A DNA stretch of 64,000 nt from contig JAPLCF010000029.1 of assembly GCA_026392355.1 (NCBI GenBank), positions 124,001 through 188,000 on the forward strand. Direction: 5' to 3'. The first letter of the stretch is position 1. Each line of letters starts with the position of its first letter. The translations under genes were made by a program, and so were the position numbers. Below the pieces are notes generated by a model. That model was not told the origin of the DNA. It saw only the letters and a list, made by a program, of their open reading frames with translations, and did no database searches. Source of the stretch: Actinomycetota bacterium. GTDB taxonomy: Bacteria > Actinomycetota > Thermoleophilia > Gaiellales > F1-60-MAGs149. Below are positions 1 to 64,000 of this stretch, piece by piece.

Positions 1-1
1 C

Positions 2-457
2 ATCGGCGACAACATCGGGTACTGCATCGGCCGCTTCGGCGGCCGTCGACTGATCGATCGCCTCAGCCGCTTCGAGCGCGTCGCAGCCGGTGTCGCCTGG
101 AGCGAGCAGTTCTTCGCGATCCACGGCGGTAAGGCCGTGGTGCTGGCCCGCTGGACGGCTGGGCTGCGCATCTTCGGCGCGTGGATCGCCGGTATGAGCA
201 GCATGCGCTGGCGCACGTTCTTTCTCTGGAACGTACTCGGCGGCGTCACTTGGGCCTGCTCCCTGACCGCAATCGGCTACGCGTTCGGCGAGTCGATCCA
301 GCGGGTCGAGAGCGTGATGGGTGTCGGCGGTGCGATCGCCTTTGCTGCGATCGTGATCGTTGTCGCGGTGATCCTGCTCCGCCGACTGCAGCGGCGCCAG
401 CAGGCGCGTGCCGAAGTACTGATGGAACGCAAGTTCCCGACCGCGCGCGAGGACTAG
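2..457 (+). CDS. DedA/SNARE-associated family membrane protein, 5' truncated by window edge
   Basis: Frame 2 is open from the window start: IGDNIGYCIGRFGG...ARWTAGLRIFGAWIAGMSSMRWRTFFLWNVLGGVTWA, the typical DedA core, with a C-terminal TM helix. Confidence 0.85.
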   Translation: MGDNIGYCIGRFGGRRLIDRLSRFERVAAGVAWSEQFFAIHGGKAVVLARWTAGLRIFGAWIAGMSSMRWRTFFLWNVLGGVTWACSLTAIGYAFGESIQRVESVMGVGGAIAFAAIVIVVAVILLRRLQRRQQARAEVLMERKFPTARED

Positions 458-1173
458 GCGAGCGCGACGACGACGCGACCCGGGGCCGACTCGACGACGC
501 GAGGTGCCGACGAGAGCGTGTCGACCTGGGCGCAGCGCATGATGTCCGGCTCGAGGCCCGTCCCATCGAGATCGCGCGCACTCTGGCTGTCCTCGAGGGC
601 GGCCAGCGCCAGCGGATACGCGTTGGCGATCGCGATCGCGGTGCGCGCACCGTCGGTCGGGAAGGCGTCGGGCAGCACGTGCAGGATGCGCTGCATCAGG
701 ACACCGGCCACGTAGGCGTCGTCGAGAGCGACCTCGCCGCGCACGCCAGCGCAGCGCACGACGATCGTGCCGTCGGCCGGCACGGCAGCCAGCGCGGCAT
801 CAACCAGCGCCTGCGCATTAACGAGCGCGCCGACGAGGACCGTCGTGGACTCCGCGACGGACTGCAGGATCGCGCGGGTGCCATTCGTGGTCGTCAGGAC
901 GAGTCGATCGCCCTTGCGCTCGGCGTACTCGGCGGGCGAGTTGCCAAGGTCGAAGCCCTCGATCAGCACGCCGTGGCGCTCGCCACCCAGCAGCACGCCT
1001 TCGGCGCGCTCGGCATGGGCATCCTCGATCTCCCCCACGCACGTAACCGACGCGTAGCCGGTGTCAAGCGCGTGCGAGATCGTCGTGGTCGCGCGGATGC
1101 AGTCGACGACGATCGCGACGTCGGCGGGAGCAGGGTCACGCGGGTCGAGTGCGACGTGCAGCGTGTGGGCCAT
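454..1173 (-). CDS. comB: 2-phosphosulfolactate phosphatase (ComB family)
   Basis: Protein from MAHTLHVALDPRDP...VDCIRATTTISHALDTG...TTTNGTRA...VRCAGVRGEVALDDAYVAG; ComB family motifs. Confidence 0.8.
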   Translation of the reverse strand: MAHTLHVALDPRDPAPADVAIVVDCIRATTTISHALDTGYASVTCVGEIEDAHAERAEGVLLGGERHGVLIEGFDLGNSPAEYAERKGDRLVLTTTNGTRAILQSVAESTTVLVGALVNAQALVDAALAAVPADGTIVVRCAGVRGEVALDDAYVAGVLMQRILHVLPDAFPTDGARTAIAIANAYPLALAALEDSQSARDLDGTGLEPDIMRCAQVDTLSSAPRVVESAPGRVVVALA

Positions 1174-1174
1174 C

Positions 1175-3826
1175 TCAGCGGTCCTTGAAGCTCGAGTCGA
1201 GTGCGGCCTGCGCAGCGGCAAGGCGGGCAATCGGCACACGGAACGGCGAGCACGACACGTAGTCAACGCCGACCTCGTGGAAGAAGCCGACGCTGGCGGG
1301 ATCGCCGCCGTGCTCACCGCAGACGCCGAGCTTGATGCCCGGCTTGGCGCGGCGGCCGCCTTCGCAGCCCATCCGCACCACGGCGCCAACGCCGTCAATG
1401 TCGAGGGTGGAGAACGGGTTCGCGTCGATCACGCCGTCCTCGATGTACTGCTGGAGGAACTTGCCCTCGGCGTCGTCGCGCGACAGGCCGAGCACGGTCT
1501 GGGTGAGATCGTTCGTGCCGAACGAGAAGAAGTCGCCGTATTCCGCGATCTGGTGGGCGACGACGGCGGCGCGCGGTAGCTCGATCATCGTGCCGATCTC
1601 GATGGGGAACTCGACGCCGTGCGCCTCGTTCTCCTCCTGCACGACCTCCTCGACGAGCTCGCGCATGCGGCGTAGCTCCTCGGCAAACCCAACCAGTGGG
1701 ATCATGATTTCCGGGCGCGGATCGCCACCCTTGGCCTTCAGCTGGTGCGCGGCGCGCATGATCGCGCGGGCCTGCATCCGGTAGATCTCGGGGAACAGGA
1801 GGCCGAGGCGGCAGCCGCGGGTACCGAGCATCGGGTTCGACTCGGTCAATTCCTTCACGCGGGCAAGCAGGAGTTCGGCCTCGCCGAGGTCGCCCTCGTC
1901 ACCGTGCTCCTTGATGCGCTCGACAGAGCGAGACGCTTCGAGCAGCGACGGCAAGAACTCGTGCAGCGGCGGGTCGAGCAGGCGGATCGTGACCGGCAGG
2001 CCGTCCATCGCCTCGAGGATGCCGACGAAGTCGCTCTCCTGCATCGGGCCGATCTGGTCGAGCGCGACCTCGCGCTCGGGGTAGTCGTTGGCGAGGATCA
2101 TCTCGCGCACGACCGGCAGGCGCGTGTCGCTCATGAACATGTGCTCGGTACGGCAGAGACCGATGCCCTCGGCGCCGAAGCTGCGGGCGCGCGCGGCGTC
2201 TTCCGGCGTGTCGGCGTTGGCGCGCACGCGCAGGCGACGAATGTCATCGGCCCACGCGGTGATGCGCTGGAAGTACTCGTCAAAGCGCGGCGGCACGAGG
2301 GCCATCGCGCCACCGAAGATCTCGCCCGTCGAGCCGTCCATCGTGAGGATCTCGCCCTCCTTGATGGTGCGGCCGCCGATGATCACGCTGCGGCCCTGGA
2401 TATCGATCTGGAGACCCTCGACGCCCGCGACGCACGGCTTGCCCATGCCGCGCGCGACGACGGCCGCGTGCGAGGTCATGCCGCCGTGGGCGGTGATGAC
2501 GCCCTGCGCCACGATCACCCCGTGGATGTCGTCGGGCGTGGTCTCCCAGCGCACGAGGATCACCGGCGTGCCGGCCTTGCCACGGCGCTCGGCCGTGTCG
2601 GCGTCGAGCACGACCTCACCGACGCCGGCACCCGGCGAGGCGTTGAGGCCGCGGGCGAGTAGTTCGCGGGGCGCGTCGGGGTCGATCGTCGGATGCAGCA
2701 GCTGGTCGAGCTGCTTGGGGTCGATGCGCTGGACCGCCTGCTCGGTGGTGATCACGCCCTCGTCGACCATGTCGCACGCGACACGCACGGCAGCCTGCGC
2801 GGTGCGCTTGCCGTTGCGGGTCTGCAGCAGGTAGAGCTTGCCCTGCTCGATCGTGAACTCGATGTCCTGCATGTCGCCGTAGTGCGCCTCGAGGCGCGCC
2901 ATCGTGGCGAGCAGCTCGGCGTAGGCCTCGGGCAGCTCGCCCTCGAGCTCGGCCAGCTGCCGTGGCGTACGAATGCCGGCGACGACGTCTTCGCCCTGCG
3001 CGTTGACGAGGAACTCGCCGTACAGCTCCTTCGCGCCGGTGGCGGGGTTGCGGGTGAAGCACACGCCGGTGGCGGAGGTCTCGCCGAGATTGCCGAACAC
3101 CATCTGCATGATGTTCACGGCCGTGCCGAGGTCGTCGGGGATGTCGTTGGCCCGGCGGTAGACGACGGCGCGCGGGTTCTGCCACGAGTCGAAAACGGCG
3201 TTGATCGCCAGGCGCAGCTGGGCACGCGGGTCGTCGCCGAAGGCGTCGGGGCCAGCGGACTCGGCGACGATCTCCTTGAACGTCGCGACGAGCTCCTGCA
3301 GGTCCTCGGCGCTCAGGTCGGTGTCGTTCTTCACGCCACGCGCCTTCTTCAGCTGCGACAGCGCATGCTCAAAGTCGTCGGACGGCACACCGAGCACGAC
3401 CTCGCCGAACATCTGCACGAAGCGGCGGTACGAGTCCCAAGCGAAGCGCGGGTTGCCGCTCTCCGTCGCCAGGCCCTGCACCGCGGCGTCGTTGAGCCCA
3501 AGGTTGAGGATCGTGTCCATCATGCCCGGCATCGAGAACACGGCACCCGAGCGCACGCTGACAAGCAGCGGCTTGTCGGGATCGCCGAGCTTGCGGCCGG
3601 TGCGCTCCTCAAGCGCACCAAGACGGTCGAGCACGCCCTCCCAGAGCCCTTCGGGCCAGGTGCCGCCGGCGTTCATCGCGTCGACGCAGGCCTCGGTCGT
3701 GACGGTGAAGCCGTCGGGGACGGGCACGCCGATGCGCTGCATCTCGGCGACATTGGCGCCCTTGCCACCAAGGAGATTGCGCATCTCAGCGGATCCCTCG
3801 GACTGGTCGTAGACGAACTTCTTCAC
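1175..3826 (-). CDS. ppdK: pyruvate, phosphate dikinase
   Basis: 883 aa, MKKFVYDQSEG...LLGGKGANVAEM...GGMTSHAAVVARGMGKPCVAG...CGEHGGDPASVGFF; full-length PPDK. Confidence 0.97.
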   Translation of the reverse strand: MKKFVYDQSEGSAEMRNLLGGKGANVAEMQRIGVPVPDGFTVTTEACVDAMNAGGTWPEGLWEGVLDRLGALEERTGRKLGDPDKPLLVSVRSGAVFSMPGMMDTILNLGLNDAAVQGLATESGNPRFAWDSYRRFVQMFGEVVLGVPSDDFEHALSQLKKARGVKNDTDLSAEDLQELVATFKEIVAESAGPDAFGDDPRAQLRLAINAVFDSWQNPRAVVYRRANDIPDDLGTAVNIMQMVFGNLGETSATGVCFTRNPATGAKELYGEFLVNAQGEDVVAGIRTPRQLAELEGELPEAYAELLATMARLEAHYGDMQDIEFTIEQGKLYLLQTRNGKRTAQAAVRVACDMVDEGVITTEQAVQRIDPKQLDQLLHPTIDPDAPRELLARGLNASPGAGVGEVVLDADTAERRGKAGTPVILVRWETTPDDIHGVIVAQGVITAHGGMTSHAAVVARGMGKPCVAGVEGLQIDIQGRSVIIGGRTIKEGEILTMDGSTGEIFGGAMALVPPRFDEYFQRITAWADDIRRLRVRANADTPEDAARARSFGAEGIGLCRTEHMFMSDTRLPVVREMILANDYPEREVALDQIGPMQESDFVGILEAMDGLPVTIRLLDPPLHEFLPSLLEASRSVERIKEHGDEGDLGEAELLLARVKELTESNPMLGTRGCRLGLLFPEIYRMQARAIMRAAHQLKAKGGDPRPEIMIPLVGFAEELRRMRELVEEVVQEENEAHGVEFPIEIGTMIELPRAAVVAHQIAEYGDFFSFGTNDLTQTVLGLSRDDAEGKFLQQYIEDGVIDANPFSTLDIDGVGAVVRMGCEGGRRAKPGIKLGVCGEHGGDPASVGFFHEVGVDYVSCSPFRVPIARLAAAQAALDSSFKDR

Positions 3827-3943
3827 AGTGGTGCGACTCCTAAGAGATCCTTGCTCTGAACCCTAGTCGCCCGCACCCCCGCAATACCCTTGCTCCGTGG
3901 CGGATTTGCGCGACACTGTGCAAAGTTCAACGGGAGGCAGGCA

Positions 3944-4300
3944 ATGAGGATCGTCAGCGGCGGCAACAGTTCGGAGCTCTACGGCGGCCGGTTCACCGGC
4001 ACCGTGCGGCTCGAGATGCTCGATGAGGCGCCCGACGGCAGCGTGCCCGATATCGCCCGCGTCTCGTTCGACGACGGCGCCTGCACGTTCTGGCACTCCC
4101 ACCCCGGTGGTCAGAAGCTGCTCGTCCTCGACGGGCTTGGCCGTGTCGGCATGGAGGACGGCGAGACCATCCTGGCGCCGGGTGACTACGTCGATTCGCC
4201 CGCCGACGAGCGCCATTACCACGGCGCCGCTGCCGGGCATGCCTGCACGTTCCTCGCGATCACGTGGGGCACCACCCAGTGGGAAGACCTCGCGCCGTGA
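3944..4300 (+). CDS. cupin-domain protein
   Basis: MRIVSGGNSSELYGG...CTFWHSHPGGQKLLVLDGLGRVGMEDGETILAPGDYVDSPADERHYHGA; cupin motifs 1 and 2. Confidence 0.85.
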   Translation: MRIVSGGNSSELYGGRFTGTVRLEMLDEAPDGSVPDIARVSFDDGACTFWHSHPGGQKLLVLDGLGRVGMEDGETILAPGDYVDSPADERHYHGAAAGHACTFLAITWGTTQWEDLAP

Positions 4301-5757
4301 GTGCAGCGGCCGACTTCGTGATCGTCGGTGGCGGTTCTGCCGGTGCGGTCACGGCCGCGCGTCTCGCTGAGGCCGGCCGCGACGTGGTCCTCGTGGAGGC
4401 CGGGCCCGACTACGGCCCGCACGGCGCGCCGGGCTGGCCCGCGGATCTCGTCGATGCCACCACGCTCGCGCTGTCGCACGACTGGGGCTACACCAGTGGC
4501 GACGGGCGCTGGGCCTACGAGCGCGCCCGTGTGATCGGCGGCTGCTCCGCCCACAACGGTGCGATCGCGGCCGTCGGCCACCGCGCGGACTACAACGCGT
4601 GGGGCCTGCCCGGCTGGACCGCCGACGACGTGGCGCCGCTGTTCGACACCGTTGTCGAGAAGATGCGCGTCCGCACCTACACCGCCGACGAGGCCGTGCC
4701 GTTTCACCGCCACTGCCTCGAGGCCACGGAGGCGCTCGGCTGGAAGATGACGTCCGACCTCTGCGACCTCGACGGCAACGACGGCTTTGGCCTCGAGACC
4801 GTCAACGTCGTGGGGCGCACGCGCTGGAACACCGCCTTCGCCTACCTCGATCCCGTGCGGCACCTGCCGAACCTGACGATTCTCGACCGCACGCTCGTCG
4901 ATCGCTTTGAGGAGACGCCCGACGGCGTAATCGTCCACGCCGTCAGCGACGGACGGGCCTACGAGATCCAGGCCGGCACGCTCGTGCTCGCCGCGGGCGT
5001 ATACGGCACGCCACTGATCCTGCAGCGATCTGGCATCGGCGACCCCGAGCGCCTACGCGCCGTTGGCGTCGAGCCCGTGCTCGACCTGCCCGGCGTTGGC
5101 GCCAACCTGCACGACCAGCCGCTCGTGCTCGTCGACCGCGAGATCGGTGCAGAGCTGCAGGCCGACATCGATGCCGCAGCCGCTGAGGGCTTCCTGCCCG
5201 AGGAGCAGACCCTCGGCAAGGCGATCTCGTCGCAGGCCACCGACGGCCTCTTCGACCTCCACATCTTTCCGGTCCTGGCTGCCGACCAGACCCACGAGTT
5301 GCATGGCCGTGTCGCGATCGTCGTCTCGTGCGTTACCCCACAGAGCCGCGGGCGCATCGACATCACGTCGACCGATCCCGAGGCGCTGCCGGTGATCGAC
5401 CATCAGTACCTCGGCGACGCGGCTGGTCATGACATCGCCGTGCTGCGCGATGGCATCGTCAAGGCCAACGAGATCCTCGACCACCCCGCGGTTGCCACAC
5501 ATGTCGGCGCAGCGGTCACGGATCTCTCAACCGATGACAGCATTCGCGCCAACGTCGCGCACTACTACCACCCGGTCGGCACCGCCAAGATGGGCACCGG
5601 CCCCGACGCGGTCTGCGACGAGCGTGGGCGCGTGCATGGCCTGTCGCGCGTGGTCGTCGGCGACGTGTGCCTCTACCCGCAGATCATGCGCGCCAATACG
5701 AACCTGCCGGCCGTGATGACGGGCGAGCGCATCGCGCAGCTGCTACTCGCCGACTAG
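4297..5757 (+). CDS. GMC-family FAD-dependent oxidoreductase (choline dehydrogenase-like)
   Basis: GTG start overlapping the cupin stop; FVIVGGGSAGAVTAARLAEAG Rossmann motif, VIGGCSAHNGA, YYHPVGTAKMG C-terminal signature. Confidence 0.93.
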   Translation: MSAAADFVIVGGGSAGAVTAARLAEAGRDVVLVEAGPDYGPHGAPGWPADLVDATTLALSHDWGYTSGDGRWAYERARVIGGCSAHNGAIAAVGHRADYNAWGLPGWTADDVAPLFDTVVEKMRVRTYTADEAVPFHRHCLEATEALGWKMTSDLCDLDGNDGFGLETVNVVGRTRWNTAFAYLDPVRHLPNLTILDRTLVDRFEETPDGVIVHAVSDGRAYEIQAGTLVLAAGVYGTPLILQRSGIGDPERLRAVGVEPVLDLPGVGANLHDQPLVLVDREIGAELQADIDAAAAEGFLPEEQTLGKAISSQATDGLFDLHIFPVLAADQTHELHGRVAIVVSCVTPQSRGRIDITSTDPEALPVIDHQYLGDAAGHDIAVLRDGIVKANEILDHPAVATHVGAAVTDLSTDDSIRANVAHYYHPVGTAKMGTGPDAVCDERGRVHGLSRVVVGDVCLYPQIMRANTNLPAVMTGERIAQLLLAD

Positions 5758-5799
5758 TCTGCACCACACCGAACGATCATCCTGAACGAGGAGCACGAC

Positions 5800-6093
5800 A
5801 TGCCGAAGGGCTACTGGGTCGTCACGGCCAACATCACCGACCCCGAGGCGTTCACGCCCTACCGCTAGACCGCGGGCGCGATCATTGCCGACCATGGTGG
5901 TCACGCGATCATCCGCGGCGACGTCGCTGAGCTCGTGGAGGGCCAGTCGCACGGCCGCTCGTTCATCGTCGAGTTCCCCAGCTACCAGGCCGCGAAGGAC
6001 TGCTACGCGTCGGCCGAGTATCAGGCCGCAATCGAGCTGCGCACGGACGCCGCGCGCTTTGACCTCGTGATTGCCAAGGGGCTCGGCGACTGA
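5800..6093 (+). pseudogene. DUF1330 family protein interrupted by an in-frame TAG (5866-5868)
   Basis: Reading through from ATG 5800: MPKGYWVVTANITDPEAFTPYR*TAGAIIADHGGHAIIRGDVAELVEGQSHGRSFIVEFPSYQAAKDCYASAEYQAAIELRTDAARFDLVIAKGLGD, a complete DUF1330 fold apart from the stop. Confidence 0.85.
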
Positions 6094-6118
6094 CGAGTTC
6101 TAGCCGATCGGTACGTAG

Positions 6119-6146
6119 CGACTCATCGGTAAAAACCGATTAGTCG
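6119..6146. terminator. candidate bidirectional terminator between convergent DUF1330 and HpaB genes
   Basis: cgactcatcggt-aaaa-accgattagtcg; 12-bp arms with one mismatch, overlapping the HpaB stop codon. Confidence 0.5.
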
Positions 6147-7606
6147 TGCATGAACTGATCGACCAGCGACTCGGCGAACGTGGTGTCCGCCGTGCGATAG
6201 GCCAGCTGCGTCATGCGCCACGAGTCCGACAGGTAGAAGCGCTCGTAGAGCTCGCTGCGTCCCCCGAGGTCGGAGCCGATGAAGTCCCAGGCGAGACGGA
6301 AGATGCGCACGCGCTGCTCGGCGTTGCCACCGGCGGCTTGGAAGTACTTCTCGATGTCCCCGCGAATCGCCGAGTTGAAGTCGGCCTCCGACGGGGTCGC
6401 CATGAAGGATCCGCCGCCGATCAGCTGCAGCAGCTCGTGCGTACGGGGCAGCCACTTCGGCATTTCGCCGCGCAGCGCCATCAAGGGCCGGTCATGCGGG
6501 TACCAGACGCCGTGGCCGTCGAGGTACGAGTCGGCCTCCGCGGCGACGAGCGCCGAGCGCGTGAGCTCCGTCATGTTCCAGATCTGGCCGAGCTTCTCCT
6601 GGATGTGGTCGAAGCGCGCCACGCCCGTGGTCTGCGCCATCGCGTGACCGAGCCCGAACGCGAACATCAGCTTCACGTACGACCGGGTGAACGCCTGGTG
6701 CATGATGTGGCCGCGCCAGCCGGAGTCGGTGATGACCTCGTCGTAGCCAGCGAGATCGCCATCGAGGAAGACGCGGTCCCACGGCACGACGACGTCGTCG
6801 AAGATCACGACCGCGTCCATCTCGTCGAAGCGCGCGCTGAGCGGGTAGTCGAACGTGCTCTTCGGCTTGGCGAACGAGTCGCGGCAGATGAAGCGCAGGC
6901 CCGGCGTCGACATCGGCAGCGCGAACGCAAGCGCGTAGGCCTCGTCGCCCTCCTGCAGGGGCGAGCCGGGGTAAACCGAGATCTCGTCGGCGAACGGCGC
7001 AAGGGTCGCGAGCATGCGCGCGCCGCGGACGATGATGCCCTCCGCGCACTCGCCGACCTTGTGCAGGGAGATCTCGCCGCCCATCTGCTGGGCATCCGAC
7101 TTCGAGCGGTCAGCAACGGGATTCATGATCGCGTGCGTCGTCGAGAGATCCCGGTCGCGCATCAGCTTCTGGTAGTTGACGATGTTCTCCGCGCCGCGCT
7201 CGTTGCCACGGCGCGCCCACACCTCCGACGCCCCGGCGAAGCAGGCGAACGTCACGTTGAGGTAGTCGGGGACGCGGCCCATCATCCCGCCCGTCGCGCC
7301 CGCGATGATCTCCATCGATGCGCGGCGCTTTTCGAGGTCATCCTTGCTGCGCGGGATCAGATGCGTGCGGTTGACGAGCTTGCCGTCATCGGGATTCGGC
7401 GCGAGACAGACCTCGGCGTGCTGATGCTGCGTGTCAAAGACACGTGCAACCGCCTCGGCACCCGTGCTCAAAAACTCGTGGTCCATCGGGTTAGCGACGC
7501 ACTCGCCGCCGATCCAGATCTCGCGATCCTTGTCGTTGCGCAGGCCCTCGAGGAATTCGGCGCCGGTGCGCGCCGCCACGTTGGAACTCGTCTCGGTTGC
7601 AGCCAT
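6140..7606 (-). CDS. 4-hydroxyphenylacetate 3-monooxygenase (HpaB)-family flavin-dependent hydroxylase
   Basis: From MAATETSSN: RTGAEFLEGLRNDKDREIWIGGE...; HpaB N and C domains (VVPWDRVF, GGRSELYERFYL). Internal Met chosen as start; substrate unknown. Confidence 0.9.
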   Translation of the reverse strand: MAATETSSNVAARTGAEFLEGLRNDKDREIWIGGECVANPMDHEFLSTGAEAVARVFDTQHQHAEVCLAPNPDDGKLVNRTHLIPRSKDDLEKRRASMEIIAGATGGMMGRVPDYLNVTFACFAGASEVWARRGNERGAENIVNYQKLMRDRDLSTTHAIMNPVADRSKSDAQQMGGEISLHKVGECAEGIIVRGARMLATLAPFADEISVYPGSPLQEGDEAYALAFALPMSTPGLRFICRDSFAKPKSTFDYPLSARFDEMDAVVIFDDVVVPWDRVFLDGDLAGYDEVITDSGWRGHIMHQAFTRSYVKLMFAFGLGHAMAQTTGVARFDHIQEKLGQIWNMTELTRSALVAAEADSYLDGHGVWYPHDRPLMALRGEMPKWLPRTHELLQLIGGGSFMATPSEADFNSAIRGDIEKYFQAAGGNAEQRVRIFRLAWDFIGSDLGGRSELYERFYLSDSWRMTQLAYRTADTTFAESLVDQFMHD

Positions 7607-7628
7607 CGGAAGCGATCCTCCAGAACAG

Positions 7629-7647
7629 ATTGGATCCATTATCCAAT
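7629..7647. promoter_or_regulatory. candidate operator O1: ATTGGATCCATTATCCAAT
   Basis: 19-bp palindrome in the divergent HpaB/nitrilase promoter; matches O2 at 14768-14786 in length and half-sites. Confidence 0.65.
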
Positions 7648-7716
7648 CCCGCGGGAAGTGTGTCAAGAGGCACCCCCCGTCATTCGCGTACGCTTGCATC
7701 CCACAGGAGGCCGAAC

Positions 7717-8904
7717 ATGGCGAAGCAGACGGGGCCCGTAGCGCCCTACATGGCAGTGGGACTCTCGACGGTGGTGCGCGGTATCTCCAAGCGCAGCGAG
7801 ATCGAGCGCAACCTCGATGTGATCGAAGATGCGATCCATGCGGCCGTCTCGATCATCGGCATCAACATGCCCGTCAAGCTGATCGCCCTCGCCGAGGGCG
7901 CGCTGACGGGCTTTACCGACGAGATCTTCGATATCCCCCACACCGTCGCGGCGCGCGAGTTGTTCATCGACCTACCCGGCCCCGAGACGCAGCGGCTCGG
8001 CAAGCTGGCCAAGCAGTACGACACGTACATCGTCGTGCAGTGCAAGGCCCGGCTGCCCGAGGTGATGGACAACCGCTTCTTCAACATGCTGTTCGTGATC
8101 GGCCCGAACGGGAAGATCGTGCACAAGGCGGCCAAGAACCACCTCTGGTGCCGCGAGCGCTCCACCACCCCGCACGACGTCTACGACCGCTGGGTCGAGG
8201 TGTTTGGCGAGGGGCTCGACGCGTTCTACCCCGTGCTCAAGACGAAGGACATCGGCAACATCGGCACGATGTGCTGCTCCGACGGCGAGTACCCCGAGGC
8301 CGTCCGTGCGCTCGCCTTCAACGGCGCCGAGGTTGTCTACCGCCCGAGTGAGGCCGTACCGATGACGCAGGCTGGCCCCGACGCCGGCGGCACGTGGCTG
8401 CTGCAGAACCGCGCCCACGCGCACTTCAACTCGCTCTACATGGTCTGCCCGAACGTCGGCCCGGTCTACGTGCATCCGAAGATGGAGCAGCCGTACGACA
8501 TCGGTGGCGGCAACGGCCACATCGTCGACTTCCAGGGCCAGGTGCTCGGGCTGTCGCAGAGCGGCATGAACAGCTTCTGCGCCGGCATTATCGACATCGA
8601 GGCGCTCCGCAACTTCCGCGCGATGAACCTCAACTCGAACTGGATGAAGGATCTTCGCACCGAGCTCTTCAAGGACATGTACGACGAGCCGATCCATCCG
8701 AAGAACCTGTGGCTCAAAGACGAGCCCGGCTCGCACGCCGAGGTCGATGAGGTCTATCGCGCCAACATCAAGCGGTTGCAGAAGCGCGGCTCGTGGACGC
8801 CGCCGTCCACGCCACACGAAGGCGCGCGCTACATCCCCGCCATGCCGGGCGATCCGGGCGAGGCGTGGGAGATGATCAAGTCCGAGCTGTGGGACGAGGA
8901 CTAG
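7717..8904 (+). CDS. nitrilase/amidase superfamily carbon-nitrogen hydrolase
   Basis: MAKQTGPVAPYMAVGLSTV...LALAEGALTGF...GKIVHKAAKNHLW...GTMCCSDGEYPEAVRALAFNGAEVVYRPSEA; Glu-Lys-Cys triad context. Confidence 0.85.
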   Translation: MAKQTGPVAPYMAVGLSTVVRGISKRSEIERNLDVIEDAIHAAVSIIGINMPVKLIALAEGALTGFTDEIFDIPHTVAARELFIDLPGPETQRLGKLAKQYDTYIVVQCKARLPEVMDNRFFNMLFVIGPNGKIVHKAAKNHLWCRERSTTPHDVYDRWVEVFGEGLDAFYPVLKTKDIGNIGTMCCSDGEYPEAVRALAFNGAEVVYRPSEAVPMTQAGPDAGGTWLLQNRAHAHFNSLYMVCPNVGPVYVHPKMEQPYDIGGGNGHIVDFQGQVLGLSQSGMNSFCAGIIDIEALRNFRAMNLNSNWMKDLRTELFKDMYDEPIHPKNLWLKDEPGSHAEVDEVYRANIKRLQKRGSWTPPSTPHEGARYIPAMPGDPGEAWEMIKSELWDED

Positions 8905-8914
8905 ACTCCACGCC

Positions 8915-9193
8915 ATGGTCACTGCATTCGTCCTGATCGACGTCGAGCGCGGCCGCCTCGCTGAGGTCGCCGACCGTCTCGCCACCACCGATGGCGTCGC
9001 CGAGGTCCACTCGGTCGCCGGCCGCTACGACCTCGTCGCAATCGTGCGCGTCTCGAGCAATGAGGCGATGGCCGACCTCGTTACGAGCGGCCTGCTGGCG
9101 ATCGACGGCATCGTCCGCACCGAGACGCTGCCCGCTTTCCGCGCGTACTCGCGCCACGATCTCGACGCCATGTTCGAGATCGGCGACGTCTGA
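8915..9193 (+). CDS. stand-alone Lrp/AsnC ligand-binding (RAM) domain protein
   Basis: 92 aa, MVTAFVLIDVERGRLAEVADRLATTDGVAEVHSVAGRYDLVAIVRV...; no HTH segment. Confidence 0.85.
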   Translation: MVTAFVLIDVERGRLAEVADRLATTDGVAEVHSVAGRYDLVAIVRVSSNEAMADLVTSGLLAIDGIVRTETLPAFRAYSRHDLDAMFEIGDV

Positions 9194-9200
9194 AGCACCA

Positions 9201-9340
9201 ATCTGGACCCGGGTCCAGATCTGCATGCTTCGCGCGAATCTGGACCCGGGTCCAGACGGGTAGCATCAGCGCCATGGCGGACAGATTGGATCCGGATCCA
9301 AATTGTCCCGCAGAGGGACAAAATGGATCCGGATCCAAAC
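9201..9340. repeat. cluster of four palindromes with consensus YTGGAYCCGGRTCCAR
   Basis: ATCTGGACCCGGGTCCAGAT 9201-9220; TCTGGACCCGGGTCCAGA 9239-9256; TTGGATCCGGATCCAA 9286-9301; TGGATCCGGATCCA 9324-9337. Centres are 37, 46 and 37 bp apart. Confidence 0.9.
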
Positions 9341-10110
9341 TGTCCAAAATCACGCGACTGGCGGCCGTCAACGGCAAGCCGGCCGTGAAGGTGCATCTCA
9401 ATGGCGCGTACTGGACGACGCTGCCGGCCTCGCTGGTCGTTGACGAGGACCTGCACCTCGGCAGCGAGGTGGACGAGGCCCGACGCACGCGCCTCGAGCA
9501 GCAGCGCGACACCGCCGCTGCCCTCAGCTATGCGATTCGGTCGCTCGACTTCCGCATGGCTTCACGTGGCCAGCTGCGCGATCGCCTCGCCCGCAAGGGG
9601 CACGACGACGCCACGATCCAACGCACGCTCGACCGCTGCGAGGAACTGGGCGCACTCAACGACCGCGTGCTCGCCGCCACGCGCGCTCGCCGCTTCCGCG
9701 ATGCGGGGCAGGCGCCGTTCTCCACGCAGCAGCGCCTGCGCAGGCAGGGCTTTGCCGACGCCGAGATCGGTGCCGCGGTCGACGAGGCCTACGCCGACTT
9801 CGACGAGGAGGCCGAGGCGCGGCGTCTGCTCGCGGCACGACCCAGCACGACCGCCAGTCGCTCGCGCGCCTACGGCTTCTTAGCGCGCCGCGGCTTTAGC
9901 CCGCAGCTGGCCGGGCGTCTCGCCTCCGAAGTTGCCGGCGAGGCCGAGAAGACCAAGCCGCCCGCCGACATGGACGAGCTCGAGCGGCAGGTGCGCCGCC
10001 GCTACCCCACGGCGGCCAGCGATGCCGGTGCTCGGCGGCGCGCCCACGCCTGGCTGATGCGCCACGGTGCCACCGCCGCGCAGATACGCGAGCTCCTGCA
10101 GGCGCGCTAG
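9274..10110 (+). CDS. recX: regulatory protein RecX
   Basis: ALSYAIRSLDFRMASRGQLRDRLARKGHDDATIQRTLDRCEELGALND...QRLRRQGFADAEIGAAVDEAY; RecX repeats. The first ~23 codons are encoded by the palindrome cluster, so the true start is uncertain. Confidence 0.85.
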   Translation: MADRLDPDPNCPAEGQNGSGSKLSKITRLAAVNGKPAVKVHLNGAYWTTLPASLVVDEDLHLGSEVDEARRTRLEQQRDTAAALSYAIRSLDFRMASRGQLRDRLARKGHDDATIQRTLDRCEELGALNDRVLAATRARRFRDAGQAPFSTQQRLRRQGFADAEIGAAVDEAYADFDEEAEARRLLAARPSTTASRSRAYGFLARRGFSPQLAGRLASEVAGEAEKTKPPADMDELERQVRRRYPTAASDAGARRRAHAWLMRHGATAAQIRELLQAR

Positions 10111-11135
10111 CCGCCGACGACGCGGCCGGCATCGACGACGGTTTCGCCGTCGAGGCGCACGGTGCAGTGGCGCATCGGGAAATCAAAGTGACCGCGGGTG
10201 AACCGGCCCGCGTTCTCGTTGGCCCCCGTCGAGAAGAGGAAGTTCCCCTCGAAGGCGCGCAGCTCGATGCCATTGGTCTCGCGCTTATCGACCATCACAA
10301 GGGCGTCCCAGCGCGCGGCGGGGTTCATGCCCCAGCCCACGTGACTCACGCTGTAGGCCTCTTCTTCGTCGAAGGCGGCGAGGTACGAGCGCAGCAGGTC
10401 GGCATCAAGATTGTGGCCATCGATATCCACCACGCGGTCGTCCTCAATCCGCAGGCGCACCGCGTCGCGGAGGTACTCCTTGAACGTCAGGTTGGCATCG
10501 CCCGGCGCGAGCACGACTGTGCCGTTGACCGACCCCGCCGCCGGAAACGCGACCACGAGACCGCCGGGCCAGTGCGCCACCGTGCCGGGGCCGTCGGTGG
10601 CCCCCCACGAGCCGGCCGTGAAGGCGCCCGTGAGCGACACGCGCAGATCCGTGCCTGCCGACGACGTGACGCGTAGTTCCGTTGCGGCACGCAAGCGTTC
10701 GAGGCCGGCCAGCACGCGCAGCTTGAGCGCGCCCTCGTCGGGTGCCCAGCGCTCGAAGGCCTCGGGATCCTCGTTGGGGATCATCAGCACGCGCGAGCCA
10801 GCACCGAGGATCGCCGGCAGTTCGGGCGCGTGCAGCAGACCCTCAACGGTGCAATCGAGCACGAGGTCGGCCGCGCAGAGTGCGGCGACGGCCGCCGGAT
10901 TGCCCTGCAATGCGATGCTCGACCCCGTCGAGCGGATTGCCACCGGCCCGGGGTTCGGCGGTGTCGGCATGCGCACGTCGACGACGCGGCCGCCAAGGTC
11001 CTCGGCGGCCAGGCGCGCCGTGTCGACGAGCGCGGTGCGACTCGCCGACTCGCTCAGCACCGCGACGACCTCGCCACTGGCCAGACCACTTGCGACCAGC
11101 GCACGGCGGAAGACATCGAGCGTGCGGTGCTCCAT
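10107..11135 (-). CDS. M29/2,5-dihydroxypyridine 5,6-dioxygenase (NicX)-like protein
   Basis: C-terminal FSTGANENAGRFTRGHFDFPMRHCTVRLDGETVVDAGRVVGG resembles M29 aminopeptidase/NicX metal-site regions. Confidence 0.6.
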   Translation of the reverse strand: MEHRTLDVFRRALVASGLASGEVVAVLSESASRTALVDTARLAAEDLGGRVVDVRMPTPPNPGPVAIRSTGSSIALQGNPAAVAALCAADLVLDCTVEGLLHAPELPAILGAGSRVLMIPNEDPEAFERWAPDEGALKLRVLAGLERLRAATELRVTSSAGTDLRVSLTGAFTAGSWGATDGPGTVAHWPGGLVVAFPAAGSVNGTVVLAPGDANLTFKEYLRDAVRLRIEDDRVVDIDGHNLDADLLRSYLAAFDEEEAYSVSHVGWGMNPAARWDALVMVDKRETNGIELRAFEGNFLFSTGANENAGRFTRGHFDFPMRHCTVRLDGETVVDAGRVVGG

Positions 11136-11923
11136 CAGGCGGCCTCCACCATGTCCACATGGTCGCGCAGCAGTCGGCTGAGCGCGGCGGGTGCCTCGAA
11201 CTGCGTCAAATGCCCAACCCCGGGGATCACCTCGAGACGCGCGCCCGGAATCCCTGCGGCCAGCGCCTCGCTATACGCCGGTGGCGTCTCCTCATCGAGT
11301 TCGCCCACCACCACCAGCGTGGGTGCTGCGATGACCCCGAGCCGATCGCGCACGTCGTGATCGGGCAGTGCAGCGATCGTCTGCATCAGCCCACTGATCG
11401 GTACCCGCAGCATCGAGGCAACGGCGGCTGCAACCGCCGCGGGGTCCGGATCGGGCCCCATCACGCCGCGCAGCACGGGCTCGGCGAACTCACTGATCTG
11501 CGCGCCCGCCTCGAGCGGGGCCAGGCGCGCCGCACGCCACGCAACAGTATCGGTGCCGTCGAGACCGGAGGCCGGGCTCGTATCGATCAGCGACAGGGAG
11601 CGCACGCACTCCGGATGCCGCAGCGCCAGCTGCAGTGCGATCATGCCGCCCATCGACAGACCGACAACGTGTGCGCTGCCGCCGAGACGGTCGATCAGCA
11701 TCGCCGCAGAATCGGCAGCAGCTGGCAGCGAGAACGCCTCGAGCGGCTCGGATGCGCCGTAGCCGGGCATGTCCCACGCCACGCAGCGGTACCCGTCGGC
11801 GAGCGCCTCGAGCTGGGCATCCCAGCCAGTGCGCGTCATGCCGAGACCGTGCAGAAACACGACGGGCGCACCCGCGCCTGCCTCGCGCCAAGCAATCGGC
11901 GTCTCATCGACGTCGACGATCAC
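11135..11923 (-). CDS. alpha/beta hydrolase
   Basis: VVFLHGLGMTRTGWDAQ...HVVGLSMGGMIALQLALRHPE...GVGHLTQFEAPAALSRLL. Confidence 0.92.
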   Translation of the reverse strand: MIVDVDETPIAWREAGAGAPVVFLHGLGMTRTGWDAQLEALADGYRCVAWDMPGYGASEPLEAFSLPAAADSAAMLIDRLGGSAHVVGLSMGGMIALQLALRHPECVRSLSLIDTSPASGLDGTDTVAWRAARLAPLEAGAQISEFAEPVLRGVMGPDPDPAAVAAAVASMLRVPISGLMQTIAALPDHDVRDRLGVIAAPTLVVVGELDEETPPAYSEALAAGIPGARLEVIPGVGHLTQFEAPAALSRLLRDHVDMVEAA

Positions 11924-11924
11924 G

Positions 11925-13124
11925 CTACTCCGCGTCGTCGGGAAAGATGCCGTGCCGGCCCAGGCGATGCAGGCAGACCTCGGCGCTCCACGGCAGCATC
12001 AGCGAGCCGCAGCGGGCGTCGCGGTAGTACTGCTCGAGGCGGAACTCCTTGAGCATCGACAGGCCACCACACGTGCGGATGGCCAGCGAGGCGATCTCCG
12101 GCGCGGTCTCCATCGTCGTGAAGCTTGCGGCCAGCGCACGCGCGACCATGTCGGGTGTGGGATCAACGCGCGCCTCGTCGACGACCTTGTCGAACAGGGC
12201 GCGGCTCCGCTCGTACATGATCTGCAGCTCGGCCCAACCCTGCTGCTTCTGGGGCACGTCACGCCGCGAGGTGACACCGGGAGGAGCCTGCGACGACATG
12301 TAGTCGCGCACGAAGTCGATGACGGCCTTCGACAGGCCCATGTAGGCGGGCGTCAGCGTCATGTAGACGTAGGGCCAGCGTTCGGCCAGCTGGTTGTAAA
12401 TGCCGGGTGGTAGCAGCACGGCATCGTCGGGCGCGAAGGCGTCCTTGAACAGCAACGTGCGCGAGACCGTGCCGCGCATGCCGAGCGGATCCCAGTCGCC
12501 AACGATCTCGACGCCCGGATCATCGGCGGCAATCGCGAGGAACAGGATCTCGTCCTCGCTCGTCTCGACGCACGTGATGTTGTAGTCCGACGCCGCGCCG
12601 GACAGCGAGGCGAAGATCTTGCGGCCGTTGACCTTGTAGCCGCCATCGACCTTCTCGGCCGTCGTGGCAAACCCGCGCGTGGCGCCCTGGGCAATGCCCT
12701 CGCTGAGCGGCTGCGACTGCAGTGCCTTCTCCTCGATGATGCGGCGATAGAGCTCGGCGCGCAGCGCCTCGTGTGCGGCGCGGTGCTCGTCGCTCATGTC
12801 GAGATCGTCGGCGGCCACGCCCGTCCACAGCACGGTCTGCGTGTGCATGTTGAACGTCAGTGCCGTCATCGGGCAGTACGCACCGATTGCCGCGCCGACG
12901 TGCATGTAGTCGTTGAAGCTCGCACCAAGACCGCCGTAGCGCGTCGGGATGCAGAGACCGTAGAAGCCGGCGTCGTAGAGATCGTCGAAGTTCTCGAACG
13001 GGAACGACGCCTCGCGGTCGTACTTGGGCGCTCGCTCGCGGAAGGCGGGACCGATCTCGTCAACGATGTCGAGCAGCCGCTGGCGACGCTCGGGGTCGAT
13101 TACGGGGTCGGCGTTGATGGCCAT
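11925..13124 (-). CDS. acyl-CoA dehydrogenase family flavoprotein
   Basis: MAINADPVIDPERRQRLLDIVDEIG...GLCIPTRYGGLGASF...VNGRKIFASLSGAASDY...GDWDPLGMRGTVS. Confidence 0.9.
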   Translation of the reverse strand: MAINADPVIDPERRQRLLDIVDEIGPAFRERAPKYDREASFPFENFDDLYDAGFYGLCIPTRYGGLGASFNDYMHVGAAIGAYCPMTALTFNMHTQTVLWTGVAADDLDMSDEHRAAHEALRAELYRRIIEEKALQSQPLSEGIAQGATRGFATTAEKVDGGYKVNGRKIFASLSGAASDYNITCVETSEDEILFLAIAADDPGVEIVGDWDPLGMRGTVSRTLLFKDAFAPDDAVLLPPGIYNQLAERWPYVYMTLTPAYMGLSKAVIDFVRDYMSSQAPPGVTSRRDVPQKQQGWAELQIMYERSRALFDKVVDEARVDPTPDMVARALAASFTTMETAPEIASLAIRTCGGLSMLKEFRLEQYYRDARCGSLMLPWSAEVCLHRLGRHGIFPDDAE

Positions 13125-13164
13125 CGACAAAAGCGTACCGTTCCTGCTCGCTCGCCCACAACGC

Positions 13165-13199
13165 AAAAGGGGGCCCGGAGCCGAAGCCCCGGACCCCCG
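13165..13199 (-). terminator. intrinsic terminator downstream of the APC permease
   Basis: Minus strand: CGGGGGTCCGGGGCTTCGGCTCCGGGCCCCCTTTTGCG; GC-rich hairpin followed by TTTT. Confidence 0.75.
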
Positions 13200-13211
13200 C
13201 CGTGCAGTGCG

Positions 13212-14645
13212 CTACACCGTGGCGCGCTTGAACGCCCCACGCGAGGCGAGCACGGCCGTGACGATCAGGCCGAGCGCGAGCCAGATAAGAGCGATCCACC
13301 AGATGTTCGCGTACGACGTACCCGATCCCCAGTAGAGCGAGATCACGCCGTACAGGGCTCCCAGCGACACGAGTCCGCCGATGATGCCCGCCAGAGCCAG
13401 CAGACCGGTCGACTCGCCCGGCATGCCCTTGAAGGCCGCCACGCAGATCGCGACGTAGACCGCGACGAGCATGAAGCCGCCGAACGTGGCAAGCCAGTTG
13501 AAGAGCGGGTACCACGCGCCCGGATCCATCTCGGTGACCGTCAGCAGGCCATTGGTCCAGGCCACGACCGCAACCACGATGATCGAGACGACGGCCAGGA
13601 TCGTCGAGGCAACGTACGGCGTCTTGTACTTCGGATGCACCTTTGCGAAGACCGCCGGCAGGCGACCGTCACGCGCAAGCGCGAACAGGCCGCGGCTGGA
13701 GCCCGTTGCCGTGCCGAGACCGACGGCGGCGATGTCGATCACCACGAGCCACTGCACCAGCTCGCCGAAGCGGCTACCACCGTAGACCGGGTCGGCCGAC
13801 AGAGCGTAGAGCGGCGGGAACGCCTCGAGCCACGCATTGACGTCAAGCCCGAAGCCGACGGCCTGCGAGTACGTGACGATGATGTAGAAGATGCCGACGG
13901 CGATCGTCGAGCCGAAGATCGCGCGCGGAATGTGCTTGCGCGGATTGCCGGTCTCCTCGGCGAGGTTCGCCGAGGACTCGAAGCCGATGAACATGATCGC
14001 GGCGTAGAGGATGCCGAAGAAGATGCCGTTCCAGCCGTCGAACGACGAGCTGGGATTGAACGGCTCGCTGCTCAGGCCGGTGTCGCCCGCCACCTTCAGG
14101 ATCACCCAGATCGAGAAGGCCAGGATGATGATGAACGAGCCGAGACCGAGCACGAGCTGAACGCGTGTCGAGATCGCGACGCCGCGGAACAGCATCAGGC
14201 CGGCGACGACCCAGAAGGCAATCGACAGCCAGTACCACTGGATATCGACGTCGTAGATCATCAACGTGCCCTGCAGGAAGCCGCCGAACGCTAGGCCGAT
14301 GGCCAGGGTCAAGGCGATCACGCCGCCGTAGTAGACCCAACCCGCGACGAAGCCGACACGCTCACCGAAGGCCTCAGTGACGTAGTTGTAGAGCGAGCCC
14401 GCCGCATGGATGCGTCGCGCGAAGCGCGAGATGATCCAGGCGATGGCGCACATGCCGACCATCGTCAGCAGGATCGAGATCGGGCTGGCGATGCCGGCGC
14501 CCTTGCCGGACAGACCGACGATCGTCGGAATGAAGAACGCAGCAGCGAAGACAGGTCCGATGAACCCGATCGACTGTGCGATGACGTCGAGGAGGCTGAG
14601 ATTGCCGGTACCGAGCTTCTCGCCTCCCTGCGTTTGCGCGCCCAT
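13212..14645 (-). CDS. APC-superfamily amino acid permease
   Basis: 477 aa multi-TM protein: LLDVIAQSIGFIGPVFAAAFFIPTIVGLSGKGAG...FIGFESSANLAEETGNPRKHIPRAIFGS. Confidence 0.92.
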   Translation of the reverse strand: MGAQTQGGEKLGTGNLSLLDVIAQSIGFIGPVFAAAFFIPTIVGLSGKGAGIASPISILLTMVGMCAIAWIISRFARRIHAAGSLYNYVTEAFGERVGFVAGWVYYGGVIALTLAIGLAFGGFLQGTLMIYDVDIQWYWLSIAFWVVAGLMLFRGVAISTRVQLVLGLGSFIIILAFSIWVILKVAGDTGLSSEPFNPSSSFDGWNGIFFGILYAAIMFIGFESSANLAEETGNPRKHIPRAIFGSTIAVGIFYIIVTYSQAVGFGLDVNAWLEAFPPLYALSADPVYGGSRFGELVQWLVVIDIAAVGLGTATGSSRGLFALARDGRLPAVFAKVHPKYKTPYVASTILAVVSIIVVAVVAWTNGLLTVTEMDPGAWYPLFNWLATFGGFMLVAVYVAICVAAFKGMPGESTGLLALAGIIGGLVSLGALYGVISLYWGSGTSYANIWWIALIWLALGLIVTAVLASRGAFKRATV

Positions 14646-14767
14646 AGTGCTCCTCCTTGGTCTGCCCGATCTGGGCGTGGTCCTCCGCGGCTGGTTCGCG
14701 AGTGTCTCGCGAATCCCTCTCCTGCCGTTTGCAGATTATGCTGGGTAGGGTTCACAGCACGCCGCAG

Positions 14768-14786
14768 ATTGGATACAGTATCCAAA
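14768..14786. promoter_or_regulatory. candidate operator O2: ATTGGATACAGTATCCAAA
   Basis: Palindrome in the divergent permease/FAH promoter, same geometry as O1. Confidence 0.65.
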
Positions 14787-14887
14787 GCATGCGTCGCTCT
14801 TCCTGCCCCCTGACGCATGGCGCGTAGGATCCTGACGGGAGGGAACATGGATCGCACCAGCACTTCGACACAGGACGGTACGCGCTG

Positions 14888-15742
14888 ATGCTGCGCGTCC
14901 GCATCCTCCACAACGGCAGCGCCCACTGGGGCGAGCTGCTCGATGGCTCCGTGCGTCTCGACGGCGGTGGCGAGGTCGACGCCGAGCAGGCCTGCTGGCT
15001 GGCCCCTGTTGAGCCGACCAAGATCATCGCCGTGCACCTCACGTACCAGTCGCGCCTGACCGAGTACAAGGCCAACACGCCGCCCGAGCCGTCGTACTTC
15101 ATGAAGCCCCCCACCACGCTCAACGGGCACCTTGGCGAACTGCGCCGCCCGCACGGCACGCGCTACCTCAACTACGAGGGCGAGATCGCGGTCGTCGTCG
15201 GCCGCGAGATGAAGGGCGTCAAGGCCGAGCACGTGCATGAGTACGTTGCCGGTTTTGCCCCCGCCAACGACGTGGGCCTCCATGACTTCCGCCACGCCGA
15301 TCGCGGCTCGATGCTGCGCGTCAAGGGCCAGGACGGCTTCCTGCCGATCGGCCCGGCGATGGTGACCGCCGACCAGTGGACGCCCGACGACGGCTTCACG
15401 CTGACGACGCGCATCAACGGCGAGGTCGTGCAACAGGGCGACGCTGACGACCTGATCTGGGACTACCGCTACCAGCTCGCCGACCTCTGCCGCGTAATCA
15501 CGCTGGTGCCGGGCGACGTCGTCCTGACGGGCACCCCGGCCAACTCGCGCCCGATGGACGTCGGTGACGTCGTCGAGGTCGAGATCGAGGGCTTCCCGGC
15601 GCTGCGCAACACCGTGGTCGACTGGGATGTCGACCTGACCGGTCCGGGCGATCAGCCCGAGACCTCCGCGAACACGCTGCACGTCGCGCTCGCGATTCCC
15701 GAGGACGAAGCCGAGCGGCGCGTCGCCGCCGGGGAGGTTTGA
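14888..15742 (+). CDS. fumarylacetoacetate hydrolase (FAH) family protein
   Basis: KIIAVHLTYQSRLTEY...NYEGEIAVVVGREMKGV...GPAMVTADQWTPDDGFTLTTRINGEVVQQGDADDLIWDYRYQLADL...GDVVLTGTPANSRPM. Confidence 0.92.
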   Translation: MLRVRILHNGSAHWGELLDGSVRLDGGGEVDAEQACWLAPVEPTKIIAVHLTYQSRLTEYKANTPPEPSYFMKPPTTLNGHLGELRRPHGTRYLNYEGEIAVVVGREMKGVKAEHVHEYVAGFAPANDVGLHDFRHADRGSMLRVKGQDGFLPIGPAMVTADQWTPDDGFTLTTRINGEVVQQGDADDLIWDYRYQLADLCRVITLVPGDVVLTGTPANSRPMDVGDVVEVEIEGFPALRNTVVDWDVDLTGPGDQPETSANTLHVALAIPEDEAERRVAAGEV

Positions 15743-15743
15743 G

Positions 15744-16676
15744 ATGAGTATCCGAATCCATGACCTGCACCACGCCTGCCTGCGCGTGCTGGACCTCGAC
15801 GAGGCCACGGCCCGCTGGTCGGTCCAGTTTGGCCTCGAGGTCGTCGCCAAGGAGCCCGGCCGCTCGCTGCTGCGTTGCGACGCCGAGGACTATTGCCTGG
15901 AGCTCGTTCAGGACGCCGAGGCCGATCACGACCACAGCGCCTGGGAGCTCGCTGCCGACTGCTCGCTCGACGAGGCGGCTGCGCAGCTTGATGCCTGCAA
16001 CGTGAGCTACACCCGCGAGTCCGATGGCTCGCTGCGGTTTGTCGATCCCTCGGGCGGCGGCCTGCAACTGCTGCCCTTCCGCGAGCGCTCGGCGATGGAG
16101 CTCTGGCCCGACGCCGGACGCCGCACCGAGCCGCCGTTTGGTATGCACCCGCGCCGTCTCGGCCACGTCAACATCCTCGCACCGAACCTGGCCGAGACGA
16201 CCGCGTTCTACACCGATGTCATGGGCATGTATGTCTCCGACAAGCTCGGCGAGGCCGGCGTGTGGCTGCACGTGCACCCCGAGCATCATCAGATGGCGAT
16301 CGTCGGCATGGGGCCTGCGCACTTCCACCACATCGCCTTCGACATCGTCGACTGGGGCCAGCTACGTGTGTTCCTCGACCACCTCGGCCGCCACGGCCGC
16401 TGGCTCGGCTGGGGGCCTGTGCACCACAACCTGGCGCGCAACCTCTGCGCCTACGTACGCATCCCCGAGGAGAACCTCTTCGTCGAGCTCTACTGCGACA
16501 TGGAGATCCTGCGCCTGCCGCACACGCCGCGTGAGTGGGCCGACGACGCCTGGGGCTCCAACACGTGGGGCGTCCTGCCGCCCCGCTCATACTTCCGCTT
16601 CGACGAGGCGGCCGTGCACTCCGAGCGCCATCAGCTCGAGGCGCAGGGCACACCACTCCCGCCGCTTGCCGGCTGA
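15744..16676 (+). CDS. VOC-family extradiol dioxygenase-like protein (two VOC modules)
   Basis: IHDLHHACLRVLDLDEATARW... and RRLGHVNILAPNLAETTAFYTDVMGMYVSDKLG...HFHHIAFDIVDWGQLRVFLDHLGRHGRWLGWGPVHHN...FVELYCDME. Confidence 0.9.
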   Translation: MSIRIHDLHHACLRVLDLDEATARWSVQFGLEVVAKEPGRSLLRCDAEDYCLELVQDAEADHDHSAWELAADCSLDEAAAQLDACNVSYTRESDGSLRFVDPSGGGLQLLPFRERSAMELWPDAGRRTEPPFGMHPRRLGHVNILAPNLAETTAFYTDVMGMYVSDKLGEAGVWLHVHPEHHQMAIVGMGPAHFHHIAFDIVDWGQLRVFLDHLGRHGRWLGWGPVHHNLARNLCAYVRIPEENLFVELYCDMEILRLPHTPREWADDAWGSNTWGVLPPRSYFRFDEAAVHSERHQLEAQGTPLPPLAG

Positions 16677-16714
16677 CACGACGCGCGACGACACCGACTG
16701 CCTGAGGATCACGC

Positions 16715-17524
16715 ATGAGCAACGGCTATAGCCTTCCCCTCTCCCCTAACGGCCGTGCGAGCCTCGTGCCATCGCCGCCGTGGCACTACGTCGGCGACTT
16801 CGTTGTCGTGGACTACTGGGCCGATCCCGCCGCGGTCGCGGCGGTGCTCCCGCCCGGCATGGAGCCGCACGCAGCCGATCCGGGCCGCGCCGCAGTGATC
16901 TTCGCCGACTGGCAGTCCTGCGTGACCGACCAGAACGAATTGATCGATCCCGCGCGCAGCCAGTACAAGGAGGCGTTCATCGTCGTCAACGGCATGCTCG
17001 GCGACGAGCACGTCACGACGTGCCCGTACATCTGGGTCGATCGTGACTTCGCGCTCGTGCGCGGCTGGATCCAGGGCTTCCCGAAGAAGCTCGGCTCGGT
17101 CTGGATGACCCGCACCTTCGGCCTCGGTACGCTCGCCGACCCCGCGATCGCCGCTGGCTCGACGTTTGGCTGCACGATGGCCGCGAACGATCGCCGCCTG
17201 ATCGATGCGACCGTCAAGCTGACGGGCGAGAGCGCCGGCGGCCCCGAACACAACGCACCGCCGCTCGTCAATCGCCGTCACTTTCCGCAGCTGGCCGAGG
17301 GCACGCACGAGACGCCCGCCGTGCACGAGCTCGTGCGCGCCAAGTCGTACGACCGCTCGATCTCGACGATCTGGGAGGGCGACGCCACGCTGTCGTTCGG
17401 CGATGCGCCCAACGAGGAACACATGGCGCTCGCCCCGATCAAGGTCGGCAAGGGCTATCGCTTCACGTTCGCCTACTCGGTAAATGACCTCGAGACGATC
17501 GTGGACCTGCGAGGCGACGCGTGA
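16715..17524 (+). CDS. acetoacetate decarboxylase family protein
   Basis: WHYVGDFVVVDYWADPAAVAAVLPPGMEP...YKEAFIVVNGMLGDEHVTTCPYIWVDRDFALVRGWIQGFPKKLGSVWMTR; ADC-type Lys in the PKK context. Confidence 0.8.
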   Translation: MSNGYSLPLSPNGRASLVPSPPWHYVGDFVVVDYWADPAAVAAVLPPGMEPHAADPGRAAVIFADWQSCVTDQNELIDPARSQYKEAFIVVNGMLGDEHVTTCPYIWVDRDFALVRGWIQGFPKKLGSVWMTRTFGLGTLADPAIAAGSTFGCTMAANDRRLIDATVKLTGESAGGPEHNAPPLVNRRHFPQLAEGTHETPAVHELVRAKSYDRSISTIWEGDATLSFGDAPNEEHMALAPIKVGKGYRFTFAYSVNDLETIVDLRGDA

Positions 17525-18978
17525 GCAACCGCGTCGACGTCCACGGCCACACGGTCTCGCCCGAGCACTACATCGATGGCGCCCGCGTCGGTAGTGCTGC
17601 GACGTTCGAAGACCGGTCGCCGATCGACGGGTCGCTGCTGGCTGAGGTATGCCGTGGCGATAACGCGACCGCCGACGCGGCAATCAGCGCCGCCGTACGC
17701 GCCTTTCCCGCCTGGGCTGCACTTGGGCCCGAGGGGCGTGCCCCGTACCTCCACCGCCTCGCCGACCTGATCGATCAGCACGTCGACCACATCGCGGAGG
17801 TCGAGTGCTGGGACATGGCGATGCTCGAGCGATCACTCAAGGCCCGCGTGATCGGCCGTGGCGCCCGCAACTTCCGAGCCTACGCCGACCTCGCCTGCGA
17901 GTACTCGGAGCGCGTCTGGGAATCCAACGGCACCGCGAACCGCGTGGTGCGTAACCCGAGTGGCCCGGCCGTGGTGATTACCCCGTGGAACGCGCCCTTC
18001 ATGCTCTCCACGTGGAAGTGCGCGCCGGCGCTGGCCGCCGGCTGCACCGTGGTGCTGAAGCCCGCCGAGTGGTCGCCGCTGTCGTGCTCCATGCTGTTCG
18101 ATCTGGTCGACAAGGCGGGGTTTCCGCCCGGCGTCTTCAATCTCGTGCAGGGCATCGGCGAAGAGGTCGGTGCGGCACTCACGACCGATCGCCGGGTCCG
18201 GCGTCTCAGCTTCACCGGCTCGCCCGAGACCGCGCGCATCATCGGCCGCGCTGGCGCCGAGAACATCGTGCCCTTCACCGCCGAGCTCGGTGGCAAGAAC
18301 CCGTTCCTCGTTTTTGCCGACGCTGATCTCGACGCGGCAGCGGCCAAGGCGGCGCTGCAGTACGACGATGCGGGTCAGGTCTGCCTGTCGGGCACGCGCC
18401 TGATCATCGAGGAGTCGGTCGTCGATGACTTCCTCGCACGCTTCAACGCCAACGTCGACGCCCAGGTGCTCGGCGACCCGCACGACGAGACGACGACGAT
18501 CAGCCCGTTGATCCACCCCGACCATCTGGCGCGCGTCGCCGGCTTCGTCGATCGTGCGCGCGCCAACGGCGACGAGATCCTGCGCGGCGGCAAGGTGTCG
18601 GATCTCGGCGGCAACTGGTACGAGCAGACGCTCATTCGCCCCACGTCGAACGACAGCGAGATCGTGCAGAACGAGGTCTTCGGCCCCGTCCTGACGATCC
18701 AGACGTTCACGACCGAGAAGGAGGCCGTCGCGCTCGCCAACTCGACCGAGTACGGCCTGTCCGGCATCCTCTTCACCTCTGACGCCGAGCGTGCGGATCG
18801 CATTGGTCGCACCGTGCGCGCCGGCACCTTCTGGGTCAACTGCTTCCTCGTCCGCGATCTCACCGCACCCTTCGGCGGCGCGGGCATCAGCGGCATCGGC
18901 CGTGAGGGCGGCGACTTCGCCCTCGACTTCTACTCGGACCTGAAGACGCTCCAGATCCTGGACGGCACCGTCTCCTAG
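17521..18978 (+). CDS. aldehyde dehydrogenase family protein
   Basis: GTG start overlapping the preceding stop; ITPWNAPFMLSTWK...LSFTGSPETARIIGRAGAENIVPFTAELGGKNPF...DDAGQVCLSGTRL...EVFGPVLTIQTF. Confidence 0.95.
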   Translation: MSNRVDVHGHTVSPEHYIDGARVGSAATFEDRSPIDGSLLAEVCRGDNATADAAISAAVRAFPAWAALGPEGRAPYLHRLADLIDQHVDHIAEVECWDMAMLERSLKARVIGRGARNFRAYADLACEYSERVWESNGTANRVVRNPSGPAVVITPWNAPFMLSTWKCAPALAAGCTVVLKPAEWSPLSCSMLFDLVDKAGFPPGVFNLVQGIGEEVGAALTTDRRVRRLSFTGSPETARIIGRAGAENIVPFTAELGGKNPFLVFADADLDAAAAKAALQYDDAGQVCLSGTRLIIEESVVDDFLARFNANVDAQVLGDPHDETTTISPLIHPDHLARVAGFVDRARANGDEILRGGKVSDLGGNWYEQTLIRPTSNDSEIVQNEVFGPVLTIQTFTTEKEAVALANSTEYGLSGILFTSDAERADRIGRTVRAGTFWVNCFLVRDLTAPFGGAGISGIGREGGDFALDFYSDLKTLQILDGTVS

Positions 18979-19604
18979 TCGGGTACCGGCGACGCGAGGA
19001 TATGCTCGCGCGTGAGACGCTCGGCCAGCTCGGGGTCGCCCGCGGCGATCGCATCAAGGATCGCCTGGTGCGGCTCGGCGTAGCTCTTGGCGGCGTCTGC
19101 GTCGGCGGTCTGCGCGTCGAAGATAACTGTGCCCACCGCCTGCACCCAGAGCGTCTCGGCGAAGCGATCAAGATGCGGATTGCCCGCCGAGTGCACGAGC
19201 GCCAGGTGAAAGGAGCGATTGGCGGCGAACCCGCGATCGCCACCAGCACGCTGCTCGGCGATCGCCAAAGCCATCGCCTTGAGCGCATCGCGATTGCGCG
19301 CCTCGGCACCCAAGCGGGCTGCGGCAGGCTCGAGGGCGAGCCGCGCCTCCCAGAAGCGCACTTGCGCCTCGCGGCTGAGCGCGGTCACGACGGCGCCACG
19401 GTTTGGCTCGAGCTCGACGAGGCCGTCGGCGGCGAGGAGGCGCATCGCCTCGCGCAGCGGCGTGCGGGAGATGCCGAGTTCCTCGGCAAGTGTCTCCTGC
19501 CGCAGGCGCGTGCCAGGCGGCAGCTCACCCGTACGGATGCGCTCACGCAGGATCTCGCAGGTCTGCTCGACCATGCTGGGCGCAACGACGCGAGACTTCG
19601 GCAT
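18975..19604 (-). CDS. GntR-family (FCD) transcriptional regulator
   Basis: LRERIRTGELPPGTRLRQETLAEELGISRTPLREAMRLLAADGLVELEPNRGAVV wHTH followed by a helical FCD domain. Confidence 0.95.
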   Translation of the reverse strand: MPKSRVVAPSMVEQTCEILRERIRTGELPPGTRLRQETLAEELGISRTPLREAMRLLAADGLVELEPNRGAVVTALSREAQVRFWEARLALEPAAARLGAEARNRDALKAMALAIAEQRAGGDRGFAANRSFHLALVHSAGNPHLDRFAETLWVQAVGTVIFDAQTADADAAKSYAEPHQAILDAIAAGDPELAERLTREHILASPVPD

Positions 19605-19626
19605 AAGGAGAGGCTACCGGGTTGCG

Positions 19627-20268
19627 CTACGGCTGCAGGCGCACGCGGTCCCAGCGCACGCCATCGCGCTCGTACCGAAGCCGATCGTGCATGCGACCCA
19701 TTCGACCCTGCCAGAACTCCATCGCCTCCGGCGCGATGCGGTAGCCACCCCACCACGGCGGTACCGGCACGTCCTCACCGGGATACTTCGCATCGGCCTC
19801 AGCGAAGCGCTGCTCGAGTGCGGCGCGGTCGGCCACCGCCTCGCTCTGGTTCGACGCCCAGGCGCCGATGCGGCTCTGGCGCGGACGTGTGGCGAAGTAC
19901 GCCGCCGTGTCCTCGTCGCTGGTTTCTGTAACGGTGCCCTCGATGCGGACCTGCCGCTCGAGCGGCTCCCACCAGAACACGAGGGACGCGAAGGGGTTGG
20001 CGGCCAGCTCGCGCCCCTTGCGACCGGCGCGGTTGGTGTAGAAGACGAACGAGCCGTCGTCCTCCACCTCTTTCAGCAGCACCATGCGCGCGGCGGGGCG
20101 CCCCCGCTCGTCGACGGTGGCGAGCGTCATCGCGTTCGGCTCGAGGATCGCTCCCGATCCGCGCGCCGTGCCAATCCACGCCATGAAGAGTTCGATCGGA
20201 TTCTGCCCAGCCGCGGTCTCGGCGAGCTCGCCGTTGCGGTAGGCGACACGCATCTCATGAAAGGCCAT
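19627..20268 (-). CDS. pdxH: pyridoxamine 5'-phosphate oxidase
   Basis: EPNAMTLATVDERGRPAARMVLLKEVEDDGSFVFYTNRAGRKGRELAANPFASLVFWWEPLERQVRIEGTV...WGGYRIAPEAMEFWQGRMGRMHDRLRYER...W...RLQP. Confidence 0.96.
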   Translation of the reverse strand: MAFHEMRVAYRNGELAETAAGQNPIELFMAWIGTARGSGAILEPNAMTLATVDERGRPAARMVLLKEVEDDGSFVFYTNRAGRKGRELAANPFASLVFWWEPLERQVRIEGTVTETSDEDTAAYFATRPRQSRIGAWASNQSEAVADRAALEQRFAEADAKYPGEDVPVPPWWGGYRIAPEAMEFWQGRMGRMHDRLRYERDGVRWDRVRLQP

Positions 20269-21100
20269 TGGTGTCTCCTTCGGCGCGGGAACGCTCTTCC
20301 ACCAAGTTTATGACCCGCAGAGCCGATTCTTCGACGGCCAGGTTCGAGACGTCGATCACCGGGCAGCCAAGCTTGCGAAAGATGCTCGTGCACTCGTCGA
20401 GCTCGTCCAGGATCTTGGCGAGGTCGGCGTAGTTGTCACGGGCGCGGCCGCCCATCGCGCGGAGGCGGCGACCGCGGATGCGCTGCAGTCGCTCGGGGTC
20501 GATCGTGAGACCGACGATCTTCGAACGGTCGACGCGAAACAGCTGCGCGGGAGGCTCAACGCCAGGCACGAGCGGCGTATTTGCCGTCTTGTACCCGAGG
20601 TAGCCGAGGTACATCGACAGCGGCGTCTTGCCGGTGCGCGAAACGCCAACGATGACAATGTCCGCCTCGTCGAGCCCCTCGCCGGAGAGCCCATCGTCGT
20701 GCTTGACGGCAAACTCCATGGCCGCGACGCGCTTGAAGTAGTCCATCTCGAGCGCCACCGGACGCCCCGGCACGAGCTCGGCCTCATCGCCAGAGGCGAG
20801 CTGCAGTGCCTCGAGCGGCGCGCCGAGCAGGTCGCAGCCGGGCAAGCCGTGCTGCTCGCAGAGCTCCGTCGCCTGCCGACGCAGGTCGCGATCAATCAGC
20901 GTGAAGAACACCGTGGTGCGAGCCTGGCCGCTGAGCTTGGTGAAGACGGACTGCAGGCCAGTCACCGTCGTGACGCGCGGATGGCGCACGATGCTGACGG
21001 GCGAGGATGAGAACTGGGCCTGCGCGGCACGAGCCACGCGCGACGCCGTGTCGCCCGTGGAGTCCGAGATGATGTGGATCTCGACGGGTGCGGTACTCAT
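20255..21100 (-). CDS. PPDK/PEP synthase regulatory protein (kinase/pyrophosphorylase, DUF299)
   Basis: IHIISDSTGDTASRVARAAQAQF...DIVIVGVSRTGKTPLSMYLGYLGYKTANTPLVPGV. Confidence 0.95.
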   Translation of the reverse strand: MSTAPVEIHIISDSTGDTASRVARAAQAQFSSSPVSIVRHPRVTTVTGLQSVFTKLSGQARTTVFFTLIDRDLRRQATELCEQHGLPGCDLLGAPLEALQLASGDEAELVPGRPVALEMDYFKRVAAMEFAVKHDDGLSGEGLDEADIVIVGVSRTGKTPLSMYLGYLGYKTANTPLVPGVEPPAQLFRVDRSKIVGLTIDPERLQRIRGRRLRAMGGRARDNYADLAKILDELDECTSIFRKLGCPVIDVSNLAVEESALRVINLVEERSRAEGDTNGLS

Positions 21101-23157
21101 CGCTGGAGCTGGGTCAGGTCTCCGACGGGGGCGAACGCAGCGAGCGCCTCACGCAGGAGACGCACGCGGTTGGCGCGCACCGCGGGATCCTCGGCGAGCA
21201 CCATCACCCCGTCGAAGAGTGCGTCGACGGCGGGCGCGAGCTCGGCGGCGATCCGCAGCGCGGCGGCCGGGTCTTGCTCCGCAGCGATGCGCGGTCCGAT
21301 AGTGGCAATCGCCTCGGCGAGCGCCGTCTCGGCCGCCTCCTGAAACAGCGAAGCGTTGAGCGTGTCGGCGGCCTGCTCCTTCTCGCTGATGCGGCTGCAG
21401 CGTGTGACAGCACCGTGTGCGGCGGCAAGCTCGGGGGCCTCAGCAGCCGCGTGCAAGGCGCGGGCGACAGCGGCATGACGCGCCGGGTCGACACTGCCTG
21501 CACCACGCGCAGCGCGCTGGACATCGACCGGCACACCGCCGTCACCGAGCGCCTGATCGACACGATCGAGGATGAACGGCACGACGATCTCTTGCGTCGC
21601 CTCGAGGTCGAGCTCAAGGTCGGCGCTCTGGCCGACCAGCAGCGCGTGCGCCTGAGCCACGAGGCGCGGTAGATCAAGCGTGAGGCCATACCGCGCTTGG
21701 ATCTCGACGATGCCGGCGGCGGCACGGCGCAGCGCGTAGGGATCGCGCGAGCCGGTCGGGCGCTCACCGATAGCCACGACGCCGACGAGCTGGTCGAAGC
21801 GGTCGGCCAGCGCCAGCAGGGCACCAGGCACGGTCTCGGGCAGCGGACGCCCGGCGCCATCCGGTTGGTACTGCTCGCGGATAGCGATGGCAACGCCCTC
21901 CGGCTTGCCAGCGGCACGGGCGTACTCCATACCGGTCTCGCCCTGCAGCTCCGCGAACTCGCCAACCAGCGTCGAGGCAAGATCTGCTTTGGCAAGGCGC
22001 GCAGCCTCGACGGCATGCGCGCGATCATCGCCCGCGATCCCGGAGTCGTCGGCCAGCACCTCGACGAGCGCCATCAGGCGCGCCGTGCGATCGGCAAGCG
22101 TGCCGAGGCGCTGGTGGAAGGTGATGCGTCCAAGTTCCTCGGCCATCGCCTCGATACCGCGGGCGCGATCCTTCTCGAGCGAGAAGACGGCGTCGTCAAG
22201 ACGACCTGCAAGCACGCGCTCGTTGCCCGCACGGACCGTGGCGTCGGCGTCGGGGTGCGAGTTGACGACGGTCAGGAAGGCGGGCCGCAACGTGCCCGTG
22301 GTACCCCGCAGCGGCAGGTAGCGCTGGTGCGACTGCATGGCGGTGATCAGCACGCGCTCCGGCAGCGCTAGGTGGCGCTCGCTGATCGAACCGTTGAGCA
22401 CGCGCGGCCACTCGACGAGATACACAACCTCGTTGAGCACGTTGGCGGGGTCCTCCCAGGTCGCGTCGTACGCGTTGGCGCTCGACAGGAGCAGCGCCTC
22501 GATCACCTCGCGGCGGTCTGCGGTGCGAACGCCGACACCGGCGCCACCGAGATCGATGGCCCAGTCATCGACGCTGGTCACTTCGAACTCGGGCCGGAGC
22601 AGCCGATGGCCGCGCGTGATGCGCCCGCTCTGCACGCCCTGCACTTCGGCGGGCAGCACCGTGTCGCCGTGCATCACGATCAGCGTGCGAATCGGCCGCG
22701 AGAAGCGCAGCGTGCCGGTGCCCCAGCGCATGTTCTTCGGCATCTGGAGGCCTTCGATCAGACCATCGACGAGCGCCTGCGCATGGGCGGCGAGCGGCTC
22801 GGCCGGCGACGTGACCGTGGCGGTGAGCAACTCATCACGTACCTCGAGTTGATCGGGCGTCAGGCCGTGCTTGCGGGCGAAACCCTCGGCGGCTTTGGTC
22901 CAGGCACCGCTCTCGTCCTTGGCCGCCTTCTCGGGCGGACCGGTGTGCGTCAGCGTCTCGGCGGGTGCCTCGGCCGGCACACCCTCGGCGATCACGGCAA
23001 TGCGGCGCGGAGTGACGAACGTCTCGACCGACGTGGGCGCCAGCCGGCGGTCCGTCAGCAGCTTCTCGATCGTGGGGCCGGCCTCGCGCTCGGCGACACG
23101 GCAGGCGTTCGCCGGCAGCTCCTCGCAGCCGAGCTCGATCAGCAGCGACTGGGTCAC
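21097..23157 (-). CDS. glyS: glycyl-tRNA synthetase beta subunit
   Basis: [18 protein letters not shown]...[15 protein letters not shown]...[17 protein letters not shown]...[15 protein letters not shown]...[12 protein letters not shown]. Confidence 0.97.
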
Positions 23158-24020
23158 GACAACTCGATCCCCAGGTAGGCGTGCGAGACGGCGCGCGCCA
23201 GCGCGCGGACACGGCCGATGTAGGCGACACGCTCCGTCACCGAGATCGCACCGCGGGCATCAAGCTGGTTGAAGGCGTGTGAGCACTTGAGGACCTGGTC
23301 GTACGCGGGCACAGACAACCCGGCCTCGAGACAGCGGCCGCACTCGGCCTCGTGATGATCGAACGCCCGCACGAGCCCATCGACGTCGGCAACTTCGAAG
23401 TTGTAGGCGCTCCACTCGCGCTCACCGCGGGCATGCACATCGGCGTACGTGATGCCGGGCGCCCATTGCAGCTCCCAACAGGAGTCAACGCCCTGCAGGT
23501 ACATCGCCAGACGCTCGAGGCCGTAGGTGATCTCGACCGAAATGGGATCGCAATCGATGCCGCCAGCCTGCTGGAAGTACGTGAACTGCGTGACCTCCAT
23601 GCCGTCGAGCCAGACCTCCCAGCCCGTACCCCATGCGCCCAGCGTTGGCGCCTCCCAGTTGTCCTCGACGAACCGAATGTCGTGCGCCGCGGCGTCGATA
23701 CCGATCGCGGCCAGCGAGCGCAGATACGACTCCTGGATGTCGGCCGGCGACGGCTTGATCAGCACCTGAAACTGGTAGTAGTGCTGCAGACGGTACGGAT
23801 TCTCCGCGTAGCGGCCGTCGGTGGGGCGAATGCTGGGCTCAACGTATGCCGTCGACCACGGCTCGGGGCCGAGGCAGCGCAGGATCGTGGCCGGATTCAT
23901 CGTGCCCGCGCCAACCTCCGTGTGGTACGGCTGCACGATCGCACAGCCCTCTGCCGCCCAGAACGCCTGCAGGCGCAGGATCAGATCCTGAAAGGTCTTG
24001 GCTGCCAGATCGGTCGACAC
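23154..24020 (-). CDS. glyQ: glycyl-tRNA synthetase alpha subunit
   Basis: GTG start; [78 protein letters not shown]. Confidence 0.97.
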
Positions 24021-24084
24021 ATTTGGAAGGCTACCGATTCCCTCCCTCCGGACGCCCCGCCGGAACCAGGGATACCCTGAGGCG

Positions 24085-25182
24085 ATGCGCACCGCACGTC
24101 TGCTCCTCCCCATCCTGGTGCTCGGCCTCCTCGCCGCGCTCGTGCCTGCTGCCAGCGCTCTGTCGCTGTCGACGACTGCCACCACCATCAAGAACCCCAC
24201 CGTGCTGACGTTTCGTCCCGGCAACCTCAACCCCGTCATTGCGCAGCGCAACGGCCTGGTTGTGTCGGTCGTCAAGGGCAAGGTGCGCAAGCTCGCCGAC
24301 CTGACCGACCGCGTTGGCCAGTCCGGTGCCGAACGCGGCCTGCTCGGTCTGGCGTATAGCCCGGCCTACAAGGACAACGGGTTCGTGTTCGTCGCGTACA
24401 CCGATGCCGTCGGCGACACGCAGATCGTCCGCTTTAAGAAGGGGCGTTACGACCACTTCTTGAAGGGCTCCGCAACGGTGCTCTGGTCGATTCGCCAGCC
24501 ATACGCCAACCACAACGGCGGCCAGTTGGCGTTCGGTCCCGATGGCTTCCTTTACGTCGGCATGGGCGATGGTGGTGCGGGCGGCGATCCAGGCAATCGC
24601 GCCCAAAACCCCTTCACCCTGCTCGGCAAAGTGCTGCGCGTCGACGTCAATACACCCGAGCCGTATGCGATTCCCTCCTCGAATCCGTTTGCCGATGGTG
24701 TCGCCGGCGCTCCCAGCGTGTGGGCGATGGGGGTGCGCAATCCGCACTTCTCGTTCGATGCGCGCACCGGGAGCCTCTGGCTCGTTGACTCCAGCCAGGG
24801 CAGCAACCAGGAGGTCGACTGGGTGGCAAACCCTGCGCCGGTGCTGCCGAACTTCGGCTGGAGCGCCTTTGACGGGACGGCCAAGTACAAGCCGCAGCCA
24901 ACACCGGGGACGCTGATCGCGCCCGTCTCGACCTATGGCGCGGCCTTTGGGTGTGCACCCGTTGCCGGCAACGTCTATCGCGGCAAGACGATCCGCAAGC
25001 TACGCAACATGTACGTCTTTGGCGATGCCTGCAGCGGCCGTGTCTTCTCGATCCTGCGCAAGGACCCCAAGCTCGTTGACACGGGGCTCCGGGTGCCGAA
25101 GCTGGCCGCGATCGGCCAGGACGGCAATGGCGAACTCTGGCTGATCAGCCAGAAGGGCGCCCTCTCGATGATCATCCCCTAG
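24085..25182 (+). CDS. secreted PQQ-dependent glucose/sorbosone dehydrogenase-like beta-propeller protein
   Basis: Signal peptide then [25 protein letters not shown]...[33 protein letters not shown]...[10 protein letters not shown]. Confidence 0.9.
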
Positions 25183-25903
25183 GCGACTGGGCGAGCAGGG
25201 AGAGGCGGACGCCGCCATGCTCCTCGGCCGTGGCGCGGCAGAGCCGAGCGATCGCCGTTCGCTGCCCCGCCGGCAGCGTGAGCAGCGCACCGAGCGGCTC
25301 GCTGATCAGACGGGCCGCCGCGGTGGCCGATGCCTGGTCGAGCGGCATGCCGCTGCCGCAGGCGCCGCAGAACGCGCAGCCGGCGGCCGCGTCGTAGACC
25401 TCGACCGCACCACCGCACCCGACGCACGCGGCGACCTCTGGACGCCAGCCGGCCAGCGCCAACAACTTGAGCACGAACGCGAGGGTGAGTACCTCGGCCC
25501 CCGCCCGCAGGTCGTCACCAAGCGGCTCGGTCATCGCCACGAGGTAGCGCGCAAGCCCGTCAAACAGCCGCTGGTCGGGCTCGGGCTCGGGAAACAGGCG
25601 CACGATCGCCTCGATCCCACCCGTCGCGGCCAGCACGCGAACCGGGTCGCGCCGCAGATCGTCGCCCGACCACAAGACGTGTGCGCCCGTGATCGTCGAA
25701 AGGTCGCCCTTACCCGGCTGGATCATCGCCTCGATCCGCGTCATCGGTTCGAGGCGCGCGCCCATCTTCGCCGTCGTCTTGCGCGCGCCCTTGGCGATCA
25801 CGTTGACGCGCCCCGCGGGGGTCAGCAGGTGCACCACGCGGTCGGCCTCGCCCGTGCGAAAGCTCCGCAAGACGATCGCCTCGGCCGCGTAGGCGGTGGC
25901 CAC
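25172..25903 (-). CDS. recO: DNA repair protein RecO
   Basis: YAAEAIVLRSFRTGEADRVVHLLTPAGRVNVIAKGARKTTAKMGARLEPMTR...CVGCGGAVEVYDAAAGCAFCGAC. Confidence 0.93.
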   Translation of the reverse strand: MATAYAAEAIVLRSFRTGEADRVVHLLTPAGRVNVIAKGARKTTAKMGARLEPMTRIEAMIQPGKGDLSTITGAHVLWSGDDLRRDPVRVLAATGGIEAIVRLFPEPEPDQRLFDGLARYLVAMTEPLGDDLRAGAEVLTLAFVLKLLALAGWRPEVAACVGCGGAVEVYDAAAGCAFCGACGSGMPLDQASATAAARLISEPLGALLTLPAGQRTAIARLCRATAEEHGGVRLSLLAQSPRG

Positions 25904-25909
25904 CCGGAA

Positions 25910-26164
25910 CTAGTCCTGAACGAGCGGCAGCAGCTCGCCGGCGCGATCCAGCGCGGCGATGTCGTCGTACCCGCCGACAGGAGTGCCGTCGATGATGATC
26001 TGCGGGATCGTCATGCGGCCCGTCATCTCCACCAGCTTCTCGCGGAAGCCGGGAATGCGATCGACATTGGTCTCCTCGTACTCGATCCCGCGGGAGTCGA
26101 GCAGCGCCTTCGCGCGCATGCAGAAGGGACACCAGTCAGCGGAATAGAACTCAACCTTTTTCAC
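25910..26164 (-). CDS. glutaredoxin
   Basis: VKKVEFYSADWCPFCMRAKALLDSRGIEYEETNVD...MTIPQIIIDGTPVGGYDDIAALDRAGEL (GTG start). Confidence 0.93.
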   Translation of the reverse strand: MKKVEFYSADWCPFCMRAKALLDSRGIEYEETNVDRIPGFREKLVEMTGRMTIPQIIIDGTPVGGYDDIAALDRAGELLPLVQD

Positions 26165-27030
26165 ACTTGCTCCAACGTGGACGAGGGGCGCCGCATTCCC
26201 CGGGGACGTCGCGGCTTGGGCTGACAGACCGGGCATACGTGCGTGCCCCGGCCAGCGCAGCGGGTCTTGATGATCTCCGTGCCGCACTCTACGCACGGCT
26301 CGCCATCGCGGCCGTAGACACGGAAGCGCTCCTGCATCGAGCCGTAGCCACCATCCGGCGAGCGGAAGTCGCGGATCGACGAGCCCTGCGCGCGAATGCC
26401 GTCCTCGAGGGCGGTGCGCACGGTCTCCGCAAGGCGATCGCACTGGGCGCGTGTCAGGCGCCCGGCGGGACGCTCGGGATGGATGCAAGCGGCGTTGAGG
26501 GCCTCGTCGGCGTAGATGTTGCCGATACCCGCCACCAGCCGCTGGTCGAGCAGCAAGGCTTTGACCGGTGCCTGTCGGCCCTTGAACGCGCTCTGCAAGA
26601 CGGCACCGTCGAAGTCGGCGTCGATCGGCTCAGGGCCAAGCCGGGCGGCCAGATAGACAGCGGCGTCTTCATCAGCGAGGAGGTCCCAGGTACCGAAGCG
26701 CCGGGCGTCGGCGTAGACGACTGCCGTGCCGTCGGCGAGGGTGATCACCGCGCGGGCATGCGGCGGCTCATCGCCGGGCGGTACCAGCCAGTTGCCGGTC
26801 ATGCGCAAGTGCGAGATCAGCGTCTCGCCGCCGTCGAGGCGCAGCAGGAGATACTTGCCGCGCCGATCGAGCGTCACGAGCGTGCGGCCTGCCAGGCGCT
26901 GCTCGACGCGACGTGCATCGTCACGGCCGACGAGCCTGGCGTCGCGGATCTCGACGCTGCGAATCGTCTTGCCTTCTACGTGTGGCAGCAGCCGACGGCG
27001 GACGGTCTCGACCTCGGGCAGCTCGGGCAT
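26161..27030 (-). CDS. mutM: formamidopyrimidine-DNA glycosylase
   Basis: MPELPEVETVRRRLLPHVEGKTI...LLLDQRLVAGIGNIYADEAL...VYGRDGEPCVECGTEIIKTRCAGRGTHVCPVCQP. Confidence 0.98.
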   Translation of the reverse strand: MPELPEVETVRRRLLPHVEGKTIRSVEIRDARLVGRDDARRVEQRLAGRTLVTLDRRGKYLLLRLDGGETLISHLRMTGNWLVPPGDEPPHARAVITLADGTAVVYADARRFGTWDLLADEDAAVYLAARLGPEPIDADFDGAVLQSAFKGRQAPVKALLLDQRLVAGIGNIYADEALNAACIHPERPAGRLTRAQCDRLAETVRTALEDGIRAQGSSIRDFRSPDGGYGSMQERFRVYGRDGEPCVECGTEIIKTRCAGRGTHVCPVCQPKPRRPRGMRRPSSTLEQV

Positions 27031-27053
27031 GCCCCCAGCCTAGCCGGGCGCGT

Positions 27054-27326
27054 CTACGGGCCGGGCTTGGCGACACTGATCGCCGCGCGGATCTGCGGGA
27101 CGAGGTCCTCGATCCCGTACTCCGCGGCGACGGCGTCGAGGTCGAACTGCTCCTGATCGAGCACCTCGATACCGAGCACGCGATCATCGGCGTCGAGGTC
27201 GATCACGGCAACCGTCGGCTCCACTACATCGCAGATGTCCCATTCACCCTCGGCGATATTGATCATCAGGATTCCGCCTTCGGGCACGGTGTACGCAGTG
27301 ATCGTCATGGTTCGATCGTACTTCAT
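27054..27326 (-). CDS. DUF2283-like small protein
   Basis: MKYDRTMTITAYTVPEGGILMINIAEGEWDICDVVEPTVAVIDLDADDRVLGIEVLD; start overlaps the upstream small ORF's stop (ATGA). Confidence 0.6.
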   Translation of the reverse strand: MKYDRTMTITAYTVPEGGILMINIAEGEWDICDVVEPTVAVIDLDADDRVLGIEVLDQEQFDLDAVAAEYGIEDLVPQIRAAISVAKPGP

Positions 27327-27583
27327 GCCCTGCTCGTCTTTCTGTTCCGGGGAGCGAACTTCCACCACATGGTGATGACGACGTATCCCTCGCTGTCCTC
27401 ACGCCAGACGACGAAGAGCACACGACGTCCGAAACGACGTCTGCTCATGAATCGCTCGTTCCAGCATCCCGCGTCGAGTACGTCTTCCCGCTCGGGTTCC
27501 GCGAGCACCAGTAGGACGGCTTCTGCCGGCACACGACGACCTCGCTGACGAAACCATGCGTGGAAGCGGTACGTCGGAGCCAT
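27323..27583 (-). CDS. small DUF4258/BrnT-like protein, translationally coupled to the DUF2283 ORF
   Basis: YRFHAWFRQRGRRVPAEAVLLVLAEPEREDVLDAGCWNERFMSRRRFGRRVLFVVWREDSEGYVVITMWW; toxin-like small fold is only weakly recognisable. Confidence 0.5.
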   Translation of the reverse strand: MAPTYRFHAWFRQRGRRVPAEAVLLVLAEPEREDVLDAGCWNERFMSRRRFGRRVLFVVWREDSEGYVVITMWWKFAPRNRKTSRA

Positions 27584-27665
27584 TGCTCCAGACTCCCATC
27601 AACGCACGCCGCGTTACGCGCCCACAACCTCGCAGGTCTGTGTCAGAGTCGCGCTGGACTCGCGC

Positions 27666-28556
27666 CTACGCCGCCCGGGCACGCGGATGCGCGGACAGGA
27701 ACGTCTCGCGCAGGTGCGTGCCTGCGACGTGCGTGTAGATCGCCGTCGTCGCGATGCGCTGGTGCCCGAGCAGCTCCTGCACGGTGCGCAGGTCGCAGCC
27801 GCCCTCTACGAGATGCGTGGCGAAGGCGTGACGCAAAGCGTGCGGTCCCACCCATTCGGGCAGGCCGAGCGGCTCGGCGTGGCGACGGACGATCAAGAAG
27901 ACACCGCGGCGCGTCAGGCGCCCGCCGCGATTGTTGACGAGCAACGCATCGGGGTCCTGCCGCGCACCGAGGTGCGTCCGGCTGCGAGCGAGGTAGCGCT
28001 CGACGGCGCGCACGGCCTGGCCGCCACACGGCACGACGCGCTCGCGGCCGCCCTTGCCCAGCACGCGCACGAGCCCGAGCTCGGTGTCGAGATCACCAGG
28101 GCGCAGGCCACAGAGCTCAGAGACGCGGAGCCCCGCGCCGTAGAGCAGCTCGAGCACGGCACGATCACGGAGCCCTAGCGGTGTGGCATCGGGATGCTCG
28201 ACAAGCAGGATCGTCTGTTCCGAGGAGAGCGCGTGTGGCGGGGCCTGCGGCGCCTTCGGCAGTGGCACGTCGCGCACCCCCGCCGTCCGCGCGCCCTCAC
28301 GAGTGCGGTGGCGCAGCAGCGACCGTGCCGCCGCCAACCGCCGGCGTACGGTGGCGGGCGCTAGGCCGCGCTCGCGCAGTTCCAGTGAGAACGGCTCGAG
28401 ATCCTGGCCGGTAACGGCATCAAGGTCGAGACCGCGACCGGTCAAATACGCCTGGAGATCGGCGAGATCGGTGCGATAGGCCGTGATGGTATGCGGCGAC
28501 GCGTCGCGCTCCAGCTGCAGCGACGTGAGGAAGTCCGTAATCCGCGGATCCTGCAT
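27666..28556 (-). CDS. xerD: tyrosine recombinase XerD/XerC
   Basis: FLTSLQLERDASPHTITAYRTDLADLQAYL...LYGAGLRVSELCGLRPGDLD...GPHALRHAFATHLVEGGCDLRTVQELLGHQRIATTAIYTHV. Confidence 0.93.
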   Translation of the reverse strand: MQDPRITDFLTSLQLERDASPHTITAYRTDLADLQAYLTGRGLDLDAVTGQDLEPFSLELRERGLAPATVRRRLAAARSLLRHRTREGARTAGVRDVPLPKAPQAPPHALSSEQTILLVEHPDATPLGLRDRAVLELLYGAGLRVSELCGLRPGDLDTELGLVRVLGKGGRERVVPCGGQAVRAVERYLARSRTHLGARQDPDALLVNNRGGRLTRRGVFLIVRRHAEPLGLPEWVGPHALRHAFATHLVEGGCDLRTVQELLGHQRIATTAIYTHVAGTHLRETFLSAHPRARAA

Positions 28557-28576
28557 AACGGGGAAGTTCGCTCCCC

Positions 28577-28637
28577 CACCCCGCGTCCCTCCGCGGGGTG
28601 CGATCAGGTTCCTCATGGGGTCAGACCCCGTGAGGAA
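28577..28637. repeat. double-hairpin intergenic element with GGGGTCAGACCCC core
   Basis: CACCCCGCG/CGCGGGGTG (28577-28585/28592-28600) and TTCCTCATGGGG-TCAGA-CCCCGTGAGGAA (28609-28637). Confidence 0.8.
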
Positions 28638-28647
28638 GTTGAAGGCG

Positions 28648-29778
28648 CTAGATGCTCGGGTCGACCCCGTCGATCAGATCACTGAGATGCGTGTACGGCA
28701 GACCGTGGCTCTCCGCGACCGGCTGGTTCGTGACCTTACCGGCCATCACGTTGACGCCGCGGGCCAGCGGCTTCGAGAAACGCATCGCGTCCTCGAGACC
28801 CCTGTTGGCGAGTAGCTCGGCGTACGGCAGCGTCACGTTGGTGAGGCCGCGCGTCGACGTGATCGGCACGGCGCCCGGCATGTTCGCCACGCAGTAGTGC
28901 ACGACGCCATCGACGACGTACGTCGGGTCCGAGTGCGTGGTCGGCTTCGAGGTCTCGAAGCAGCCACCCTGGTCGATCGCAACGTCGACGAGGACGGAGC
29001 CCTCTTTCATTCCGCTGAGCATGTCCTTGGTAACCAGGCGCGGTGCGCGAGCACCAGCGACGAGGACGGCGCCAATCACCATGTCGGCGTTCGAGATCGC
29101 CTCCTCCACCATCTGCTGGTTCGAGATCTCGAGTGTGATGCGGCCGTCCATCATGTTCTCGAGCTCGCGCATACGGTCGACGGAGCGCTCCAGCACCCAG
29201 ACGTCGGCCTGCATGCCAACGGCGATCATGGCGGCGTTGTAGCCGACGATGCCGCCGCCGAGCACGACAACCTTGGCCGGCGCAACACCCGGCAGGCCGG
29301 CGAGCAGAATGCCGCGGCCACCCTTGGGCTTCTCGAGGCAGTGCGCACCCATCTGCGGTGCCAGGCGGCCGGCAACCTCGCTCATCGGAGCGAGCAGCGG
29401 CAGCTTGCGATCATCGGTTTCGACGGTCTCGTACGCGATGCACGTCGCGCCAGTGTTGATCAGCGCCTTCGTGAGCGCCTCATCGGGCGCGAGGTGCAGG
29501 TACGTGAAGAGGATCTGTCCCTCGCGGATGCGCGAGTACTCCGGCTCGAGCGGCTCCTTCACCTTCATCACCATGTCGCACGTCGCCCAGGTGTCCTCGC
29601 AGGAGGCGATCGTGGCACCAGCGGCGACGTAGGCCTCATCGGCAAAGGAGCTACCGACGCCAGCGGTCGTCTCGACGACGACGTCGTGGCCGTGGCCGAC
29701 GAGCTCGCGGGCACCCGCAGGCGTCAGCGCAACGCGGTACTCGTCCTTCTTGATCTCCTTGACGACACCTACGCGCAT
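28648..29778 (-). CDS. ald: alanine dehydrogenase
   Basis: MRVGVVKEIKKDEYRVALTPAGARELVGHGHDVVVE...APMSEVAGRLAPQMGAHCLEKPKGGRGILLAGLPGVAPAKVVVLGGGIVG. Confidence 0.97.
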   Translation of the reverse strand: MRVGVVKEIKKDEYRVALTPAGARELVGHGHDVVVETTAGVGSSFADEAYVAAGATIASCEDTWATCDMVMKVKEPLEPEYSRIREGQILFTYLHLAPDEALTKALINTGATCIAYETVETDDRKLPLLAPMSEVAGRLAPQMGAHCLEKPKGGRGILLAGLPGVAPAKVVVLGGGIVGYNAAMIAVGMQADVWVLERSVDRMRELENMMDGRITLEISNQQMVEEAISNADMVIGAVLVAGARAPRLVTKDMLSGMKEGSVLVDVAIDQGGCFETSKPTTHSDPTYVVDGVVHYCVANMPGAVPITSTRGLTNVTLPYAELLANRGLEDAMRFSKPLARGVNVMAGKVTNQPVAESHGLPYTHLSDLIDGVDPSI

Positions 29779-29869
29779 GCGACACCTCCGGGGCTCTACA
29801 AACCTTCAGGGAACAGGCGGATCCTAGCGCTCAGACATGCGGAAAACCGCACTCCGTCCCACAGGATGG

Positions 29870-30976
29870 TTATGCAGCAGCGGCGCGGATCAGTTCGACG
29901 GTCATGCGCGAGAGATCTTCCACGTGCGCGACCTTGATCCGCTCGTCCGGTGTGTGGATCGCCTCCATGCCGCTGGCCAAGTTGAGGCACTGCAGTCCGC
30001 GCTCGTTGAACAGGTGCGCGTCAGCACCACCGCCGGTTTCGATCTCGCGTGGCGTTAGCCCAGCAGCCGTGAGGCCCGTGCGTGCAAGTTGCACGACGAG
30101 ATCGTCGTTCGTGAAGGCGTAGGCGGTGTACTCGCGGGTCTGTGCGATCTCGACGGAGCAGCCAGTCTCGGCCGCAGCCGCGTTTGCCGCGTCGACGATC
30201 TCCTGGGCGAGCACCACGACCTCTGCATCAACGAGGCTGCGCACCTCCAACTGCACGCTGCACCGATCGGGCACGACGTTGCGCTGGGTGCCACCGTCGA
30301 TCACGCCCACGCTGCGCGACGCGCCAGGCGCAAGACGCCCCATGCTGAGACGCGACAAGGCGATCGCGGCGGCGTGAATCGCATTGCGCCCGTCTTCTGG
30401 CGCGATGCCGGCGTGGGCAGACTTACCGCGGAACTCGAGATCGAGCGTGATCTGGCTCGACGCGCGCATCGTCATCGCGCCCGGGTCGCCGTCGACGTCG
30501 TAGACGTAGCCGACGGTCGCCTCGAGCTGGCTCGTATCGAACGCCTTGGCGCCGATCAGTCCGATCTCCTCTTGCACGGTGATGACGAGCTCGATCCCCG
30601 CGTGCGGAATGCCTTCGCGGACCACGCGGCGGACGCCGTCGATGATCCCCGCGACCGACGCCTTGTTGTCGGCGCCGAGGATCGTGGGATGCGCGTTGAC
30701 CACGTACTCGCCTTCGATCACGGGGTCGATCGGTGCCGTCATCGGCACGGTGTCGACGTGCGCGTTGAAGAACAGCGGCGTGCCGGGCGCGGTCGCGGGG
30801 ATGCGGGCGTAGAGGTTGCCGGCATCGCCGTTGATCTTTGGCCCCGCATCGTCCTCGACGGACTCCACGCCAAACGACGCCAGCACGTCTCGCACCATGT
30901 CGACTGCCGCGCGCTCCTTGCCCGGCGGCGTGGGTAGACGGGCGAGCTCGAGAAACAGGTCGAGCGCGGTGTCCAA
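29870..30976 (-). CDS. M20-family peptidase (PepT-like tripeptidase)
   Basis: FFNAHVDTVPMTAPIDPVIEGEYVVNAHPTILGADNKASVAGIIDGVRR...ITVQEEIGLIGAKAFD; start likely TTG near 30976, overlapping the pyrG end. Confidence 0.88.
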   Translation of the reverse strand: MDTALDLFLELARLPTPPGKERAAVDMVRDVLASFGVESVEDDAGPKINGDAGNLYARIPATAPGTPLFFNAHVDTVPMTAPIDPVIEGEYVVNAHPTILGADNKASVAGIIDGVRRVVREGIPHAGIELVITVQEEIGLIGAKAFDTSQLEATVGYVYDVDGDPGAMTMRASSQITLDLEFRGKSAHAGIAPEDGRNAIHAAAIALSRLSMGRLAPGASRSVGVIDGGTQRNVVPDRCSVQLEVRSLVDAEVVVLAQEIVDAANAAAAETGCSVEIAQTREYTAYAFTNDDLVVQLARTGLTAAGLTPREIETGGGADAHLFNERGLQCLNLASGMEAIHTPDERIKVAHVEDLSRMTVELIRAAAA

Positions 30977-30978
30977 CG

Positions 30979-32697
<1,719 letters not shown>

Positions 32698-32706
32698 TCA
32701 GACGAC

Positions 32707-33375
32707 TCATGGCACGAGTGCGAGCACGCGCGCCGGAAAGCCCGAGGCGCCCACCACGGGTGGCACGCCGACGACCAGCATGGCGCCGACCGCGGGGATC
32801 AGATCGAGGCCGACGAGCCCCTCGAGCTGCCACAGCCCGGCGGGCAGGGTGCGGTGATGCACGGGAAACGTGTCGTCGCAACCGCGGTCGACCGACAGCG
32901 TGTCGATGCCGATGCCGGCGAGGCCGCGATCGACGACAAGGTCGGCGGCCTCGGCGCTGAAGCCCGGAAAGCGCATCGTGCCGACGTACCGCTCGGGATC
33001 CTCGAGATGCATGTCCCAGCCCGTCAGGGCCAGCAGCGCCTCACCCGGCATCAGCTCGCCGTGCTCGCGCTCCATCGCGCGAATGTCATCGACCGTCACG
33101 GCGTAGTCGGGATCGTCGGAGGCCTGGCCGGACACGTCGACGACACGCACCGGCACGACGAGACGTCCGGCGGCGATCTCATCCACCGTGGCGCCACCTT
33201 CCACGAAGTGCGCAGGGGCGTCGAAGTGCGTGCCGGTGTGCTCATGGACATCGATGCGGCGCGCGTAGTACCCGTCGGCCGGCACGTTGGCCTGTTCCTC
33301 GACGCGCAGCGGCGGCTCTCCAGGCCATGGAGTCGTAGCGGGCGACAAGGGCTGGGTGAGGTCAACGACACGCAC
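32707..33375 (-). CDS. cyclase family protein (kynurenine formamidase-like)
   Basis: MRVVDLTQPLSPATTPWPGEPPLRVEE...YARRIDVHEHTGTHFDAPAHFVEGGATVDEI; HxGTHxDAPxH motif. Confidence 0.92.
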   Translation of the reverse strand: MRVVDLTQPLSPATTPWPGEPPLRVEEQANVPADGYYARRIDVHEHTGTHFDAPAHFVEGGATVDEIAAGRLVVPVRVVDVSGQASDDPDYAVTVDDIRAMEREHGELMPGEALLALTGWDMHLEDPERYVGTMRFPGFSAEAADLVVDRGLAGIGIDTLSVDRGCDDTFPVHHRTLPAGLWQLEGLVGLDLIPAVGAMLVVGVPPVVGASGFPARVLALVP

Positions 33376-35042
33376 TAGGCACGCACTCGCAGCTTGCGGG
33401 CGAGCTCGAGCGCCTCGGTAGCCGAGGCATCGCCGCCGAGCATGCGTGCCAGCTCGGCATCCACGCCACCGTCATCGAGCACCTCGATCGTGGTCTCGGT
33501 CGGATCGCCAGCGACCTTGAGGACGCGGTAGTGGCAATCGGCGAGCGCCGCTATCTGCGCGAGGTGGGTGATCACGATCACCTGGGTAGAGGCAGCGAGC
33601 TCGCGGAGCTTCTGCCCCACAGCGACGGCGGTGGCACCACCGACGCCGGCGTCGACCTCGTCAAAGACCAGCGTGGGTACGGCATCGCGATCGTGAGCGG
33701 CGACGCGCAGCGCGAGTGCGACGCGCGACAGCTCGCCGCCCGATGCTGCGTCGGCGATCGGTGCAGGCTTGAGCCCCGGGTTGGGGGCCAGCAGGATGCG
33801 CACTTCGTCCGTGCCCGACACGCCGAGGTCGCGCTCGGCCAGCTCGATCTCTACCGCTGCGTCGGCCATACCGAGATCGGCGAGGTGCCCCTGCACAGCC
33901 GTCGCGAGCTTCGGCCCGAGCGCGGCGCGCGCCTTTGTGAGCGCTGCGGCGGCAGCGTCAGCAGCAGCCTGTGCCGCAGTCTCAGCAGCGCGCACGGCAT
34001 CGAGGCCACCCGCGTCGCCGCGCGCGACGGCGAGCAGACGCTCGGCCTCCTCCCCGGCCGCAATCGCCTCGTCGAGCGAGCCATGGCGCCGCACGAGATC
34101 GGTCAGGCGATCCAGCCGTGCCTCCACCTGCTCGAGGCGCGCGGGGTCGTGCTCGATGCCGTCGGCGTAGGCGTGCAGCGAGCGCGACGCCTCCTCGAGG
34201 CGAATGACGGCCTCGCGCAGCTCGTCGGCAATGGGTGCCAGTTCGGGGTCGCGGTCGGCGGCCGCACGTACCGCGCGCTCGGCCTCGCCCGTCATGCCGA
34301 GGGCGCCAGCGCCGTCGTCGGGCGACAGCAGTGCAGCGGCACCCGACGTCCCCTCAGCGAGCACGTCGGCGTAGCGCAGGCGCTGGCGCTCGACCTCGAG
34401 TTCGTCGAGCTCGCCGGCGCGCGGCTGAATCTCGGCGATGCGCTCGGCAATGCCCTCCAGCTCCGCGATGCGCCCGGCGAGCCCCGCGGCCTCCGCTTCG
34501 GCCTGCTCGCGCGCGCCGCGTGCTGCCACGAGTGCGCGCCATGCGGCGCCCATCGCCACGACCTTGGCGGCCTGCTTGTCACCACCGAAGGCATCGAGGA
34601 TCGCGCGCTGCGCAGCCGGCTTGGCCAGGCGGCGCGACTCGTGCTGCGAGACGACGCCCACCAGTCGGCCGCCCGCATCTTCGAGAGCACCACGTGTGGC
34701 GCTGCGGCCCTGTACCAGCGTGCGTCCGCGCCCATCGGCACCGAGTCGACGCGATACGAGTAGCCCATCATCGACGTCATCGATCAGCTCGCGGACGCCC
34801 TCGAACGCATCGTCACGGAGCATGTCCTCGGTAATCCGGAACGTGGCCTCAACCTCGACCTGCTCGGCGTGTGGTCCGACCAGACCGGCCTCACCTTTGG
34901 CGCCCAGCACCAGCCCAAGCGCACCCGCGAGGATGGTCTTGCCGGCACCGGTCTCGCCGGTAATCACGGTCATGCCCGGGGCGGGCTCGATCTCTGCCGA
35001 GCGGAGGACGACGAGGTTGTCTACCTGCAGCCGCTCCAGCAT
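33375..35042 (-). CDS. recN: DNA repair protein RecN
   Basis: From MLERLQVDNLVVLRSAEIEPAPGMTVITGETGAGKTILAGALGLVLG...ASGGELSRVALALRV...VFDEVDAGVGGATAVAVGQKLRELAASTQVIVITHLAQIAALAD. Confidence 0.96.
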   Translation of the reverse strand: MLERLQVDNLVVLRSAEIEPAPGMTVITGETGAGKTILAGALGLVLGAKGEAGLVGPHAEQVEVEATFRITEDMLRDDAFEGVRELIDDVDDGLLVSRRLGADGRGRTLVQGRSATRGALEDAGGRLVGVVSQHESRRLAKPAAQRAILDAFGGDKQAAKVVAMGAAWRALVAARGAREQAEAEAAGLAGRIAELEGIAERIAEIQPRAGELDELEVERQRLRYADVLAEGTSGAAALLSPDDGAGALGMTGEAERAVRAAADRDPELAPIADELREAVIRLEEASRSLHAYADGIEHDPARLEQVEARLDRLTDLVRRHGSLDEAIAAGEEAERLLAVARGDAGGLDAVRAAETAAQAAADAAAAALTKARAALGPKLATAVQGHLADLGMADAAVEIELAERDLGVSGTDEVRILLAPNPGLKPAPIADAASGGELSRVALALRVAAHDRDAVPTLVFDEVDAGVGGATAVAVGQKLRELAASTQVIVITHLAQIAALADCHYRVLKVAGDPTETTIEVLDDGGVDAELARMLGGDASATEALELARKLRVRA

Positions 35043-35044
35043 GG

Positions 35045-35884
35045 CTAATGCCCGAACTTGTCGCGGTACCGGGACAGGAATGGGCGGTCGGGCAGGATCG
35101 CGAGGCGCGCGGTCTCGGGCGCCATGCGGATCACCGCGGTCTCGCCCTTGGCGAGGTGCGCCTGGGCGTGGCCGTCGACGACGACGCGACTGCCAACGTC
35201 GCGCGTGCGCGAGACGATGCGCACCTCGTGGCCGCGACCGAGGATCAGCGGACGGCCGTCGAGCGAGTGCGGCGCGACGAACGTGACGACGACCGCGTCG
35301 ACGCCCCACTCGATGACCGAGCCACCGGCCGAGAGGTTGTAGCCCGTGGAGCCGGCGGGGGTCGAGATGAGGATGCCGTCGCAGCCGCGCTGGCCCAGGT
35401 CGACGCCGTTGACAGCCCACTCGAGGACCGCCATGCGGCCGAGCTGGTCGGCAGTGACGAGTACGTCGTTGATCGCGACGAAACGCCCGTCGGGTGTCTC
35501 CACCGAGACGGTCGGAAGGTTCACGACCTCGAGGCCGCCCTTGAGCACGTCGGGCAGGCGATCGAGCATCTCGTTAGCGCGCATCGTCGTGAGGAAGCCG
35601 AACGTGCCGTAGTTGACCCCGACGCACGCCACGGGCCGATCGATCACGCGATGCAGGGCGCGCAGCATGGTGCCGTCGCCGCCGAGCACGAGGATCAGGT
35701 CAACATCGTCTGGTCGGTCGACGCTGATCGGCTGGACATCGGGATGCTTGGCGACCTCATCCTCGCTCAGCACGAGCTCGACGCCCTTCGCCGCCAAGGC
35801 AGCAGCCAGCGCGGGCAGCGTCGCGGCCGTGACCTGCGGGTCGCCGTGCGTGACCAGCAGGATCCGCTTGACGTCAGGCGTCAT
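35045..35884 (-). CDS. nadK: NAD kinase
   Basis: MTPDVKRILLVTHGDP...LILVLGGDGTMLRALH...VNYGTFGFLTT...GCDGILISTPAGSTGYNLSAGG. Confidence 0.95.
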   Translation of the reverse strand: MTPDVKRILLVTHGDPQVTAATLPALAAALAAKGVELVLSEDEVAKHPDVQPISVDRPDDVDLILVLGGDGTMLRALHRVIDRPVACVGVNYGTFGFLTTMRANEMLDRLPDVLKGGLEVVNLPTVSVETPDGRFVAINDVLVTADQLGRMAVLEWAVNGVDLGQRGCDGILISTPAGSTGYNLSAGGSVIEWGVDAVVVTFVAPHSLDGRPLILGRGHEVRIVSRTRDVGSRVVVDGHAQAHLAKGETAVIRMAPETARLAILPDRPFLSRYRDKFGH

Positions 35885-36683
35885 CGACGGCTTGCTGGGC
35901 GATGCGCTCGGGGTCGGAGTCTGCGTCACGGGCGAGAGGATGGTCCTTGGAGACGAGGGCGAGGGGATATTCGTGATTGCCGGCGGGGCCGGGATGCCCC
36001 GAATCGCGGGCCACCAGCGGGACCGCGCCGAGGTCTGAAGCGTAGCGGGCGACTGAGGTGATCGCCTGCCGTCTGACGGCAGGGTCGCGCACGACACCAC
36101 CCTTGCCGACGTCGTCGGGCTGCGCCTCGAACTGCGGCTTGACGAGCACGATCGCCCGCCAGGGCGCACTGGCACAGGTGATTGCCGGGCCGAGGACGTG
36201 CCGCAGCGAGATGAACGACACGTCGGCGACGATCAGATTGGGGGCAAAGACGAGCGTGTCCGCCACGAGCGTGCGCGCGTTTGTGCGTTCCATGACCGTC
36301 ACGCGCGGATCTTCGCGCAGGCGATGGTCGAGCTGGCCGTAGCCGACATCGACGGCGATCACACGGGCCGCGCCACGCTGCAGCAGGCAGTCGGTGAAGC
36401 CACCGGTCGAGGCTCCGACATCGAGGACGTCGGCCCCCGTCACGTCCCAGTCGAGGAACTCGAGCATCCCGTCGAGCTTGTCGCCGGCCCGCGAGACGAA
36501 GCGCGGCCGATCGCGCACGGTCAGCTCGTGGTCGGCTGTGACCTGTTGGCCAGCGGTCTTGGCGGGCTCCCCGTCGACCGAGACGATGCCCGCGAGAATC
36601 CAGGCCTGCGCTTTGGAGCGCGACGGCGCGAGCCCGCGCGCGACGAGTGCCTGATCGAGGCGCTCCCGCCCCGCTCCCGCCAT
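35874..36683 (-). CDS. tlyA: TlyA-family rRNA (cytidine-2'-O)-methyltransferase
   Basis: RLDQALVARGLAPSRSKAQAWILAGIVSVDG...FVSRAGDKLDGMLEFLDWDVTGADVLDVGASTGGFTDCLLQRGAARVIAVDVGYGQLDHRLR. Confidence 0.95.
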   Translation of the reverse strand: MAGAGRERLDQALVARGLAPSRSKAQAWILAGIVSVDGEPAKTAGQQVTADHELTVRDRPRFVSRAGDKLDGMLEFLDWDVTGADVLDVGASTGGFTDCLLQRGAARVIAVDVGYGQLDHRLREDPRVTVMERTNARTLVADTLVFAPNLIVADVSFISLRHVLGPAITCASAPWRAIVLVKPQFEAQPDDVGKGGVVRDPAVRRQAITSVARYASDLGAVPLVARDSGHPGPAGNHEYPLALVSKDHPLARDADSDPERIAQQAVDDA

Positions 36684-37570
36684 CAGCTAGTCCGCCGGTA
36701 GATCGACTCGACGACGGCTCGCAGCGCCGTGGGGTCTCCCGGCAACACATCAACCAGTTCGAGCGAGCGCGCCCACGACTGCTCCATGCGGTCCTGCGCC
36801 TCGGCCAGCCCGAGCACGCGCACCCACGACTGGCGATCGTTGGCCTCGTCGGCACCAGCGGTCTTACCGAGTTCCTCGCTCGTCGAGGTGGCGTCGAGGA
36901 CGTCATCGACGATCTGGAAGGCCACGCCGATCTCGGCGCCAAGCGCGCGATACGCGGCCGTGGTCGCCACATCCGCACCCGCGACATGCAGGCCCATCGC
37001 GACCGCGGCCTCGAGCAGGCAGCCCGTCTTGAGCGAGCACATGCGACGCACCCACGCCTCGTCTGGCTCGGCGGTGGGATGCAGATCGAGGTACTGCCCG
37101 CGCACCATGCCGTCGGTGGCGATCGAGAGCTCGTGGACGAGCGCGAGCCGCGTCTCGGCGTCCGTCACGCGTCCCTCCGCAATCACGCGGAAGGCAAGCG
37201 CCAGCAGGCCGTCACCGACGAGAATTGCGACGTCCTCACCGAAGGCCACGTGCGTGGTCGGCATGCCGCGGCGCAGCGAATCGTTGTCGAGGGCTGGCAA
37301 GTCGTCATGGACGAGCGAGAACGTGTGGACAAGTTCGAGCGCGCACGCCGCGGGCAGCCCCGCCGCAAGATTGCCGTCGAGCGCCTCGACGGTGGCGAGC
37401 AGCAGCACCGGACGCAGGCGCTTGCCGCCGGCACCGACCGGGTAGCGCAGCGCCTCGCCAAAGCGTTGCAGCTCGCCGCGCTCGGTAATCAGCGCATCGA
37501 CGGGACCGCGCAGCGCATCCTCAACGAGGAGGCGCAGGCGCTCCAGATCAGAGGAGGTCGAGCTGTCCAT
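36683..37570 (-). CDS. polyprenyl (farnesyl/geranylgeranyl) diphosphate synthase
   Basis: MDSSTSSDLERLRLL...AGGKRLRPVLLLATVEAL...ALELVHTFSLVHDDLPALDNDSLRRGMPTTHVAFGEDVAILVGDGLLALAF...FQIVDDVLDATSTSEELGKTAGAD. Confidence 0.96.
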   Translation of the reverse strand: MDSSTSSDLERLRLLVEDALRGPVDALITERGELQRFGEALRYPVGAGGKRLRPVLLLATVEALDGNLAAGLPAACALELVHTFSLVHDDLPALDNDSLRRGMPTTHVAFGEDVAILVGDGLLALAFRVIAEGRVTDAETRLALVHELSIATDGMVRGQYLDLHPTAEPDEAWVRRMCSLKTGCLLEAAVAMGLHVAGADVATTAAYRALGAEIGVAFQIVDDVLDATSTSEELGKTAGADEANDRQSWVRVLGLAEAQDRMEQSWARSLELVDVLPGDPTALRAVVESIYRRTS

Positions 37571-37751
37571 CACCGCGTTCATCGGCGAGCGCGCGTCGAC
37601 GCCGGTCGATCTCCGCGGAGATCTCACGTGCGGTCTCCTGCAACTCCTCGAGCGCAGAGACGGCGTCGTCCGGCGAATCGACTGCGTCGAGACGCACGCG
37701 GGCGGCCTCGAGGCGGGCGACGAGCTCGTCGAAAGGGTCGACGTCAGACAT
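37548..37751 (-). CDS. xseB: exodeoxyribonuclease VII small subunit
   Basis: 67 aa MSDVDPFDELVARLEAARVRLDAVDSPDDAVSALEELQETAREISAEIDRRRRAL; XseB-like. Confidence 0.65.
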   Translation of the reverse strand: MSDVDPFDELVARLEAARVRLDAVDSPDDAVSALEELQETAREISAEIDRRRRALADERGDGQLDLL

Positions 37752-37760
37752 AGGCGGAGG

Positions 37761-38195
37761 TTACTGCCCCTTGCCGCGTGTGCGGGCGGCCGCGCTGAGG
37801 ATGCCGTTGACGAACGCGGCGGCCTCCGGCGACGCGTAGCGACGCGCAAGCGCCACGGCCTCGGCCATGGCGACGGGGGCCGGCGGATCGTCCTGGTCTA
37901 GCTCGAGCAGGCCGACGCGCAGCACGGCCCGCTCGACGGGTGCAATCCGCTCGATGCTCCACCCCTCGGCCAAGACGTCGAGCTCGCTGTCGAGACGTGC
38001 CTGGTGCTCGTGCACCCCGTCGATCAGCTGGCGCGAATAGGCGGGAAGCGGACGGTTGGCGTCGCGCTCGTGCTGGGTGACGATGTCGTCCATCGCATGG
38101 CCCGTGATGTCCTCTTGGTACAAGAGCATCACGGCGGCACGACGCGACTGACGGCGCGACGCGTCCGCGTCCTTGGTCTCCGCCTCGGCGCTCAT
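37761..38195 (-). CDS. nusB: transcription antitermination factor NusB
   Basis: ASRRQSRRAAVMLLYQEDITGHAMDDIV...RIAPVERAVLRVGLLEL...ALARRYASPEAAAFVNGILSAAAR. Confidence 0.94.
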   Translation of the reverse strand: MSAEAETKDADASRRQSRRAAVMLLYQEDITGHAMDDIVTQHERDANRPLPAYSRQLIDGVHEHQARLDSELDVLAEGWSIERIAPVERAVLRVGLLELDQDDPPAPVAMAEAVALARRYASPEAAAFVNGILSAAARTRGKGQ

Positions 38196-38197
38196 GT

Positions 38198-39559
38198 CTA
38201 TGCCTCCCCGAGCGTGGAGAACGTGTGGCCGAGCTCGTCGATGTACGTCGTCGTATAGCGGCCCGCTCGAAAGTTCGCCTCGTCGACGATCTCGCGCAGT
38301 AGCGGGATCGTCGTGGGGATGCCAACGATCTCGAACTCGTCGAGCGCTCGCGCGGAGCGCGCCAGCACCGCCGCGCGGTCGGGGCCAGAGACGATCAGCT
38401 TCGCGATCATCGAGTCGTAGAAGGGCGGCACCGTGGCGCCGTCTTCCATGAAGGTGTCGATGCGAATGCCTGGGCCAAGTGCCGGGCGGAAGCGCTCGAT
38501 GCGACCCGGCGCCGGACGGAAGCCGTGCATGGGGTCCTCGGCGTTGATGCGGAACTCGATCGCATGGCCGCGGTTCTCGGCCTCGCTCCACTGCGGCAGC
38601 GCTTCGCCACCGGCTACGAGCAGCTGGGCCTGCACGAGATCGAAGCCCGCGACGACCTCCGTCACCGGGTGCTCGACCTGGAGGCGCGTGTTCATCTCCA
38701 TGAAGTAGAACGACTGATCGTCGCCGACGAGGAACTCGATCGTGCCGGCGCCGGAGTACTTCAGCGACTCGACAGCATCGTGGGCGGCGGTCATCATCTG
38801 CTCGCGCGTGGCGGCCGACAAAAACGGCGACGGCGATTCCTCGATCAGCTTCTGATGGCGACGCTGGATCGAGCACTCGCGCTCGCCGAGGATGATGCCC
38901 CCACCCCGCCCGTCGCCCATCACCTGGATCTCGACGTGATGCGCGTCGATGACGGCCTTCTCGAGGTACATGCCTGCGTCACCAAAGGCGGCGTCGGCCT
39001 CGGCACTGGCCGCGAGAAACAGATCGCGCACCTGGCCAGGCTCGTGCACGAGTCGCATGCCCTTGCCGCCACCACCGGCCGCGGCCTTGAGCAGCACCGG
39101 GTAGCCGGCCTCCTTGGCAACCTCGGCGGCCTCGTCCGGGCCAGACAGGCGGCCGCCGGAGCCGGGCACGAGCGGCAGTCCCGCGTTGCGCATCGTGTCC
39201 TTGGCGACGGCCTTGTCGCCCATCGTCTCGATCACCTCTGCCGAGGGTCCGATCCAAATCAGGTCGTGCTCCGCGCAGGCGCGTACGAGCTCGGTGCTCT
39301 CGGACAGAAAGCCATAGCCGGGATGGATCGAATCGCAGCCCGTGCTGAGTGCCGCCGAGACGAGACGGTCGACGCGCAGGTACGACTCCGACGCCTGCGG
39401 CGGTCCGATCTGCACGGCGTGATCGGCCATGCGCACGTGCATGGCGTCCTTGTCCGCGGTCGAGTGCACCGCCACGGCCTCGATGCCGAGCTCGTGACAG
39501 GCGCGGATGATCCGAACGGCGATCTCGCCCCGGTTCGCGACGAGGCAGCGACGCAGCAT
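38198..39559 (-). CDS. accC: acetyl-CoA carboxylase biotin carboxylase subunit
   Basis: MLRRCLVANRGEIAVRIIRACHELGIEAVAVHSTADKDAMHVRMADHAVQIGPPQASESYL...AAAGGGGKGMRLV...FMEMNTRLQVEHPVTEVVAGFDLV. Confidence 0.97.
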   Translation of the reverse strand: MLRRCLVANRGEIAVRIIRACHELGIEAVAVHSTADKDAMHVRMADHAVQIGPPQASESYLRVDRLVSAALSTGCDSIHPGYGFLSESTELVRACAEHDLIWIGPSAEVIETMGDKAVAKDTMRNAGLPLVPGSGGRLSGPDEAAEVAKEAGYPVLLKAAAGGGGKGMRLVHEPGQVRDLFLAASAEADAAFGDAGMYLEKAVIDAHHVEIQVMGDGRGGGIILGERECSIQRRHQKLIEESPSPFLSAATREQMMTAAHDAVESLKYSGAGTIEFLVGDDQSFYFMEMNTRLQVEHPVTEVVAGFDLVQAQLLVAGGEALPQWSEAENRGHAIEFRINAEDPMHGFRPAPGRIERFRPALGPGIRIDTFMEDGATVPPFYDSMIAKLIVSGPDRAAVLARSARALDEFEIVGIPTTIPLLREIVDEANFRAGRYTTTYIDELGHTFSTLGEA

Positions 39560-41340
39560 TACGCCCCGCTAGGGTCGATCTCGAACAGCGGCTGGCCGAA
39601 CTCGACGGCCGTCGCGTCCTCGACGAGGATGCGTGTGATGGTGCCGGCGGTCTCGGCCTTGAACTCGTTGAAGAGCTTCATCGCCTCGAGGATGCAGAGC
39701 ACCTGGCCGACCTCGACGGTGGCGCCTTCCTCGATGAAGGCGGACTCGTCTGGACCAGGCGAGCGGTAGAACGTGCCGACCATGGGGCTCGTGATCTGCT
39801 GACCGGTCGAGGCAGCGGGCGCGGCCTCGGTCGGCGCGGCTGCAGCGGCAGCGGCCACGGGCGCGGCAAAGACCTGCTGGACCGGCGCTTGCTGGCGCAG
39901 CGAGATGCGGATGCCGCCCTCTTCGACTTCGAGCTCGCCGAGCCCCGTCTCCTCGAGGAGATCGACGAGGCCGCGGATACGCTCCTCCTCCTCGTTGGTG
40001 ACGCCGGTGGCGATCGCCTGATGACGACCGCGCAGGCGCTCGAGCAGCGGCACCGCGTCGTCGCCGAACAGCGCGACGAGGCAGAGCTCCTCCTCGGAGG
40101 TGGCAAGTTCGCCGACCTCGGCGCGAGCCGAGGCGATGTCGGCAGGGATAGGAATCGAGGAAGCGCCGCCGTTGCCGGTCTCGGCCAGCGCCACGACGTC
40201 GGGGTTCATGGGGGCCGGCGGACGGCCCCACTCGCCGCGAATCAGCGCGCGCATCTCGCCGTCGATCGAGTTCCAACGGCGGCCTTCGAGCACGTGGTCG
40301 ATCGCCTGCCGGGCAATCACGTCGCCGAGCGGCGAGGCGGCTGGCGGCGTGCCGAGATCTTCACGCACGCGCTGGACCTCGTCGAGCACCTCGGCCAGGC
40401 GGTCGCTTGCGTCGATGGCCTCGAGGCGGCGCTCAACGCCGGCGACGAGCCCGGCGGGCACGCCCTTGAGGGCGGCCTGCAACGACACGTGCGCCGACAG
40501 CGGCGGCGGCAGCGTGGTGTCGGCGAAGAGCGCGCGGTCGAGCATCTCGGCGACCTGCCAGAGCACGCCCTGGTTGAGGCCCGATTCGAGGCCAAGGCCG
40601 TCGATCGTCTGGCAGAGCAGCTCAGAGCTCGTGCGATGGCCGGAAACGGCGAGCGGATAGGAGGCGACGGAAATCGGGTCGGCACCGGCGCGAGCAGCCT
40701 CAATCGCAACGGCGAGCGACGTACCGCCCGGGCCCTGCGGGTACAGACCGACGGGGATGCCGGCGGCGTCCCGCAACTTGGTGATCAGCGCACCCGTCTT
40801 GGACGGATCGAGCGCACCTGCGGGATCAAGCAGCAGCAGGCGATCGGCACCGAGGGCGGCCAGCTCGGGCGCACGGGCGAGCATGCGCGCCTCGCCCTCC
40901 GGGTGCTCGTCGTAGACAAGGCCGAGATGCAGGCGCGCGCCGGTCTCGCGCACGGCCTCGACGGGACCCGCGAGATCCTCGGGGTCGTTCATCGGATCGT
41001 GCATGCGGAAGACCGCGATGCCCGACTCGGCGGCGCTATCGACGAAGCGGCGAATCAGGTCCTGCTCGACCGGCTGCGTGCCGACGAGGAACCGGCCGCG
41101 CAGCGCCATGCCGAGCGGCGTGTGCGTGGCGCGGCGGCGCAGATTGCGGATGCGCTCCCAGGGGCTCTCGACGCCGCGCTGCACCGCGCTGTGGAAGCAG
41201 CCACCGCCGGTCACCTCAAGCACGTGGAAGCCCGCGGTATCGAGCAGCTCGCAGACCTCAAACTGGAGCGAGGCGGGCACACGGCCGGCGATCGGCTCCT
41301 GCGCGAGAATGCGCAGCGTGGTGTCAACGAGACGTGCCAT
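39559..41340 (-). CDS. fusion: degenerate carboxyltransferase (PycB/OadA-like) domain + AccB-type biotin carboxyl carrier domain
   Basis: N-term VDTTLRILAQEPIAGRVPASLQFEVCELLDTAGFHVLEVTGGGCFHSAVQRGVESPWERIRNLRR; C-term ITSPMVGTFYRSPGPDESAFIEEGATVEVGQVLCILEAMKLFNEFKAETAGTITRILVEDATAVEFGQPLFEIDP. Confidence 0.92.
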   Translation of the reverse strand: MARLVDTTLRILAQEPIAGRVPASLQFEVCELLDTAGFHVLEVTGGGCFHSAVQRGVESPWERIRNLRRRATHTPLGMALRGRFLVGTQPVEQDLIRRFVDSAAESGIAVFRMHDPMNDPEDLAGPVEAVRETGARLHLGLVYDEHPEGEARMLARAPELAALGADRLLLLDPAGALDPSKTGALITKLRDAAGIPVGLYPQGPGGTSLAVAIEAARAGADPISVASYPLAVSGHRTSSELLCQTIDGLGLESGLNQGVLWQVAEMLDRALFADTTLPPPLSAHVSLQAALKGVPAGLVAGVERRLEAIDASDRLAEVLDEVQRVREDLGTPPAASPLGDVIARQAIDHVLEGRRWNSIDGEMRALIRGEWGRPPAPMNPDVVALAETGNGGASSIPIPADIASARAEVGELATSEEELCLVALFGDDAVPLLERLRGRHQAIATGVTNEEEERIRGLVDLLEETGLGELEVEEGGIRISLRQQAPVQQVFAAPVAAAAAAAPTEAAPAASTGQQITSPMVGTFYRSPGPDESAFIEEGATVEVGQVLCILEAMKLFNEFKAETAGTITRILVEDATAVEFGQPLFEIDPSGA

Positions 41341-41445
41341 CAGGTCAAGAGGTTAGCGGCCGGACAACCCGGAGCGCGCAGGGCGCGCTCCGCGGCGGGC
41401 GGGCAGCGGGAACGAGTATCGGCAGCGAGAGGTTGCTCGAGCGCA

Positions 41446-41544
41446 GATGCTCCAAAGGGGTCAGACCCTTTTGGAGCATGATCGGCGCCGTACTGCCTTC
41501 AACGGCTCGCATGCACCAAAAGGGTCTGACCCCTTTGGAGCATC
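41446..41544. repeat. inverted repeat with GGGGTCAGACCC core
   Basis: Arms 41446-41480 GATGCTCCAAAGGGGTCAGACCCTTTTGGAGCATG and 41510-41544; reverse complement with one mismatch, 29-nt spacer. Confidence 0.9.
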
Positions 41545-41593
41545 CACACCTGGTCGACGACGAACCCCGCAACGCACGCCCGCAGGCGGAGCG

Positions 41594-42160
41594 CTAGGCG
41601 CGCGAGATGTACTTGGCCTCGCGCGTGTCGACACGGATGCGGTCGCCCTCGTTCACGAACAGCGGCACCTGCACGACTGCGCCGGTCTCAAGCGTGGCGG
41701 GCTTCATCACGTTCGACACGGTGTCGCCCTTGACGCCGGGCTCAGTCGCGGTGACGGACAGCTCGACCGAAGCGGGCAGCTGCAGCGAGGCAGGGTTGTC
41801 GTCAACGCTGAGGAGCTGGACGGTGTCGCCCTCCTTGAGCCAACGGAGGTCTTCCTCGCACATCGAACGCTTCAGCGCGACCTGCTCGTACGTCTCCGTG
41901 TTCATCATCACGACGTCGGTACCGTCGTCGTAGAGGAACTGCATGTCGGCGACGCTCGTGAGCACGCGCGGGAACTTCTCACCGGCGCGGAACGTGCGAT
42001 CAACGACCGAGCCGTTGTCGAAGTTCTTCAACTTCGTGCGCACGAATGCTCCACCCTTACCGGGCTTGACGTGCTGAAACTCGACGATGCGATACGTCGT
42101 GCCGTCGACATCGATGTGCATGCCGTTCTTGAACTGATTGGTAGAGACCATTTCCGCCAT
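41594..42160 (-). CDS. efp: elongation factor P
   Basis: MVSTNQFKNGMHIDVDGTTYRIVEFQHVKPGKGGAFVRTKLKNFDNGSVVDRTFRAGEKF...QFLYDDG. Confidence 0.98.
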   Translation of the reverse strand: MAEMVSTNQFKNGMHIDVDGTTYRIVEFQHVKPGKGGAFVRTKLKNFDNGSVVDRTFRAGEKFPRVLTSVADMQFLYDDGTDVVMMNTETYEQVALKRSMCEEDLRWLKEGDTVQLLSVDDNPASLQLPASVELSVTATEPGVKGDTVSNVMKPATLETGAVVQVPLFVNEGDRIRVDTREAKYISRA

Positions 42161-42194
42161 GCCCGCAGGGTACCGGGCTGGCGGACGGGCTGCG

Positions 42195-43289
42195 CTACCC
42201 GGTGGTCTCGACCAGGTCCTTGGTGAACCCGGTCAGGATCTCGTGGCCGGACTCCGTCACGACGACCTGGTCTTCGATGCGGATGCCCCACTTGCCCGGG
42301 CGGTAGATGCCGGGCTCGACGGTGACGATCATGCCCGGGGCGAGGATGTCCTCGGAGCCCTTGCGCAGCGTCGGTGCCTCGTGGATGTCGAGGCCGGTGC
42401 CATGCCCGAGGCCATGGCCGAATAGTTCACCACAGCCGGCGTCGGCGATGACCTCGCGGGCCGTCGCATCACACATCCCACCGATGACGCCCGGACGCAC
42501 CGAACCGAGACCGGCGAGCTGGGCGTCGAGCACGAGCTGGTAGTCGGCGGCCGCCTCGGGCGCGGGTGCGCCACCGGCGGAGAAGGTACGGGTGCAGTCG
42601 GAGCAGTAGCCGCTCTCGCCGCGCGCACCGATGTCGACCGTCACAAGGTCGCCGCGCGCGATCACCGTCGGACCGGGATCGGCGTGCGGGCGCGCGCCGT
42701 TGCGGCCGGCGGCGACGATCGACTCGAACGACAGTGCCGGAAAGCCCGCCTCGCGAATCGTGCGCTCGATCTGCCACGCCACGTCGGCCTCGGTGCGCCC
42801 CACCAGCGTGCCGTTAGCGATGTCGGTGTAGACGACCTCGAGGATGTCGGCCGCGTGGCGCGAGGCCGCGATCTCGATATCGCTCTTGACGATGCGCAGC
42901 TCCTCGATCACACCGTCGGCGAGCACGAGCTCGACGCCCGGTGGCGTCATCCCGCGCAGGCGGTCGGCCAGCGCGTACGGCAGCGCGCCCTCAAAGCCGA
43001 CGCTGATGCACCCGGGCGCGTGCTCGTGCAGCGCCTCGACGGTCATGCCGGCGATGTCGCGCTCGAGAATCACGACGTCAAGCAGCGCGCGCAGGGGCTC
43101 CACGCCGTCGGCGTAGCGGAAGTCGGTGATGAACACCGCGCGATCCTTCGACAGGACGACGATGCCGTTGCTGCCGGTGTAGCCCGTCAGGTAGCGCACG
43201 TTGACGAGATTGGTGACCATCAGCGCGTCGACGCCGGCGCCGCCGAGTGCGGCAATGGCGCGGTCGATGCGGGCGCGCTGCTCAGACAC
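42195..43289 (-). CDS. pepQ: Xaa-Pro aminopeptidase/dipeptidase (M24B)
   Basis: NVRYLTGYTGSNGIVVLSKDRAVFITDFRYADG...FESIVAAGRNGARPHADPGPTVIARGDLVTVDIGARGESGYCSDCTRTFSAG...GHGLGHGTGLDIHEAPTLRKGSEDILAPGMIVTVEPGIY. Confidence 0.96.
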   Translation of the reverse strand: MSEQRARIDRAIAALGGAGVDALMVTNLVNVRYLTGYTGSNGIVVLSKDRAVFITDFRYADGVEPLRALLDVVILERDIAGMTVEALHEHAPGCISVGFEGALPYALADRLRGMTPPGVELVLADGVIEELRIVKSDIEIAASRHAADILEVVYTDIANGTLVGRTEADVAWQIERTIREAGFPALSFESIVAAGRNGARPHADPGPTVIARGDLVTVDIGARGESGYCSDCTRTFSAGGAPAPEAAADYQLVLDAQLAGLGSVRPGVIGGMCDATAREVIADAGCGELFGHGLGHGTGLDIHEAPTLRKGSEDILAPGMIVTVEPGIYRPGKWGIRIEDQVVVTESGHEILTGFTKDLVETTG

Positions 43290-43716
43290 TGGCGATGGCC
43301 TCGTGCAGCCAGTCCAGTGCCTCCCGGTACCCGTCGGGCCCCTTGCCGCTGATGCGGTGGTCCATCACGTCTGCGATCACCGAATGGCGCCGCCACTCCT
43401 CGCGCTGCATGATGTCGGAGAGATGCACCTCGACCTTGGGCGCGGTGAAGATCTCGAGCGCGTCGCGAATGGCGTATGAGTAGTGCGTCCACGCGCCGGG
43501 GTTGATGATCAGCCCGTTGGCCCAGCCCCGGCACTCGTGGATGTGGTCGATCAGCACGCCCTCATGGTTCGTCTGAAAGCACCGCGCGGTCATGCTGCGC
43601 TCGCCGGCCCAGGCATAGACCTGGCTCTCGAGCTCGCTGAGCGTGAGCGTGCCGTACTGCGCAGGGTCGCGCTGGCCCAGCATGTTGAGGTTGACGCCGT
43701 TGAAGACCGCGATCAT
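43282..43716 (-). CDS. aroQ: type II 3-dehydroquinate dehydratase
   Basis: MIAVFNGVNLNMLGQRDPAQYGTLTLSELE...FQTNHEGVLIDHIHECRGWANGLIINPGAWTHYSYAIRDAL...EVHLSDIMQREEWRRHSV. Confidence 0.97.
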   Translation of the reverse strand: MIAVFNGVNLNMLGQRDPAQYGTLTLSELESQVYAWAGERSMTARCFQTNHEGVLIDHIHECRGWANGLIINPGAWTHYSYAIRDALEIFTAPKVEVHLSDIMQREEWRRHSVIADVMDHRISGKGPDGYREALDWLHEAIASV

Positions 43717-43740
43717 GCCCGCAGTCTAGGCGCGGGCTGC

Positions 43741-44685
43741 TCAGCCTGCTCTGGGCGGACCCCAGTTGATCGACAGCTCCGGTTCCGGCGATCGGGTAAC
43801 GCGCGTCAAACCGGAGCCGTCGGGCCGGATGCGGTACACGTCGTAGTTGCCGTCGGGATTCGCAGCGAAGGCGATCCAGGCGCCGTCGGGTGACCACGCG
43901 GGTGTCACCGCCCCGCGCATCACCGGGAAGATGCCGCCCGGCTCGAAGCGCGGCGTGTCCGCTGGGTAGTGCGTGATTTGGTGGCCGCCCGAGCCGTCGG
44001 CGTTCAGCACCACGAGCTGCCCGACCCCGTCAATCACCGTCTGGGTGACGATGCGCCGGCCGTCGGGCGACCAGCCGCGGCTCTCGCGGTTGTCGAGTCC
44101 GTGCGTCAGGCGCGTCCCCGTGCCGCCGGCAGACGGCATGACCCAGAGATCCTGCTGCGTGGCCGGATCCTGCACGTCCTCGTCCGTCGCGTAGAGGAGC
44201 AGGGTCCCGTCGGGCGAGTACTTCGGGCCCACGTGCTGCACCGGCGGATCAGTGAACGTCAGCTGGCGCACGTCGGTGCCGTCGGCGGCCATCGTGTAGA
44301 TCTCGTAGTTCCCATCGGCATCGCTGGTGAATGCGATCCGCGTGCCGTCGGGCGACCAACTGGGCACGAGGCTCCAGTCGCTACCGCGGTTGAGTACCGT
44401 GACGGCGCCGTGGCCAAGGTGCGCGACATTGATCGACGAGCGCTTCGGGTCCACCTGCGAGTACACGACTCGCGTGCCGTCGGGCGACAGCGCGCTGTGC
44501 GCCTGCACGCCGGCACCGAAGGTGATCTGCTCGACGTGCGAGCCGTCTGGCGCCATCGCGAAGACGTGCCCGGTCCCCTCGCCGAGGTAGCGACTGAAGG
44601 TGATGGTCGACGCTGCCGGCACCCCGCCGACCGCCGCCGCGAGGGCGCTGCCGACCAGGACCGCGACCAGCGCCACGGCCGCCAC
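43741..44685 (-). CDS. secreted TolB-like/WD40-like (PD40) beta-propeller protein
   Basis: N-terminal hydrophobic segment; repeated SPDGTR/WSPDGT...IAFTSDADGNYEIYTMAADGTDVRQLT motifs. Confidence 0.9.
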   Translation of the reverse strand: MAAVALVAVLVGSALAAAVGGVPAASTITFSRYLGEGTGHVFAMAPDGSHVEQITFGAGVQAHSALSPDGTRVVYSQVDPKRSSINVAHLGHGAVTVLNRGSDWSLVPSWSPDGTRIAFTSDADGNYEIYTMAADGTDVRQLTFTDPPVQHVGPKYSPDGTLLLYATDEDVQDPATQQDLWVMPSAGGTGTRLTHGLDNRESRGWSPDGRRIVTQTVIDGVGQLVVLNADGSGGHQITHYPADTPRFEPGGIFPVMRGAVTPAWSPDGAWIAFAANPDGNYDVYRIRPDGSGLTRVTRSPEPELSINWGPPRAG

Positions 44686-44699
44686 ACACCCTGCGGGCG

Positions 44700-45803
44700 T
44701 CAGCCGATCACCCCTGGGGCCGGGATGCTGCTCGGCCGGTAGAGCGCCGAGACGTCGCCCTGCAAGCGCGGGCTATGCGGATCGAGCGTCCGCACCCCGC
44801 TGCCCGGGCGGAAGTCGATCCGGCGCAGATCGGTACGCAGCGTCGCCAGGCCGCGCGACAGCTCGAAGAAGTACACGCGGTGGGTGAGATCGGCGAGCGT
44901 GCGGAAGTCCGTCTCGTCGGTCTCCCCGACCTCGTCCCCGGGAGCGCCGATGGGGTCGGAGACGTTGCGCGCGACCGACATCAGGGCGGCCTGCGCCTCC
45001 AGCTTGTTGGCCGGACGGGTCTTGCTCAAGAACGCGCTGTAGAACGACGCGCGGATGAAGCGGTCGCGGGTGGTGGTGTTGCCCGGCAGGGGGTCGTTGC
45101 GGGTCGCGTTCGAGAAGTCGTACGGCGCCAACAAGGCCAGCGCGTCGTCGAGCACCGTGTTCGTCGTCACCCGGTACCGGCGCCCGTGGTGGACCACCAA
45201 CTCGCCGCCGAGGTACTCGATCACCGCCGAGTCGCCGAACCGGTCCTCGATGCTCAGCGAGAGCCGGATCGTGTGGCCGTCCAGGACCACCTCCACGGGC
45301 TGGATGCGCGACATCAGACGGATCGCCTGGTTCACGGTCGCCGCGTTGTCCAGGACGTACTGGACCCACAGACCGACCTGCAGGCCTTGGCGGGTCGTGT
45401 CGCGCGCGCCATAGTCCTGCGCGTAGAGCCAGAGCCCGTGTGCCGCCAGTCCCCGCTCGTTCATGCCGTCCGACACCGCGGTGTCGTAGTTGCCCACGAC
45501 CACGCTGCCGTAGCGCGCGGTCCACACGGCCGGGTTCCCCGCCACGACGCGCTTGCCGGCGAACGACGCCCCCGACTTCCGCACACCGCGCGGCATCACG
45601 TGCAGCTTCGCCTGCGACGAGCCCCACCAGTCCATCGAGCGCGACGCCATCACGGCGACGTCGTTGTCGTTCCACAGGATCCGCGTGCAGGCGCCCGCGG
45701 AGGGAACCGCGGCGACTGCGGCGAGCACGGCGGTGAGGACGATCAGCGCGCGGACGCCAGGACGGGCCAGCCGAGCGCGATGCGTGATGGTCGAGCGGGT
45801 CAT
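44700..45803 (-). CDS. secreted linear amide C-N hydrolase (choloylglycine hydrolase/Ntn family)
   Basis: Signal peptide ending VPSAGA then CTRILWNDNDVAVMASRSMDWWGSSQ...RYGSVVVGNYDTAVSDGMNERGLAAHGLWL; Ntn Cys follows the signal peptide. Confidence 0.88.
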   Translation of the reverse strand: MTRSTITHRARLARPGVRALIVLTAVLAAVAAVPSAGACTRILWNDNDVAVMASRSMDWWGSSQAKLHVMPRGVRKSGASFAGKRVVAGNPAVWTARYGSVVVGNYDTAVSDGMNERGLAAHGLWLYAQDYGARDTTRQGLQVGLWVQYVLDNAATVNQAIRLMSRIQPVEVVLDGHTIRLSLSIEDRFGDSAVIEYLGGELVVHHGRRYRVTTNTVLDDALALLAPYDFSNATRNDPLPGNTTTRDRFIRASFYSAFLSKTRPANKLEAQAALMSVARNVSDPIGAPGDEVGETDETDFRTLADLTHRVYFFELSRGLATLRTDLRRIDFRPGSGVRTLDPHSPRLQGDVSALYRPSSIPAPGVIG

Positions 45804-45904
45804 GTCGGTCTCCTCGGGGCGGTTAGCGGGTACGGCGGATGCGACGAGGCGACGCCCGCCGCGTAGCGGGAATTCTAGGGCGAGCACCCGCGGCGCGCTT
45901 GCGC

Positions 45905-47386
45905 TTAGCGGCAGGCGGCGGCGACAGCCGCAGCCACGGCGTCGTCGTCAAGCTCGACGCCCCACACCGGCCGACCGGGTGCCTCGAGCAGGACAAAGCG
46001 CGTGCGGCCGGCCACGCGCTTCTTGTCGGAGCACATCGCGGCGAGTACGGCCTCGGGAGCGACATCTTCGGCCACGGTCGGTAGCCCCTGACGCGTGAGC
46101 GCGCCGAGCACCTCGTCGGCGATCGCCACGTCAAGCCCGGCGTGCTCGACCGACAGCTGCAGCGCAGCGACAAGACCAATCGCAATCGCTTCGCCGTGCA
46201 GGTAGCGGCCACCGGCAGCGTGCTCGACGCCGTGGCCGATGGTGTGGCCGAGATTAAGGATTGCGCGCACGCCCTGCTCGGTGGGGTCGGCGGCGACCAC
46301 GCGATGCTTGAGCGCGGCGCAGCGGCGCACGAGCGTCCAGCGTTCGTCGTCGGTGCCGCGCGTCGTGGGCCACTCGCGCACGAGCTCCCAGAGGGGGCCG
46401 CCGGCCAGCAGGCCGGTCTTGAGCGCCTCGGCGAAGCCGGCACGCCATTCGCGGTCGGTCAAGGTGGTGAGCAGCGACGGGTCGGCCAGCACGGCGACGG
46501 GTGGATGAAAGCTCCCCACGTCGTTCTTGGCGGCGACATCGATACCGGTCTTGCCGCCAATGCCGGCGTCGACCTGGCCGACGAGCGTCGTCGGGCACGA
46601 GACCCAGTCGAGGCCGCGGCGGAAGGTGGCGGCCGCGAAGCCGGTCACGTCGGTGACCGCACCGCCGCCGATGGCGACGACGAGGTCGCGGCGCTCAAGC
46701 TCGGCCTCGGCAAACGCGCGCCAGAGCGCCTCAACATGGGAGACGGTCTTGCACTGCTCGCCGCCGGGCAGCGTGTACACCTCGAGACCCTCGGGAATGC
46801 GGTCGGCCACGGGCAGGTCGACGACCACGAAGGCGCGGCGACCGTCGGCCAGCTCGCCGATGCGCTCGAGTGCACCGGGGCGCACCACGCCGGCATCACG
46901 GCAGGCAATCGCGACGGTCTCGGGATCGGCAGCGGCGTCGACGATCGCGTCGGCGGCCGTGACGTACAGCGTCTGGCGCTGGCTGTGGAGGTCCTCGAAG
47001 CGATGAAAGTTAACGGCCAGCGGGCGCGTCCCGGCGCCACCGTCGGCCTCGACGCGCTGCCACAGCACCTCAGCGGGAGCATCGAGGAACAGCACGCGAG
47101 CCTGCTTGCGCACCAGCGCGCGCGTACCCGGACGCGAGAGGGCACCCCCGCCGGGCGCGATCACGCCGTGCTCGCGGGCCTCGATCAACTCGGTGATCAC
47201 CTGCTCTTCAAGCTCGCGGAACTGCTCCTCGCCGTCGTTGAAGAGGTCGGGGATGGAGCGCGATGTGCGGCGCTCGATCTCGCGGTCGACGTCGATGAAC
47301 GTGGTGCCCTTGAGCACGGCGAGCAACTCACCGACGGTGGACTTGCCGGCACCCATGAACCCGACGAGGACGTCGGGCCGACTCAT
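45905..47386 (-). CDS. bifunctional shikimate kinase / 3-dehydroquinate synthase fusion
   Basis: N-term VLVGFMGAGKSTVGELLAVLKGTTFIDVDREIE...VIAPGGGALSRPGTR (AroK); C-term PGGEQCKTVSHVE...VVAIGGGAVTDVTGFAAATFRRGLDWVSCPTTLVGQVDAGIGGKTGIDVAAKNDVGSFHPP (AroB). Confidence 0.96.
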   Translation of the reverse strand: MSRPDVLVGFMGAGKSTVGELLAVLKGTTFIDVDREIERRTSRSIPDLFNDGEEQFRELEEQVITELIEAREHGVIAPGGGALSRPGTRALVRKQARVLFLDAPAEVLWQRVEADGGAGTRPLAVNFHRFEDLHSQRQTLYVTAADAIVDAAADPETVAIACRDAGVVRPGALERIGELADGRRAFVVVDLPVADRIPEGLEVYTLPGGEQCKTVSHVEALWRAFAEAELERRDLVVAIGGGAVTDVTGFAAATFRRGLDWVSCPTTLVGQVDAGIGGKTGIDVAAKNDVGSFHPPVAVLADPSLLTTLTDREWRAGFAEALKTGLLAGGPLWELVREWPTTRGTDDERWTLVRRCAALKHRVVAADPTEQGVRAILNLGHTIGHGVEHAAGGRYLHGEAIAIGLVAALQLSVEHAGLDVAIADEVLGALTRQGLPTVAEDVAPEAVLAAMCSDKKRVAGRTRFVLLEAPGRPVWGVELDDDAVAAAVAAACR

Positions 47387-48570
47387 GCGGGCGACCAGGG
47401 GATCCGGTTGAGGTAGTGCGCGTGCGCAGCGACGAAGTCGCCGATGGCGTCGCCGCCGAACTTCTCCTTGGCAGCGCGCGCCAGCTCGAAGGCAATGACG
47501 GCCTCGGCCACGACGGCGGCCGCATAGATCGCGGTGGTGTCGGAGCGCTCGACGAGCGCCTCGGCCGGCTCATGCGTGTCGAGCGTGGCCGTCTTGAGCG
47601 GCTTCATCAGGGTCGGCAGGGGCTTCATGGCGATGCGCACGACGACGGGCTCGCCGTTGGTCATGCCGCCTTCGAGCCCACCCGCGCGGTTGGAGTCGCG
47701 CTTGTAGCCCTCGTCGTAGCGGAGCTCGTCATGGACGGCACTGCCGCGCAGCGAGGCATTGGCCCAGCCATCACCGATCTCGACGGCCTTCATCGCCTGG
47801 ATGCCCATCGCGGCGCCGGCGATGCGCGCATCGAGGCGCCAATCCTCGGAGGCGTAGGAGCCGAGCCCGGGCGGGCAGCCGAACGCGCGCACCTCGATGA
47901 TGCCGCCCAGCGTGTCCTGCGCCTTCTTGGCGGCCTCAATCTCCTCGACCATCTTGGCGTCGGTCTCGGCGTCGAGGCAGCCGACCTGGCGCTCGCCCAT
48001 CTCGATGAACTCGCGGGCCGTGATGTCGTCACGATGCGGGGCCTCGACGGCACCGACGCGAACGACGTGACCGTGGACGGTGATGCCAACGGTGTCGAGT
48101 AGGTCCTTGCAGAACGCGCCGACCGCAACGCGCGCAGAGGTCTCGCGGGCCGAGGCGCGCTCGAGGACGTCGCGGACGTCGGGCAGTTCGTACTTCATGA
48201 CGCCCGACAGGTCGGCATGGCCGGGGCGCGGCACGTTGACCACGCGCGTGCGCCGCGCGTGGACCTCGGCGAGCTCCTCGTCGGTGACGGGCCAAGCACT
48301 CTGGGCGGCGCCCCAGTTGTCGTGATCGCGGTTCTTGACGATCAGGCTGAGTGGGCCGCCAAGCGTGCGGCCATGGCGCATGCCGCCAAGGATCGTGGCC
48401 TCGTCGGTCTCGATTGCCTGGCGCGGCGAGCGGCCGTAGCCCGCCTGACGGCGAGCCAGATCGCGCTGCAACCGCTCGCGGTCGGGATGCAGACCAGCGG
48501 GCAAGCCCGAGAGGATCGCGACGATGCCAGGGCCGTGCGACTGGCCGGAGGTGATGAACGACAGTGCCAT
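47383..48570 (-). CDS. aroC: chorismate synthase
   Basis: MALSFITSGQSHGPGIVAILSGLPAGL...RQAGYGRSPRQAIETDEATILGGMRHGRTLGGPLSLIVKNRDHDNW...RPGHADLSGVMKY. Confidence 0.97.
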   Translation of the reverse strand: MALSFITSGQSHGPGIVAILSGLPAGLHPDRERLQRDLARRQAGYGRSPRQAIETDEATILGGMRHGRTLGGPLSLIVKNRDHDNWGAAQSAWPVTDEELAEVHARRTRVVNVPRPGHADLSGVMKYELPDVRDVLERASARETSARVAVGAFCKDLLDTVGITVHGHVVRVGAVEAPHRDDITAREFIEMGERQVGCLDAETDAKMVEEIEAAKKAQDTLGGIIEVRAFGCPPGLGSYASEDWRLDARIAGAAMGIQAMKAVEIGDGWANASLRGSAVHDELRYDEGYKRDSNRAGGLEGGMTNGEPVVVRIAMKPLPTLMKPLKTATLDTHEPAEALVERSDTTAIYAAAVVAEAVIAFELARAAKEKFGGDAIGDFVAAHAHYLNRIPWSPA

Positions 48571-48634
48571 TGGTCCTGACAGGGTATCGCGGACCGCTCC
48601 CCGGCCACGGCGCATGTCCTCTTGACACGAACCC

Positions 48635-48680
48635 TTAGGTAGCCCTAACCTGCGGCACGCGATCTATTAGGTAACCCTAA
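48635..48680. promoter_or_regulatory. two DtxR/IdeR-like operators upstream of the Fe3+ ABC transporter
   Basis: TTAGGTAGCCCTAA (48635-48648) and TTAGGTAACCCTAA (48667-48680), start-to-start 32 bp. Confidence 0.65.
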
Positions 48681-48708
48681 ACACCACCGACCCGAGGACA
48701 CTTCACGC

Positions 48709-49743
48709 ATGCTCAGCAACCGTCGACCCACTGCTCTTCTGCTCACCATCGCCTTGGTCTGCACCGCAGCCGTGCTCGCTGCTGCGTGCGGCGGCTCCGG
48801 CGGCGACGACAAGCTCGTCGTGTATTCGGGCCGCGAGCAAGAGCTGGTCGAGCCGCTCTACGCGCAGTTCACCAAAGACACGGGCATCGAGCTCGACGTG
48901 CGCTGGGGCGAGTCGCCCGAGCTGGCCGCAACGATCCGCGAAGAGGGCGACGCCACGCCGGCCGATGTCTTCTACGCGCAGGACGCTGGCTCGATCGGCG
49001 TCCTCGACAGCCAGCTGACACCGCTGCCCCAGGCCGACCTCGACCTCGTCGATGCGCGCTACCGCGACCCGGCTGGACTCTGGGTCGGCGTGACGGGCCG
49101 CATCCGCGTGCTCGCCTACAACACGGATCGCGTCCAGAGCGATGCGCTGCCCGCCTCCGTGCTCGATCTGGCAAGCCCTGACTGGAAGCTCGGCGACATC
49201 GGCGTCGCGCCCACCAACGCCTCGTTCGTCGGCTTCGTCAGCGCCATGCGCGAGACGCTCGGCGATGCGAACACCCAGACCTTCCTCGACGGCCTCGCGA
49301 CGCACGCCAAGACCTTCCAGAAGAACGGCCAGATCGTCGACGCCATCGCCTCCGGCGAGGTCGACACCGGGCTGGTCAACCACTACTACCTGTACGAGAA
49401 GCTCGGCAGCGATCCCAACGCACCGATCGCCAACCACTACTTCGACCCCTCCGACCCCGGGTCGCTCGTCAACGTCTCCGCGGTCGGCATCCTCTCCACG
49501 AGCACGCAGAAGGAAGACGCCGAGACGTTCGTCAACTGGCTGCTCACCAAGGGCCAGGTCTACTTCGCAAACGATGCGGTAGAGCGTGAGTATCCCCTCA
49601 ATGCGTCCCAGCCGGGCTTGGAGCGCGCAGCTGAGCTGCCGCCGCTGGCAGAGCACATGGGCCCCGACGTCGATCTCGCCAAGCTGGGCGAGGACCTCGA
49701 GGGCACGATCGCAATGATCCGTAAGGCAGGGCTCGTCACCTGA
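48709..49743 (+). CDS. iron(III) ABC transporter substrate-binding lipoprotein (FbpA-like)
   Basis: Lipobox LAAACGG; KLVVYSGREQELVEPLYAQFTKDTGIELDVRWGESPELAATIREEGDATPADVFYAQDAGSIGVL. Confidence 0.93.
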   Translation: MLSNRRPTALLLTIALVCTAAVLAAACGGSGGDDKLVVYSGREQELVEPLYAQFTKDTGIELDVRWGESPELAATIREEGDATPADVFYAQDAGSIGVLDSQLTPLPQADLDLVDARYRDPAGLWVGVTGRIRVLAYNTDRVQSDALPASVLDLASPDWKLGDIGVAPTNASFVGFVSAMRETLGDANTQTFLDGLATHAKTFQKNGQIVDAIASGEVDTGLVNHYYLYEKLGSDPNAPIANHYFDPSDPGSLVNVSAVGILSTSTQKEDAETFVNWLLTKGQVYFANDAVEREYPLNASQPGLERAAELPPLAEHMGPDVDLAKLGEDLEGTIAMIRKAGLVT

Positions 49744-49805
49744 GCCGCGCCGCCACCAGCACGTCCCGTCGGGGGCTGCTCGTCCTCGCCACCCTGCCCG
49801 CGCTC

Positions 49806-51347
49806 GTGATCGCGATCGCGCCAATCGTCTATCTCGTGATCCGAGCGACGGCAGGGGGCGGCGCGCAGTCGCTCGACGTCTCGACCATCTGGCCGGCAAC
49901 CGTCCGTACCTTCGCGCTCGCGGTCTTCGTGGCGATCGGTGCGATCGGCATCGGCGTGCCGCTCGCGGTCCTGACGGTCCGCACGAACCTGCCGCTGCGC
50001 CGCATCGCCCTCGTGCTCGGCGCGCTCCCGCTCGTGATCCCGAGCTACGTCGGCGCGCTTGCCCTGCTCGGTGCGCTTGGGCCCCGGGGACTCCTGGCGC
50101 AGGCGCTCGAGCCCGTTGGCGTCTTCCGTCTGCCCACCATCGACGGCCTGCTGGGTTCGACGATCGTGCTCGTCCTCTTCACCTATCCCTACGTGCTCCT
50201 GCTCACGGCGTCGGCCCTACGCCGCATCGACCCGACGCTGGAGCAGGCGGCCCGTGGCATGGGGCGCGGCTCGCTCGACACGTTCCTCAACGTGACGCTG
50301 CCGCAGATCCGCTCCTCGGTGATCGCCGGTGCGCTGCTCGCGGCCCTTTACGCCATGAGCGACTTTGGCGTCGTGAGCCTCCTGCGCTGCACGACCCTGA
50401 CCCGCGAGGCGTTTCTGCGGTACGACGCGCTCTACGATCCCGCCGGCGCCGCCGCGGTCGGACTCGTACTGGCAGCACTGGCGCTGCTGATGGTCGGCGC
50501 CGAGCAGTGGACGCTGCGTGGGTCGACCGTGGCCGCTCGCCGCCGTGTCCGTGCACGCGACGCGGACGTGCCGTTGGAACTCAGCCGCGGTGCTCGTGTC
50601 GGCGCGACCGCATTCGTCACGATCATCGTCTTCCTCGCACTCCTGCTCCCGCTGGCAATTCTCGGCTGGTGGGCCATCACGCTCGTCGGACAGGCCGACC
50701 TGCTCTCGCAGATCATCGAGGTCCTCCCCGCCGCGGGTAATGCCATTGCGGTCTCGGTCGCTGCGGCGGTCGTCTGCCTGCTGCTGGCGCTGCCCGTCGC
50801 CGCGCTCGTGGCCCGCACAGGCGGTCGCCTACCGCGCTGGATCGAGAGCATCTCGTATATCGGCTACGCCTTGCCGGGCATCGTCGTCGGTCTCGGTCTG
50901 GTCTTCTTCGCTATCCGCACCGCGCCGTTCCTCTATCAGACGGTCGCCCTCGTGGTCCTCGCGTACGTCGTGCGACTCCTGCCCCAGGCGATTAGTGGCG
51001 CGCGCAGCGGCTGGGAGCGCGTCGATCCGCGCTTCGAGCAGGCAGCGCGCGGCATGGGGCGTTCTGGCCTCGACACGCTGGTGCGCGTCACGCTGCCGCT
51101 GGCCGCGCCTGGCGTGCTCACCGGCGCGGCCCTGGTGGTCCTGACCGCAATCAAGGAACTGCCCGCCACGCTGCTGCTGCGCCCCAATGGCTTTAACACG
51201 CCGGCCACGATCATCTGGCAGAAGACCAATGTCGCCGAGTACGCCTCGGCGGCGGTGCCAGCGCTGATCCTGATTGCGATCAGCGTGCTACCGGTCTATG
51301 TGCTGCTGATCCGGCCGGAGGCACGCTCCTACCGTCGTTCGACCTAA
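49806..51347 (+). CDS. iron(III) ABC transporter permease (FbpB-like, two permease modules)
   Basis: 513 aa; EQAARGMGRGSLDTFLNVTLPQIRSSVIAGALLA and EQAARGMGRSGLDTLVRVTLPLAAPGVLTGAAL EAA loops. True start may lie upstream (frame open to ~49740). Confidence 0.93.
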   Translation: MIAIAPIVYLVIRATAGGGAQSLDVSTIWPATVRTFALAVFVAIGAIGIGVPLAVLTVRTNLPLRRIALVLGALPLVIPSYVGALALLGALGPRGLLAQALEPVGVFRLPTIDGLLGSTIVLVLFTYPYVLLLTASALRRIDPTLEQAARGMGRGSLDTFLNVTLPQIRSSVIAGALLAALYAMSDFGVVSLLRCTTLTREAFLRYDALYDPAGAAAVGLVLAALALLMVGAEQWTLRGSTVAARRRVRARDADVPLELSRGARVGATAFVTIIVFLALLLPLAILGWWAITLVGQADLLSQIIEVLPAAGNAIAVSVAAAVVCLLLALPVAALVARTGGRLPRWIESISYIGYALPGIVVGLGLVFFAIRTAPFLYQTVALVVLAYVVRLLPQAISGARSGWERVDPRFEQAARGMGRSGLDTLVRVTLPLAAPGVLTGAALVVLTAIKELPATLLLRPNGFNTPATIIWQKTNVAEYASAAVPALILIAISVLPVYVLLIRPEARSYRRST

Positions 51348-52408
51348 GAACGGATGAGCGCGCGGTCGCCGAAGGCGACCGGCACGAGCGCTGCGTGCCC
51401 GGGCTGCGGATCGATGCGCACGCGCTGGCCGATCTCGACCATGTCGACGCTGGGACGGTGCGCGATCGCAATCGAGCCGTCGGGCAGCCGCAGCGTGTAG
51501 AGCACGTCGTGCCCGCGGAAGTCGCGACCCTCGACCACGACGTCGCCCGCCTCGTCGCCGGTCACGCCGACGAGCTCGGGGCGCACGTAGACGCGAACCG
51601 GGCCAGTTGCCTGGCCGAGCAGCGCGTAGCTGCCGAGCGGCGTATCGACGTTCTCGCCGTGGGCGATGCCATCGAGCACATTCGCGCGTCCGAGGAAGTC
51701 GGCGACCTCGCTGCAGAACGGCTTGCGGTAGAGCACCTCGGGCTGATCCACCTGCAGGATGCGGCCCTCGTGCATGACCGCCACACGATCGGAGACGGAC
51801 AGCGCCTCCTCCTGATCATGCGTGACGAAGATGCAGGTGAGTCCCGTCTGGCGCAGGCGACCGATGAGCTCGTTGCGCACGCCGTCGCGCGTGCCCTGGT
51901 CGAGGCTCGAGAACGGCTCGTCAAGCAGAATCAGTTCGGGATCCTGCGCGAGTGCGCGGGCGAGGGCGACGCGCTGCTGCTGGCCGCCCGAGAGTTCGGT
52001 CGGCCGGCGGTCGGCGAGCTCTTCGACGTCGAGCAGTGCGAGGAGTTCGTGCGCGCGTTGGACACCGTCGTGGCGGCGGTCCTTCGGCAATGCGAAGACG
52101 ACGTTCTCCGCCACCGTCAGGTGCGGAAACAAGGCGTAGTCCTGAAACACCATCGCGACGCGGCGATCCTGCGGCGACACCCAGTGATCACCGTCGGCGA
52201 CGACACGGTCGCCAATGGTGATCCGGCCGGCATCCGAGCGCAGGTGCCCGGCGATCAGGTTGAGCAGCGTCGTCTTGCCACAGCCCGACGGGCCAAGGAT
52301 GGCCATGATCTCGCCTGCCTGCACCTCGAGGGAAACATCGTCGAGCGCGGCGACGTCGCCGAAGTGACGACGGACTCCCTCAATGCGCAATGCGGTGGGC
52401 GCGGACAC
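51344..52408 (-). CDS. iron(III) ABC transporter ATPase (FbpC-like)
   Basis: [20 protein letters not shown]...[32 protein letters not shown] plus TOBE-like C-terminus; convergent with the permease. Confidence 0.95.
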
Positions 52409-52413
52409 GTATG

Positions 52414-52427
52414 GAAGGGTACCCTAA
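52414..52427. promoter_or_regulatory. candidate third iron-regulator operator upstream of the ATPase gene
   Basis: GAAGGGTACCCTAA; 10/14 match to TTAGGTAACCCTAA, immediately 5' of the minus-strand ATPase gene. Confidence 0.45.
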
Positions 52428-52464
52428 CTCTCGGAACGGCGCGGGTGTCGGGCATGCTTTAGAC

Positions 52465-52929
52465 ATGAGCGCATGGCAGAACGACGGCAACGGCCTGACA
52501 TGGCGCGTGATCATCGGCGCCAGCGTGTTTGCGGTGCTCGCGCTCGCGATTGGGTTTTCGGTCGGCACCTACCTCGGCCGGTCGTCCGCTCCGAACCTGC
52601 AGACCCTGGCCGATCAGGTACGCGTGAACGCCACGTCCCTGAATACCCAGCTGGCCCCCGCGAAGGCGAAGTACGACCTCGCCGTGCCCGACGGGAAGAT
52701 CATCGAGCCAACGCCGTACGCCGACGCGCAGGAGCGCATCACGTCCGTCAAGCGGCAACTCGCGAGCCTGCACGTCTCGTTCGAGGCGCTCGCGCCCGGC
52801 GCGTACCTTCGTGCCGTCAGGGCCGTCGATGCCCTGGCAGCTGCTGCGTCAACGCCCGTGCCCGCCGAGCAGTTCGATGTGGTGTTTGCCGAAGCGCAGG
52901 CGGCGATCGGCGTGCTCGCCGGCCAGTAG
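52465..52929 (+). CDS. hypothetical membrane-anchored protein
   Basis: MSAWQNDGNGLTWRVIIGASVFAVLALAIGFSVGTYLG, N-terminal TM, then helical extracytoplasmic region. Confidence 0.65.
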   Translation: MSAWQNDGNGLTWRVIIGASVFAVLALAIGFSVGTYLGRSSAPNLQTLADQVRVNATSLNTQLAPAKAKYDLAVPDGKIIEPTPYADAQERITSVKRQLASLHVSFEALAPGAYLRAVRAVDALAAAASTPVPAEQFDVVFAEAQAAIGVLAGQ

Positions 52930-52930
52930 G

Positions 52931-53224
52931 TCAGAACAGGCGGTTCTGATCGTCCGCCAACGGTGCGTCGCCATGGCGGGTTATCCAGAGACGCCCGGCG
53001 AAACTGCGGAGCTCCTCGCGATCCTCGCCGCCCTCTGCCGCCTGGGCGCGCAGCTGCGCGATCGTGTCGCGCAGAATGCGGTCGACCGCTCCGTCACCGG
53101 CGACGGAGCGCGCACGCGCGACGTTCGCCCGTCGACCGGCGACGCGCCACGCGGAATGGCCGGTCGACGGATCGACCTCGAACTCCACGCCGCCGCCTGG
53201 CGCAACCTGTCGAATCGGTGCCAT
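52931..53224 (-). CDS. hypothetical protein
   Basis: MAPIRQVAPGGGVEFEVDPSTGHSAWRVAGRRANVARARSVAGDGAVDRILRDTIAQLRAQ; ORF with plausible start, no family recognised. Confidence 0.45.
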   Translation of the reverse strand: MAPIRQVAPGGGVEFEVDPSTGHSAWRVAGRRANVARARSVAGDGAVDRILRDTIAQLRAQAAEGGEDREELRSFAGRLWITRHGDAPLADDQNRLF

Positions 53225-53271
53225 GCGGGAATCGTATGGCCACGCGGCGATCTCCGTCTCCTCTACCACCT

Positions 53272-53459
53272 GAGCGCCGCGCCCGATAAGGCGCGACGCT
53301 CGAGGTTGGGAGGAACCGCCGTTGGGCGGTGAGACCGGACGGCCTACTGGGCTCGTCAGGCGACGGATTAGAGGGAGGGACCGTCGCTTGGTCTGAACAG
53401 TACGTGGGAAACATGGACATCTCGTGATCAGAACATCACGGTTTGGTCACAGTCGTAAT
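53272..53459. ncRNA. candidate structured RNA or regulatory region, class unknown
   Basis: Dense stems: GAGCGCCGCGCC-CGATAA-GGCGCGACGCTC, GGTTGGGAGGAACC, CCGCCGTTGGGCGG, GCGACGG(14 nt)CCGTCGC; no supported ORF. Confidence 0.35.
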
Positions 53460-53466
53460 CCCGCTC

Positions 53467-54099
53467 CTAGAGCCCGATTGCGGCCCGTGCGGGTGCCAGA
53501 CAGGCGAGCAACGCCCCGGCAGCCAGAAACGGCACCAGCGGTAGCGTCGCGCCGCGTCCGCGCGCCAGCAGGATGGGCACCGAGATCAGACCGGCGATCA
53601 GCAAGCCGCCCACGACCGCCAGTGGCAGGGCAGCGCCAAGCACCAGCCCGATCATGGCGATCACCTTGACGTCGCCGAGACCAAAGCCCCCTCGAGCGGC
53701 CAGGGCCACGAGCAGCGCCCCCACCCCGCCGATGAGCCCCGCGATGAGGTGCGGCACCAGCTGATCCGGTGCAACGAGCGCCACCACGGCGAGACCGCCC
53801 AGCGCACCGAGCACCACCAGCGTGTCGGGCACGACGCGCCAGGCGATGTCAATCGCGGTCGCCGGCAGCAGCACGGCGAGCAGCACCAGGCCAAGGGCCA
53901 ACGTGCGGTGGTCGGGCGCCGCCGCACCGAGCAGCGCACCGAGCACCGCTCCGACCGTGCACAACACGACGGGGCGGCCAGCACGTGCGGTCCAGGCGGG
54001 TTGGGCGAGTCGCTCGGGGATACCGCGCGGCAGGCGCGCGACGGCGGGCACGGCAAGTAGCCCCAACAGGGCGCCGACGGCGAGCCCGAGCAGGATCAC
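53467..54099 (-). CDS. prepilin peptidase (type IV leader peptidase, A24)
   Basis: ATAIDIAWRVVPDTLVVLGALGG...AARGGFGLGDVKVIAMIGLVLG; GxGDxK motif, multi-TM, GTG start. Confidence 0.9.
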   Translation of the reverse strand: MILLGLAVGALLGLLAVPAVARLPRGIPERLAQPAWTARAGRPVVLCTVGAVLGALLGAAAPDHRTLALGLVLLAVLLPATAIDIAWRVVPDTLVVLGALGGLAVVALVAPDQLVPHLIAGLIGGVGALLVALAARGGFGLGDVKVIAMIGLVLGAALPLAVVGGLLIAGLISVPILLARGRGATLPLVPFLAAGALLACLAPARAAIGL

Positions 54100-54923
54100 G
54101 TGCCGCGCGCGGCGGCCAGCATCGTCTCGAGCGGTGCCGTCTCGCCCGTCCAGAGTTCCAGCGCGTGCGCACCCTGGCGCGCGAGGATCTCGAGGCCATC
54201 GACGACCGCGCACCCGGCTTCGGCGGCCGCGGTAATCAGCGGCGTCGGCGTAGCGTCAGCCCGGTAAGCAAGATCGACGACGACGCGCACGTCGAGCAGG
54301 CGCGACGCCGGCAGCGGCATCCCCTCAGGGTCCACGAGCGCGCCGACCGGGGTGCAGTTGACGATCACAGCCCCGACCGGATCGGGCAGCTCGGCCACCG
54401 CGACCACATCGCCTGTACCGGCGAGATCTGCAGCCAGCGCCGCCGACGCCTCGGGGCGACGCGCGAAGATCTGCACCGTGCAGCCATCCTGCGCCAGCGC
54501 CGCCGCGGCAGCTCGGGCAGAGCCACCCGCACCGAGCACGGTGACGGTGCCCTGGTAGCGCTCCCCCACCTCCGACGAGATCGCCGCGGCAATTGCCGGG
54601 CCGTCGGTCGAGTCGCCGATCAGTCGTCCGTCAGCATCGATCGTGATGGTGTTCACCGACCCGCTCGCCTTGGCAACGGGGCGTAGCTCGTCGACGAGTT
54701 GCGCGACGGCCTCCTTGTGCGGCACCGTCACGTTGGCACCGACGAACCCGAGCGCGTGCAAGCCGCGCAGCGCGTGCTCCAGCTGATCCGCCGTGACGTG
54801 CAGCGGCACGTAGGTCCAGTCGAGGCCCATCTGCTTGAGGGCGGCGTTCTGCATGCGCGGCGAGCGCGAATGCGAGACGGGGTCGCCGATCACGCCGAGC
54901 AATCGTGTGGTTCCGCTGATCAC
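54096..54923 (-). CDS. aroE: shikimate dehydrogenase
   Basis: GTRLLGVIGDPVSHSRSPRMQNAALKQMGLDWTYVPL...FVGANVTVPHKEAVAQLVDEL...NTITIDADGRLIGDSTDGPA...LGAGGSARAAAAAL (GTG start). Confidence 0.96.
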   Translation of the reverse strand: MISGTTRLLGVIGDPVSHSRSPRMQNAALKQMGLDWTYVPLHVTADQLEHALRGLHALGFVGANVTVPHKEAVAQLVDELRPVAKASGSVNTITIDADGRLIGDSTDGPAIAAAISSEVGERYQGTVTVLGAGGSARAAAAALAQDGCTVQIFARRPEASAALAADLAGTGDVVAVAELPDPVGAVIVNCTPVGALVDPEGMPLPASRLLDVRVVVDLAYRADATPTPLITAAAEAGCAVVDGLEILARQGAHALELWTGETAPLETMLAAARGT

Positions 54924-55912
54924 GAGTAGGGGTGTTCTTTCTGGTACTGGAGGAAGGCGTCGTAGCTGTTGGTGAACCAGTGGCGACCCTGCGGATCGTC
55001 CTTGATGGCGTAGTAGTACAGGTAATCGGTCTTCGCCGGGTTGGCAGCCGCCTGCATGGATGCCAGACCGGGGTTGCAGATCGGCGTCGGCGGCAGCCCC
55101 TTGAAGCGCCGCAGATTGTACGGCGAGTCGCTCTGCAGGTCGGTGCCAGTTAGCTCGTCCCATGAGCCGGCGCCGTATTGGACGGATGCATCGATGCCGA
55201 GCGACATGTCGGCGCGCAGGCGGTTGTAGATGACGGAGGCGATCTTGGCGCGATCGTCCGACGCCTGGGCCTCGCGCTCGATCAGCGATGCGATCTTGAG
55301 CACGTCGTAGTTCGTCAGGTTCTTCTGCTTCGCATACGCCATGTCGACGGCAGCCCAGTTGTCGCCGAAGGCACTCAGCTGGTCGGCAACGAGGGCGTCG
55401 GCGTCGGCAGGCACGGCGACATCGTACGTGGCGGGAAAGAGAAAGCCCTCGAGCGTTGTCGCCTGTTCACCGTTGGCGAGAAATCCCGTGGGCGGCTGGT
55501 GCGCATCGAGCGCAGCCTGGTACTGCTTGGGCTTGATCCCGACTTCGCGTACCTCGGCCTTGATGTCCCAGATCGCGTAGCCCTCAGGGATCGTCAAGCG
55601 CGCAGCATCGGCGGTTGGTCCGTTGTTGAGTTGGAAGACGATGCGGTCGTATTCCTCGTTCGTGCGCAGCGCATACGTGCCGGGCTTGAAGCCCTCGCCC
55701 TCGCCGTCGGCAACGATGCGCTCGACGAAGTCGTTGGCGCTGCTCACCACGCCAGCGTCCTCAAGCAGCTGTGCGATCTGGCCGGCCGTCGCACCAGGGG
55801 GGATGGTGACGGTGACCTTCTCGCCGGGTGCGGGTGTGCTGCCGCCACAGGCCGCAAGCACGCCAACGCTCAACAGCCCGAGCAGGAGCACGATGAACCG
55901 CCGGCGCGTCAT
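54920..55912 (-). CDS. mltG: endolytic transglycosylase MltG
   Basis: KVTVTIPPGATAGQIAQLLEDAGVVSSANDFVERI...LEGFLFPATYDV...ASLIEREAQASDDRAKIASVIYNRLRADMSLGIDASVQY...PPTPICNPGLASMQAAANPAKTDYLYY. Confidence 0.96.
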   Translation of the reverse strand: MTRRRFIVLLLGLLSVGVLAACGGSTPAPGEKVTVTIPPGATAGQIAQLLEDAGVVSSANDFVERIVADGEGEGFKPGTYALRTNEEYDRIVFQLNNGPTADAARLTIPEGYAIWDIKAEVREVGIKPKQYQAALDAHQPPTGFLANGEQATTLEGFLFPATYDVAVPADADALVADQLSAFGDNWAAVDMAYAKQKNLTNYDVLKIASLIEREAQASDDRAKIASVIYNRLRADMSLGIDASVQYGAGSWDELTGTDLQSDSPYNLRRFKGLPPTPICNPGLASMQAAANPAKTDYLYYYAIKDDPQGRHWFTNSYDAFLQYQKEHPYS

Positions 55913-56298
55913 GCGTTGCCCTGCCGATCCAGCCAGCCCTGCAGCAGCTCGGCGGCGGCGCGGGCGTCAAGCCCGGCCTCCCCACCCTTGGTCTGCGCGA
56001 CGGCGCTCGTGAAGCGCTCGTCCTCGAACTCGATCGGCACGTCCGTCTGCGGGCGCAGACGCCCGACGAACGCCATCGTGGCGTTGGCCTGGTCACCGCG
56101 CGTGCCGTCGGGCATCAGCGGCAGGCCAACGAGGAGCAGCTCGGCCTCGTGCTCCGCGATCACCTGCAGCAGCCGTGCGGTGCCCTCCTTGGCGCCGATG
56201 CGCTCGATCGTCTCGAGCGGGCGCGCAAGGGTGCCCGAGGGGTCGCACACAGCTACGCCGGTGCGGGCCGATCCGTAGTCGAGTGCCACGACCTTCAC
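55909..56298 (-). CDS. ruvX: Holliday junction resolvase-like YqgF/RuvX
   Basis: VKVVALDYGSARTGVAVCDPSGTLARPLETIER...LLVGLPLMPDGTRGDQANATMAFVGRL...IEFEDERFTSAVA. Confidence 0.93.
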   Translation of the reverse strand: MKVVALDYGSARTGVAVCDPSGTLARPLETIERIGAKEGTARLLQVIAEHEAELLLVGLPLMPDGTRGDQANATMAFVGRLRPQTDVPIEFEDERFTSAVAQTKGGEAGLDARAAAELLQGWLDRQGNA

Positions 56299-56363
56299 AG
56301 GCCGCACCCTAGCCGCTGACGCGCGCCGCACGACGCGCGAAAACGCGCAACTTCGCGCCGGAA

Positions 56364-59003
56364 TCAGGCAGGCAGTTGCTCGGCCAGCGCCGCCAGGCCT
56401 GCCTCGAGCGCAGCGGGGATACCGCTTGCATCCTTGCCACCGGCCCGTGCCAGATTCGGCTTGCCGCCACCACCGCCACCCACGAGCGGCGCTGCGACCT
56501 TCATCACGGCGCCCGCGTCGGCACCGGCAGCCACGGCCTCGGGTGTCGCCGCGCAGATCAGCGCGACCTTGCCGGCGTTCTCGCCGATCAGCAGCACCAC
56601 GCTCGAGCCAAGCGCGCCACGCAGGTGGTCGGCCAGCTCGAGCAACGCATCGGGGGCGATCTCGCCCACGCCCGCGGCGACGAGCTTCACGCCACCGCGC
56701 TCCTGCGCCTGCGCCGCCAGCTCATCAACGGCCGCACCGCCGGCAGACCCGCCGCCGGCCTTCAACTGCTTCTCGAGCTCGCGCACCTTGGCCTGCAGCT
56801 CACGGACGGCCTCGGGCAGGCGCTCGGGGCCGACCTTAAGCGCCTTCGACGCCTCGTCGGCGGCGCGCTCGCGCTGGCGCAGCAGGTCGATCGCGACGCC
56901 ACTGGTGACCGCCTCGATGCGACGCACGCCCTGGCCGACGCTCGACTCCGAGACGATCCGCATCGGGCCGATCTCGGCCGTCGTGGCCACGTGCGTGCCG
57001 CCGCACAGCTCGCGCGAGAAGCCCTCGATCTCCACGACACGCACCACGTCGCCGTACTTCTCGCCGAACAGCATCATGGCGCCCAGCTCGCGTGCCTCGT
57101 CCTGCGAGGTCTCGAACGTAAAGACGCGATGCCCTTCGATGACGACGCGGTTGACGATGTCCTCGACGCGCGCCAACTCCTCGGGCGTCATCGGGGTCTC
57201 GTGCGAGAAGTCGAAGCGCAGCTTGTCGGGGCGCACCGAGGAGCCCTTCTGGCGGACGTGATCGCCGAGCACCTCCTGCAGCGCGCGGTGCAAGACGTGC
57301 GTACCGGTGTGGTTGGCCTGCGTCGGGCGGCGACTCGTCGTGTCGACGATCGCGCGCACCTCTTGGTTGTCCATCAGCTCGCCGTGCTCCATGACGACAA
57401 TCAGCGTCTGGTCCTTGTCGAAGCGGATCACGTCGACGATCGCGGCGCGGCCCGTGTCGGACTCGATGTGGCCGGCGTCGGAGACCTGGCCACCACCCTC
57501 GGGATAGAACGGCGACTCACGCAGCTTCACGGCGATGCGGCCATCGCCGACGTCGGTGAGGGCGCCGATGCGCGTGCGGATGTCGTTGTGGTCGTAGCCG
57601 ACGAACTCGGTCACGAACCCGGCCTCGCGCGCGAACGCGGCGACCTTGTCCATGTCGACACCGCCACCCTTGCCGGCCGCGCTACGGGCGCGCTGGCGCT
57701 GCGCCTCCATCAGCTCGGCAAAGCCAGCCTCATCAACAGAGAGATCCTGTTCGGCGACGAGCTCTTGCGTGAGCTCGAACGGGAAGCCATACGTGTCGTG
57801 CAAGAGGAAGGCGTCGGCGGCGGGCAGCGCGGTGCCGCCCTCGCTGCGCACGCGCGCGATGCGCTCCTCCAGCTGGTTCGTGCCGGTCTCGAGGGTGCGC
57901 AGAAAGCGCTCCTCCTCGCCACTGAGGATGCGGATCACGTCGTCGCGATTCTGCACGAGCTCGGGATAGACGTCGCCGAGCTGCGTGATCACGAGATCGG
58001 TGAGGCGCTCGAGGAACGTGCCCTGGATGCCGAGGCGATGGCCGTGCGAGACGGCGCGACGGATAACGCGTCGCAGGATGTATCCGCGCGACTCGTTGGC
58101 GGGCAGCACGCCGTCGGCGGCGAGGAACGTCATCGCACGGCCGTGGTCGGCCAGCACGCGCAGCGCCTTGGTGTGGATGCCGCCGGACTCGTACGAGGTA
58201 CCGGTCCAGTCTTCGATCGCGGCGATGATCGCCTTAAAGCCGTCGGTCTCGTAGACCGAGTGCACGCCCTGCTGGAGTGCGGCGACGCGCTCAACACCCG
58301 CGCCCGTGTCGACGCCCGTCTTGGGCAGCGGCGACAGCGAGCCGTCCTCGGCCTGGTCGTACTGCATGAACACGAGGTTCCAGAATTCGAGGAAGCGGTC
58401 GCAGTCGCAGCCGGGCTTGCAGCCGTCGGGGCCAGCGGCGCGGCCACAGCCATGCTCCGGGCCGCGGTCGTAGTAGAGCTCGCTGCACGGGCCGCACGGT
58501 CCGGTCGGACCGGCCTGCCAGAAGTTGTCTTTGCGGCCGAGACCGACGATGCGCTCGGCGGGCACGCCCTGGGCGAGCCACAAGTCGCGCGCCTCGTCGT
58601 CGCCCGGCACCTGGTCGTCGCCGGCGAAGACCGTGATCCACACCTTGTCGGTGTCCATCTGCCACGCACCACTGACGAGCGTCCAGGCAAACTCGATCGC
58701 GCCGGCCTTGAAGTAGTCGCCGAACGAGAAGTTGCCCATCATCTCGAAGAAGGTGAGATGGCGCGCGGTCTTACCGACCTCGTCGATGTCCGTCGTGCGG
58801 AAGCACTTCTGCACGCTCGTCAGGCGCGAGCCCGGCGGCGTGTCGAGACCGAGGAAGAACGGCTTGAACGGCTGCATGCCTGCGGTCGTCAGCAGGACAG
58901 ACGGATCGAGCGATGCGGGCACGAGGCTCGCCGAGGGCATGACGAGATGCCCGTTCTGCTCGAAGTGGTTCCGATAGGCGGCGCGGATTTCGTGAGCCAG
59001 CAT
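56364..59003 (-). CDS. alaS: alanyl-tRNA synthetase
   Basis: LAHEIRAAYRNHFEQNGHLVMPSASLVPASLDPSVLLTTAGMQPFKPFFLG...HTGTHVLHRALQEVLGDHVRQKGSSV...CGGTHVATTAEIG. Confidence 0.98.
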   Translation of the reverse strand: MLAHEIRAAYRNHFEQNGHLVMPSASLVPASLDPSVLLTTAGMQPFKPFFLGLDTPPGSRLTSVQKCFRTTDIDEVGKTARHLTFFEMMGNFSFGDYFKAGAIEFAWTLVSGAWQMDTDKVWITVFAGDDQVPGDDEARDLWLAQGVPAERIVGLGRKDNFWQAGPTGPCGPCSELYYDRGPEHGCGRAAGPDGCKPGCDCDRFLEFWNLVFMQYDQAEDGSLSPLPKTGVDTGAGVERVAALQQGVHSVYETDGFKAIIAAIEDWTGTSYESGGIHTKALRVLADHGRAMTFLAADGVLPANESRGYILRRVIRRAVSHGHRLGIQGTFLERLTDLVITQLGDVYPELVQNRDDVIRILSGEEERFLRTLETGTNQLEERIARVRSEGGTALPAADAFLLHDTYGFPFELTQELVAEQDLSVDEAGFAELMEAQRQRARSAAGKGGGVDMDKVAAFAREAGFVTEFVGYDHNDIRTRIGALTDVGDGRIAVKLRESPFYPEGGGQVSDAGHIESDTGRAAIVDVIRFDKDQTLIVVMEHGELMDNQEVRAIVDTTSRRPTQANHTGTHVLHRALQEVLGDHVRQKGSSVRPDKLRFDFSHETPMTPEELARVEDIVNRVVIEGHRVFTFETSQDEARELGAMMLFGEKYGDVVRVVEIEGFSRELCGGTHVATTAEIGPMRIVSESSVGQGVRRIEAVTSGVAIDLLRQRERAADEASKALKVGPERLPEAVRELQAKVRELEKQLKAGGGSAGGAAVDELAAQAQERGGVKLVAAGVGEIAPDALLELADHLRGALGSSVVLLIGENAGKVALICAATPEAVAAGADAGAVMKVAAPLVGGGGGGKPNLARAGGKDASGIPAALEAGLAALAEQLPA

Positions 59004-59035
59004 TGCCCCGGCAGGGTACGCGATGCCCCGCGGCC

Positions 59036-59127
59036 GGGGTTCAGGTTCGGAATGGGGTCAGACCCCAAACCGAACTTGACGATCGAGGTTCGGTTTGGGG
59101 TCTGACCCCATTCCGAACCTGAACCCC
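59036..59127. repeat. perfect 40-bp inverted repeat (hairpin) with GGGGTCAGACCCC core
   Basis: GGGGTTCAGGTTCGGAATGGGGTCAGACCCCAAACCGAAC - TTGACGATCGAG - exact reverse complement (59088-59127). Confidence 0.97.
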
Positions 59128-59131
59128 ACCG

Positions 59132-60526
59132 TCAGCCGGCGACGACGCCGGCGGCCACGATGCAGTCGCCGTCGTAGAGCGCAGCCACCTGGCCGGGTGC
59201 GACCTGGAAGGCGTCGCGGTCGAGCAGCAGGGTCGCCGTGCCATCGGCGTGTGCTTCGAACGCTGCGGGGATCGGCTCGGCGCGCACACGAAAGCTCGCA
59301 CCGACACGATCGCAGGGCACGCGCAGCCGCACGTCGCGCAGCTCGACCTCACGACGACCGAGGCGCTCGAGCGTGGCGACCACGACGGTGTTGGCAGGGG
59401 CATCGACCTTCAGCACGTGCAGGGCGTCGGTGCCGCGCGAGACGCCGAGGCCACGACGCTGGCCGGGCGTAAAGGCCACGGCGCCGTGGTGCGTGCCGAG
59501 TTCCACACCCTCCTCGTCGACGATCGGGCCAGGCACCAGCTCGACGCCCTGGCGCTCGAGGAATGGCGCCAGCTCGCCGCCGCCGAGAAAGCACACCTCC
59601 TGGCTCTCCGGTGTCTTCGCCGCGGCGAGGCCCTTCGTCTCGGCCTCGGCAACCACGTCGCGCTTGATGCGCTCGCCGAGCGGCAGCCGTACACGGGCGA
59701 GGATCGCCGGGTCAACGAGCGCGAGCATGGCCGACTGGTCCTTATCGGGGTCGGCGCCGCGCGCCACCAGCAGCGCACCGTCGCGCTCAACGAGCCGCGC
59801 GTAGTGGCCGGTGCGCCACTCGCTACAGCCGAGGCGTGAGGCGACGGCATCGATGGCATCGAAGCGGAAGGAGCCGTTGCAGGTCGCGCAGGGGTTAGGT
59901 GTCTCACCCGCGGCGTAGCCCGCCACGAACGGCTCGACGACCGCAGCGCGGAAGTCCTCGCGCAGGTCGAGCATGAAGTGCGGCATGCCCTTGGCGTGGC
60001 ACAGATCGCGCGCGGCGCGCACGGCGCTCGGGGCACAACAGGCGCGCTCAGGGTTCGGCGCCGACGGGTCGATCCAGAGCCGGAGCGTCAGCCCGACTGC
60101 CTCGTGCCCCTCCTCAACGGCACCGGTGAGCACCATCGCGGAGTCGACGCCACCGCTCATGGCAATACCCACGCGGTGCGAGTCGGCGGCCAGCGAGGCA
60201 CCGCGCACGACGGCGTCACCAAGCGCAGCGTGCAGCGCGTCCACGGCAGTGAGTGCGCACTCCGGCGAATCGATCGTCGTGCCGGCGAGCACGTCGGCAA
60301 GGCCAAGCCGTGCGGCGTCGAGCAGCTCTCTCCCCTCCGCCGCCTCGGCCAGCCACGCGGCGGCGGCGGTCGTGGAGGCGCAGGCATCGGCACCGAAACG
60401 CACCTCAGCGAGTCGCGCGCCTTCAAGGCGCAGGGTGAACCGCACGCGGTCGTCGCAGCGCCCGCCGCCGGCGCTGCCCGCGCCGTCGGGGAGCTCGATC
60501 GTGCCAGCGCGGGAGAGGTCGATCAT
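59132..60526 (-). CDS. mnmA: IscU/NifU-like domain fused to tRNA 2-thiouridine synthase MnmA
   Basis: N-term GGGRCDDRVRFTLRLEGARLAEVRFGADACAST...SPECALTAVDALHAAL; then VGIAMSGGVDSAMVLTGAVEEGHEAVGLTLRLW...ETPNPCATCNGSFRFD...SQEVCFLGGG. Confidence 0.93.
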   Translation of the reverse strand: MIDLSRAGTIELPDGAGSAGGGRCDDRVRFTLRLEGARLAEVRFGADACASTTAAAAWLAEAAEGRELLDAARLGLADVLAGTTIDSPECALTAVDALHAALGDAVVRGASLAADSHRVGIAMSGGVDSAMVLTGAVEEGHEAVGLTLRLWIDPSAPNPERACCAPSAVRAARDLCHAKGMPHFMLDLREDFRAAVVEPFVAGYAAGETPNPCATCNGSFRFDAIDAVASRLGCSEWRTGHYARLVERDGALLVARGADPDKDQSAMLALVDPAILARVRLPLGERIKRDVVAEAETKGLAAAKTPESQEVCFLGGGELAPFLERQGVELVPGPIVDEEGVELGTHHGAVAFTPGQRRGLGVSRGTDALHVLKVDAPANTVVVATLERLGRREVELRDVRLRVPCDRVGASFRVRAEPIPAAFEAHADGTATLLLDRDAFQVAPGQVAALYDGDCIVAAGVVAG

Positions 60527-61653
60527 GCCGAGGCCTCGCGTGCCGCATCGAGGCCCTGCTCGATCTCCGCCCAGGCGGCAACGAGCGCGTCGATCTCCTC
60601 GGGCGTCGTGGTCGGCCCGAGCGTCACGCGCACTGCACCGCGGGCGAAGGTCTGGTCGATGCCCATCGCGCCGAGCACGGGGTCGGGCTGCGGATCGCCA
60701 CTGGCACAGGCCGAGCCAGCCGAGACCGCGATGTCGCGCTCGTCGAGCAAACGCACGACGGTGTCGCCGCGGTAGGCCGTCAGCAGCAGCGCGTGTCCGG
60801 GCAGGCGCTGCGCAGCACCGCCCGCCACGGGCAGCGCGAGTCGCTGCTCAAGGTCGTCGCGCAGCGCGGCGCGGCGCTCGCGCTCGGCCGGCGCGTCGTC
60901 GCCCTGCCGAATGCGCAGCGCCTCGGCCAGTGCCACGGCGCCGGCGAGGTTCTCGGTGCCCGAGCGCAGGCCGCGCTCCTGGCCACCGCCATGATTGATC
61001 GGCTCGAGCGTGCGCACGCCAGGGCCCACGACGGCACCCACGCCACGCGGACCGCCGAGCTTGTGCGCCGCGACCGCCAGTGTGACGTCGCCTGGTAGCA
61101 GGCCGACATCGAGGTCCATGCCGGCCGCTGCCTGCACGGCATCGATGTGCAGCGGTACGTCGGAGTGCGCACAGATCGCGGCGGCCTCGGCCAGCGGCTG
61201 GATCACGCCGGTCACATTGCTCGCGGCCATCACACAGGCCAGCGCATCGCCCGGCCGCACGAGCTCGCCAAGGGCCATCACGTCGAGTTGCCCGTCGGCC
61301 AGCACGGGCGCAATCGCGACGGTCCACCCGCGCGCAGCGAGACTCTCGGCCGCACGCGTCACCGCGGGGTGCTCGAGCGCACTGATGACGATGCGGCCGG
61401 GCTCGCCCTGGCAGCGGCCCAGCACCGCGATGTTGTCGGCCTCGGTCCCGCCGCCGGTCAGGATCACGTCATCGGCCTGCGCACCAAGCGCGGCGGCGAT
61501 GCCGGCCCGCGCCTCATCAAGATCGGCGCGCGCCTGCCGCCCGAGCGCATGCGGCTCCGACGGATTGCCAAAGCGCCCCGTCAAAAACGGCAGCATCTTC
61601 GTAACCACCGCCGGATCCGGCGGCGACGTGGCAGCGTGGTCGAGGTAGATCAC
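60523..61653 (-). CDS. cysteine desulfurase (NifS/IscS family)
   Basis: MIYLDHAATSPPDPAVV...GNPSEPHALGRQARADLDEAR...ILTGGGTEADNIAV...DAVQAAAGMDLDV...AAHKLGGPRGVGAVVG...GSACASGDPQPDPVLGAMG. Confidence 0.96.
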   Translation of the reverse strand: MIYLDHAATSPPDPAVVTKMLPFLTGRFGNPSEPHALGRQARADLDEARAGIAAALGAQADDVILTGGGTEADNIAVLGRCQGEPGRIVISALEHPAVTRAAESLAARGWTVAIAPVLADGQLDVMALGELVRPGDALACVMAASNVTGVIQPLAEAAAICAHSDVPLHIDAVQAAAGMDLDVGLLPGDVTLAVAAHKLGGPRGVGAVVGPGVRTLEPINHGGGQERGLRSGTENLAGAVALAEALRIRQGDDAPAERERRAALRDDLEQRLALPVAGGAAQRLPGHALLLTAYRGDTVVRLLDERDIAVSAGSACASGDPQPDPVLGAMGIDQTFARGAVRVTLGPTTTPEEIDALVAAWAEIEQGLDAAREASA

Positions 61654-61709
61654 GCGTGAAGTGTCGCAGCGTTCAGGCCGTGTTTGGGGTCAGAACCATC
61701 CGGAGCCGC

Positions 61710-62003
61710 TTACTCCATCAGCCCGGTCGCCTCCATGGCGAGCAGCACGACCAACAGCGCGAACGGCAGCAGCGCGACGAACCCGACGATCGAGCGTTCG
61801 CCCTTGCGGACGATTGCGTACACCTCGACAAGACCACCGAACGCGATCAGCGCCCACGTGAACGCGAGCGGGTTGACGCCCTGATCGCGCGAATTCGTCG
61901 CGATCAGGATGACCAGCATCACGAACGCGATGGCGGTCAGGAGCGCGCCGATCGTGCCGCTGCGCGTGGTCGGGAGCACACGGTGTCGCTCGATCGCTGC
62001 CAT
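61710..62003 (-). CDS. small multi-TM membrane protein
   Basis: 97 aa with three or four hydrophobic segments (IGALLTAIAFVMLVILIA..., PLAFTWALIAFGGLVEVYAIV, IVGFVALLPFALLVVLLAM). Confidence 0.7.
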   Translation of the reverse strand: MAAIERHRVLPTTRSGTIGALLTAIAFVMLVILIATNSRDQGVNPLAFTWALIAFGGLVEVYAIVRKGERSIVGFVALLPFALLVVLLAMEATGLME

Positions 62004-62009
62004 GGCCTG

Positions 62010-62215
62010 ACGCTACCGCGCCCCTCAGAGCCGGCATCCGAAGATTCCCGCGCATGCCCCGCGGCAAGCCAACCGGGTGCAAGGTGCTTTCACCCGCCGC
62101 GCTCCGTGTCCCGTCGAACCTGCTTTATGCAGGTGGGTCCCCCGCTCGACGCGACCGGGTTGGGGTGGCGCCGGGACAGACAGGGTCCCATTGGTAGGAA
62201 CATCGGCTCGAGCGC
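62010..62215 (-). ncRNA. candidate structured RNA/riboswitch-like leader, class unassigned
   Basis: Minus strand GGTCGCGTCGAGCGGGGGACCCACCTGCATAAAGCAGGTTCGACGGGACACGGAGCGCGGCGGGTGAAAGCACCTTGCACCCGG...; nested stems GTCGA/TCGAC and CCTGC/GCAGG, intergenic. Confidence 0.4.
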
Positions 62216-62264
62216 AGATCATGGAGCGCAGCGGGATCAAGCAGTCGCAGCGTACAGGCAGCCG

Positions 62265-64000
62265 CTAGCCGGTGACGCTCAGCGCGCCCGACGGCGCCGC
62301 GAGCTTCGGTAGCGTCGCAAACTTGACGATGCGCTTGGTCACGCTCCCACGCTTGATGCTGATCGTGTAGCGCACCCGCAACGAGCCGTTGCGCAGGCGC
62401 GCCGTGGCGCGAGAGTTGAGCGGCACGGTCACCGCCACCGGGCCAGACTTGCGCACGCGACGCGAGGCTTGGCCCGCAGAAATCCAGCGCACCGCCCGGC
62501 TGCTGCGTGCGGTCTGCACATCGGAATACTCGACGCCGATGTTGAGCAGCTGGACCATCTGCTTGTCGGTCAGGGCCTGATTCTCGTTCGCAGCGGCGTA
62601 CGTTTGGATCACGAGATTGATGACGAAACACACGAGCTGGTCGCCCGCGCCGACGCTGCAGTTGTCGCCGCCAAGGTCTTGCACATCCGCATTCGGCACG
62701 TCGCTCTTGATCCAGGCGATGCGCCGCGCTTCCGTCGTCTTGCCGCTCGCTGTCGTCGCCTTCAGGCGAAACCAACGCTCGTCGGGTCCTTTGACCGGGA
62801 ACGAGCAGGCGTGGAGCACACTGGCGCCACTGGCCTCCTTGCCCCAACCGGTCGAGTTGGCTCCCGACGGCGTGCACTTCGACAGATCCACGACGGTTTC
62901 TGCGCCCATCTTCGACGATGCCTGGGACAGCGTGTAGCCGGTGATGGCGGAGCCGTCACAGGTCTTGGGCGTCTTCCACGTCACCTGTAGGCGGTCGCCG
63001 TAGCCCGACTTCGAGATGTCGAGGATGCCGAAGCTCCAGCCCGTACTCGAGCACGTAGGCGCCACGACAGCCGCAGCTGGCGCGGCCGGACAGGGGCTGG
63101 TTGCGTACGCGGAAAGCAGGAACGGGTAGCCATCGTTGACCGTCGAGCAGATGCCCCACGGCGTGGTGGTGGTCGAGGCCTGCCACCCAGAGGCGATCCC
63201 CCAACCCGCGGCGCTAAACGTGGTGATCGCTTGCAACTCTGCGGTGGACTTGCCGGTTCCGAAAAGACTCGTCGACTGGCCGGTCGTGCCGATGTCCCAA
63301 AACGATGCAGTCGCGGAGGTTGCCGCAGGGACGAAATCGCTTCCCACAAGACCACCGCCGGCGCTCGTGGCTGTGACCCTCCCCGTCGCAAAACTGCGCA
63401 CGAGCGTTGAGTCTTGGGCCGCGCCGGCAAGGCCACCGACATACGAGGTTCCCGTCACCGAACCGCGTGCGTACGAATCATTGATTGTGGCGCTCTGAAT
63501 GTATCCGACAAGTCCACCAACCGACTGTTGACCCGTCACGACGGCCGTCGAACTCGAGCCGGAAACAACTAGGGGGTCAGAAACGACCGTATAGCGATAC
63601 GTGTAGTTGTTAACGGCACCAATGAGTCCACCGGCGTATTCTCCGCCGGAGACCGTTGACGTTCCCGTGACGTGCACGTTACTGATTGTCGCGCCGCCGC
63701 GTACTGTTCCGGCAAGGACGCCGACGTGCGGCGAGCTTGTTGCAGAGATCCGTGCACTGGCGATTGTGAGGTTCTTCACGGTGCCGCTGTCGATCACGGC
63801 GAACAGGCCCGTGCCAGCGTACGACGGGTCAGCACTGATCGACAGCCCACTGATGGTGTGACCACCACCGTCATAGGTGCCGTAGAACGCGCCTTGACCG
63901 AGAATCGGACTCCAATTGCCCACAAGCGTGATGTCTGCCGTCTGCTTGAAGACCATCAGGTTGTCGGAAAACGTGCAGGCGCGAATGTTGTCGAGATCGG
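62265..64000 (-). CDS. large secreted/surface GLUG-repeat protein with fibronectin-like middle region, 5' truncated by window edge
   Basis: Frame stays open to the window edge; GLUG-type repeats (GVLAGTVRGGATISNVHVTG, GGLIGAVNNYTYRY, GGLVGYIQSATINDSYARGSVTGTSYVGGLAGAAQ) then Trp-containing beta-rich segments. Confidence 0.8.
   Translation of the reverse strand, partial: DLDNIRACTFSDNLMVFKQTADITLVGNWSPILGQGAFYGTYDGGGHTISGLSISADPSYAGTGLFAVIDSGTVKNLTIASARISATSSPHVGVLAGTVRGGATISNVHVTGTSTVSGGEYAGGLIGAVNNYTYRYTVVSDPLVVSGSSSTAVVTGQQSVGGLVGYIQSATINDSYARGSVTGTSYVGGLAGAAQDSTLVRSFATGRVTATSAGGGLVGSDFVPAATSATASFWDIGTTGQSTSLFGTGKSTAELQAITTFSAAGWGIASGWQASTTTTPWGICSTVNDGYPFLLSAYATSPCPAAPAAAVVAPTCSSTGWSFGILDISKSGYGDRLQVTWKTPKTCDGSAITGYTLSQASSKMGAETVVDLSKCTPSGANSTGWGKEASGASVLHACSFPVKGPDERWFRLKATTASGKTTEARRIAWIKSDVPNADVQDLGGDNCSVGAGDQLVCFVINLVIQTYAAANENQALTDKQMVQLLNIGVEYSDVQTARSSRAVRWISAGQASRRVRKSGPVAVTVPLNSRATARLRNGSLRVRYTISIKRGSVTKRIVKFATLPKLAAPSGALSVTG

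Follow-up and report, generated by a model that had tools for sequence, protein, structure and literature searches.

Four similar palindromes stand in close succession around the start of recX in the window (the whole 64,000-nt stretch of DNA analyzed here), which raises the question of whether they form a regulatory site for the neighboring genes or belong to a repeat family that moves. The earlier note had proposed both readings. The positions and spacings that it gave for four palindromes of one consensus hold: cores start at 9204, 9241, 9287, and 9324, with centers exactly 37, 46, and 37 bp apart. Copies 1 and 2 read CTGGACCCGGGTCCAG (starts 9203 and 9240), copy 3 reads TTGGATCCGGATCCAA (start 9286), and copy 4 reads TGGATCCGGATCCA, with 9324–9337 as its whole match span. 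The cores are as described, but symmetry does not end at 16 bp: each unit spans about 30 bp. Units 1 (9196–9225; core TGGACCCGGGTCCA at 9204–9217) and 2 (9233–9262; core 9241–9254; 37 bp from unit 1) are of subtype C, and units 3 (9279–9308; GGACAGATTGGATCC/GGATCCAAATTGTCC; core 9287–9300) and 4 (9316–9345; core 9324–9337; 37 bp from unit 3) are of subtype T. Consensus units of about 30 bp, drawn from 42 T and 24 C units of the source genome, are GGACAATTTGGATCC followed by GGATCCAAATTGTCC for subtype T and TGCGAATCTGGACCC followed by GGGTCCAGATTCGCA for subtype C. The near-perfect inverted repeat of about 30 nt noticed over copies 3 and 4 is also real, with 31-nt arms (9279–9309 and 9315–9345) that are 90% complementary. 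No Rfam match to a known RNA element was found in the window.

The palindromes are dispersed across the source genome, a 2.40-Mb draft MAG (G000). It contains 61 exact cores of the form TGGAYCCGGRTCCA, versus 0.07 expected from its length and own base composition, and 79 when up to one mismatch is allowed; reversed-pattern controls gave 0 and 2, respectively. The array is thus as far from chance as had been suspected, and the count rules out a local accident. The cores group into approximately 29 places, and the contexts of all listed clusters (~7 kb each) show that nearly every site comprises two to four arrayed units, in combinations that mix the subtypes (CC, CCC, TT, CTT, TTCC, and CCTT). 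Whether pairs at 37 bp recur elsewhere in the genome, a check that the earlier note had suggested, has a clear answer: among core pairs less than 40 bp apart, 30/31 are at exactly 37 bp and the remaining one is at 38. Core searches used the exact-core pattern and so favor intact units; among congener loci retrieved through their genes, and hence not selected for spacing, 8/8 core pairs are likewise at 37 bp. Linkers within arrays are often CGTTTTC or GAAAACG. At one locus (L036, 3398–3651; G000:C9 ~303400–303650) a separate tandem repeat (GGATCCATGTCATGCAGAACGGCCC...CCTGGATGCC) lies between palindrome copies.

Symmetry within the arrays differs among species. Variation in the T units of G000 is symmetric, with 20 cells altered on both sides against 10.2 after shuffling (0/500), and arms there match best within units, whereas those of the congeners G002 and G006 match better as direct (tandem) repeats. 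A model of long hairpins only, as in classic REPINs, and a model of unit-level symmetry were both tried, and neither fits every species. Loss of within-unit symmetry is not simply a consequence of losing the transposase described below, since G006 has the gene. Outside the 30-bp unit in G000, symmetry is at chance (arm positions 16–18) and no consensus resembling a GT[AG]G foot was found.

One half of the window array is a derived insertion in a coding sequence. The palindromes had been placed between the AsnC-domain gene and recX, which holds for copies 1 and 2, but copies 3 and 4 lie inside the recX reading frame (9274–10110, plus strand; RecX_HTH1, E = 2e-12), whose ATG at 9274 is conserved with G006 and G002. 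In those two species recX starts as ATGGCGGAGATCAC(A/G)CGACT; in G000 the stretch between ATGGC and ATCACG consists of the T doublet plus AAA (9279–9348, plus strand), 70 nt in place of the 4 nt GGAG. The net gain of 66 nt after codon 2 is in frame, contains no stop, and adds approximately 22 residues, so that the predicted RecX N terminus reads MADRLDPDPNCPAEGQNGSGSKLSKITRL instead of MAEITRL, with the peptide LDPDPNCPAEGQNGSGSK predicted for the insert region. Because recX of both congeners starts without the doublet, copies 3 and 4 are best seen as derived. On comparison of these sequences, the T doublet appears to be the younger insertion, and the upstream C pair sits in a gap that is occupied in all three species examined there: the space upstream of recX also holds a CCC array in G006 and three T-like units in G002. 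G004, G007, G008, and G010 have another upstream neighbor and no array. At its other end recX overlaps by 4 bp a convergent gene (10107–11135, minus strand) for a 342-aa protein with a weak, subthreshold match to M29 aminopeptidases.

A candidate enzyme for such movement is encoded elsewhere in the genome and is itself flanked by the repeat. G000 carries a single clade-A gene for a REP-associated tyrosine transposase (RAYT; G000:C5:56641–57342; Y1/HUH type, 234 aa) with T-type pairs on both sides. Orthologues in G006 (70% identity) and G011 (64%; found by protein search after a Pfam search missed it) have the same palindromes on both flanks, with one gene per genome and the same neighborhood in all three species. 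The protein has the motifs HYH and RYIPLNPV and belongs to PF01797; its match to the NCBIfam model REP_Tyr_transpos (E = 7e-14) is below the model cut-off. In Foldseek comparisons, a low-confidence predicted fold (pLDDT 57) resembles the transposases of IS608 and ISDra2 (E ~ 1e-4) and a RAYT in complex with its REP (4er8, E = 2e-3). A C-terminal helix-turn-helix (HTH) is suggested by HTH_23 (E = 0.002, below cut-off) and by a profile match to 8vd6 (E = 6e-12, positions 189–230). No RAYT dedicated to subtype C was found in G000. A third RAYT of this genome (L125, G000:C11:102320–102973) has a different repeat at its flanks, a bipartite hairpin (CCTCGAGGTG..CGGTCC) of which several tandem copies lie upstream.

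Across the genus, the palindrome changes in step with the RAYT lineage. Clade B RAYTs carry TGGGCCCGGGCCCA palindromes, with the unit GGACATGGTGGGCCC followed by its mirror; clade C RAYTs carry ACAAACCCCGGTTTGT palindromes, with GGACATGACAAACC.. followed by its mirror; and the more distant RAYTs of the genus are flanked by palindromes around GGGGTCWGACCCC. Mapped on a tree of 16 RAYT sequences, in which clade A is weakly supported, palindrome type changes three times, the minimum, and 0/200 shuffles were as low. Nine genomes carry dispersed copies of the clade-B core (8–36 each) and G000 has none; among the places listed, these copies do not keep a fixed 37-bp spacing. Taken together, dispersal, the flanks of the RAYT gene, this co-variation, and the recX insertion favor a RAYT-linked mobile repeat of the REP/REPIN/TIR kind over an operator array. 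We therefore read the window array as two doublets of a dispersed, nonautonomous palindromic repeat maintained by a RAYT encoded elsewhere in the genome, and assign this reading a probability of roughly 85%. It agrees with the mobile family of two subtypes that the earlier note had offered.

The GGGGTCWGACCCC family is also present in the window, at 28609–28637, 41447–41479, and 59036–59127. At 59036 the palindrome forms an inverted doublet, with centers 43 bp apart, arms of ~41 paired bases, and an 8-nt loop. The genome holds 18 copies, and the five doublets listed all keep exactly 43 bp between centers; the palindrome also borders a RAYT gene (C9:608768–609292) on at least one side. The family is consistent with the GGGGWSAS-bearing repeats found at TIRYT genes.

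We next consider how the repeat is distributed among congeners. Cores are present in G002 (44), G006 (32), and G011 (31) and in none of the other 9/12. Since the genomes compared are draft MAGs of 68–94% completeness, absence of a RAYT or an array from any one of them is weak evidence. A search for the 37-bp pair across 84,980 GTDB species, with an exact-core pattern that would miss diverged families, returned only three congener MAGs, from isolates Loc081215-4m, RH-23may17, and Loclat, with contigs that match G002, G006, and G011. Judging from the isolate names, these are presumably freshwater-lake genomes. IMG/VR contained no 37-bp pair, and a phage origin was rejected on that ground. Comparison with PHROGs was uninformative. 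In G002 no clade-A RAYT was found, and the RAYT locus holds one palindrome and unrelated DNA. Either arrays outlive the RAYT gene or the gene is unassembled; the content of the shared locus makes loss seem the case, and the G002 arrays may then be relics or host-kept.

Array positions are shared far more widely than the units that fill them. Among congener array stretches, 26/32 share their gap with a G000 array, with alignable flanks of ~70–93% identity, and the units at these gaps are species-specific in subtype, outer arms, linker, and number. In G011, for example, a doublet with the same extra tail occupies 5/9 stretches. The gap upstream of gltB has TGGATCC units in G000, G006, and G002, TGGGCCC units in G004, G007, G008, and G010, and no units in G001, G003, and G012. 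Downstream of the MIP18/DUF59 gene there are two units in G000, one in G002, and none in G006, G001, and G003. Two loci that are 93% identical (L040 and L066) differ by exactly one 37-bp unit lost or gained. Identical gaps with differing units imply that positions are often old and that units are overwritten, by replacement or by concerted evolution at fixed sites. One tentative explanation is homing, in which the RAYT would prefer places where its own repeat already resides. Sites would then persist for long times, and the palindrome current in each species would overwrite their units in the 37-bp register. If true, which we regard as possible rather than likely, homing would account for the 26/32 shared gaps despite differences in subtype, arms, linker, and unit number, and for a gltB gap filled by TGGATCC in three species and by TGGGCCC in four others. 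Upstream of gltB (glutamate synthase; L150–L159, G000 contig C15), a TGAACCATTTGRTTCA-like palindrome independent of these repeats is present in 10/10 genomes examined and looks like a real operator.

The sharing of gaps also implies that new sites are rare and that the repeats could have a host function at fixed sites. G000 arrays are nearly all extragenic, in 13 convergent, 11 tandem, and 5 divergent gene gaps (n = 29; classes from a simple codon-usage gene caller, which is crude, so that a few may be wrong), and most start 0–16 bp from a stop codon. REPs elsewhere show the same preference for gene 3′ ends (PMC3733652). The host might therefore keep the palindromes, once spread by a RAYT, as bidirectional 3′-end elements (terminators or stabilizers of mRNA 3′ ends) under selection at fixed gene ends. 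Besides the abutment of most arrays on 3′ ends and the filling of the same gaps by different units in several species, the predicted structure points this way: the doublet folds as one hairpin, at −51 kcal/mol as RNA (z ~ −12), and CGTTTTC/GAAAACG linkers are frequent. However, only some gene ends are occupied, the gap downstream of the MIP18/DUF59 gene varies by species, and five arrays lie in divergent gaps. We consider this reading possible rather than likely, and it is compatible with the RAYT explanation, as both can hold.

An operator array, in which a dimeric regulator of recX and its neighbors would bind cooperatively to palindromes 3.5 helical turns apart, is suggested by the near-perfect dyads, the invariant core, the fixed 37-bp spacing, and the five arrays in divergent gaps, such as that upstream of gltB. 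Placement speaks against it: the arrays occupy ~29 unrelated loci, 13 of them convergent and most at stop codons, in place of the promoters of one regulon. Within recX itself, copies 3 and 4 represent a derived insertion, and nine congeners lack the repeat altogether. The obvious local binder is a poor candidate as well. The AsnC-domain gene (8915–9193, plus strand, ending 2 bp before unit 1) encodes a stand-alone Lrp/AsnC ligand-binding domain protein of 92 aa in which no HTH or other DNA-binding domain was found, and it was ruled out as palindrome binder. The cooperative operator that the earlier note had envisaged is thus very improbable. Nor did the analysis show the cruciform or replication-related site that the earlier note had listed as a further option. 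We give still less credence to a helix-phased site of chromosome architecture, bound by gyrase, a nucleoid protein, or a segregation factor: 37 bp is fixed and REP-type repeats are reported to bind several proteins (PMC2817692), but the repeat is linked to a RAYT and missing from most congeners, and GGGGTCWGACCCC doublets in this genome have a spacing of 43 bp, so that no helical phase is shared.

How might a RAYT-maintained repeat move? Characterized RAYTs cleave and rejoin single-stranded REP hairpins (PMC8266576), and by analogy each unit or doublet would fold to a hairpin in single-stranded DNA, where the RAYT would nick and rejoin at the hairpin foot, with single-stranded GGACAATTTGGATCCGGATCCAAATTGTCC as a possible substrate. 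The doublet could then be copied to new places or swapped with a resident one, with gene 3′ ends as the places where insertions would mostly be tolerated. Recombination or slippage between tandem units may then change the number of units per array.

This combination of dispersed copies, a flanked RAYT with HUH/Tyr motifs, and an occupied versus empty site is general to RAYT-associated palindromic repeats. The REP/REPIN–RAYT systems (REPtrons) of Pseudomonas, Stenotrophomonas, and E. coli (PMC3116915, PMC2817692, and PMC6006769) share with the present one a single Y1/HUH gene flanked by its repeat, doublets at gene ends, a RAYT orthologue at one locus, and joint change of repeat and transposase. 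In-frame intragenic REPs, adding 20–30 residues in DNA-repair genes, are also occasionally found in other bacteria (PMC3733652), and the recX insertion is a natural case of a repeat turned coding sequence in a DNA-repair regulator. Unlike canonical GTAG REPs, which have a 5′ GT[AG]G tetranucleotide foot, our units have no such foot and are even-length, nearly perfect 30-bp palindromes, of which ~70 copies keep a 37-bp register across subtypes and four species in an actinobacterial host. The comparison with REPINs, mainly inverted doublets that form one hairpin, cuts both ways: our arrays are mostly doublets, and doublets fold as one hairpin, yet the units themselves are palindromic, and the G002 and G006 arms match better as direct repeats. 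IS200/IS605 elements differ in that the transposase gene moves with its ends and has several copies in different places, whereas here one clade-A gene per genome stays at the same locus in three species. BIMEs are mosaic arrays of regularly spaced REP subtypes. The enterobacterial BIMEs (PMC2817692) share this organization with our arrays, in which, by contrast, units are nearly symmetric and a single 37-bp register dominates.

The system brings in an actinobacterial lineage whose RAYT–repeat pairing is compact and very regular, with short symmetric units and a fixed register, and whose two partners have changed jointly over several sister species. It makes testable how a RAYT recognizes perfect palindromes without a GTAG guide, and how repeats can be homogeneous within a genome yet occupy the same sites across species. 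By its features rather than by subclass profiles, the nearest known type is the TIRYT/TIRtron (PMC3733652; largely TnpAY1 subclass 2.1, PMC6006769). Both have a RAYT-like gene with a C-terminal HTH, a trait of TIRYT-like subclass 2.1 (PMC6006769), self-complementary terminal inverted repeats of non-GTAG type, and dispersed single, dimeric, and grouped copies. The clade-A palindrome departs from that type in lacking GGGGWSAS, a motif that is common though not universal among TIRYTs and that accompanies other RAYTs of the same genus.
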